A DNA stretch of 32,982 nucleotides, taken from the NCBI GenBank assembly GCA_030431855.1, contig JAUIII010000010.1:1-32982 (forward strand), read 5' to 3'. This document shows, piece after piece, positions 1 through 32,982 of the stretch. Origin of the DNA: a bacterium (GTDB lineage: Bacteria; Patescibacteriota; Saccharimonadia; Saccharimonadales; Saccharimonadaceae). The notes below the pieces were generated by a model. It was not told the origin of the DNA. It searched no databases and saw only the letters and a program-made list of their open reading frames with translations. Position 1 is the first letter of the stretch. Every line of letters starts with the position of its first letter. A program made the translations under genes and the position numbers.

Positions 1-298
1 CCGAACCTACGAGCAGCAGCATAATGGTGGTAGAAACAACAGACACTTTTCCAAGGCTTCTCACGACAGTAGCGTTAAGTCCGAGCCCAATAATAAATAG
101 CAGAAGAGCGATACCAATCTCAGAAAATGTGTCAAATGTATCTTTAGCGTGCACTACGTCAAGCATGCTTGGTCCTACTAAAATACCAGTCAAGATATAG
201 CCAAGTATCAAAGGCTGGCGTAGTGCACGCATAATTAACGCAATTATCGCTGCAACAGCGATAACCAAACTAATTTGTGTGAAAACGCTCAGTTCCAT
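1..298 (-). CDS. Kef-type cation/proton antiporter, N-terminal part
   Basis: This gene starts at the ATG at 298 and runs off the left edge, so only about 99 N-terminal residues are visible. They begin MELSVFTQISLVIAVAAI and contain the segment LRQPLILGYILTGILVGP, which is typical of the monovalent cation:proton antiporter-2 (KefB/KefC-like) membrane domain. Three hydrophobic segments are visible, at about residues 5-22, 27-43 and 60-80. Members of this family exchange K+ or Na+ for protons across the cytoplasmic membrane. The C-terminal regulatory (TrkA-N/RCK) part, if present, lies outside the window, so the substrate cannot be stated. The gene is divergent from trmB with 72 bp between the starts. 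Confidence 0.8.
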   Translation of the reverse strand, partial: MELSVFTQISLVIAVAAIIALIMRALRQPLILGYILTGILVGPSMLDVVHAKDTFDTFSEIGIALLLFIIGLGLNATVVRSLGKVSVVSTTIMLLLVGS

Positions 299-357
299 GT
301 TTATTTCAAGTCGCTTATGCATCTATTATGACATATCCAGTACTAGTGGACAACTGA

Positions 358-370
358 TACACTATATATA
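358..370 (+). promoter_or_regulatory. Leaderless -10 box of trmB
   Basis: TACACT (358-363) is followed by exactly 7 nt and then the GTG start at 371. No Shine-Dalgarno sequence is present. A transcript starting about 7 nt after the -10 box would begin at the start codon. No clear -35 box is seen. Confidence 0.45.
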
Positions 371-1021
371 GTGACCGAACAATTAAACCCAGATGACTTT
401 GTGATTAGCAGAAAACGCAAAAAATATAAGTTTGCGAAATTTCATAATGCTGAAAACTGTTTTGAGTTTGATCAGTGGCAGCAGCAGGCAGTTAACGTGC
501 TGGAGCTTGGCGCGGGAACAGCAGCATTTAGCGTCGAGCTAGCAAGTCGGTACCCAGACAAGACATTCGCAGCAGTGGATGTAAAAGCGGATCGTTTGCA
601 AAAAGGCGCGTATGAAGCGCTCGAACGTGGGCTAACAAATATCTCATTCATCCGAGCAAGAGCAGACCAAATTGTCGATCTATTTCCTCCTTCGTCGCTT
701 ACGGAAGTATGGCTCACTTTTCCCGATCCGTTTCCGCGTGATAGAAGCGCGCGCCGTCGTATGACGCACGGGCTTTATTTAGAAAAGTACGCCAGCTTAC
801 TAAACAAGCGTGGCCATTTCTTTTTAAAGCACGACGACCCACGCTTCTTTGCCTGGAGCCTTGAACAATTAGTAGGCAATGGATGGCATATTCAGGAACT
901 ATCATTCGACCTTCATGAATCAGAACTATCAAGCGACTACAAAATAAAAACCACCTACGAAACACGGTGGCTAGATGAAGGATTGAAAACGAATTTTGTA
1001 AACGCAACGAAAGGAACGTAG
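371..1021 (+). CDS. trmB: tRNA (guanine-N7-)-methyltransferase TrmB
   Basis: The 216-aa protein matches TrmB, which uses SAM to methylate G46 of tRNA to m7G in the cytoplasm. The SAM-binding glycine motif is LELGAG at residues 44-49, and the acidic residue that should hold the ribose is D70 (AVDVKADRL). The family signature TFPDPFPRDRSARRR lies at about 116-130, and a late LKHDDPRFFAWSLEQL segment fits the C-terminal half. The length is normal for the family. The GTG start is chosen because a -10 box ends 7 nt upstream and there is no in-frame alternative with a ribosome binding site. The MazG-like gene follows after 3 nt, so the two are probably cotranscribed. Confidence 0.92.
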   Translation: MTEQLNPDDFVISRKRKKYKFAKFHNAENCFEFDQWQQQAVNVLELGAGTAAFSVELASRYPDKTFAAVDVKADRLQKGAYEALERGLTNISFIRARADQIVDLFPPSSLTEVWLTFPDPFPRDRSARRRMTHGLYLEKYASLLNKRGHFFLKHDDPRFFAWSLEQLVGNGWHIQELSFDLHESELSSDYKIKTTYETRWLDEGLKTNFVNATKGT

Positions 1022-1024
1022 CAC

Positions 1025-1351
1025 ATGCAACTAAACGATTATCAGAAAAAGGCACTCCGTACAGCACGCCCAAAAACCGCGAATGATGAATTGATGCACT
1101 TGCTACTAGGGCTTGTGGGTGAGTCTGGTGAAATTGCTGAAAAAGTAAAAAAAGTTATCCGCGATCAGAACAGTGATTTTTCACATCTGGATGAGCTGTT
1201 TGAGAAAGAACTCGGCGACGTGCTGTGGCATATCGCCGTACTAGCTGCTTATTTTGATATACCACTAGAAGCAATCGCTCAACAAAATATCGATAAGCTG
1301 GCGAGTCGTCAGGCACGTGGCAAAATCGGTGGCAGCGGTGACGATAGATAA
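1025..1351 (+). CDS. MazG-like nucleotide pyrophosphohydrolase
   Basis: This 108-aa protein is a single-domain MazG/all-alpha NTP pyrophosphohydrolase. The metal-binding pattern is visible as GESGE (E33, E36) and ELGD (E62, D65), within LGLVGESGEIAEKVKK and ELGDVLWHIAVLAAYF. Such enzymes split nucleoside triphosphates to the monophosphate and pyrophosphate, usually cleaning modified or surplus nucleotides from the pool. The ATG has an AAGGAA ribosome binding site and lies 3 nt after trmB, which suggests an operon. The exact substrate cannot be read from sequence. The C-terminus is basic and rich in G and R (RQARGKIGGSGDDR). Confidence 0.85.
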   Translation: MQLNDYQKKALRTARPKTANDELMHLLLGLVGESGEIAEKVKKVIRDQNSDFSHLDELFEKELGDVLWHIAVLAAYFDIPLEAIAQQNIDKLASRQARGKIGGSGDDR

Positions 1352-1372
1352 TAACGTGTAAATACTTGGACT

Positions 1373-1410
1373 CGGGAGGGAGCCCGCGCTGTTCGCGCGG
1401 GTCCCTCCCG
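1373..1410 (-). terminator. Strong G+C-rich hairpin without T-tract
   Basis: CGGGAGGG (1373-1380) plus A1381 and CCCGCGC (1383-1389) pair with GCGCGGG (1395-1401), T1402 and CCCTCCCG (1403-1410). That makes 16 bp with one bulged G and a 5-nt loop. It lies directly after the lipoprotein stop on the minus strand and after the MazG-like gene on the plus strand, so it may serve both. It has no U-run on either side, a style more typical of high-GC Actinobacteria than of the other terminators in this window, which do have T-tracts. Confidence 0.6.
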
Positions 1411-1415
1411 TTGTG

Positions 1416-1991
1416 TCACGCTGCTGTGGTCGAACCGTCCTCGACCATCATCAGGTCGAGGGGCCACCCATCTGAGTCGCCGCTGCATCCGCTGCGGTAC
1501 TCGTCGAGGTTCACGGCGACGTCCTGGATGTGCACCCAGGGGATGGTGATCGCGAGCTCGTTGTTGTACCGGCTCACGATCTCCAGGTCCGTGTAGTCCT
1601 CGTTCTCGGGGTCGTCGAGCGCGATGCCGACTGCCACGATGCAGTACTGCTCGAACCGCGCGACTGCGAACCACCCTTCGGCCATGTACTGCTCGTTCGG
1701 GACGTGCAGCTTGCTAGTTCCCCAGAACTCCTGAAGGATCAGCAGCTCGGGCGGCGTCCGGCTGGACGGCCAGTCGTTCCAGGCGTCGTAGTCACCGTCG
1801 TGAACGGTGATGTCGGGCACCAGGACGTCCAGGCTTTCGGGTTCAGCCGGGATGGTGACCTCCGTGGGGGAGGTCTCGGACGGACGGTCCAGGATGCTTG
1901 CGCACCCCGAGAGCGTCATGACGATCACCAGAGCGATCGACGTGGCGAGGGTGCCTCTGGGGCGCACCACACCCGTGACAATGCTGCGCAT
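1416..1991 (-). CDS. Lipoprotein of unknown function, probably acquired
   Basis: This is a 191-aa protein from the ATG at 1991; a GTG one codon upstream (1994) is an alternative start. The N-terminus has basic residues (MRSIVTGVVRPRG), a hydrophobic stretch (LATSIALVIVMT) and a lipobox, LSGCAS, so it should be lipid-anchored and exported. The mature part is acidic (EPESLDVLVPDITVHDGDYD, AVGIALDDPENEDYTDLEIV) and I cannot assign a family. Its DNA is visibly much richer in G+C than any neighbour, with codons such as GTC, CTC, GAC and GCG dominating. It also carries its own strong hairpin. Together this points to lateral transfer, plausibly from an actinobacterium. It sits between two ordinary genes on the opposite strand to the first. 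Confidence 0.72.
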   Translation of the reverse strand: MRSIVTGVVRPRGTLATSIALVIVMTLSGCASILDRPSETSPTEVTIPAEPESLDVLVPDITVHDGDYDAWNDWPSSRTPPELLILQEFWGTSKLHVPNEQYMAEGWFAVARFEQYCIVAVGIALDDPENEDYTDLEIVSRYNNELAITIPWVHIQDVAVNLDEYRSGCSGDSDGWPLDLMMVEDGSTTAA

Positions 1992-2032
1992 CACCCACTA
2001 CCTACTAAGTGCGTATAGGCAATGGGTGACGC
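1988..2032 (-). promoter_or_regulatory. Hairpin that would hide the lipoprotein start codon
   Basis: In the minus-strand transcript GCGTCACCCA (2032-2023) can pair with TGGGTGATGC (1997-1988), 9 of 10 positions, with a 25-nt loop. The ATG start (1991-1989) lies in the 3' arm. This may control translation or may be incidental. Confidence 0.35.
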
Positions 2033-2043
2033 ACAGTTAATAT

Positions 2044-2049
2044 ATTATA
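2044..2049 (-). promoter_or_regulatory. Possible -10 box for the lipoprotein gene
   Basis: A consensus TATAAT on the minus strand lies in the A+T-rich stretch just outside the G+C-rich segment, 52 nt before the ATG at 1991. No good -35 is seen. If used, native-type promoter DNA would be driving the acquired gene. Confidence 0.35.
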
Positions 2050-2061
2050 ACACGTTTTTAA

Positions 2062-3300
2062 CTATAATGCTAGTCTAGATCGTATCCAACCATCAATCGA
2101 ACCGGCGCCCATGCATACAACCAGGTGTCCTTCACTACGATGACGCTGAATATCATCCCATAGCATATCGTCGAGATTGCTGAAATGGACACGGTCTTTG
2201 TGTGTAAGCTTTTCAGTGAGCTGCTGCGGCGTCAACACCTCAAGTTCTGAGTTCTCACGACTAAGGTAGGTAGGGAGCCAATACACCGCCTCTGCTACAT
2301 CCATACAATCAGTATATAAATCACGCACTTCGTGCTGTCGTACGTTCTGATGAGGCTGATATACTAGCACAACGTGGCTCGAAATCTCACCTGCCATTTG
2401 CAATGTTGCGGCGATTTCAGCGGGATGATGACCATAATCGCTGTATAGATTATCGGCAAGTTTTTCAAACCGACGATTTGTACCAGGGAAGGTAGCGAGT
2501 GCTGTGATAGGGTGGGTAAGGTTCAGATATTCACATGTCTTTACTACCAACGTTGCATTGCGGCGGGTATGTTCTCCGGCAAGAGATACATCGATGACCT
2601 CGTTATCCTCTAGTTGCCAGGTCGACCCTTCGGCTATGTTAGCGATATCACGTTTCCAGCCAATAGTGTGAGCTGACTGCCGAGTAAACTCATGAAATGC
2701 ACCACGGTACTCGGCTTCACTCTCATACGTATCCGGGTGGTCATACCCAAGACTCGTGATGATAGAAAGATGTGGGTGAAATTGCAGCATGTTTCGGTCG
2801 AACTCGTCGCATTCGTACACGAAATACTCAGCCGCAGGGTCGAATTTCCCACTTGGCCCAAAGCCAATGGTCGTACCGACTTGGTAACTGATGGGTACGC
2901 CAAGCTGCTGTAGTGTCCATATCAACATTCCGGTCGTCGATGTTTTGCCATGAGTACCGCTCACTGCAATCAGCTTCAGTGTATGTTCATCAATGATGTG
3001 TTGCAGTAAGGCATCGCGTTTTGACACGCGAATACCGAGCTGTCTTGCCACCAGCAGTTCAGGGTGATCGTCTGGCAGGGCAGCGGTGTATACAAGCCAA
3101 TCAATCGGCTGGGCGTCATGCTGTTGTTGTAGCCACGAACCATCTTGGTCTGTGTGCACGTCTATGCCACGCTCGCCTAGCTGAGTAGTCATTAGGTTAG
3201 GGGTGGGTTCACTGCCAAGCACGTCATAGCCTGCATCCTGGCAGATTTCAGCAAGTGGCCCTAATGCGACGCCGCCCAACCCAGAGAAATAAATTCGCAT
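2062..3300 (-). CDS. murC: UDP-N-acetylmuramate--L-alanine ligase type Mur ligase
   Basis: The 412-aa protein has the three-domain layout of a Mur ligase. The N-terminal Rossmann part is MRIYFSGLGGVALGPLAE, the ATP-binding loop SGTHGKTST lies at about residues 114-122, and the C-terminal domain carries FPGTNRRFEKL and SDYGHHPAEIAATL, equivalents of the MurC FPGvkRRFE and DYAHHPTEI motifs. MurC adds L-alanine to UDP-MurNAc in the cytoplasm as the first peptide step of peptidoglycan synthesis. The recycling ligase Mpl is a close relative and cannot be fully excluded. I use the ATG at 3300, not an upstream in-frame codon, because a TATACT box ends 6 nt before it. The protein is somewhat shorter than typical MurC (about 450-480 aa). 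Confidence 0.8.
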   Translation of the reverse strand: MRIYFSGLGGVALGPLAEICQDAGYDVLGSEPTPNLMTTQLGERGIDVHTDQDGSWLQQQHDAQPIDWLVYTAALPDDHPELLVARQLGIRVSKRDALLQHIIDEHTLKLIAVSGTHGKTSTTGMLIWTLQQLGVPISYQVGTTIGFGPSGKFDPAAEYFVYECDEFDRNMLQFHPHLSIITSLGYDHPDTYESEAEYRGAFHEFTRQSAHTIGWKRDIANIAEGSTWQLEDNEVIDVSLAGEHTRRNATLVVKTCEYLNLTHPITALATFPGTNRRFEKLADNLYSDYGHHPAEIAATLQMAGEISSHVVLVYQPHQNVRQHEVRDLYTDCMDVAEAVYWLPTYLSRENSELEVLTPQQLTEKLTHKDRVHFSNLDDMLWDDIQRHRSEGHLVVCMGAGSIDGWIRSRLAL

Positions 3301-3306
3301 GTCTGT

Positions 3307-3314
3307 AGTATAAT
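3307..3314. promoter_or_regulatory. Overlapping divergent -10 boxes (murC / MFS)
   Basis: AGTATAAT reads as TATAAT (3309-3314) on the plus strand and as TATACT (3312-3307) on the minus strand. On the minus strand it ends 6 nt before the murC ATG, giving a leaderless mRNA. On the plus strand it lies 44 nt before the transporter ATG. Confidence 0.5.
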
Positions 3315-3358
3315 GAAAACACACCGAAATAACCAAATAAACACCAGTTCGAAACTAC

Positions 3359-4579
3359 ATGATTCAAGCGCTCATTCATCGCCTATTCGCGCGGCGCCAT
3401 TTCTGGCGCCATGCTACGTTTGGCGAGGTTGCCGAGCTGTATGCGTCACGCATGATGCGCATATTCGCGCTTCGTATTGTCACAGTATTCACGTCTATTT
3501 ATCTTCTACAGCTTGGCTTCCCACTACTCTTCATTGCATTATTTTGGCTCGGATTCTACGTTATGAGAATCGTATTTTCTTGGCCGTCGGCACTGATGGT
3601 CGCTCGACTTGGTCCGAAGCATGCCACGCTGATTAGTAATGTTGTTTCGGCTGCCGCCATGGCACTACTGCCACTATCAGCACATCCGCGTATTGGTTTA
3701 CTCGCGCTTATCGCATGGGCGGCACTACACGCGTATTCTGGCGTAATGAATGACATTGCCTATTTGGTGGACTTTTCAAAAGTAAAACACGCCGCGCACG
3801 CTGGCAAAGAACTTGGCTTCATGAATATTATCGAAAAGGTAGCTACCGGGCTCAGCCCTTTCCTTGGCGGTGCCATAGCGTTTCTACTTGGCCCGCAAGC
3901 AATCATGGTACTGTCTGCTGTACTGTTTCTACTTTCAGCCATGCCGCTGCTTGCTACCGCCGAGCCGACAGAAACTCATATCAAACTGCGCTTCCGTGGT
4001 TTTCCGTGGCGCACTACCTGGCGCTCTTTGGTCGCTCAGGGCGGTGTTGGTATTGATATTTTCACCACTACGACCGTATGGTCAATCTTCTTAGCACTCG
4101 TCGTATTTGGCTTTAGCAGCAACCGCGTGTATGCCGAGATAGGTCTCGTAACATCTATCACGCTGTTTGTAACCATCATTATCTCTTACAGCTTTGGCAG
4201 ACTTATCGATGGTCAAAAGGGCGGCACGCTGCTTCGGGTGGGAACACTGTTAAATAGTTTGGTGCATGTGCTGCGTGTTTTTGTGCGCACACCACTAGAG
4301 GTAGTTGCTACCAATATCGCCAATGAATTTTCTACCGCTGGCTATAATATGCCGTTCCTACGCGGCATGTTCGACACGGCCGACTACAGTGGTAGGCGCA
4401 TAGAGTATATGTTTTTTATGGAGGTAGCCATGAATATTGGGGGACTGGTCGCCTCATCAATACTAGCTATCCTGCTGCTATGGATCTCGCCAGTCGAAAG
4501 TTTGCAAGCATTTTTCGTGGTAGGCGCCATACTAACGCTACTCATCGCTACCCCTCGGTTTGCGCTATATAAGAAATAA
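3359..4579 (+). CDS. Major facilitator superfamily transporter
   Basis: A 406-aa polytopic membrane protein with about 10-12 hydrophobic segments and the size of an MFS carrier. The cytoplasmic loop after the first helices reads SWPSALMVARLGPKHATLISN, in the place of the MFS motif-A loop (GxLaDrxGrk), though the match is loose. A second-half equivalent is GRLIDGQKGGTLLRVG. The N-terminus is basic (RLFARRHFWRHA). Such carriers move small solutes across the cytoplasmic membrane, but neither substrate nor direction can be told from the sequence. The gene is divergent from murC and is followed after 33 bp by another membrane protein with its own -10 box. Confidence 0.72.
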   Translation: MIQALIHRLFARRHFWRHATFGEVAELYASRMMRIFALRIVTVFTSIYLLQLGFPLLFIALFWLGFYVMRIVFSWPSALMVARLGPKHATLISNVVSAAAMALLPLSAHPRIGLLALIAWAALHAYSGVMNDIAYLVDFSKVKHAAHAGKELGFMNIIEKVATGLSPFLGGAIAFLLGPQAIMVLSAVLFLLSAMPLLATAEPTETHIKLRFRGFPWRTTWRSLVAQGGVGIDIFTTTTVWSIFLALVVFGFSSNRVYAEIGLVTSITLFVTIIISYSFGRLIDGQKGGTLLRVGTLLNSLVHVLRVFVRTPLEVVATNIANEFSTAGYNMPFLRGMFDTADYSGRRIEYMFFMEVAMNIGGLVASSILAILLLWISPVESLQAFFVVGAILTLLIATPRFALYKK

Positions 4580-4589
4580 CCAGCCGTGC

Positions 4590-4595
4590 TATACT
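4590..4595 (+). promoter_or_regulatory. -10 box (TATACT) for the gene at 4613
   Basis: TATACT lies 17 nt before the GTG at 4613, which would leave a leader of about 10 nt with no Shine-Dalgarno sequence. No clear -35 is visible. Confidence 0.35.
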
Positions 4596-4612
4596 AAACA
4601 CTAGTAGCATAG

Positions 4613-5263
4613 GTGGGATTTCTAAATTTTGTGGCAGACAAACGAAGAGTAAAAAAGAGTATAAAACAACTGCAGCGTGTAAAAACCTGGCAATTGCTGC
4701 TGCTGTTAATTTTCTCCGTACTACTAACGGCCACATTCCTGCGCCTAAATAACATTGGTATGATTGAACGCCGTACGGCCGTGCTGAATTCGGACAAGCG
4801 GGGAATCGATCGCATCACAGAAGAGCGACTGTTTGATTTGCAGCGATACAGCGCCGCCCATATGAACGCGGATAGTGGAGTATTCTACCTGGAAGCCGCG
4901 TATCAACGCGACGTAAAGAAGGCGAGCGAGAAGCGTGACTCCCAGGCAAGCACTGAGGCCGATCGCGCCAAGGCAGACGCCATATGTAAAGCACGGTATC
5001 CAGGCGGCTGGTCGCTTGCATACGTATATTGCTTTACCGACCAGCTTGCTGCTGCCGTAAAAAAGCGCGGAGGTACCTATGACGCCACGAAACTACCAAG
5101 CCCAGAACTGTATCGTCATGAATTTTCTAGCCCTTTGTGGTCGCCGGATTTTGCCGGCTTTTCCTTCCTGGTAAGCGTGCTCATAACAGTAGTGATTCTG
5201 CTTCGGTTTGTCAGCTTAGGCTTACTGCGTCTGATGCTCCGTAGACACTACAAATCAATTTAA
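4613..5263 (+). CDS. Bitopic membrane protein of unknown function
   Basis: I do not recognise this 216-aa protein. It has a basic N-terminus (ADKRRVKKSIKQLQRVKTW), a membrane helix at about 24-42 (LLLLLIFSVLLTATFL), a polar middle region of about 130 residues, and a second helix at about 180-205 (FLVSVLITVVILLRFVSLGLL) before a short basic tail (RRHYKSI). The middle region, probably outside the cell, holds two cysteines, in AICKARYPGG and VYCFTDQL, that could form a disulfide. It has no known catalytic motif. GTG at 4613 or GTG at 4631 could be the start; neither has a ribosome binding site. The next gene has its own strong promoter beginning just past the stop. Confidence 0.55.
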   Translation: MGFLNFVADKRRVKKSIKQLQRVKTWQLLLLLIFSVLLTATFLRLNNIGMIERRTAVLNSDKRGIDRITEERLFDLQRYSAAHMNADSGVFYLEAAYQRDVKKASEKRDSQASTEADRAKADAICKARYPGGWSLAYVYCFTDQLAAAVKKRGGTYDATKLPSPELYRHEFSSPLWSPDFAGFSFLVSVLITVVILLRFVSLGLLRLMLRRHYKSI

Positions 5264-5266
5264 GTG

Positions 5267-5295
5267 TTGACAGGGGCGACCAGAGGCGGTAATCT
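5267..5295 (+). promoter_or_regulatory. Consensus promoter of the 68-aa gene
   Basis: TTGACA (5267-5272), a 17-bp spacer and TAATCT (5290-5295) make a near-ideal vegetative promoter. The predicted start of transcription near 5302 leaves a leader of about 28 nt containing AGGAGG at 5315-5320. Confidence 0.8.
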
Positions 5296-5329
5296 AACAG
5301 ATGTAACCAGTAATAGGAGGTATAACCAC

Positions 5330-5536
5330 ATGGCTTACAGTCACACAAACTCGAAGGGTGTTACGTACTACCTGCACAAAACAGAAGTCACACTACGTGG
5401 CGGCAAACCACAAACTATCTACTTCTTTGCACGTGTAGAGAAGAACGACAAGGGTACTCCTTGTGACCTACCAGCAGACCGCGTGGTAAAAGAAAACCAA
5501 CGCAACGGTTTCTTGGTTGTTTCAAAGAAAAAATAG
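5330..5536 (+). CDS. Small basic conserved-looking protein (68 aa)
   Basis: The ATG at 5330 has a perfect AGGAGG Shine-Dalgarno 9 nt upstream, so it is preferred to an in-frame GTG at 5264 that lies in the promoter. The 68-aa product starts MAYSHTNSKGVTYYLHKTEV and continues LRGGKPQTIYFFARVEK, ending NGFLVVSKKK. It has no membrane segment and no cysteine motif except one Cys (GTPCDLP). The alternating pattern suggests a small beta-rich fold. I recall similar short proteins in Patescibacteria but cannot name a function. A strong promoter, strong ribosome binding site and strong terminator give a one-gene unit that is probably highly expressed. Confidence 0.75.
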   Translation: MAYSHTNSKGVTYYLHKTEVTLRGGKPQTIYFFARVEKNDKGTPCDLPADRVVKENQRNGFLVVSKKK

Positions 5537-5554
5537 TTTTATTTGAACAATTCT

Positions 5555-5587
5555 ATCAGGTCGTGCCTCGAGCGCGGCCTGATTTTT
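5555..5587 (+). terminator. Intrinsic terminator of the 68-aa gene
   Basis: ATCAGGTCGTG (5555-5565) pairs with CGCGGCCTGAT (5573-5583), 11 bp with two G-T pairs and a 7-nt loop, followed by a T-run. Confidence 0.88.
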
Positions 5588-5661
5588 ATGGGTAAGTGTT
5601 GTAGAACCTATAACGACCCTTGCACCATAAGCGGGTTTAATGCTACGCTAAGAGTACAAAC

Positions 5662-5721
5662 AAACAGGTGCCAAAAATGTCCCCAGTATGGTCCTGTTTA
5701 TGGCCCGCTGGGGGCTTTTTT
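5662..5721 (+). terminator. Terminator hairpin with interlocking alternative stem
   Basis: GTCCCCAG (5679-5686) pairs with CTGGGGGC (5708-5715) and is followed by TTTTTT, a good intrinsic terminator. A second helix, AAACAGG (5662-5668) with CCTGTTT (5693-5699), cannot form with it without a pseudoknot. No gene needing a terminator lies between here and the previous terminator at 5587, so a short transcript covering about 5590-5720 may exist. Apart from this structure I see no gene in 5588-5740. Confidence 0.55.
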
Positions 5722-5740
5722 GTTTCCGTTTACTAGCTGC

Positions 5741-5753
5741 TATACTGAGAGTA
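5741..5753 (+). promoter_or_regulatory. Leaderless -10 box of the ABC exporter
   Basis: TATACT (5741-5746) is followed by 7 nt and then the ATG at 5754, directly after the terminator. Confidence 0.55.
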
Positions 5754-6506
5754 ATGAGGATGGTAGTAGCGAAAGAACTTGTAAAAACATATGATGGCAT
5801 CAATGTTGTCGACCACATAAGCTTTGAAGTGAAGAAGGGCGAGATTTTCGGTATTTTAGGGCCAAATGGCGCCGGAAAAACCACTACGCTTGAAATGCTA
5901 GAAACACTGCGCCCAATCGATGGCGGCAGTGCCACAATCGACGGAGTAGATGTTACCAAAAAGCCCGATGTGATTAAACGAATCATTGGCGTACAACCAC
6001 AAAGCCCAGCATTTCAGGATAAAACAAAACTCCGTGAAGTTATAGAACTATTCGCGGCCGCGTATGGCGAAAAGGTTGATCCATACGAATTTCTGCGTGA
6101 TGTTGAGCTAGAAGACAAGGCCAATAGCTATGTCGAGCAACTATCGGGTGGCCAAAAACAGCGGCTGAGTATCACGACAGCACTAGTGCATGGCCCAAAG
6201 GTATTCTTTTTAGACGAGCCAACGACAGGTCTTGACCCCCAAGCGAGGCGTAATCTATGGGATTTAATTGAAAAAATTCGTGACAAAGGCGTCAGCGTAA
6301 TTCTGACGACGCACTATATGGATGAAGCCGAGATACTGTGTGACCGGATTGCGATTATGGACAAAGGTAAAATCATCGCGCTCGATACACCGAAAAATCT
6401 GATAAAAGCACTGCTCAAGCGTGGCTTTACCAAAAAGCGCGAAGTCGAACAAGCAAATCTCGAAGATGTCTTTATTGACCTAACAGGAAAGGCGCTGAGA
6501 GATTAG
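5754..6506 (+). CDS. ABC transporter ATP-binding protein (exporter type)
   Basis: A 250-aa ATPase with every ABC motif in order: Walker A GPNGAGKTT (about 36-44), Q-loop VQPQSPAF, signature LSGGQKQRLS, Walker B VFFLDEPTTGLD and H-loop TTHYMDEAE. The C-terminal RGFTKKREVEQANLEDVFIDLTGKALRD matches the LEDVFL-TGxxLRD tail of the CcmA/DrrA group, which powers ABC-2 export of lipids, drugs or polysaccharides. The ATG at 5754 is chosen from the -10 spacing; ATG 5760 is two codons on, and longer forms would start inside the terminator. The permease gene starts 1 nt after the stop, so the two form one exporter. The substrate is unknown. Confidence 0.93.
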   Translation: MRMVVAKELVKTYDGINVVDHISFEVKKGEIFGILGPNGAGKTTTLEMLETLRPIDGGSATIDGVDVTKKPDVIKRIIGVQPQSPAFQDKTKLREVIELFAAAYGEKVDPYEFLRDVELEDKANSYVEQLSGGQKQRLSITTALVHGPKVFFLDEPTTGLDPQARRNLWDLIEKIRDKGVSVILTTHYMDEAEILCDRIAIMDKGKIIALDTPKNLIKALLKRGFTKKREVEQANLEDVFIDLTGKALRD

Positions 6507-6507
6507 C

Positions 6508-7617
6508 ATGAATAGCTCGCTATATACAATCATCACTTTCGCGCGTATCAACACCAAGCGCTTTTTCCGCGACCGGCTTTCAATCTTCTTCGGCATCCTT
6601 TTTCCGCTTATCTTTCTGTTTGTCTTTGGTGGCATATTTGGTGGTAGCGACGGCGTATCGTTCCGTGTCGCCTTGATAAATCAGTCGGATAGCTCGTTCG
6701 CGCAAGATTTCGCGAAGAATCTGGAAAAACAGAAGGTATTCAATATCGACACCGAATCGAAGACACTCGAGGCTGCCAAAGAAAAAATGATTCGATCGCA
6801 GCTCGACGCAGCAATTATACTGCCAGAAGATTTTGGTCAGGTTGCCGCCACAAGCCAGAAGCCCTCAGGTCAGGCGGTCGTCTACTATACGCAAAACAAC
6901 GACCAAGCTGGGCAAACATTACAGAGCTTGCTACAAGGTAGTTTCAAGCAAATTAACCAAGAACTCACGGGTGCTACAGATCTATTTACCGTAAAAGGCG
7001 AGGCGCTAAAAAACCAGTCGTTATCTCAGTTTGACTACACCTTCGCAGGCTTGCTAGGCTTTAGCTTGCTTGGTATCGGCGTGTTTGGCCCCGTCAATGT
7101 ATTCCCCGAGCTAAAAAAGCAGGGGATTCTACGTCGACTTTCCACGACCCCTCTAAAAGTGTGGCAATACTTTAGTTCAATTGCTATATCACAGAGTATT
7201 ATCGGCATCGTATCGCTAGCGGTCATGTTCGCGGTTGCTATCACTGTTTTCCAATTGCAAATAGCGGGCAATCCACTTGAACTAGTTGGCTTCTTACTGC
7301 TCAGTATTGTGCTGATACTAGGTATTGGCCTGGCAATAGGGGGGTGGGCAAAGAACGAGCGACAAGCCGCGCCACTATCAAATATAGTGGTCTTTCCGAT
7401 GATGTTCCTCTCCGGTACGTTCTTCCCTCGTTTTCTCATGCCAGAATGGCTACAAAACGCGTCGGCCTTTCTGCCGCTTACCCCTGTTATCGATGGTATT
7501 CGGCTGATTATTACCGAAGGCGCACATTTCGTAAACCTGCTACCACAACTTGGCTTGATGGCAGCGTGGTTGGTGGTTGTGTACGTCATTGCATTTCGTG
7601 TATTCCGCTGGGAATAG
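6508..7617 (+). CDS. ABC-2 type permease
   Basis: A 369-aa membrane protein with the ABC-2 layout: one N-terminal helix (about 24-43, LSIFFGILFPLIFLFVFGGIFGG), a soluble extracytoplasmic stretch of about 130 residues, then five helices from about 175 to the end, closing with VVYVIAFRVFRWE. The segment FPMMFLSGTFFPRFLMPEWLQNASAFLPLTPVIDGIRLI is the classic ABC-2 region before the last helix. It should form the channel for the ATPase encoded 1 nt upstream, probably as a dimer of each. Export from the cytoplasm is inferred from family membership. No substrate clue is visible. Confidence 0.92.
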   Translation: MNSSLYTIITFARINTKRFFRDRLSIFFGILFPLIFLFVFGGIFGGSDGVSFRVALINQSDSSFAQDFAKNLEKQKVFNIDTESKTLEAAKEKMIRSQLDAAIILPEDFGQVAATSQKPSGQAVVYYTQNNDQAGQTLQSLLQGSFKQINQELTGATDLFTVKGEALKNQSLSQFDYTFAGLLGFSLLGIGVFGPVNVFPELKKQGILRRLSTTPLKVWQYFSSIAISQSIIGIVSLAVMFAVAITVFQLQIAGNPLELVGFLLLSIVLILGIGLAIGGWAKNERQAAPLSNIVVFPMMFLSGTFFPRFLMPEWLQNASAFLPLTPVIDGIRLIITEGAHFVNLLPQLGLMAAWLVVVYVIAFRVFRWE

Positions 7618-7627
7618 CACAAGCATA

Positions 7628-7662
7628 TTGACTTTTATTACTGTTTATGGTAATGTAGAAAC
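7628..7662 (+). promoter_or_regulatory. Near-consensus leaderless promoter
   Basis: TTGACT (7628-7633), a 17-bp spacer and TAATGT (7651-7656) are followed by 6 nt and the ATG at 7663. This is the best-supported leaderless promoter in the window because both boxes and the spacing fit. Confidence 0.75.
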
Positions 7663-8343
7663 ATGACGACTCACGTTCATGCAGCAGAAACCCTCGGCAA
7701 TGGCGATACCGGCGTCCTAGACGACGACGGCGACATTCGTGTAGTTGATGACGTGACCGAAGGCGGCATACCGCGCCCAAATGACCACCGCATCGCTCTC
7801 ATGCACCCGCACCAAGTCGTACCAGAAACAGAACCAGAACCAGAACATGCAGAACCGACTGCTTCAGAGGCTTCGGTTGATCTTGGTATGGTTGCTGCGC
7901 GCGGCGCCGGTATTAGCCAGGAAGCCTACGACGAAGCCAGTGGCGGCGTGGCAGGATTTGTAGAATCGTTAACTAGTGAACAAAAGCAAGCAGTACTCGA
8001 CATCGTGCACCATATCAATGCCGTTCGCATTGCCGTCCTCAGCGCAAAGAAAAAGGGTGTGTATCATAAAACACGTCAGATGTACCGGTCTAAAGCTAAA
8101 GAGCATGCACAATATGCGGCCGAATGTATTGAAGAGCTTACTGGCACGAGTTCAAATAGTGACGACGACCAGTTCCCGCGATATCTATGGTGGAAAACGT
8201 TTTTTACGAATAACCGTACTTCGTTAGAGGCAGCGATTCACGAAACTGAAGATGACACTACTACTATTTCTGATGAGGAAATAGAGCAAGCTCTAGAACA
8301 AAAAGAACGCTTTGGTGACTTAGGCGTTAGTTGGCGACAATAA
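7663..8343 (+). CDS. Acidic soluble protein of unknown function
   Basis: I do not recognise this 226-aa protein. It has no signal peptide or membrane helix. The first 75 residues are acidic and low in complexity (DDDGDIRVVDDV, PETEPEPEHAEPTASEASVD), so probably disordered. From about 85 to 160 there is a helical region (QEAYDEASGGVAGFVESL, EQKQAVLDIVHHINAVRIAV) with a basic patch (KKKGVYHKTRQMYRSKAKEH), followed by a tryptophan-rich segment (RYLWWKTFF) and an acidic helical tail ending GVSWRQ. Its own strong promoter separates it from the ABC exporter. The pattern could suit a protein- or nucleic-acid-binding adaptor, but that is a guess. Confidence 0.65.
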   Translation: MTTHVHAAETLGNGDTGVLDDDGDIRVVDDVTEGGIPRPNDHRIALMHPHQVVPETEPEPEHAEPTASEASVDLGMVAARGAGISQEAYDEASGGVAGFVESLTSEQKQAVLDIVHHINAVRIAVLSAKKKGVYHKTRQMYRSKAKEHAQYAAECIEELTGTSSNSDDDQFPRYLWWKTFFTNNRTSLEAAIHETEDDTTTISDEEIEQALEQKERFGDLGVSWRQ

Positions 8344-8351
8344 ACTTATTT

Positions 8352-8388
8352 TGGTGGGGGTGGCTGGGATCGAACCAGCGACCAACAG
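8352..8388 (-). repeat. Duplicated 3' part of the adjacent CAU tRNA
   Basis: These 37 bp are identical to 8407-8443, the last 37 nt of the tRNA including encoded CCA, displaced by 55 bp. The copy lacks the anticodon arm, D arm and 5' acceptor strand, so it cannot be a working tRNA. It lies downstream of the tRNA on the same strand. Confidence 0.9.
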
Positions 8389-8391
8389 TAG

Positions 8392-8410
8392 GTAAAGACT
8401 TTCCTCTGGT
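8392..8410. repeat. Left arm of 19-bp inverted repeat around the tRNA
   Basis: GTAAAGACTTTCCTCTGGT here is the inverse complement of 8486-8504 with one mismatch. The arms flank the complete tRNA, so the tRNA's 5' leader appears again, inverted, behind its 3' end. Confidence 0.85.
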
Positions 8411-8482
8411 GGGGGTGGCTGGGATCGAACCAGCGACCAACAGGTTATGAGCCCGCTGCTCTAACCGCTGAGCTACACCCCC
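8407..8482 (-). tRNA. tRNA with CAU anticodon, probably tRNA-Ile2
   Basis: The complete 76-nt cloverleaf includes encoded CCA. The acceptor GGGGGTG pairs with CACCCCC, the D arm is GCTC/GAGC, the anticodon loop is CTCATAA, and the T arm is GCTGG/CCAGC. G1 pairs with C72, so it is not the initiator. The D-loop (AGCGGTTA) and the GGTCGCTGG stretch resemble E. coli tRNA-Ile2, whose C34 is changed to lysidine by TilS, encoded in this window. Assignment between Ile2 and elongator Met is uncertain from sequence alone. A TGCTACAAT extended -10 lies upstream at 8596-8604. Confidence 0.88.
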
Positions 8483-8485
8483 GCT

Positions 8486-8504
8486 ACCAGAGGAAAATCT
8501 TTAC
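8486..8504. repeat. Right arm of 19-bp inverted repeat around the tRNA
   Basis: ACCAGAGGAAAATCTTTAC pairs with 8392-8410 at 18 of 19 positions. It is the immediate 5' leader of the tRNA. Confidence 0.85.
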
Positions 8505-8530
8505 AACTTGTTAATATGCTCGCTCGGGGT

Positions 8531-8556
8531 CCCCGCGAAATTCTGATTTCGTGGGG
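8531..8556 (-). other. 11-bp hairpin in the tRNA leader
   Basis: CCCCGCGAAAT (8531-8541) pairs with ATTTCGTGGGG (8546-8556) around a 4-nt loop with one G-T pair. On the minus strand it lies between the tRNA promoter and the mature tRNA. It is not followed by a T-run on either strand. Confidence 0.6.
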
Positions 8557-8561
8557 TGGGG

Positions 8562-8580
8562 CAGTTGAGCTACACCTCCC
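8562..8580 (-). pseudogene. tRNA 5'-end fragment
   Basis: On the minus strand GGGAGGTGTAGCTCAACTG looks like the first 19-20 nt of a tRNA (acceptor 5' strand, U8, D-stem GCTCAACTG). It then runs into an unrelated hairpin. It resembles the 5' end of tRNA-Trp-like molecules as well as the neighbouring GGGGGTGTAGCTCAG. Probably a tRNA relic. Confidence 0.55.
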
Positions 8581-8595
8581 ATGGTTCTGTTGGGT

Positions 8596-8604
8596 ATTGT
8601 AGCA
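8596..8604 (-). promoter_or_regulatory. Extended -10 of the tRNA at 8407
   Basis: TGCTACAAT on the minus strand (8604-8596) is an extended -10. The identical nonamer precedes the other minus-strand CAU tRNA (15215-15207). A -35 match is weak here. Confidence 0.6.
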
Positions 8605-8663
8605 CAGCGCCAGAGTATTTTACAGAGGTGAAAGCCAAGATGATATAATATATACGAAATATC

Positions 8664-9110
8664 ATGAAAAACAGAAACCTACAAAAATTCTACTACCGCC
8701 TACGGCACGATTACCTCACCATGAACAATGTGGTGTTAGGCGTGGCGTTGTTGGTGGCTGCTGGGTGGACGTGGGGATCTATGCAAGCGATGCAGCGTAA
8801 TTACGCACTGCAGAAAGACCTCGATAATAAGCAGCGCCAGGTAACCCTGCTGCAGCTCGAAGCAGATAAACTAAAGTACGAGCAGAATTATTATCGTAGC
8901 GACGAATATAAAGAGTTGGCCGTGCGCGAACGGCTTGGGTTGGTATTCCCCGGCGAGAAGGTGTTGATATTGCCGCCAAATTCAGAAGAAGCCAAAGCCG
9001 CTGATGCCGCGTATACCGACAAAAGGGTAGATAGGCCGGCACAACCGAATAATCTTGAACAGTGGGTAAACTTTCTATTTGGCGGTACCTACCGCGACTT
9101 GAACAAATAG
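8664..9110 (+). CDS. FtsB/DivIC-like septum formation initiator
   Basis: A 148-aa bitopic protein with a short basic cytoplasmic start (MKNRNLQKFYYRLRHDY), one membrane helix at about 22-38 (VVLGVALLVAAGWTWGS) and a coiled coil at about 42-75 (QRNYALQKDLDNKQRQVTLL onward, LEADKLKYEQ). It then carries the family motif YKELAVRERLGLVFPGEKVLILP, like the DivIC/FtsB ArexLGlvkPGE motif. These proteins join FtsL and FtsQ in the divisome and pass the signal that starts septal wall synthesis. An extra C-terminal tail of about 45 residues (EQWVNFLFGGTYRDLNK at the end) goes beyond the usual 100 aa. TATACG, 7 nt before the ATG, or TATAAT at 8644-8649 may be the -10. Confidence 0.8.
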   Translation: MKNRNLQKFYYRLRHDYLTMNNVVLGVALLVAAGWTWGSMQAMQRNYALQKDLDNKQRQVTLLQLEADKLKYEQNYYRSDEYKELAVRERLGLVFPGEKVLILPPNSEEAKAADAAYTDKRVDRPAQPNNLEQWVNFLFGGTYRDLNK

Positions 9111-9146
9111 CCTACATCTGTTAGAATAGTAGTAGAAATGAGCAAT

Positions 9147-9167
9147 CTAGTCGGCTCTAATGACTAG
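9147..9167. repeat. Inverted repeat before the initiator tRNA
   Basis: CTAGTC (9147-9152) and GACTAG (9162-9167) surround 9 nt. They lie about 23 bp before the tRNA and could be a promoter-proximal hairpin or operator. Confidence 0.35.
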
Positions 9168-9189
9168 GTCATGATACATATACCCATAT

Positions 9190-9268
<79 letters not shown>

Positions 9269-9275
9269 GTAATCA

Positions 9276-9300
9276 CTCTGAGCATCTGCTCGGAGTTTTT
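9276..9300 (+). terminator. Terminator of tRNA-fMet
   Basis: CTCTGAGC (9276-9283) pairs with GCTCGGAG (9288-9295) around ATCT with one T-G pair, followed by TTTTT. Confidence 0.9.
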
Positions 9301-9310
9301 ACTTGGCGCC

Positions 9311-9348
9311 TACCATGCCAGCAAAACGCTCATGGTAAAATAGTATAA
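9311..9348 (+). promoter_or_regulatory. Leaderless -10 and overlapping inverted repeat
   Basis: TAAAAT (9336-9341) is followed by 7 nt and the GTG at 9349. TACCATG (9311-9317) and CATGGTA (9331-9337) form a perfect inverted repeat with a 13-nt spacer whose right arm touches the -10 box, a reasonable place for a repressor site. Confidence 0.45.
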
Positions 9349-10851
9349 GTGAACAGTTTTATGAAACTATCAAAAATGAGTGCCGCTACACTTATATTCG
9401 CCTTACTTTTATACCCAAGTGCGAATGCGTCTGCCATTATATTTCCTGTGATTGGTTCGTCGTCTTTTAGCAATGATTTTTATTCACCGCGGGGCAACGA
9501 CATACACCATGCCACCGATATTCTGGCCAACAAACGGCAGCGTGTCGTGTCCGCAACCGATGGTGTTGTACGCTACGTTGAGTATCCGCAAAAGGGTAGT
9601 CAAGGCTATATGGTAATCGTGCAGAGTACGTCCGGTAATATGATTTACTATATTCACCTCAACAACGACACTCCCGGCACCGACGATGGCAAGGGTGGGG
9701 GTATGAAAGCCTACGCACCGGATATAGAGGTAGGAAATGTTATCAAGAAGGGTCAGTTAATTGGCTGGGTAGGTGATTCGGGTAACGCTGAAAACACGGT
9801 GCCTCACCTGCATTTTGAGATTCATAAAGATGGCTACAATGGCGCAGCGTTGAACCCCTACCCACTTTTAAAAAACGATGCCGTTTACTTGAAAAAGCAA
9901 GCTAGTTACCCACAACTCGCAAAAGAAATACTACCATTCGGCACTGGCTTTAAAGGTAAGCTCAATGTCGCGCGTGGTGATGTGACAGGTGATGGTGTGG
10001 AAGACGTGATTGCTGGTGCGGATGGCATAGGCAAAGGCGCACGAGTGCGAGTGTTTAATCCTAATACCAAACAGCGCCTCGCGGATTTTTATACGTTGAG
10101 CAGTAAACTATCGAATGGTGTAGATGTGGCATCGGGTGACGTGGATGGTGACGGCAAGCAAGAATTGATTACCGCAGTGAAAGGTAAATACAGCCCGAAA
10201 GTTGCAATACACAAATATAACACTACTACAAAAAAATTTGACCTAGTGAATAATTTCGTGGCTTTCGATAGTTTTAACACAATACCACGCGTATCAACAG
10301 GTGATATAGATGGCGACGGCACCGATGAGATTATTGTGGGTACAGGTGAAGGGGCGTTGCCAATCGTCAACGTGTTGTCTGCCGACGGAACACTTCTAAA
10401 AACATTCCAACCGTTTCCATCGCACTATCTGGGTGGAGTAGACGTCGCGGGTGGTGACACGGTGAATGGTATCACGCCAAATGTAGACGAAATCGCTGTT
10501 GCACCACTTACGAAAGCATCCTCGCGCGTTGTACTGTACGATGCCGACAAACCGCTCAACGAGGTGTCTAAGCTAACCCAGTTCTATGCCTACGGTCCGA
10601 ATTACAGGGGCGGTATACGACTGAGTATTGGCGAACAAAGTGGTGCAAACGCAAAACATGAAATAGCAACGAGCGCCAATAATAGCAACAGAGGCGTGTA
10701 TCGGGCGTTTAGCCATAACGCAACAGTACTGAAGACAACTGTGGTACTAGAGGAATGGTGGCGTGGCTATCATGACGTGGCTGCGGGCCGCGATGGCTCG
10801 TATGACTACTCGTTTGGTACTGGTGGCAACCGCCGAGCTTCAATTCGTTAG
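9349..10851 (+). CDS. Secreted M23 peptidase with FG-GAP repeats
   Basis: A 500-aa exported protein. A signal peptide covers about residues 1-29 (MKLSKMSAATLIFALLLYPS then ANASA). An M23/LytM zinc peptidase domain follows, with H53..D57 (HHATD), the core VVSATDGVVRYVEYP and HLHFEIH with H153 and H155. Such enzymes cut peptide cross-links of peptidoglycan. Residues from about 200 on hold FG-GAP/VCBS-like calcium-loop repeats (GDVTGDGVEDVIAGA, GDVDGDGKQELITAV, GDIDGDGTDEIIVGTG), which form a beta-propeller that often binds surfaces or glycans. The gene stands alone with a leaderless promoter. It could remodel the cell's own wall or act on a host's; the sequence does not decide. Its end faces ilvE with a 4-bp gap. 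Confidence 0.88.
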   Translation: MNSFMKLSKMSAATLIFALLLYPSANASAIIFPVIGSSSFSNDFYSPRGNDIHHATDILANKRQRVVSATDGVVRYVEYPQKGSQGYMVIVQSTSGNMIYYIHLNNDTPGTDDGKGGGMKAYAPDIEVGNVIKKGQLIGWVGDSGNAENTVPHLHFEIHKDGYNGAALNPYPLLKNDAVYLKKQASYPQLAKEILPFGTGFKGKLNVARGDVTGDGVEDVIAGADGIGKGARVRVFNPNTKQRLADFYTLSSKLSNGVDVASGDVDGDGKQELITAVKGKYSPKVAIHKYNTTTKKFDLVNNFVAFDSFNTIPRVSTGDIDGDGTDEIIVGTGEGALPIVNVLSADGTLLKTFQPFPSHYLGGVDVAGGDTVNGITPNVDEIAVAPLTKASSRVVLYDADKPLNEVSKLTQFYAYGPNYRGGIRLSIGEQSGANAKHEIATSANNSNRGVYRAFSHNATVLKTTVVLEEWWRGYHDVAAGRDGSYDYSFGTGGNRRASIR

Positions 10852-10855
10852 CAAG

Positions 10856-11755
10856 CTATAGTTTTGTAACATAACTCGACGTCGTGCTGACCAGCGCTTC
10901 ATCGTAGGCAGTTTGTAATTTCTTGGTAATGCCATCACTCGAAATGTGACGACTATCAATCACGGTAACGGGTGAGAGGTATGAACTCGTGCCAGTTACA
11001 AACACCTCATCTGCTATGTAGAGTTCAGTAAGATCAATCGGTCGTTCCTCGGTTTCGATGCCGAGTTCTTTCGCAAGCTCTAGTACAGTACGGCGGTTGA
11101 TACCCTCTAGAATATCCATGTTTTGCCCAGGTGTAATCAGCTTGCCACCACGCACAATAAAAATATTTGCAGCCGATAGCTCTGCCACGTGCCCGTGACT
11201 ATCTAAGAAGATGCAATCATCGTATCCGCTGTCGATAGCATCTTGGCGGGCAAGCACAGAGTTTACATAGGCTCCATTTACTTTTGCGCGAGAGGGAATA
11301 GAGAAGTCTGGGGTACGACGCCATACGCTTGTTTTTAACTTTACGCCATCGCGCGGCACAATGCTGGCTGCTTCGTATACAAAAGCACTGAGTACAGTAT
11401 TGAGACCACGTGACCTGGTGCCTGGTAGCTTTTCATCGATGTGAAAACTTGCACGTACAAACACATGCTCCGACGGCTTGTTTGCCGCTAGCAGCTCTTT
11501 CATTGCCTTCTCGAACATTTCGTATGACCACTGCTCAGCAAACGTATCCATGCCAATAATCTTGCATGAATCTACTAGCCGCTGGTAGTGGTCGGGCAGG
11601 CGAAAACAGTAATATTCACCATTGTGCACAGCAACATGAAACACAGTGTAAACGCTCAACCCATATAATACGGCCGAGCTTGCTACAGAAAGATTTGCTT
11701 CTTTTTCAGGTACAAGCTCACCGTCAAAATAAACAGTAGGGTAGAGGTACGCCAT
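10856..11755 (-). CDS. ilvE: Branched-chain amino acid aminotransferase (class IV)
   Basis: A 299-aa fold-type IV PLP aminotransferase. It starts YLYPTVYFDGELVPEKEANL as BCATs do. It carries SRAKVNGAYVNSVLA with the PLP lysine at about K158, then ELSAANIFIV and the phosphate-binding GTSSYLSPV. It moves amino groups between Leu/Ile/Val and 2-oxoglutarate; D-amino-acid transaminase and aminodeoxychorismate lyase share the fold, so substrate is inferred. No other branched-chain biosynthesis gene is near, so it may serve salvage or breakdown. It is last of a four-gene minus-strand run and starts 6 nt after the flavoprotein gene. Confidence 0.85.
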   Translation of the reverse strand: MAYLYPTVYFDGELVPEKEANLSVASSAVLYGLSVYTVFHVAVHNGEYYCFRLPDHYQRLVDSCKIIGMDTFAEQWSYEMFEKAMKELLAANKPSEHVFVRASFHIDEKLPGTRSRGLNTVLSAFVYEAASIVPRDGVKLKTSVWRRTPDFSIPSRAKVNGAYVNSVLARQDAIDSGYDDCIFLDSHGHVAELSAANIFIVRGGKLITPGQNMDILEGINRRTVLELAKELGIETEERPIDLTELYIADEVFVTGTSSYLSPVTVIDSRHISSDGITKKLQTAYDEALVSTTSSYVTKL

Positions 11756-11761
11756 ACTTCC

Positions 11762-13138
11762 CTACTGCCCCAATCTGGTGGCTGCAATACGGATAGCTTC
11801 GCTCCAACTGAGGAATGCGTGGGGGGTGGTTGCAAGGTCTGCCGCTGTAAGATGGTATTTTATTGCTAAGCCAAGTTCGTGAATAATTTCAGCCGCATGT
11901 GGAGCAACAACCGTGGCGCCAAGTAGGGTGCCGTGTTTGTCGCTAATGAGTTTTACGAACCCGTCACGAAAATCACTGGTATTGCTACGTGCCACCATAT
12001 TCAGCGGTACCAGCGCTTTTTTAATATCAAGATCGCGCTTCAAACAATCATCCTCTGTCAGCCCAACAGTCGCAATGCCTGGGAATGTGAAGGCGAGGCG
12101 AGGCGAGGCGGTGTAATCAGGCGACACCTTTTGCTTGTATAACAAATTGTGCGCAGCGACACGGCTTTCAAGTAGGGCAACATGCGCCTGGCCATTGTGA
12201 CCCAGTACGTCACCAGCCGCGTAAATATGCTTTGTGTTGGTTTGCAGGTGTTCATTCACCTCAATACCTTTCGGCGAATAGCGTACTCCAGCATTGTCGA
12301 GTCCGAGATCAACATTTGGAGTTCGACCAGCAGCGACCAATACTTCATCAACCCGAACAGATTTTTCAACGCCACCACGTAGGTACGTCACTTTTTTACC
12401 AAGCCCATCTTTTTGCACCACCAGTACCTTTGTTTGGGTCAGAGGCGTCACGCCCTTGTTCTCCTTCAGCAGACGCTCCATTAGTACGCCAACTTCTTCG
12501 TCTTCTTTTGGCAGCAGGCGGCTTGCAACTTCGCCAATGTATACCTTCGTGCCAAATATTGCCATCAGCTGTGCTATTTCTACGCCTACCGTACCACCAC
12601 CGATAATAAACAAACTTTTTGGTGGGCGAATCGACTCTAAAATAGTTCGAGGAGTGAGGTAAGAAACATCAGCCAGGCCTTGAATATCAGGAGCAACCCA
12701 ATGAGAGCCAGTTGCAATAAGGAACGAAGCGGCAGATAGGTGACGGCGATTTACGCTAATTTCATTTGGGCTAATAAAGTGCGCTGCGCTATTGTAGGTG
12801 GCAATACCCTCGTTTTCGTAAAATTTTCGATTGCCCCCTGCCCCCGTACGTTTTACAGCCAGCTCTTTCCAGGCACGCAAAGAAGGGTAGTTATAGCTGA
12901 GTGTGCTAGAGCGCAGGCCGAACCGCGCGCCGTGACGTGCTTCGTCGTACAGCTGTGCCGCGTGCAGCAATGCTTTGGTTGGAACATCGCTCCAGTTGGG
13001 CGAGTCGCCACCGAAAGTATCGGCTTCAACAATAGCGACTCGTTTGCCACTACGAGCGGCGATGGTGGCTGCGGCGCTACCGGCAGCACCACTACCGATA
13101 ACTATGAGGTCGTAATCGAACGATGATTTTCTGGCCAT
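11762..13138 (-). CDS. Flavin disulfide-reductase family protein lacking redox cysteines
   Basis: The 458-aa protein has the dihydrolipoamide dehydrogenase/mercuric reductase fold: FAD site DLIVIGSGAAGSAAA (about 10-24), NAD(P) site FIIGGGTVGVEIAQ (about 180), GD motif IYAAGDVLG, and a C-terminal dimerization domain. The active-site strand, normally GGxCxNxxCxPxK, reads GGDSPNWSDVPTK at 43-55, so both cysteines are gone (S46, D51). The C-terminal HxHPT-type motif is also altered (TPHAFLSWSEA). It should bind FAD and NAD(P) but cannot do disulfide chemistry; transhydrogenase, quinone or other electron transfer is possible. The ATG has AGGAG 10 nt upstream. It lies 12 nt after the ATP-cone gene. 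Confidence 0.85.
   Translation of the reverse strand: MARKSSFDYDLIVIGSGAAGSAAATIAARSGKRVAIVEADTFGGDSPNWSDVPTKALLHAAQLYDEARHGARFGLRSSTLSYNYPSLRAWKELAVKRTGAGGNRKFYENEGIATYNSAAHFISPNEISVNRRHLSAASFLIATGSHWVAPDIQGLADVSYLTPRTILESIRPPKSLFIIGGGTVGVEIAQLMAIFGTKVYIGEVASRLLPKEDEEVGVLMERLLKENKGVTPLTQTKVLVVQKDGLGKKVTYLRGGVEKSVRVDEVLVAAGRTPNVDLGLDNAGVRYSPKGIEVNEHLQTNTKHIYAAGDVLGHNGQAHVALLESRVAAHNLLYKQKVSPDYTASPRLAFTFPGIATVGLTEDDCLKRDLDIKKALVPLNMVARSNTSDFRDGFVKLISDKHGTLLGATVVAPHAAEIIHELGLAIKYHLTAADLATTPHAFLSWSEAIRIAATRLGQ
12091..12110. repeat. Pentanucleotide tandem repeat (AGGCG)x4 in coding sequence
   Basis: Four perfect copies of AGGCG lie inside the flavoprotein gene, encoding the part read as TASPRLAF. 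Because the unit is 5 nt, loss or gain of one copy would shift the frame and truncate the protein. Confidence 0.85.
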
Positions 13139-13150
13139 ATCTACGTGCTC

Positions 13151-13435
13151 CTATAACACCGAATGGTGATGTTTATACATATACGCGGCGTCAGGGTGAA
13201 TGCGTTGTAAGTGATGAGCTGCTACGCGGCGCACATCGGCAGAGGTAATTTCAGGACGGTCACTAACCCAGATAAGCACGGCATCGCAAACGCTCGAAGC
13301 GGCAGTTTCGGCCTCACCTTCAGGACTCCGTACACTTAAACAAGCAGCTTTCAAGCTTTTGTGTAGCTTATCACGGTTGAACTGCTCACTACTGCGCGTA
13401 CCACTACGTTTTACGACGTCAATAAGTTGGCTCAC
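13151..13435 (-). CDS. Stand-alone ATP-cone domain protein
   Basis: A 94-aa protein that is almost only an ATP-cone: VVKRSGTRSSEQFNRDKLHKSL has the family pattern (V-KRdG---eFd--KL--al), followed by two helices and ADVRRVAAHHLQRIHPDAAY. ATP-cones bind ATP/dATP and act as regulatory domains of class I/III ribonucleotide reductases and NrdR. Here no zinc ribbon (NrdR) or reductase is attached. The start is a GTG overlapping the stop of the upstream membrane protein by one base (TAGTG), so translation is probably coupled. The flavoprotein gene follows after 12 nt. A nucleotide-sensing role for this operon is an inference. Confidence 0.72.
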   Translation of the reverse strand: MSQLIDVVKRSGTRSSEQFNRDKLHKSLKAACLSVRSPEGEAETAASSVCDAVLIWVSDRPEITSADVRRVAAHHLQRIHPDAAYMYKHHHSVL

Positions 13436-14160
13436 TACAAGCCCCCCGCGGCGCTAGCAACAGCAGGTGCGAGCACCTCAGCGACATACAGGTAAAAGCC
13501 AAGGATAAACAAGCCAGTCCCAGCGATGAACTGTAAAAATTGTTTATTGTCTTCACGCCATTTCTGAATACGACTAATCTTCCTGCCGCTGCCGATAAGA
13601 GCATTAACGAGTAGCAGGGGCAACAGTGAAATAAATGCATACAAGGCGATGCCGGCGAGTTGCCATAGAGGCGCAAGTGATACGAGCACGAAGGCAGCAA
13701 TAAGCACCGGCGCAGCAACAAATAGCAGTTCGCCCATAACGCTTGAGAGGCCAAGGCCAAATGCCTCGCCACTGTTTTTTGTGGCTTTTGTGCGATCATG
13801 CAGATACTGGGCTACATTCCTTGGTACCCACAGACTCGTGCCGCTTTCTTTGCGGTAGTAAAAAAGCCATACAGAAACACCAAGGCCGAATAACATGCCA
13901 CACAAGACAACCCATACGATACTGGGGATGGTTGTACCAAAAACATGGCTACCGACTAGTGCAGAAGTAGAAAGTAACAACACTGTCATCACGCCGACAC
14001 CCGACACAAATGAATTTGTCAGACGCAGTAGCTTGCCGTGAGATCGTTTTGAGCCCAATGTGTGACCGCTCAGCAATGTCAGTACGCTAATACTGAGCTG
14101 AAAGCTGGCGTGAATCAAGGCTGCCACCGAGATAATAACGAATGAAGACAGAAGTTCCAT
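13435..14160 (-). CDS. Six-helix membrane protein of unknown function
   Basis: This 241-aa protein has about six hydrophobic helices: 4-25, 47-70, 78-102, 133-158, 162-190 and 212-235. Short basic loops lie between them (GSKRSHGKLLR, HDRTKATKN, GSGRKISRIQKWREDNKQ), which suggests cytoplasmic loops. I could not place it in a family. The pattern is loosely like LysE/CcdA-type small transporters, but there is no cysteine pair. It is the first gene of the operon with the ATP-cone protein, the cysteine-less flavoprotein and ilvE, so a membrane-linked redox or transport role is possible. A TATAAA box lies near 14200 on the minus strand, leaving a leader of about 35 nt with no obvious ribosome binding site. 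Confidence 0.62.
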   Translation of the reverse strand: MELLSSFVIISVAALIHASFQLSISVLTLLSGHTLGSKRSHGKLLRLTNSFVSGVGVMTVLLLSTSALVGSHVFGTTIPSIVWVVLCGMLFGLGVSVWLFYYRKESGTSLWVPRNVAQYLHDRTKATKNSGEAFGLGLSSVMGELLFVAAPVLIAAFVLVSLAPLWQLAGIALYAFISLLPLLLVNALIGSGRKISRIQKWREDNKQFLQFIAGTGLFILGFYLYVAEVLAPAVASAAGGL

Positions 14161-14249
14161 AAGGGATAATTTTTATGTTGAATTAGAGTACCTCTGGTTA
14201 ATTTATACCATAACCGAGATAGATTTTGCAAAAAAGAGGGCAAAAGGTA

Positions 14250-14278
14250 TTGACTTTTTTTAGCGCTTATGCTAATAT
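14250..14278 (+). promoter_or_regulatory. Near-consensus promoter of the 40-aa gene
   Basis: TTGACT (14250-14255), a 17-bp spacer and TAATAT (14273-14278). Transcription should start near 14285, giving a purine-rich leader of about 40 nt. Confidence 0.8.
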
Positions 14279-14325
14279 AGTATTACAAATCAATTAAAAC
14301 AAACAAAAAGCAAGGAAACCATCAC

Positions 14326-14448
14326 ATGAACCTTTCACAAGAAACCTCAGTAGATTTGACTACTTGGAATCGAGCACGCAGTATCGAAGAAATGCGTAGT
14401 TTTGTGAACACCCGCTTTTCTGCTCTCGCAGAAGTAGAAGTTGAATAA
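14326..14448 (+). CDS. Small protein, 40 aa, strongly signalled
   Basis: A short reading frame from ATG 14326 to TAA 14448 encodes MNLSQETSVDLTTWNRARSI and then a helical half (EEMRSFVNTRFSALAEVEVE). It is preceded by an AAGGAA ribosome binding site 8 nt away and a near-ideal promoter, and followed at once by a T-tailed hairpin, so it forms a complete one-gene unit. It has no membrane helix and is mildly acidic. I know no family for it. The strength of its signals is the main reason to believe it. It might be a small regulator or a highly expressed structural peptide; a short mRNA acting as an RNA regulator is an alternative. Confidence 0.7.
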   Translation: MNLSQETSVDLTTWNRARSIEEMRSFVNTRFSALAEVEVE

Positions 14449-14454
14449 CATACA

Positions 14455-14502
14455 GCATACCCATGTTCGTGCCACGTACAGGCAGAGTAGGGTATGTTTT
14501 AT
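14455..14502 (+). terminator. Terminator of the 40-aa gene
   Basis: CATACCC (14456-14462) pairs with GGGTATG (14490-14496), with an inner TGCC/GGCA stem, then TTTTATTTTT. It overlaps the start of the region behind the convergent YggT gene. Confidence 0.75.
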
Positions 14503-14506
14503 TTTT

Positions 14507-14881
14507 CTATACTTCCCTATCGCCTAGCGTCAGCAACTTACCAACACCCGGAATCAATAGGGCGTAGATAACAAGAGCGACGACCGCACTGGTATCAAGG
14601 TGTGCTCGTCCATAGGTTGGTTCGCCAAAGATGCCGTTGAATGGCCATACTAATACGTCTGTCACTCCATAGAGAATCGAGATAAACGCATTGTCTGTGT
14701 TGGCGCCGAGTAGTTGAAAAATAATTCGCAAAACAAGTACCGTCGTGATTAATCCACCCAAATAGTACATGACTCGTGCAGCCATAATTCTACCGCTTGG
14801 TTTACGAGATTGTGTTACTGTTCGTGTTTGCACGTTTCCGTTGGTATCTACGCGCTCTGTGGTAGTGTGCTCATCTTGCAT
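14507..14881 (-). CDS. YggT family membrane protein
   Basis: A 124-aa protein from the ATG at 14881, chosen because AGGAGG lies 7 nt upstream; longer in-frame forms have no ribosome binding site. A polar N-terminus of about 40 residues (MQDEHTTTERVDTNGNVQTR) precedes a YggT domain. It has a helix at about 48-68 (LGGLITTVLVLRIIFQLLGA), the loop NAFISILYGVTDVLVWPFNGIF, which is the family hallmark, and a second helix at about 103-118. YggT proteins are inner-membrane proteins linked in several bacteria to cell division or osmotic tolerance, but the function is not firmly known. It converges on the 40-aa gene. Confidence 0.82.
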   Translation of the reverse strand: MQDEHTTTERVDTNGNVQTRTVTQSRKPSGRIMAARVMYYLGGLITTVLVLRIIFQLLGANTDNAFISILYGVTDVLVWPFNGIFGEPTYGRAHLDTSAVVALVIYALLIPGVGKLLTLGDREV

Positions 14882-14960
14882 GCAACTCCTCCTTTTAGTA
14901 GCTATGATGCCTATAGTATAACACCGGCAGTGAGTCATTCGCACCTGTATTGATCCACGC

Positions 14961-14982
14961 AAAAACCCCACTTGTCGTGGGG
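14961..14982 (-). terminator. Terminator of the tRNA at 14991
   Basis: On the minus strand CCCCAC pairs with GTGGGG around 5 nt and is followed by TTTTT. It lies 8 nt past the tRNA 3' end. Confidence 0.9.
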
Positions 14983-14990
14983 TCCATACG

Positions 14991-15067
14991 TGGTAGCACC
15001 AGGTAGGCTTGAACTACCGACCTCAGGCTTATGAGTCCTGCGCTCTAACCAGCTGAGCTATGGTGCC
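14991..15067 (-). tRNA. tRNA with CAU anticodon, probably elongator tRNA-Met
   Basis: The complete 77-nt cloverleaf has encoded CCA. The acceptor is GGCACCA/TGGTGCT with a G1-U72 wobble, the D arm GCTC/GAGC, the anticodon loop CTCATAA, and the T arm GGTAG/CTACC. With a paired first position it is not the initiator. The other CAU tRNA in the window looks more like Ile2, so elongator Met is preferred here, with moderate confidence. Confidence 0.88.
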
Positions 15068-15206
15068 TCGTCGAAACTCACTTTCGAGATCTCGTTTTGG
15101 TCTATAGACCAAAAGCTTCGTCTCTTCGTTGTTTCTCCTCTACCTCATAAAACTGCAGGTGCAGGTTTGATGAGGTGGGCCTGTCTTTGACAGGCTAGCA
15201 TTACGA
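15068..15206 (-). other. Hairpin-rich leader of the tRNA-Met transcript
   Basis: Between the likely promoter (TGCTACAAT, 15215-15207) and the tRNA lie about 130 nt packed with inverted repeats. They are GCCTGTC/GACAGGC (15179-15195), an imperfect 15-bp stem CCTCAT...ATGAGG (15143-15175), a perfect 20-bp palindrome (15095-15114) and TCGAAA/TTTCGA (15071-15087). No open frame of note is present. It may be a structured 5' leader removed on tRNA processing, or a separate small RNA. Confidence 0.5.
15095..15114. repeat. Perfect 20-bp palindrome
   Basis: TTTTGGTCTATAGACCAAAA is its own reverse complement. With no loop it is better suited to a dimeric DNA-binding protein than to an RNA hairpin. Confidence 0.85.
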
Positions 15207-15246
15207 ATTGTAGCAAAACAAGCGGGAATTTTCCAGAGGTGATTGG

Positions 15247-15258
15247 TATACTGATACT
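15247..15258 (+). promoter_or_regulatory. Leaderless -10 box of maf
   Basis: TATACT (15247-15252) then 6 nt and the ATG at 15259. Confidence 0.6.
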
Positions 15259-15855
15259 ATGAAACGAGTTATTTTAGCTAGTCAATCTGCCTGGCGCCGA
15301 CAGTTACTGGCAAGTATGGGCATTGAATTTGAGGTTATGCCTAGTAATTTTGATGAGCAATTAGATGAAAGTCGTGATGCTGTAACAGTGGCAAAAGAAC
15401 TTGCCCTTGGCAAAGCGCTAAACGTAGCTAAAAAACACCCCGACGCATATGTGATTGGCGCAGATACGTTTGTCGTTTATAAAGGTAAACAAATAGGCAA
15501 GCCAGCCTCACCTGCTCAGGCGCTTCAGACATTGAAAATGCTGTGTGGTAACACGCACCAAATCGTGACAGGCGTCGCTATTATCTCGGTAAACAACAAC
15601 GTTCACTTGGTTGATGCATCAGTCGCCGATGTGTCATTTGGCAAACACAGCGATAAAGAACTACAGGCATATGTAGATACGGGTGACCCAATGGATAAAG
15701 CAGGGGCATATGGCATTCAAAGCAAGGGTAACTTTCTGGTTGAGCGAATTACCGGTGACCCGAATACGGTGATTGGCTTACCTACCATGTTACTTGCTAC
15801 TATGCTTGAAAAAGCAGGCATTACACCTACCACGGCGCAAACAAAAGAGCTATAA
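15259..15855 (+). CDS. maf: Maf-like nucleoside triphosphate pyrophosphatase
   Basis: A 198-aa Maf/HAM1-fold protein. The N-terminal SxSxRR motif is SQSAWRR (8-14), and the substrate-pocket motifs are VIGADTFVVYKGKQIGKP and VTGVA, with DKAGAYGIQSKG, then ITGDPNTVIGLPT near the end. Maf enzymes hydrolyse dTTP, UTP or modified pyrimidine triphosphates to the monophosphate plus pyrophosphate and have been linked to septum arrest. The GADTFV glutamate/aspartate layout is of the YhdE (dTTP/UTP) type, though the subclass is not certain. The first arm reads SQSAW rather than the usual SaSPR. The gene is monocistronic up to a structured leader that begins at its stop codon. Confidence 0.9.
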   Translation: MKRVILASQSAWRRQLLASMGIEFEVMPSNFDEQLDESRDAVTVAKELALGKALNVAKKHPDAYVIGADTFVVYKGKQIGKPASPAQALQTLKMLCGNTHQIVTGVAIISVNNNVHLVDASVADVSFGKHSDKELQAYVDTGDPMDKAGAYGIQSKGNFLVERITGDPNTVIGLPTMLLATMLEKAGITPTTAQTKEL

Positions 15856-16026
15856 TAAAACTATATCCCCGCGATACACACTATCCGCTCAGCTCGAGCG
15901 GAAAAGCGTCCCTCGCGGTAGGAATCATCGTTGTCTTCGGACTAATCGCTAAGAAACGGGCGAGATACACACGGGCAACACATTTCAATCACACGTTTCT
16001 CTTATAAATCTAAGAGGTATTTTGAA
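15851..16026 (+). promoter_or_regulatory. Structured 5' leader of the dinB operon
   Basis: TATAAT (15851-15856) overlaps the maf stop. About 165 nt follow with CCGCGA (15869-15874) pairing TCGCGG (15913-15918) around an inner hairpin CCGCTC/GAGCGG (15885-15901), then a GTC-TTCG-GAC mini-hairpin (15933-15942). The motif GATACACAC appears twice (15873, 15964). Finally CTCTTA (16000-16005) pairs with TAAGAG (16011-16016), which covers the AGAGG ribosome binding site of the next gene. This is the layout of a translational riboswitch or thermosensor, but it matches no class I know. Confidence 0.5.
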
Positions 16027-16167
16027 ATGAATGATGAATCTATGACCTACATAGCAACGCCGCGTAGTGAATCGCGACCGGTGCGTATTACCACTTTGCT
16101 TGAACAGCGAATGAAAGAATTTCTGCTGAGTCATCGCCAAAAACAATGGTACAAGGGCGAGGAATGA
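16027..16167 (+). CDS. Small protein (46 aa), first gene of the dinB operon
   Basis: The ATG at 16027 follows AAGAGG by 10 nt. The product begins MNDESMTYIATPRSESRPVR and ends with a basic amphipathic helix (LLEQRMKEFLLSHRQKQWYK). Its stop overlaps the next start in an ATGA, so translation is coupled. It has no recognised family. It could be a small partner of the polymerase encoded two genes on; several Y-family polymerase operons carry such short helpers, but that is inference. The first four residues, MNDE, are repeated at the start of the next protein. Confidence 0.6.
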   Translation: MNDESMTYIATPRSESRPVRITTLLEQRMKEFLLSHRQKQWYKGEE

Positions 16168-16430
16168 ACGACGAACTTCTTTTAAATGAACGCGTTGATG
16201 TAGTTGCCACGTTTGGCACGGGGCTAAATCCGTGTACGCCCATAAAATTTCGCCGCCCAAATGGACGGGAAGTTACGATTACAGAAATAGGTCTGCGGCA
16301 CCCAACAGTCCAAGGCAAGCGAATGGTACACATGTTTGACGTGACGGATGGCGGGGCAGACTATCGTTTAGAATTCGATAGTGAACGCCTAACGTGGCAT
16401 CTTAGGCTAGAGGCTGACCATGCTGAATAG
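16164..16430 (+). CDS. Small beta-rich protein (88 aa) next to dinB
   Basis: The start at 16164 overlaps the previous stop (ATGA). An upstream in-frame ATG at 16146 lies inside the previous gene and is less likely. The product has NERVDVVATFGTG, FRRPNGREVTITEIGLR, MVHMFDVTDGGADYRLEFD and TWHLRLEADHAE. This pattern of short strands ending in 'Y-L-D--W-L' is like small DUF proteins found beside ImuB/Y-family polymerases in Actinobacteria, a resemblance I hold with low confidence. The dinB start lies 11 nt inside its end, so all three genes are translationally linked. Confidence 0.68.
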   Translation: MNDELLLNERVDVVATFGTGLNPCTPIKFRRPNGREVTITEIGLRHPTVQGKRMVHMFDVTDGGADYRLEFDSERLTWHLRLEADHAE

Positions 16431-17655
16431 TTCATACAACGCTTCCCTGCCTTTAGTGATGCATATTGATTTAAATAGCTGCTTTGCCACTGTCGAGCAG
16501 CAAGCCCGGCCGATGCTACGAGGAAAGCCAGTGGCAATCATGAATCGTCGCACTGAACACACTATGATAATCACTGCCAGCTACGAAGCAAAGGCCATGG
16601 GTGTAAAGCTTGGCATGCGGTTTCGCGACGCAAAGAAACTGTACCCAGAATTAATCGGACTTGAAAGTGACCCACCGAAGTATCGGTATGTGTATCATAA
16701 ACTGCTCGATATCATGAATGACTATTCGGCGCACGTACGCATGAAGAGTATCGACGAAGGAGTAATCGATTTTTCGGAAAGCACCGAAGTGCTAAAGGGA
16801 CGAGATTTGAGCGAAATTGGGTATGAAATAAAACAGCGACTCAAAGACGAAGTAGGCTGCGCCATGCGCTGCAACGTAGGTATTGCTACAAATCGATTTT
16901 TAGCTAAAACAGCGGCAGGGCTGCACAAGCCAGACGGGCTAGATGTCTTAACGTCGCACAATATACGGGAAGTATTTTCGACGCTGGAGCTGACTGACAT
17001 TACTGGCATTGCCGAGCGCATGGAGCGTCGACTCAACGCAGTGGGTATTTACACTCCCCTACAGTTTCTCGACGCCGACCCGGTGACGCTGCAAAAAATG
17101 GTCTATAAAAGTATTTGTGGACTCGAGTGGCATCAGCGCCTGCGGGGATGGGAAGTCGACAAACGTGACTTTCCCATTCGCACTGCCGGGAGGCAATATG
17201 TGCTCGAGCGGTTCGATTTGAATCATGAGCAAGTATTGCAGCGGCTGCATAATTTGTGTGAAAGTGTAGGCTATAAAGTACGATCACAGGGCCTAGTGGC
17301 GCGAGGTGTGGCAGTACATGCGCGCAGTCGCTCGCGAGGATATTGGCATAGCAGGCACATGGCCAGCGTGCCGTTTTTTAGCAACCAAACGATCTACACT
17401 ATTGCGGCCCAGCTGTTCGCCAACGCTCCCAGCGACCCAAAAGAAATCGGTGTGACCTGCTATGAACTCAGTGAAGCACATGAAAATCAGCTACACCTAT
17501 TTGGCGACGAACTGGTTCGTGAACACGAAATCGTCGACGCAATCGATGATATCAACAAACGCTATGGCGATCGTACAATCCATAGTGCCAATACCTTAAA
17601 CACTGGCCATTATGTAAAGCAGAAAATACCATTTGGCAGCACGCGGTATCTATAA
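16420..17655 (+). CDS. dinB: Y-family DNA polymerase (DinB/UvrX-like)
   Basis: A 411-aa translesion polymerase. The first catalytic aspartate is D17 in MHIDLNSCFATVE, with steric-gate F22; the second motif MKSIDEGVIDF gives D112 and E113. An HhH-containing thumb follows (TDITGIAERMERRLNAVGIY), then a little finger. QLHLF at 357-361 fits a beta-clamp binding site, and a tail VDAIDDINKRYGDRTIHSA resembles UvrX/UmuC-type polymerases more than E. coli DinB (351 aa). It copies past damaged bases with low fidelity. It is the last of three overlapping genes, and its stop overlaps the convergent Nudix gene by 6 bp. No SOS box of the CGAAC-N4-GTTCG type is seen upstream. Confidence 0.9.
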   Translation: MLNSSYNASLPLVMHIDLNSCFATVEQQARPMLRGKPVAIMNRRTEHTMIITASYEAKAMGVKLGMRFRDAKKLYPELIGLESDPPKYRYVYHKLLDIMNDYSAHVRMKSIDEGVIDFSESTEVLKGRDLSEIGYEIKQRLKDEVGCAMRCNVGIATNRFLAKTAAGLHKPDGLDVLTSHNIREVFSTLELTDITGIAERMERRLNAVGIYTPLQFLDADPVTLQKMVYKSICGLEWHQRLRGWEVDKRDFPIRTAGRQYVLERFDLNHEQVLQRLHNLCESVGYKVRSQGLVARGVAVHARSRSRGYWHSRHMASVPFFSNQTIYTIAAQLFANAPSDPKEIGVTCYELSEAHENQLHLFGDELVREHEIVDAIDDINKRYGDRTIHSANTLNTGHYVKQKIPFGSTRYL

Positions 17656-18159
17656 GAAAAATTCGATGTATGTTCTACGCATATTAGGAGAGAATAGCTC
17701 CGGCTGTTCTTGTATCAGTGCTGACAAATCATCCGCAGTGAACCATTTGGTTAATTCAACCTCATCCTTGTCAACACGAATGGGCGCGTCACGAGTAATT
17801 GTTCCAATGAACACCATGATAAACGCTTCGACAACCCCATGGTCGCCATGTTGGGTAGTTCGTATTTTTCCAAGCGACTGTAAATTATCTGGTTGAATGC
17901 CTATTTCTTCAAAACATTCGCGAGGGGCTGCTTCTTCGTACGTCTCACCTACATCAACATGTCCAGTTGCAGCCCATGTCCACTTGCCGGGATTCGATTT
18001 TTTCTTTTTGCTTCTTTGCTGGAGTAAAAAGTTGCCTGCATCGTCGCGCAGGACAATGTAAGCGTGACGTAAAATCCAACCATGCTTCCACGCTTCTTCG
18101 CGAGTGGCTACACGCACTGGCTGGTCATTCTCGTCAACAATTTGTAATCGCTCGGGCAT
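17650..18159 (-). CDS. Nudix hydrolase, IPP-isomerase-like subgroup
   Basis: A 169-aa protein with a complete Nudix box at residues 66-88 (GHVDVGETYEEAAP then RECFEEIGI), which coordinates Mg2+ for hydrolysis of nucleoside diphosphate-X compounds. The opening ERLQIVDENDQPV and EEAWKHGWILRHAYIVLRD, plus LLQQRSKKKKSNPGKWTWAATGHV, are typical of the Idi-like Nudix branch (YfcD type). Such proteins are usually not true isomerases. The substrate is unknown. The ATG at 18159 is 6 nt from a TATACT box, so the mRNA is probably leaderless. Its end overlaps dinB tail-to-tail by 6 bp. Confidence 0.87.
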   Translation of the reverse strand: MPERLQIVDENDQPVRVATREEAWKHGWILRHAYIVLRDDAGNFLLQQRSKKKKSNPGKWTWAATGHVDVGETYEEAAPRECFEEIGIQPDNLQSLGKIRTTQHGDHGVVEAFIMVFIGTITRDAPIRVDKDEVELTKWFTADDLSALIQEQPELFSPNMRRTYIEFFL

Positions 18160-18165
18160 AGTAAG

Positions 18166-18173
18166 AGTATACT
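18166..18173. promoter_or_regulatory. Palindromic -10 box shared by two divergent leaderless genes
   Basis: AGTATACT is its own reverse complement. It gives TATACT on the minus strand (18171-18166), 6 nt before the Nudix ATG, and TATACT on the plus strand (18168-18173), 7 nt before the ATG at 18181. Confidence 0.6.
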
Positions 18174-18180
18174 AGATACT

Positions 18181-18357
18181 ATGAACAAATCAGTAATTCT
18201 ATTGTTTGCAGCGGTGTTCGGTACACTTGGCGCCTACGTGTCTGTGCTATTTGGTGACAATAGTTTACTAGGCGGTTGGAGTATCCTGTGTAGCACGCTT
18301 GGTGGCTTTTTCGGCATTTGGCTGGCGGTATGGCTTGCGAAACGTTTTGAGTGGTAA
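18181..18357 (+). CDS. Small two-helix membrane protein (58 aa)
   Basis: The reading frame starts at the ATG 7 nt after TATACT and ends in TAATG, which overlaps the tilS start. The product has a helix at about 4-23 (SVILLFAAVFGTLGAYVSVL) and another at about 34-53 (SILCSTLGGFFGIWLAVWL), then a basic tail AKRFEW. Such small hairpin membrane proteins are common and often unnamed; I know no function. Its tight overlap with tilS suggests coupled expression rather than a shared role. Confidence 0.72.
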   Translation: MNKSVILLFAAVFGTLGAYVSVLFGDNSLLGGWSILCSTLGGFFGIWLAVWLAKRFEW

Positions 18358-19196
18358 TGAAATATATTGTGGCAGTCAGTGGCGGGGTGGACTCGGTAGT
18401 TTTGCTCGATATGCTAGCTGCATCAAATGAGCACGACCTGGTTGTCGCTCATTTCGATCATGGTATCCGCGACGACAGCAAAGATGACGCTCGTTTTGTA
18501 GCCGCGCTAGCTCATGCATATGGACTACCGTTTGAAACGAGGCGCGAAGAACTGGGGGCCAAGGCGAGTGAAGAAACGGCACGTCAGCGCCGCTACCATT
18601 TTTTGCACCAGCTGGCTAAGAAATATAGCGCAGAAATAGTAACCGCCCATCATGAAGACGATGTGATTGAAACTATCGCTATCAACATAGAACGGGGAAC
18701 TGGCTGGCGAGGGCTAGCGGTAATGAGCGGCAGCATCTACCGCCCCCTACTCGACATGACAAAATTTGAAATATATGAATATGCGCTGCGACACGACTTA
18801 GAGTGGGTAGAAGACGTAACGAACACGAGTCGGCAATATCTGCGCAATCGAATTCGTTTTCGCATTGCCCAGTATCTTACGCACGAAAACAAAAAACTAC
18901 TGGTTGCCGCCTGGCTACAGCAGCGCGAAATACGAGCTGCAATTGCAGGCGAATGCGACACAGTTCTTGGTACGCAAAATGTCTACTCGCGATATTTCTT
19001 TACGCACATCGACGAACAAACAGCACTAGAGTTACTGTGGTCGATTGTAGAGAAACACCATGCAAGTCTTACGCGCCCGCAGCGCAAACGACTACTTCAT
19101 GCAATAAAAGTTTTGCCAGCAGGCGCAACCTTTCAGGCGGGTAACGGTATTTCGCTTCATCTCACGAAGCGAGAATTCGTTGTCAAAACAGAGTAA
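18357..19196 (+). CDS. tilS: tRNA(Ile)-lysidine synthetase (short form)
   Basis: This 279-aa N-type PP-loop ATPase attaches lysine to C34 of tRNA-Ile2 (CAU), changing its reading from AUG to AUA. The motifs are SGGVDSVVLL (8-17), HFDHGIR, EETARQRRYHFL, TAHHEDDVIETIAINIERGTG, RPLLDMTKFEIYEYA and RNRIRFRI. The C-terminal TilC-type domains of the 430-aa E. coli enzyme are missing, as in short TilS proteins of some other bacteria. The ATG at 18357 overlaps the previous stop; a GTG two codons upstream is the alternative. Its likely substrate tRNA is encoded at 8407-8482. Confidence 0.92.
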   Translation: MKYIVAVSGGVDSVVLLDMLAASNEHDLVVAHFDHGIRDDSKDDARFVAALAHAYGLPFETRREELGAKASEETARQRRYHFLHQLAKKYSAEIVTAHHEDDVIETIAINIERGTGWRGLAVMSGSIYRPLLDMTKFEIYEYALRHDLEWVEDVTNTSRQYLRNRIRFRIAQYLTHENKKLLVAAWLQQREIRAAIAGECDTVLGTQNVYSRYFFTHIDEQTALELLWSIVEKHHASLTRPQRKRLLHAIKVLPAGATFQAGNGISLHLTKREFVVKTE

Positions 19197-19279
19197 AAAC
19201 TGCTATTATTATAAGAAGTGAAACATTGAAATTACTCTTGTTAGTATGACGCTCGGAAAGGACGGACACACAATAATTT

Positions 19280-21145
19280 ATGGCAACTATGAATAAACCA
19301 CCCAAAGGTGGCATCAGCAATACACTCCGACTCACCCTGTTTTGGACGCTGCTCGTTGTGACAGTACTGGGTCTTATCGCAATCTTGTCGCCTCAAGACC
19401 CTTTGAAAGAGGTAAGCCTGAGTAGCGTTGTGAATCGCGCTAACGATGGTGAGATTAGCAAGCTAGAAGTAGAAGGCAACACGGTAAAAGTGACACCAAA
19501 GGGTAGCGACAAAGCGACTGAAGTTGCAATTAAAGATGACAGCGGAACACTGTATGATCAAGGTCTCGATGAAGATGCGAAGACCGAGATTACGTATGTA
19601 CAGCCATCTGGCACAAGCGACGCGTTGTGGACTATGGCCGGTATTTTGTTGCCGGTGCTGCTTATCGGTGCATTATTCGTTTTCATGATGCGACAAGCAC
19701 AAGGACAAAACAATCAGGCGATGGGCTTTGGAAAAAGCAAGGCAAAATTATACGGACTCGATAAAGAGCGAGTAACCTTTACCGATATAGCTGGAAATGA
19801 TTCGGCCAAACAAGATCTAGAAGAAGTTGTCGACTTCCTAAAGCATCCGAAAAAGTACCAACAACTTGGCGCAAAGATACCGAAGGGCGTATTGCTAGTC
19901 GGTAACCCAGGTACTGGCAAGACCATGCTTGCGCGTGCGGTTGCCGGTGAGGCAAATGTTCCATTCTTTAGTATCTCTGGTTCAGAATTCGTAGAAATGT
20001 TTGTGGGTGTGGGTGCATCTCGTGTGCGCGACCTCTTTGCAAAGGCAAAGAAAAACGCCCCGGCAATTATATTTATTGATGAGATCGATGCAGTTGGTCG
20101 TAAGCGCGGTAGTGGAATGGGCGGTGGCCATGACGAGCGAGAACAAACTTTGAACCAAATTTTGGTTGAAATGGATGGTTTCGAAACTGGCACAAATGTC
20201 ATCGTGCTAGCAGCAACCAACCGCGCAGATGTACTTGACCCTGCCTTGCTTCGTCCAGGCCGTTTCGACCGCCGCACAAATATTATGCTACCAGAGCGAA
20301 AGGACCGCGAAGCAATTTTAAAGGTTCACTTTAAAAACAAACCAACCGAAGCAAACGTAAACCTAGACAAGCTTGCGGCAAAGACTGCAGGTAGTAGCGG
20401 TGCGGATCTTGCCAATATTGCAAACGAAGCTGCCATTATTACCGCCCGTCGTAATGCTAAAAAAATCACGAACGCTGACATCACAGAAGCATTTGAAAAA
20501 GTTGCCATTGGTCCTGAACGTAAAGCTAAGGTAATGAACGAAAAAGAAAAAGAACTAACGGCATATCACGAGGCAGGACACGCGATTGTAGGACATGTGT
20601 TGCCAGACTCAGACCCAGTTCACAAGGTTACCATTATCCCTCGCGGTGGTACGGGTGGTGTCACATGGTTCTTGCCGCCTGAAGACAAAAGTTATACGAA
20701 TGTGTATGAATTTAAAGACATTCTTGCTCGCGCAATGGGTGGTCGTATTGCTGAAAAAATAAAGTATGGCAGCGATGGAATCACAACTGGTGCTGGCAAT
20801 GATTTACGTAAAGCAACCGAAATTGCACGTGACATGGTGATTGAACAGGGTATGGGCAAAAAGCTACGCGACCAAGTATTCCACGAAGACAATGGTGGCA
20901 TGGTGTTCGACAAGATTACGCACGAGCGACCATATAGTGATGACACCGCCAAGCAGATTGATAGTGAAGTCGAGCTACTAATCAAAGAGGCAGCAGGTCG
21001 TGCTGAAGCAGTGATCCGGGCTAACATGGCGGGGCTTGAAAAATTAGCAGGTGCACTGCTAAAGGAAGAGACAATTGAAGAAGAAATCGTTGAGCAGCTG
21101 CTTGCCGATACAAAGCTCCCGAAAGAGGCTATGCTACACGCATAA
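19280..21145 (+). CDS. ftsH: ATP-dependent zinc metalloprotease FtsH
   Basis: A 621-aa membrane-anchored AAA+ protease that removes misfolded and short-lived membrane and soluble proteins. Helix 1 lies at about 16-36 and helix 2 at about 118-136, with a periplasmic-side domain of about 80 residues between them. Walker A is GNPGTGKT (208-215), Walker [16 protein letters not shown], the pore motif [13 protein letters not shown], the [17 protein letters not shown], and the zinc site HEAGH at 430-434 with the third-ligand region [11 protein letters not shown] near 505. ATG 19280 is used; the next in-frame ATG is three codons on. AAAGGACGG lies rather far upstream. murJ follows after 9 nt. Confidence 0.97.
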
Positions 21146-21154
21146 GGACGCACA

Positions 21155-22786
21155 ATGGGCCGAGTACAAAGCGTCGTCGCACGAGCCAATAAAAAGCTAA
21201 CGGTCCAGTTTGCAGCAGTTTTGATAGCAGGCTCATCACTGATGGGGATGTTGTTTGGCTTCCTTCGCGAACGTCTGCTGAATGCGACGTATTTCGATAC
21301 ATATAAAGTCGGGCTAGACGCCTACACGACAGCATTTACAATACCCGACTTCATGTTTTTCATACTTGTCTCGGGTGCACTGAGTGTTACATTTATTCCC
21401 GTGTTTAACCAGCGACTTGCTGGTGGTAACAAAAAGTCGGCTTGGGAGCTTTCGACAAGCATGGTAAATATGATGGCTATTGCTACGTTTATAGCAAGCA
21501 TCCTAATTATCATATTTGCCGATCAACTTGCGTACCTACTAGCGCCTGGCTATTCAGAAACCGGACATGCCCTAACGGTCAGTATGATGCGAGTGATTGC
21601 TATCAACCCATTCTTGTTCGCAATTGCGACTGTGGTGGCGAGTGTACAGCAAGCAGTTGGTCGATTTACCTTTTACGCGCTCGCGCCAACCATCTATAAC
21701 ATCGGCATTATTATCGGCATTGTCTATTTCACGAACGGTATATCTATATTTGGCTGGGAGATATTTGATGGCGGTATTATGGGTGTCGCCCTTGGTGTTG
21801 TACTAGGTTCAATCATGCAGCTTCTTGTGAGTTGTATGGGACTCATTGGCCTCGGGTTTGACTATCGATTTAAGATTCACTGGAAAAATAAAGGTTTCCG
21901 TAAAGTGCTCACCCTGCTGCCAGCGCGCTCGCTCGACCAGGGCATGGACTACATCGTAGGCATGGTAGAAAACAACCTCGCGTCGCGAATGGCGCCTGGA
22001 ACTGTGCGTGCATTCAACCAGGCAACCATGCTGCATCTTGCACCGATTAACCTTATCGGCGTAGCGATTTCAACCGCAGCCTTCCCGAAACTTACTGAGC
22101 AGCTGAGCGAGGGAAAGCAATCACTCTTTAGAGACCAGCTACAAACGGTGCTTAGAGTCATTGTTTGGCTGGCGCTTCCAGTTGCAATGATAACGTTCTT
22201 TACTCGTGGGTATATCGTCAACTTTATTAAGCCTGGTGGTAACTCGCTCATGGCAGGTCTGCTGGCTATTTTAACCATCGCTATCGTGGCTCGATCGGTA
22301 TATTATATTGCCGCACGTAGTTTTTATGCACAGCAGGATACAAAGACGCCAATGTATGTATCGCTCTTTGCGATTGGTCTGAATATTGCATTGGCGATAT
22401 GGTTTACGCAGACGCTCCGCATGGGTGCGTATGGTCTAGCATTTGCGCAGTCTATTATGGCAGTTGTGGAAGTAGCGATTCTACTACAAATAATGAGCGT
22501 ACGCATAAATGGACTGCTTGATAGAAATTTTTGGCATGCGGTCGGCAGAATGGCCAGTGCAACAGGCATTATGTCTGTGGTGAGTTATGTGTTGGTAACA
22601 CTGATGCCGCTGCAAGCAGGTGATTACAGTAGTTTCTACATATCATTTCCAAAGTTCTTGTTCATCACAACGGTAAGCTTCAGCGTGTATGTTGTGCTTA
22701 GCAAATTATTTAAGCTAAGCGAAGCCAACCCAGTACTACACAGCATAAGTGCAGCATGGCGACGTCTGAATCGCCAAGCGAGCTAA
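21155..22786 (+). CDS. murJ: Lipid II flippase MurJ (MOP superfamily)
   Basis: A 543-aa protein with about 14 membrane helices and the MurJ pattern: an early arginine-rich loop in GMLFGFLRERLLNATYF, AYTTAFTIPDFMFFILVSGALSVTFIPVF, and LLPARSLDQGMDYIVGMVENNLASRM in the second half. MurJ flips lipid II across the membrane for peptidoglycan assembly. The start has AAGGACG upstream and lies 9 nt after ftsH, so the two are probably transcribed together. With murC in the same window it shows that the cell makes its own wall. Confidence 0.93.
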   Translation: MGRVQSVVARANKKLTVQFAAVLIAGSSLMGMLFGFLRERLLNATYFDTYKVGLDAYTTAFTIPDFMFFILVSGALSVTFIPVFNQRLAGGNKKSAWELSTSMVNMMAIATFIASILIIIFADQLAYLLAPGYSETGHALTVSMMRVIAINPFLFAIATVVASVQQAVGRFTFYALAPTIYNIGIIIGIVYFTNGISIFGWEIFDGGIMGVALGVVLGSIMQLLVSCMGLIGLGFDYRFKIHWKNKGFRKVLTLLPARSLDQGMDYIVGMVENNLASRMAPGTVRAFNQATMLHLAPINLIGVAISTAAFPKLTEQLSEGKQSLFRDQLQTVLRVIVWLALPVAMITFFTRGYIVNFIKPGGNSLMAGLLAILTIAIVARSVYYIAARSFYAQQDTKTPMYVSLFAIGLNIALAIWFTQTLRMGAYGLAFAQSIMAVVEVAILLQIMSVRINGLLDRNFWHAVGRMASATGIMSVVSYVLVTLMPLQAGDYSSFYISFPKFLFITTVSFSVYVVLSKLFKLSEANPVLHSISAAWRRLNRQAS

Positions 22787-22793
22787 AAACTGG

Positions 22794-22811
22794 TATAATT
22801 ACCTCTGATAT
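22794..22811 (+). promoter_or_regulatory. -10 box of lepA
   Basis: TATAAT (22794-22799) lies 12 nt before the ATG at 22812, giving a leader of only about 5-6 nt with no ribosome binding site. Confidence 0.55.
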
Positions 22812-24590
22812 ATGGACCAGAACAACATTAGAAATTTTTGTATTATTGCTCATATCGACCATGGTAAATCAACGTTGGCCGACAGAATGCTTGAATTGAC
22901 CGGGACCGTACAGCAGCGCGACATGAAAACTCAGCTGCTCGACAGTATGGACCTAGAGCGCGAAAAAGGCATCACCATAAAACTTGCCCCAGTGCGGATG
23001 AGCTATAACGGGGTTGATTTGAATTTGATAGATACGCCTGGGCATGTCGACTTTAGCTATGAAGTAAGTCGTAGTTTACAAGCATGTGAGGGCGCCATCT
23101 TGGTGGTGGATGCGAGTCAGGGCATTCAGGCCCAGACACTCGCAAACGTGTACCTGGCACTTGAACAAGACCTAGAGATTATACCTGTGCTTAACAAGGT
23201 AGATTTGCCTGCGGCGGATGTACCGCGGGTTAGTGCAGAGGTAAAGAATTTGCTCGGGTGTAGTGATGAGGCAATTTTGAAAATTAGCGCAAAAACAGGC
23301 GAAGGTGTGACGGATGTGCTTGACGCAGTAATTGAACGCATATTGCCACCAATGGGCGAACCGACACGACCCACACGGTCGTTGATTTTTGATAGTTACT
23401 ACGATGATTATCGAGGCGTTATTTTGTATACCAGAGTCGTCGACGGTTCTATTAAAAAAGGCGACACGATTGAGATGTTAGCAACGGGCGCACACGGACT
23501 AGCGCTTGAAGTTGGGTCGCTAAGTCCCACGATGAAATCAGAAGCCGAGATTAGTACTGGCGAAATTGGGTACATTGTGACGAATCTAAAGACAACGCGA
23601 GACGCGAAAGTAGGCGACACTGTTACTATAAAGCGCGCACACGCTAGTGAACCCTTGCCTGGTTATAAAAACGTGCAACCTTTTGTATATGCGGGGTTCT
23701 TCCCCGTTTCAAACGAAGACTACAATGATTTGAAAGACGCGATTGAAAAATTATCACTCAGTGATTCGGCATTGCAGTTTGAGCCAGAAAATTCACCAGT
23801 ACTTGGGTTTGGTGTGCGGATTGGTTTCCTAGGCCTCCTTCATATGGATATTGTTCGTGAACGTTTGGAGCGTGAATATGATTTGGATTTGGTGGTAACC
23901 AACCCAAGCACGGACTACCAAATTACTATGACGACCGGCGAAGAGATAGACATAAAATCTGCAGCCGATTTACCGCCCGTAACCAAAATCAATGAAATTC
24001 GTGAGCCATGGATTGACGGTGAGATTGTTGTCCCCTCAGACTACATAGGTTCTGTTATTCAACTGATAGTCTCGAAGCGTGGCCGTCAAAAAAATCTTAG
24101 CTACATTGATGAAAGAGCACTTATTTCGTTTGAGGCACCGTTAGCAAACCTACTGACAGATTTTTACGATCAACTTAAAAGTGTCACTAGTGGCTACGGT
24201 AGTTTTAATTACGAACTGGCAGGCTATCATGCGGAAGACCTGGTGCGTGTAGATTTCTATGTAGGTGGTGAAATGGTAGATGCGCTTTCAGTGATGGCGC
24301 ATCGTTCTGAATCACAAAGCTTAGGCCGTGACGTTGTAAAGAAGCTTAAGGATGTCGTGCCGCGCCAAAGTTTCCAGGTCAGTTTGCAGGCTGCGATTGG
24401 TGGAAAGTTCATCGCCCGCGAGGACATATCTGCCTATAGAAAAGATGTCACCACAGGCCTGTATGGCGGTGATGTATCGCGCAAGAAAAAAGTACTTGCC
24501 AAACAAGCCAAGGGCAAAAAGCGCATGAAACGCTTTGGAAAAGTCGACATTCCCTCTGAAGCATTTACCGTAATGCTAAAGAGAGACTAG
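22812..24590 (+). CDS. lepA: Elongation factor 4 (LepA)
   Basis: A 592-aa translational GTPase that acts on stalled or back-translocated ribosomes. The G1 loop is AHIDHGKST (13-21), with the effector region EREKGITIKL, G3 DTPGHVDF and G4 NKVDLP. EF-G-like domains and the LepA-specific C-terminal domain follow, including GSFNYELAGYHAEDLVRVDF and AKGKKRMKRFGKVDIPSEAF. The length equals the family norm (about 600). A very short leader is predicted. It is followed after 38 nt by a leaderless membrane-protein gene. Confidence 0.97.
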   Translation: MDQNNIRNFCIIAHIDHGKSTLADRMLELTGTVQQRDMKTQLLDSMDLEREKGITIKLAPVRMSYNGVDLNLIDTPGHVDFSYEVSRSLQACEGAILVVDASQGIQAQTLANVYLALEQDLEIIPVLNKVDLPAADVPRVSAEVKNLLGCSDEAILKISAKTGEGVTDVLDAVIERILPPMGEPTRPTRSLIFDSYYDDYRGVILYTRVVDGSIKKGDTIEMLATGAHGLALEVGSLSPTMKSEAEISTGEIGYIVTNLKTTRDAKVGDTVTIKRAHASEPLPGYKNVQPFVYAGFFPVSNEDYNDLKDAIEKLSLSDSALQFEPENSPVLGFGVRIGFLGLLHMDIVRERLEREYDLDLVVTNPSTDYQITMTTGEEIDIKSAADLPPVTKINEIREPWIDGEIVVPSDYIGSVIQLIVSKRGRQKNLSYIDERALISFEAPLANLLTDFYDQLKSVTSGYGSFNYELAGYHAEDLVRVDFYVGGEMVDALSVMAHRSESQSLGRDVVKKLKDVVPRQSFQVSLQAAIGGKFIAREDISAYRKDVTTGLYGGDVSRKKKVLAKQAKGKKRMKRFGKVDIPSEAFTVMLKRD

Positions 24591-24616
24591 CAGCACTCGG
24601 TTCACCACGCCGATGA

Positions 24617-24628
24617 TATACTACCTAC
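24617..24628 (+). promoter_or_regulatory. Leaderless -10 box of the gene at 24629
   Basis: TATACT (24617-24622) then 6 nt and a GTG start. Confidence 0.55.
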
Positions 24629-25237
24629 GTGCGAACAATCAAAAATATTCATCCAATCTTTACATTTTCAAGTATTGAATACTTGATAGGTGGCTTATTG
24701 GCACTGTGTATGACGGGTGTATTATTTTACCCCACCATTTATAACGACACCGCGATTTCTTCGTATATGTTATACGAGCAAGACCATCCCTCGGCACTCC
24801 GAAAATCATACACAGAAATACAAGACAGCGTGAATAGCAGTAAGTTTGCCGCGGATGCCACGCTGTTTATCGTGTGGGCGGCTGTAGGGCTACTACTATA
24901 CAGCCTCGCGGAAGTATTCATAAAGTTGTTCACGTTTTTTGTAGTGATAAAAAACAAGCAACGTACACAGCCTAGCGATGGCAGCAAATCGGTAATAGAT
25001 ATGGGAAAGCGTGCTTTCGTACGTTTCGCTGCAATTGGTGCAATATATATGCTCGGCCTAGTGACCATCGGCTACGGAGTCCCACTGGTTGTGTACGTTC
25101 TCTCGCTTATTTCGCCAGGCTGGGCGCTTGTGCTCGCAGCACTCCTGCTGTGGTTCGTAGTGCTAGCTTTAATTCATGCTTTGGTTGTTCTAACACGGCT
25201 AGTATTTTTAAGAACAAGGCTACTTGAATCTAAATAA
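24629..25237 (+). CDS. Membrane protein, paralogue A
   Basis: This 202-aa protein of unknown function has helices at about 17-35, 73-100 and two near 130-185. It carries the segment SVNSSKFAADATLFIVWAAV and ends LTRLVFLRTRLLESK. The protein at 26815-27447 has the same plan: INSSKLAADASVFIVWALAG and LLRFALLRTRLF at matching places, so the two are paralogues. A basic, variable cytoplasmic loop lies in the middle (NKQRTQPSDGSKSVIDMGKR). The start is GTG, 6 nt after TATACT. Its end overlaps by 8 bp with the convergent glycosyltransferase-like gene. I know no family name. Confidence 0.68.
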   Translation: MRTIKNIHPIFTFSSIEYLIGGLLALCMTGVLFYPTIYNDTAISSYMLYEQDHPSALRKSYTEIQDSVNSSKFAADATLFIVWAAVGLLLYSLAEVFIKLFTFFVVIKNKQRTQPSDGSKSVIDMGKRAFVRFAAIGAIYMLGLVTIGYGVPLVVYVLSLISPGWALVLAALLLWFVVLALIHALVVLTRLVFLRTRLLESK

Positions 25238-26744
25238 ACCAGATGTGTTGCCATGTGAAAAAGCTGACGATGTTGTGAAGCACTAACCAGCTAGCCTGGC
25301 CCCATCCTTCCCAAAACCAATGCTCGTAACCCCGCACGATATAGGTAAAGACACCGCCACCTTGAATTGCCACGGTCACTAACATAAGCGACAGCCCAAG
25401 AACAGTGTAGTTATATATGCGGTAATAGCGCCCTGCGTGCAGCACGGCATATACGAAAATGGCAAAAAGTAACGGAATGACAGGCAACAAGTATCGACCG
25501 TTGATTGCCACTGGCACTGCGGTGATCAGATAGCTGCCATATAGTTTTACGGCCAGTACACCTACATAGACCGCGCTTATAAGCAAGGCTGGCGTTACAA
25601 ACGACCACCGTGTCACTAGCTGCCTCCAAAAACGCAGTAGGGCTAACATACCCGCCACGATAAACAATACACCAAGTGGCCACACAAGTGGAAGCGGCGA
25701 CCTTGTTTGGTAGCCATTTGTTGGTCCGGCAAGTGTAAAGACCAATCGCTGCATCATGCCTGGCACCCAATCATCATACATAAACTCTATAAATGATTTG
25801 GGCTGGAAGTCTGCAGACTTAGATTCAATCATACGATTGTTGCGTTGCCAGGGTCCATATGCTTGGCAGGCATCTTTATCGAACACGGTGTCGCACCCGG
25901 GTATAAAGCTGTCATACCGTATGTAATTATCAACGTATCGAATATTAAAGAACGACCCAAGAAGCACCAGGCCAATAAGGCTTACTTTGAGAGCTGTAGA
26001 CAGAGCGCCAAATAATGATGAAAGTTCTTTTATTGCCGACGTAAAACCATGCTTTTTTACAACCAGTACACAAAGCCATAGTAACCACAGGCCAGCTCCA
26101 AGAACCAACGGCATAGATGCATACTTCACAGGTAGCATTAAAAGCAGCGTGCCCACAAGCAGTATCGTATCTAGCACTGGCAAACGCACATGAGTTTTTA
26201 CATAGTTTGTAATACGAATGAGCAACCAAAAACTGATTGCCGTCAGAAGGAGTAGCAAGTTGTCATAATTAAGCTGCCCCGCCATGAGCGGAAGTATTGG
26301 AATCAACGAAAATGCAGCAATGACGCCGTTTGTGGCTGCCTTCGACAAGCGTCCTGCCAAGAAAGCTTTGCGGTAAAAAATGAGCGCACCAACTACCATG
26401 GCGATATTAAGTGTACGAAGTAAAATAATAGTAGTAATTTCAGAAAAGCCTAGGCTATCTAACAGTCGATACGGGAAGCTCATTAGGTAGTGAAACAAAT
26501 ACGATGGATCAGCCGTAGCCGCACCGTATTGAGCCATGTCGCGTGTCGGCTCAATTCCAAATGGTAGCAGATGGTCACCATATATCTTTATCAGGCCAAA
26601 ATGGAACTCTTCATCGAATGCCATGGGGTAGAGGCTTGCGGTTGCAACCCAAAGTGAACCGAGGACAAACCATACTATGACAAACACGAAGAATGTGTCA
26701 GATCGCAGTATGTTTGAAAAGAAATTGCCAAGCCGATGTACCAT
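25230..26744 (-). CDS. GT-C type membrane glycosyltransferase-like protein
   Basis: A 504-aa protein with about 12 hydrophobic helices. The first extracytoplasmic loop holds an acidic pair, YPMAFDEEFHFGLIKIYGDH, where GT-C enzymes keep their catalytic D/E. Near the C-terminus, AINGRYLLPVIPLLFAIFVY resembles the GRYLLP motif of DUF2142-type proteins. GT-C enzymes use lipid-linked sugars on the outer face of the membrane. A loop with two cysteines (FIPGCDTVFDKDACQAYGPW) may form a disulfide. Function and acceptor are inferred. It is flanked by the two paralogous membrane genes; its start is 8 nt from a TATACT box (26758-26753, minus). Confidence 0.68.
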   Translation of the reverse strand: MVHRLGNFFSNILRSDTFFVFVIVWFVLGSLWVATASLYPMAFDEEFHFGLIKIYGDHLLPFGIEPTRDMAQYGAATADPSYLFHYLMSFPYRLLDSLGFSEITTIILLRTLNIAMVVGALIFYRKAFLAGRLSKAATNGVIAAFSLIPILPLMAGQLNYDNLLLLLTAISFWLLIRITNYVKTHVRLPVLDTILLVGTLLLMLPVKYASMPLVLGAGLWLLWLCVLVVKKHGFTSAIKELSSLFGALSTALKVSLIGLVLLGSFFNIRYVDNYIRYDSFIPGCDTVFDKDACQAYGPWQRNNRMIESKSADFQPKSFIEFMYDDWVPGMMQRLVFTLAGPTNGYQTRSPLPLVWPLGVLFIVAGMLALLRFWRQLVTRWSFVTPALLISAVYVGVLAVKLYGSYLITAVPVAINGRYLLPVIPLLFAIFVYAVLHAGRYYRIYNYTVLGLSLMLVTVAIQGGGVFTYIVRGYEHWFWEGWGQASWLVLHNIVSFFTWQHIWFI

Positions 26745-26802
26745 CTATGTACAGTATACCAGCCAGATAGGAAGAAGCTTGCAACCAAGCCACTAATTTG
26801 GT

Positions 26803-26814
26803 TACAGTAAGCGT
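26803..26814 (+). promoter_or_regulatory. Leaderless promoter of paralogue B
   Basis: TACAGT (26803-26808) is 6 nt before the GTG at 26815, with a TTGCAA box at 26779-26784 (18-bp spacer). Confidence 0.5.
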
Positions 26815-27447
26815 GTGACACCATCTTCAAACACTGACTTGCAACAGATATTTCGTACTCTGCTACCTTCTCGTGGCGGAGTGTTAGTGACAATTCTGAT
26901 CAGTATACTATTGTCACTGTTTATTATGACTCCAATATTTATCCGGCAGCTCAATATTCAACAATATATTGACTACATCGCCCAAAACCCAACGCAAATG
27001 TCCGACCAAATTACCAATGCGAGTGACGCAATAAATAGTAGTAAACTTGCGGCGGATGCATCGGTATTTATTGTATGGGCGCTAGCTGGTGTTGCAGGCT
27101 ACTTGCTTATATCGAGTATTTTTCAAGCAGTAAAGCGAAGCATCGCCACTATTGATGACGTAGAACACGCAGTAGTCGACAGAAAATCGGCCGAGAGAGA
27201 GTTGTTTGAAAAAATCATTATTCAACTAAGCGCAGTTATATTGTTATATTGCCTTTATATTTTAGTAAAGACACTTATTTTGCCTACTTTGACGGTCTTG
27301 AGTTTGTATGCACTCACCCAAGGAGCCAGTACGGTTTTCGTGAGTTTGCTTGCTATGGTGGCAATTCTATTTCTTACGATTCATCTAGTAGTCGTTTTAC
27401 TAAGGTTCGCACTGCTTCGAACTCGACTATTTTTCGGCCCGTATTGA
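26815..27447 (+). CDS. Membrane protein, paralogue B
   Basis: A 210-aa protein of unknown function and the partner of 24629-25237. Helices lie at about 22-42, 81-104 and two near 140-200. Shared features are the motif DAINSSKLAADASVFIVWAL before helix 2 and LLRFALLRTRLFFGPY at the C-terminus. The central loop differs from that of paralogue A and is acidic-basic mixed (DDVEHAVVDRKSAERELFEK). The region between helices 1 and 2 (QQYIDYIAQNPTQMSDQITN) is probably extracytoplasmic. The conservation of the NSSK-AADA-FIVWA block in both copies marks it as the functional core. The start is a GTG; GTG 26813 is out of frame. Confidence 0.66.
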   Translation: MTPSSNTDLQQIFRTLLPSRGGVLVTILISILLSLFIMTPIFIRQLNIQQYIDYIAQNPTQMSDQITNASDAINSSKLAADASVFIVWALAGVAGYLLISSIFQAVKRSIATIDDVEHAVVDRKSAERELFEKIIIQLSAVILLYCLYILVKTLILPTLTVLSLYALTQGASTVFVSLLAMVAILFLTIHLVVVLLRFALLRTRLFFGPY

Positions 27448-27472
27448 CATAACCGCTTTGACACTGAATAAT
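27444..27472 (+). promoter_or_regulatory. Promoter of the glycoside hydrolase-like gene
   Basis: TTGACA (27444-27449), a 17-bp spacer and AATAAT (27467-27472). The -35 box overlaps the stop codon of paralogue B. A ribosome binding site AGGGG follows at 27495-27499. Confidence 0.6.
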
Positions 27473-27506
27473 CTAACATAAGTATGTTAAGAATAGGGGT
27501 AACTGT

Positions 27507-29084
27507 ATGAAAAAATCCAAGAAAACGAAAGGTGGCACAATGAATTGGCTGAAACCATCAAAAATGAGGGTGCTAACAGTAGCAGTAATCTTTGGATTTG
27601 TAGGAGCAGGCTATCTTCTGTACCAAACATTCGCGGCCTCAAATACGGTTCATTACTGGGGTGCATTAACCCGCACAAACCAAGCTGCTGTCTACAAGTT
27701 GACGACTGGTGCGGGAGCTCTCGATATAACATTTAGTAATAACACGGCCGACCTAGTGCTGACCGTACGCAACAGCGCTGGCAAGACTGTAGGATCGGTT
27801 GAAAGTATTGGTAAAAAAGATGTCTATCTAAAGCTTTCTGTTACTCCAGACACCTACACTCTCACGCTCACTCCGCAAAAAACGCGTAATTTTGGAAAAA
27901 AGAATAAAGGCTACTCGCTACACGTGACCTATCCGGTTGATGATATCGAAAGCCCAACAGCAGTTATTACTAAACCACTCAGTACAGAGGAACTTTCGGG
28001 TACGGTTGATTTCCTGGCTAATTCTCAAGATGACACAGGCGTCGTGAAGGTAGACTTTTATGTCGATGGCGTGCTACTTGGCACAGACGCATCTTCACCG
28101 TATGGCACAAAATGGGACACAACTGTCGCATCGAACGGCGTACACAAATTAGTAGTAAAAGCTTACGATGCTAAAGGCAATGTTGGCCAGGCACAGGGCG
28201 AAGCTACGGTAAAGAATGTAGTAGCACAAAAGCAGCGTTTCCCTGGCGACTCGAACCCCCTCGTAACAGGCAAAGCATACTGGGGTGCATCTGGCACTCA
28301 TATCAATGAACACGAGTCAGCTACTGGCAAATCAGTAGCAATCCACCGTTCGTTCTCTCCATCATGGCCTGGCACTACAAAACTTGTCAATGCTATCGAG
28401 GATGATAATGCAAACAACCGCCTCCCATGGGTGTCTACTAAAACAACTGGTTGGGGCACATTCGCCAATGGATCATACGATTCTGAAATCGACCAGTTCC
28501 TTCGCGACATCGACAAGGCCGCAAATGGCAACCCAGTATGGCTAACAATTCACCATGAACCCGAAAACGATAGTAGTTCAACTGGTCAGTACACAGCGGC
28601 AAACTTTCGTGCGATGCAAACAAAGTTCCGCCAACGCATGACCATTGTCGGTACAGAGAACATTGCCTTTATGCCAATCTTCCAGGGCTACAGTTGGGCA
28701 ACATCGAAATGGGACATCAACGACTTCTATGTAAAAGGTATCTGGGACGCAATCGGTTTTGACCACTACTCAGATTCAGCCGATAAGGATCTGCTGCGCA
28801 AACGATACTACGATGCAGTTGCTTGGATAGAGTCAAAGGGTCTGCCGTACGCAATAGGTGAGTTTGGTGTACGTGACTACGGCAACGCTACGCAGCAAGC
28901 ATCTGAACTCCGCGACTTCTGGCAATGGGGCTTTGCTAACAAAAAAGATGCTCTCGGCTACTCATACTTTGACTCGGGTCAAAACAGCCCGGCAGGTACG
29001 TGGGAGCTTGAGGGCGCACGTCTAAATGTATGGCGCGACATCCTAAAGAACGACAAGCGTGTTATTCGTACCGGTGACCTATAA
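27507..29084 (+). CDS. Surface or secreted glycoside hydrolase-like protein with Ig-like domain
   Basis: A 525-aa exported protein. A basic start and a helix at about 22-43 (VLTVAVIFGFVGAGYLLYQT) are a signal peptide or anchor. A beta domain (about 48-145) is followed by a bacterial Ig-like domain (about 150-235: SGTVDFLANSQDDTGVVKVD, VDGVLLGTDASSPYGTKWD). A TIM-barrel-like domain from about 255 resembles GH26-type enzymes: WLTIHHEPEND with candidate acid/base E351 or E353, and YAIGEFGVRDY with candidate nucleophile E452. It would cleave an extracellular polysaccharide; the substrate is not known. AGGGG lies 7 nt before the ATG. It ends 38 nt before the next gene. Confidence 0.78.
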   Translation: MKKSKKTKGGTMNWLKPSKMRVLTVAVIFGFVGAGYLLYQTFAASNTVHYWGALTRTNQAAVYKLTTGAGALDITFSNNTADLVLTVRNSAGKTVGSVESIGKKDVYLKLSVTPDTYTLTLTPQKTRNFGKKNKGYSLHVTYPVDDIESPTAVITKPLSTEELSGTVDFLANSQDDTGVVKVDFYVDGVLLGTDASSPYGTKWDTTVASNGVHKLVVKAYDAKGNVGQAQGEATVKNVVAQKQRFPGDSNPLVTGKAYWGASGTHINEHESATGKSVAIHRSFSPSWPGTTKLVNAIEDDNANNRLPWVSTKTTGWGTFANGSYDSEIDQFLRDIDKAANGNPVWLTIHHEPENDSSSTGQYTAANFRAMQTKFRQRMTIVGTENIAFMPIFQGYSWATSKWDINDFYVKGIWDAIGFDHYSDSADKDLLRKRYYDAVAWIESKGLPYAIGEFGVRDYGNATQQASELRDFWQWGFANKKDALGYSYFDSGQNSPAGTWELEGARLNVWRDILKNDKRVIRTGDL

Positions 29085-29110
29085 AGACCTACGACAGCAG
29101 TTTTTCGTGA

Positions 29111-29122
29111 TATAAGTAGTAT
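29111..29122 (+). promoter_or_regulatory. Leaderless -10 box of the GMK-like gene
   Basis: TATAAG (29111-29116) then 6 nt and the ATG at 29123. Confidence 0.5.
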
Positions 29123-29842
29123 ATGGAAGTTATACTACATAAAAGAGACGAATTTCAGAAGATTCTTCAGGCCTACAGGCCATCCAGCGAGGCCGAGCAA
29201 CTATTAAGTCAGATGCCGTTTGTGATTTTGCAAGGCATCACAGGTAGTGGCCGAAATGCAATTATAGACTATTTAGTTCAGCACAGTCATTTTCATCAGG
29301 TTGTCTCTGACACCACACGTCCGCCAAAGTTACGCGACGGTGTGATGGAGCAAAATGGCTTACAGTATTTCTTTCGTTCTGAAGATGAAGTGTTAACAGA
29401 CTTGAAGAACGGCATGTATCTAGAAGCAGAACTAATTCACAATCAGCAGGTGTCTGGAATTAGCGTTCGCGAATTGGAGCGCGCACACAAAAGCGGAAAG
29501 GTCCCCATTAATGAAGTAGCGAGAGAAGGTGTTTCTAATGTGCGTCGCGTGAAACAAGACACGACAATATTTTTTGTTGTTCCCCCGAGTTTTGACGAAT
29601 GGATGAAGCGTCTAACGGGTAGAGAACAGATGACAGAGCTAGAACTAAAGAATCGAAAACAGTCGGCTCGTGAAGAATTGGAGGAGGCGCTCAGCAAGGA
29701 CTACTTTCATTACGTCGTCAATGACACGCTTGAACGCGTATCAAAAACCATAGAGAAAATTGTAGATGGTGCCGACGACAACGAAGAAAATCAACGCGCT
29801 ATGCAAGCAGCCAAAGGAATATTAGCTCGACTAAAGAGTTAG
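29123..29842 (+). CDS. Guanylate kinase-like protein with altered P-loop
   Basis: A 239-aa protein whose residues 33-225 follow the guanylate kinase fold: P-loop region VILQGITGSGRNAIIDYL, GMP-binding VSDTTRPPKLRDGVMEQNGLQYFF, and EAELIHNQQVSGISV, matching the usual E-h-h-YG. The Walker A lysine and the next Ser/Thr are replaced (GITGSGRNA; R44, N45), where active enzymes have GSGKS/T. So catalysis is doubtful, and it may be a binding or scaffold homologue. There are also a 30-residue N-terminal extension and an acidic helical tail. The gene is upstream of hrcA and separated from it by a CIRCE operator. Confidence 0.75.
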   Translation: MEVILHKRDEFQKILQAYRPSSEAEQLLSQMPFVILQGITGSGRNAIIDYLVQHSHFHQVVSDTTRPPKLRDGVMEQNGLQYFFRSEDEVLTDLKNGMYLEAELIHNQQVSGISVRELERAHKSGKVPINEVAREGVSNVRRVKQDTTIFFVVPPSFDEWMKRLTGREQMTELELKNRKQSAREELEEALSKDYFHYVVNDTLERVSKTIEKIVDGADDNEENQRAMQAAKGILARLKS

Positions 29843-29846
29843 CTGC

Positions 29847-29887
29847 CTGGCACTCGTTTGACGCGAGTGCTAAATTTACGCTATAAT
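29847..29887 (+). promoter_or_regulatory. CIRCE operator and promoter of hrcA
   Basis: CTGGCACTC-N9-GAGTGCTAA (29847-29873) is a CIRCE element with two mismatches in the left arm. TTGACG (29858-29863) lies within its spacer, and TATAAT (29882-29887) follows after 18 bp, 7 nt before the ATG at 29895. HrcA bound here would block the polymerase. Confidence 0.9.
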
Positions 29888-29894
29888 GTCAGGT

Positions 29895-30599
29895 ATGACA
29901 GAGCGACAAATCGCAATTCTTTCATCTATTATCGAGCAATATGCTGAGGTGGCATCACCTGTAGGTAGTGTTACGCTCGCGAAGTTGTTCAATGTTTCTA
30001 GTGCGACAATTCGCAGCGAGATGGCTAAGCTAGAGGAGCTTGGTTTGATAGCTCAGCCACACACCAGTGCTGGCCGTATCCCTACAGACAAAGGCTATCG
30101 ATTTTACGTAAATTTACTGACGCAGCAGCAGGAGCAGCTACAAGCTCCAGACCGTAGCTCACGTGCTATCGAAGCTCGTGTAGCGACGCATGGTAGCAGG
30201 GCAGACCGGGCGATTCGTAGCGCAGTAGATAGCCTAGTAGACCTTACCTCAAACCTTGGCCTCGCAACGATTGGCGATGAACTATACCTCAGTGGAATGG
30301 GAAACCTATTTAGCCAGCCAGAATTTATGAACGGTAATCATGCGCAATCGGTTGCACGCTTGCTCGACAACCTTGAGCCATGGCTCCGCGAAGCAGCGCC
30401 AAACGAACCTTTGAATGTATTCATTGGTAGCGAAAACCCTATTGGCAAAAGCAGCGGCGCAACGCTAATCATCAGTCGTTTCCGTTCGCCGTTTTCAGAC
30501 AACAGCTACATTGGTGTACTTGGGCCAACCCGCCAGAGCTATGGCCGCGTCATGCGTTTGGTTAGACAGACTGGTGCGATGCTTGAAGAGGTACTATAA
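29895..30599 (+). CDS. hrcA: Heat-inducible transcription repressor HrcA
   Basis: A 234-aa repressor. The winged-helix domain is at about 1-75 ([57 protein letters not shown]). The C-terminal half retains [24 protein letters not shown] and [19 protein letters not shown]. It binds CIRCE and is helped to fold by chaperones, so heat stress releases it. It is about 100 residues shorter than typical HrcA (about 340), apparently lacking much of the middle, including the inserted domain. ATG 29895 is chosen over ATG 29886, which overlaps the -10 box itself. The stop overlaps the next gene (TAATG). Confidence 0.92.
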
Positions 30600-30769
30600 T
30601 GACAGATTTCATTGGCCGGATAATGTCAGGTGTGCCCCTGTGGGTTAGTCTTCCCGTCGTGACGGTTTTAGGTTTACTATGGATGTATTTCTTCGAAGTG
30701 GCGCCCTTCAAACCGGCCAAAGGCGAATCAGAATGGCAAAAAAAATGGAGGAAGCATGGCAAAAAGTAA
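30599..30769 (+). CDS. Small single-helix membrane protein between hrcA and grpE
   Basis: A 56-aa reading frame whose ATG overlaps the hrcA stop and whose end overlaps the grpE start by 14 nt. The product has a helix at about 12-32 (PLWVSLPVVTVLGLLWMYFF) and a basic cytoplasmic tail (FKPAKGESEWQKKWRKHGKK). Its place inside a heat-shock operon with overlaps on both sides suggests it is translated with hrcA and grpE. No function is known to me. Confidence 0.68.
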   Translation: MTDFIGRIMSGVPLWVSLPVVTVLGLLWMYFFEVAPFKPAKGESEWQKKWRKHGKK

Positions 30770-31220
30770 TAAGGCAGATAAACTAGATCAACAGATTGCA
30801 GAGCTCACGCTTGATTTACAACGCACAAGGGCGGACTTTGAAAACTTCCGTAAACGTATGGAGCAGGAAAAAGCCTTTGCACGAGACAGTGGTCAGTCCA
30901 GCGCGATATTGAAACTTCTTCCTGTTATAGACAACATCGAACGTGCAATCGCGCATATGCCGGCAGAGCTAGCAGATAACAAGTGGGCACAAGGTGTTGC
31001 AGGACTAGTGAAAAATCTTGAAAAATCACTCGAAGCATTGAATGTGAGGCGCATCAAAGCAGAGCCAGGCACAGCATTTAATCCAGAGCTACATGAAGCA
31101 ATTCAATTCGACGAAGATACCACCGGAGAACAAGAGGTGATTGCAGAAGAACTCCAGGCTGGCTATATGCTGAATGGCACACCGATGCGCCATGCAATGG
31201 TAAAAGTAACAAGAAAGTAA
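30756..31220 (+). CDS. grpE: Nucleotide exchange factor GrpE
   Basis: A 154-aa GrpE, which releases ADP from DnaK. A long helical N-terminus (DQQIAELTLDLQRTRADFEN, FRKRMEQEKAFARDSGQ) leads into the conserved LLPVIDNIERAIAH. The beta-wing follows, with FNPELHEAIQFDED and EVIAEELQAGYMLNGTPMRH, ending AMVKVTRK. It is short, with little of the disordered N-terminus usual in larger GrpE proteins. GGAGGA lies 6 nt before the ATG. It is the third gene of the HrcA-controlled cluster. Confidence 0.95.
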   Translation: MAKSNKADKLDQQIAELTLDLQRTRADFENFRKRMEQEKAFARDSGQSSAILKLLPVIDNIERAIAHMPAELADNKWAQGVAGLVKNLEKSLEALNVRRIKAEPGTAFNPELHEAIQFDEDTTGEQEVIAEELQAGYMLNGTPMRHAMVKVTRK

Positions 31221-31227
31221 AAATAAA

Positions 31228-31535
31228 GTGGCAAAAACAGGGCATCATCTACACAAATACATCATGACAAAAAAAGAAATACGTACGATTGATCGTTTTA
31301 TGATGATCGCTTCGCTTGTGAACCCGCTCACTGCATTGCCGCAGCTATACTCAATCGTGATGATGGGCGATAGAGGGGGGTATCTCTCGCCACCTGGATA
31401 GGATTTGCAGTCTTTGCGACAATTTTTCTGGTATATGGTATCGCACATAAACTTTGGCCTCTTATAGTTGGAAATATCCTATGGCTGTTGATAGAGCTAG
31501 CCATTATAGCTGCACTCTTGGTTCGGCCCGCATAG
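31228..31535 (+). pseudogene. SemiSWEET (PQ-loop) sugar transporter, frameshifted
   Basis: Two frames together make one SemiSWEET-type protein of about 90-100 aa. Frame one, from GTG 31228 or ATG 31264, reads RFMMIASLVNPLTALPQLYS, then IVMMGDRGG, and stops at TAG 31399-31401. Frame two, from about 31380, reads VSLATWIGFAVFATIFLVYG, then IAHKLWPLIVGNILWLLIEL, ending at TAG 31533-31535. The break lies at a run of six G (31375-31380); one more G would restore the frame. SemiSWEETs are three-helix proteins that work as dimers to pass sugars across membranes. It may be a true pseudogene, a read error or a slippage site. Confidence 0.8.
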
Positions 31536-31602
31536 CAAGAATGCGCTACAAACTATGCGAATTTTCAGCATTTCCTGTTTTGAATAGAGGTGACCATGTA
31601 AG

Positions 31603-31640
31603 TTAGCACTCTTGACATGAGAGTGCTAACTCGCTATTAT
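31603..31640 (+). promoter_or_regulatory. Perfect CIRCE operator and promoter of dnaK
   Basis: TTAGCACTC-N9-GAGTGCTAA (31603-31629) has no mismatch. TTGACA (31612-31617) fills its spacer, and TATTAT (31635-31640) follows after 17 bp. A leader of about 80 nt with AGGAGG at 31714-31719 precedes the dnaK ATG. This is standard HrcA control. Confidence 0.96.
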
Positions 31641-31727
31641 GGAAGTAGATTTGGCACTATCCTGCGAGGAGTGCCAAGAAATTTACAAAGATTTTACATA
31701 CTTATCACAAAATAGGAGGAACCCCAC

Positions 31728-32982
31728 ATGGGTAAAATTATCGGAATCGACCTAGGAACAACTAACTCTGCAGTTGCCTACATGGTGGCAGGCAAGCCAG
31801 AGGTAATTGCCAACGCAGAAGGTAACCGCACGACACCAAGCGTTGTTGCTGTCACCAAAAAAGGCGAGCGAATTGTAGGCCAAGTTGCACAGCGCCAGCG
31901 AGTGACTAACGCAAAAAACACCATCTACGGTGTAAAGCGTTTGATTGGCCGTAAATTTAGCGACAAAGAAGTGCAAAAAGACCATGACATCATGCCATTC
32001 GAAATCGTGAAAAAGGGGACTGGCGTGGCGGTAAAGATGGACGGCAAAGACTACACCCCAGAAGAAGTATCAGCCATGATCCTCGGCAAGCTAAAAGCTG
32101 ACGCTGAAAAGCACCTAGGCGAACCTGTGACAGAAGCAGTCATTACGGTACCTGCGTACTTTGACGATTCACAGCGCCAGGCAACCAAAGACGCTGGCAA
32201 GATTGCTGGCCTCGAAGTGAAGCGAATTATAAACGAGCCAACCGCAGCTGCCCTAGCCTACGGTCTAGACAAAGGTAAAGAAGAAAAGATTGTGGTATTC
32301 GACCTCGGTGGCGGTACCTTCGACGTATCTGTACTAGAGCTTGGCGACGGTGTATTTGAGGTAAAAAGCACCAATGGTGACACACACCTTGGTGGTGAAG
32401 ATTTCGACAATCGTATTGTCGATCACTTCCTAGAAGAGTTCAAGAAACAAGAAGGCATCGACTTAAAGAAAGATAATGCTGCATTACAACGTCTAAAAGA
32501 CGAAGCTGAAAAAGCCAAGAAAGAACTTTCTAGCACGCCGCAGGTAGACATCAACCTGCCATTCCTCACCGCAGACGCGGATGGCCCAAAGCACTTCGAG
32601 TACACACTGACTCGTTCAAAGCTAGAAGACCTCGTAGCTGACTTGATCCAGAAAACAGTCGAGCCAGTTGAAAAGGCACTCAAAGACGCGAAACTTTCAG
32701 CCAAGGACATCAACGAAGTAGTGCTAGTGGGTGGTATGACACGCATGCCTGCGGTGGTCGAGAAAGTGAAAGAAATTTTCGGCAAAGACCCAATGCAGGG
32801 CGTCAACCCTGACGAAGTTGTGGCAATCGGTGCTGCGATACAGGGTGGTGTGCTAGCTGGTGACGTAAAAGACGTACTGCTGCTAGACGTGACACCACTA
32901 AGCCTTGGTATTGAAACCATGGGTAATGTAACGACCAAGCTAATTGAACGAAACACAACCATTCCTACCAGTAAGTCTGAGA
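31728..32982 (+). CDS. dnaK: Chaperone DnaK (Hsp70), N-terminal part
   Basis: The first 418 residues are present and the gene runs off the right edge. The ATPase domain shows [16 protein letters not shown], the linker region [47 protein letters not shown] and [12 protein letters not shown]. The start of the substrate-binding domain is [17 protein letters not shown]. It binds exposed hydrophobic peptides in an ATP cycle with GrpE, encoded upstream, and DnaJ, not seen here. Its strong promoter with a perfect CIRCE and its AGGAGG ribosome binding site 8 nt before the ATG indicate high, heat-inducible expression. Confidence 0.98.

Follow-up and report, generated by a model that had tools for sequence, protein, structure and literature searches.

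The 32,982-nt stretch of Saccharibacteria DNA analyzed here (the window) harbors a gene for a 191-aa lipoprotein (1416..1991, minus strand, stop codon TGA), the base composition of which departs strongly from that of its surroundings. The gene call is based on GC3, on the codon log-likelihood and on related proteins that occur in three further genera of this family. The source organism probably lives on other bacteria, with actinobacterial hosts presumed, and a first-pass annotation of the sequence had proposed that the gene was acquired from such a host. The locus raises the question of whether the composition of this gene is the mark of such an import or has another origin.

The G+C-rich segment described earlier proved to be real. 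The G+C content over 1366-2034 was 0.643, against a mean of 0.471 (sd 0.025, maximum 0.549) for 579-bp stretches elsewhere in the window. Segmentation with a two-state HMM placed the island limits at 1368-1975, with a G+C content of 0.656 vs 0.480 for the genome, and 0.33% of 8,139 genome-wide 608-bp windows (mean 0.480, sd 0.039) were as G+C-rich as the island. The G+C content of the ORF at codon positions 1, 2, and 3 was 0.61, 0.44, and 0.88, respectively (GC3 0.876), and GC3 of the 23 other genes in the window was found to be 0.39-0.59. The claim of actinobacterium-like codons was also borne out, as comparison of Actinomyces with native usage gave a log-likelihood of +77.5 nats toward Actinomyces, the reference for which comprised 15 genes of one actinobacterial plasmid stretch (L286). 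The same log-likelihood, calculated per codon, was negative in every native gene of at least 200 aa.

The product looks like an exported lipoprotein, as had been suggested. A hydrophobic signal segment is followed by a lipobox with Cys (L-S-G-C, residues 27-30; 1902..1913, minus strand), the sequence pattern of a bacterial lipoprotein, and Cys30 would be the lipidated residue. The lipobox Cys is invariant in the four relatives, and all four homologues also have in common Cys117, Cys169, and the motifs around YCIV and SRYN. The mature part comprises ∼160 residues, and the AlphaFold model showed a confident core from residue ∼60 to 170. The best structural matches were Tli4/TplEi, SciW, and DcrB, with Z-scores of 4.3-7.2, which is the usual chance range, and 6-9% identity. 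A Foldseek search against the PDB gave no match at E < 0.001, and E for folds of the DcrB/Eag/Tli4 type was > 0.05. The modeled domain, a small α/β one, appears similar in arrangement to Tli4/TplEi, SciW, and DcrB, with no sequence match between these proteins and the lipoprotein. Some proteins of these types are periplasmic lipoproteins or immunity proteins, and the structural matches offer only a lead toward a small periplasmic or immunity-type lipoprotein domain. There was no credible Pfam or PADLOC match and no Rfam match. A sub-threshold NCBIfam match to a T6SS immunity lipoprotein was rejected, as the matching part is confined to the region of the signal peptide.

Among 151 genomes from the Saccharibacteria family, relatives of the lipoprotein were identified in three other genera (G475, G457, and G500; E of 8e-14, 2e-10, and 1e-6) with 25-28% identity, and two of the three matched the window gene back in its own genome on reciprocal search. 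All three carry a lipobox and a strong 3′ hairpin. Their GC3 values were 0.84, 0.61, and 0.72, compared with a G+C content of 0.51, 0.54, and 0.49 in the respective flanks; GC3 is clearly raised in two of them, the third (L113) showing 0.61 with a flank of 0.54. The scan was carried out with concatenated proteins and seemingly scored three candidates per genome, so counterparts of other cassettes of this kind (described below) would be undercounted in it. In 379 genomes from across the phylum, both a direct search and a profile scan retrieved the window gene alone. Plasmids, phages, and viral contigs gave no match, although the plasmid set did return Actinomyces, Nonomuraea, and Arthrobacter as first matches for an NCS2 permease from a sister species. 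No actinobacterial relative was found among genome contigs and chromosomes scanned by exact octapeptides only, a method weak for distant relatives, and an alignment scan of genome contigs yielded no conserved stretch. The earlier interpretation is therefore supported in part: codon usage, TGA stop, and hairpin type are actinobacterium-like, but acquisition from an actinobacterial host is not supported by the homologues. The relatives found all belong to the same Saccharibacteria family (with actinobacterial chromosomes covered by exact peptides only), an outcome that the first-pass annotation had itself named as speaking against its proposal.

The gene is located between a mazG-type pyrophosphohydrolase gene (1025..1351, plus strand; PF03819, E 1e-9) and an mpl/murC-like Mur-ligase gene (2062..3300, minus strand; three Mur_ligase Pfam domains), both syntenic in the genus. 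Conservation across the genus extends to trmB, mazG, and mpl, the last two being convergently oriented. The gap between the latter two (1352-2061 in the window) is empty and 3-28 bp long in seven species, and spans ∼820-1220 bp in five species, where it holds an HD-domain-like gene, a NUDIX-like gene, and others (the loci compared include L033, L034, L035, L037, and L038). In G379, the gap is occupied by a different, unrelated G+C-rich cassette on the same strand (L038, ∼2194-2645), which has a TTGACA/TATAAT promoter and a U-less GC hairpin. No orthologue of the lipoprotein was present in the 13 other genomes of the genus, i.e., one species of the genus has the gene. Judged from these comparisons, the mazG-mpl interval is a variable intergenic pocket that appears to gain and lose genes.

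The segment seems to be equipped with its own expression signals. Sequence reading placed an extended -10 promoter, TGTTATAAT, directly past the mpl stop (2044..2052, minus strand), and no good -35 was seen by eye at a spacing of 16-18 bp. A 22-bp hairpin with a 9-nt loop (1984..2036, minus strand; fold z -6.6), which was absent from the first-pass annotation, lies at the presumed 5′ end of the mRNA and covers the start codons at 1994 and 1991. If transcription is initiated after the extended -10, GTG1994 and ATG1991 would be buried in this hairpin. The arms of this hairpin differ at five positions, each of which, by reading, allows G-U pairing in the minus-strand transcript, suggesting that the hairpin functions at the RNA level. 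GTG at 1994, 1970, and 1967 are possible alternative starts, and with either of the last two the signal peptide would be similar in length to those of the relatives. In the three relatives, the GTG start was read ∼7 nt past the -10 box, and the leader of the window copy therefore differs from theirs.

At the 3′ end, the previously described 16-bp G+C-rich hairpin (1373..1410, minus strand) was confirmed, with a fold z of -6.0 vs shuffles, past the stop codon and devoid of a T tract (one T among the 8 nt next to the stem). It is presumed to be a U-less (I-shaped) terminator. Such terminators have been described in mycobacteria (PMC12288462), and the hairpin in the window is similar to these in having a strong G+C-rich stem not more than 50 bp past the stop and no U tract. 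Unlike the mycobacterial ones, it stands beside genes of a 48% G+C genome, and its role in termination is putative.

The island in the window is one of 31 G+C-rich islands, 16 kb in total, in its own genome (G000), other examples being C4:235-664, C6:8962-10496, C9:3828-4511, and C24:1189-4907. At least 26 of the 31, referred to here as cassettes, carry a single short ORF of high GC3, with a length of 58-281 aa except for one of 606 aa. The cassette proteins are mutually unrelated and the genes are orphans; no Pfam family was found for the eleven proteins scanned, and several cassettes encode lipoproteins or surface proteins as judged by sequence. Codon usage of the cassettes correlated with that of the Actinomyces reference (r = 0.968) and much less with that of native genes (0.295), and their amino-acid composition was near native, whereas the codon choice was not. 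TGA served as the stop codon in 23 of 26 cassettes vs 61 of 513 native genes, a promoter score of at least 10 was obtained for 69% vs 7%, and SD was present in 85% vs 35%. The median of the 3′ hairpins was -31 kcal/mol in cassettes, mostly without T tracts, vs -12 kcal/mol in native genes; 5′ hairpins were stronger in cassettes, and cassette UTRs and hairpins were G+C-rich too. The window gene fits this class, with a single G+C-rich ORF, a TGA stop, and a G+C-rich 3′ hairpin.

Translational selection in the organism's own cell was rejected as a cause of this composition, since the codons oppose both native preference and fusA and groL, the sole two highly expressed references. Phage or plasmid cargo was also rejected, as the lipoprotein and the concatenated cassette proteins had no matches. 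Temperate-phage morons are single genes of deviant composition that bring along a promoter and a terminator and are found as insertions between conserved genes. The window cassette resembles them in all these features, the extended -10, the 16-bp hairpin, and the deviant G+C being signals recognized by sequence only. It differs from morons in being chromosomal (bordered by mazG and mpl), in belonging to a class of ∼30 per genome, in having no phage or viral match, and in that the composition is maintained in orthologue pairs of its class. The 7-bp inverted pair reported earlier as bracketing the segment does exist, though its length is really 14/16 nt: the left arm (1344..1359, plus strand) overlaps the mazG stop and the right arm (2050..2065, plus strand) overlaps the mpl stop and the promoter. 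Its match score slightly exceeded the 99th percentile obtained with mismatched flank pairs; the automatic promoter call had shortened the flank of this cassette in the repeat test, and the 14/16 pair was scored by hand. No flanking direct or inverted repeats beyond chance were found in the other cassettes. Hence, the pair is not a shared element end, and an element with terminal repeats was rejected.

The sister genome G302 contains 34 G+C-rich islands, and six cassettes of the window's genome have G+C-rich counterparts in it with 29-57% identity, with the neighbours conserved where checked. The C6_8951 family has kept a GC3 of 0.91-0.96 at 37% identity, next to the same upstream gene, in three species. 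Between G302 and G383, all 11 of 11 orthologue pairs were G+C-rich in both genomes and colinear on both sides. In 12 pairs (L119/L120 added), G↔C changes amounted to 1.03 and G/C↔A/T changes to 0.36 of the expectation from native four-fold sites (p = 1e-10); without the NCS2 permease, the values were 0.88 and 0.34, respectively (p = 6e-7). The overall four-fold divergence was lower in cassette pairs (0.13) than in native genes (0.27). Since G↔C changes occurred at the native rate while G/C↔A/T changes were 3-fold depleted, and loss of a foreign composition would be expected to leave the opposite pattern, the composition of the cassette class is being maintained and does not signal recent transfer. 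A history in which the copies diverged inside G+C-rich donors and then repeatedly took over the same sites would look like maintenance, but is less likely in view of the eleven colinear sites. The same bias in the NCS2 permease, which is of actinobacterial type, also counts against this reading, as do the lower overall divergence of the pairs and the GC3 of only 0.61 in L113. The 12 pairs tested are of other cassettes, the window gene having no close orthologue for such pairing; it would share the maintenance of its class and may be younger than the class. Foreign-looking composition is a standard sign of recent transfer, and it fails for this class of orphan genes, in which something maintains it. 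The lipoprotein alone is of modest interest, whereas a class with host-like composition maintained in sister species was unexpected.

Taken together, the segment is probably a self-contained single-gene expression cassette, one of a class resident in this Saccharibacteria lineage and placed in variable intergenic pockets. This reading draws on the computed composition, class size, anatomy, family relatives, colinearity, and substitution bias in sister-species pairs; expression, hairpin function, surface location, any cause of the maintenance, and its extension to the window gene are inferred. Transcription from the promoter directly after mpl would yield a short mRNA with the 22-bp hairpin around the start codons at its 5′ end and the U-less hairpin at its 3′ end. 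After export and lipidation at Cys30, the product would be exposed on the cell surface as a ∼110-residue α/β domain, in which the invariant cysteines 117 and 169 could form a disulfide. An ancient actinobacterial origin of the cassette class is possible.

That the lipoprotein gene was taken up recently from an actinobacterial host, for instance through natural transformation, and placed behind a native promoter appears rather unlikely. Such an import would account for the actinobacterium-like codons, TGA stop, and U-less hairpin and for the presence of the gene in only one species of the genus, and natural competence has been reported in the oral group (PMC11665869). In a sister species, an NCS2 purine-type permease in a G+C-rich island (G302:C1:715204-716679, L160) shows 62% identity to Actinomyces oris, its best plasmid match. 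This actinobacterium-derived gene is similar to the lipoprotein gene in island and codon type but differs in having 62%-identical actinobacterial matches, none of which were found for the lipoprotein. The relatives inside the family, the lack of plasmid, phage, and viral-contig matches, and the class-wide maintenance in place weaken recent import as a full explanation. Because ∼30 genes share the composition and have kept it in place over deep divergence, while foreign DNA should drift to local composition, import is disfavoured in comparison with a resident cassette class.

It is also conceivable, though improbable, that host-like codons, stops, and terminators are kept because the cassettes are occasionally expressed, from their nucleic acid or mRNA, within the actinobacterial host, which they would reach via a DNA-capable export system. 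Every layer is actinobacterium-like, including TGA in place of TAG at equal G+C and codons opposing native preference, and the composition is maintained in sister species. Saccharimonadia have a T4SS that resembles conjugation systems by relationship and is indispensable for growth as epibionts; however, a relaxase is mostly missing from it, and other functions have been proposed (PMC12102498). The cassette promoters are of the native-gene type, and the NCS2 permease, which is useful to the organism's own cell and also present and colinear in G383, has the same substitution bias as the cassettes; both argue against host tuning. If host tuning were true, ∼30 stand-alone genes would be written in the dialect of the actinobacterial host and at times expressed in the host cell. 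Less probable again is a local GC-biased process (gene conversion or repair) or an RNA-structure constraint, rather than codon tuning, keeping the segments G+C-rich. The G+C-rich UTRs and hairpins and the composition retained by the NCS2 permease are consistent with it, but the islands stop sharply at transcription-unit limits, and a swap from TAG to TGA leaves G+C unchanged. An assembly chimera or contamination, which might be suspected as the assembly is fragmented and the window makes up an entire contig, with the island 1.4 kb from the contig end, is very improbable given 31 islands in a genome with 0.22% contamination, the recurrence of such islands at colinear sites in independently assembled genomes, and flanks that run into native genes in conserved order.

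No description of such cassettes in Patescibacteria was found in the literature searched, subscription papers and most preprints lying outside its scope. For epibionts living on Actinobacteria, the resident cassette class would narrow the candidates for host-interaction genes to a short and defined set. Additional features were observed. Two tandem cassettes with a common leader and terminator sequence and different ORFs are present at G000:C15:10667-11634 (L060), and a tandem cassette pair was also seen at G302:C1:234461-235512. The G+C-rich cluster at G000:C24:1189-4907 (L090) encodes exported surface proteins that contain repeats, lies next to a gene that may be sortase-like, and has counterparts at G302:C1:733439-738545. 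Within the window, 27507-29084 encodes a 525-aa exported protein, the C-terminal half of which reads as glycoside-hydrolase-like. A G+C-rich block of ∼11 kb at G302:C1:269957-280827 (L138, L139), with a possible T4SS-type ATPase as judged by sequence, may be a mobile element.
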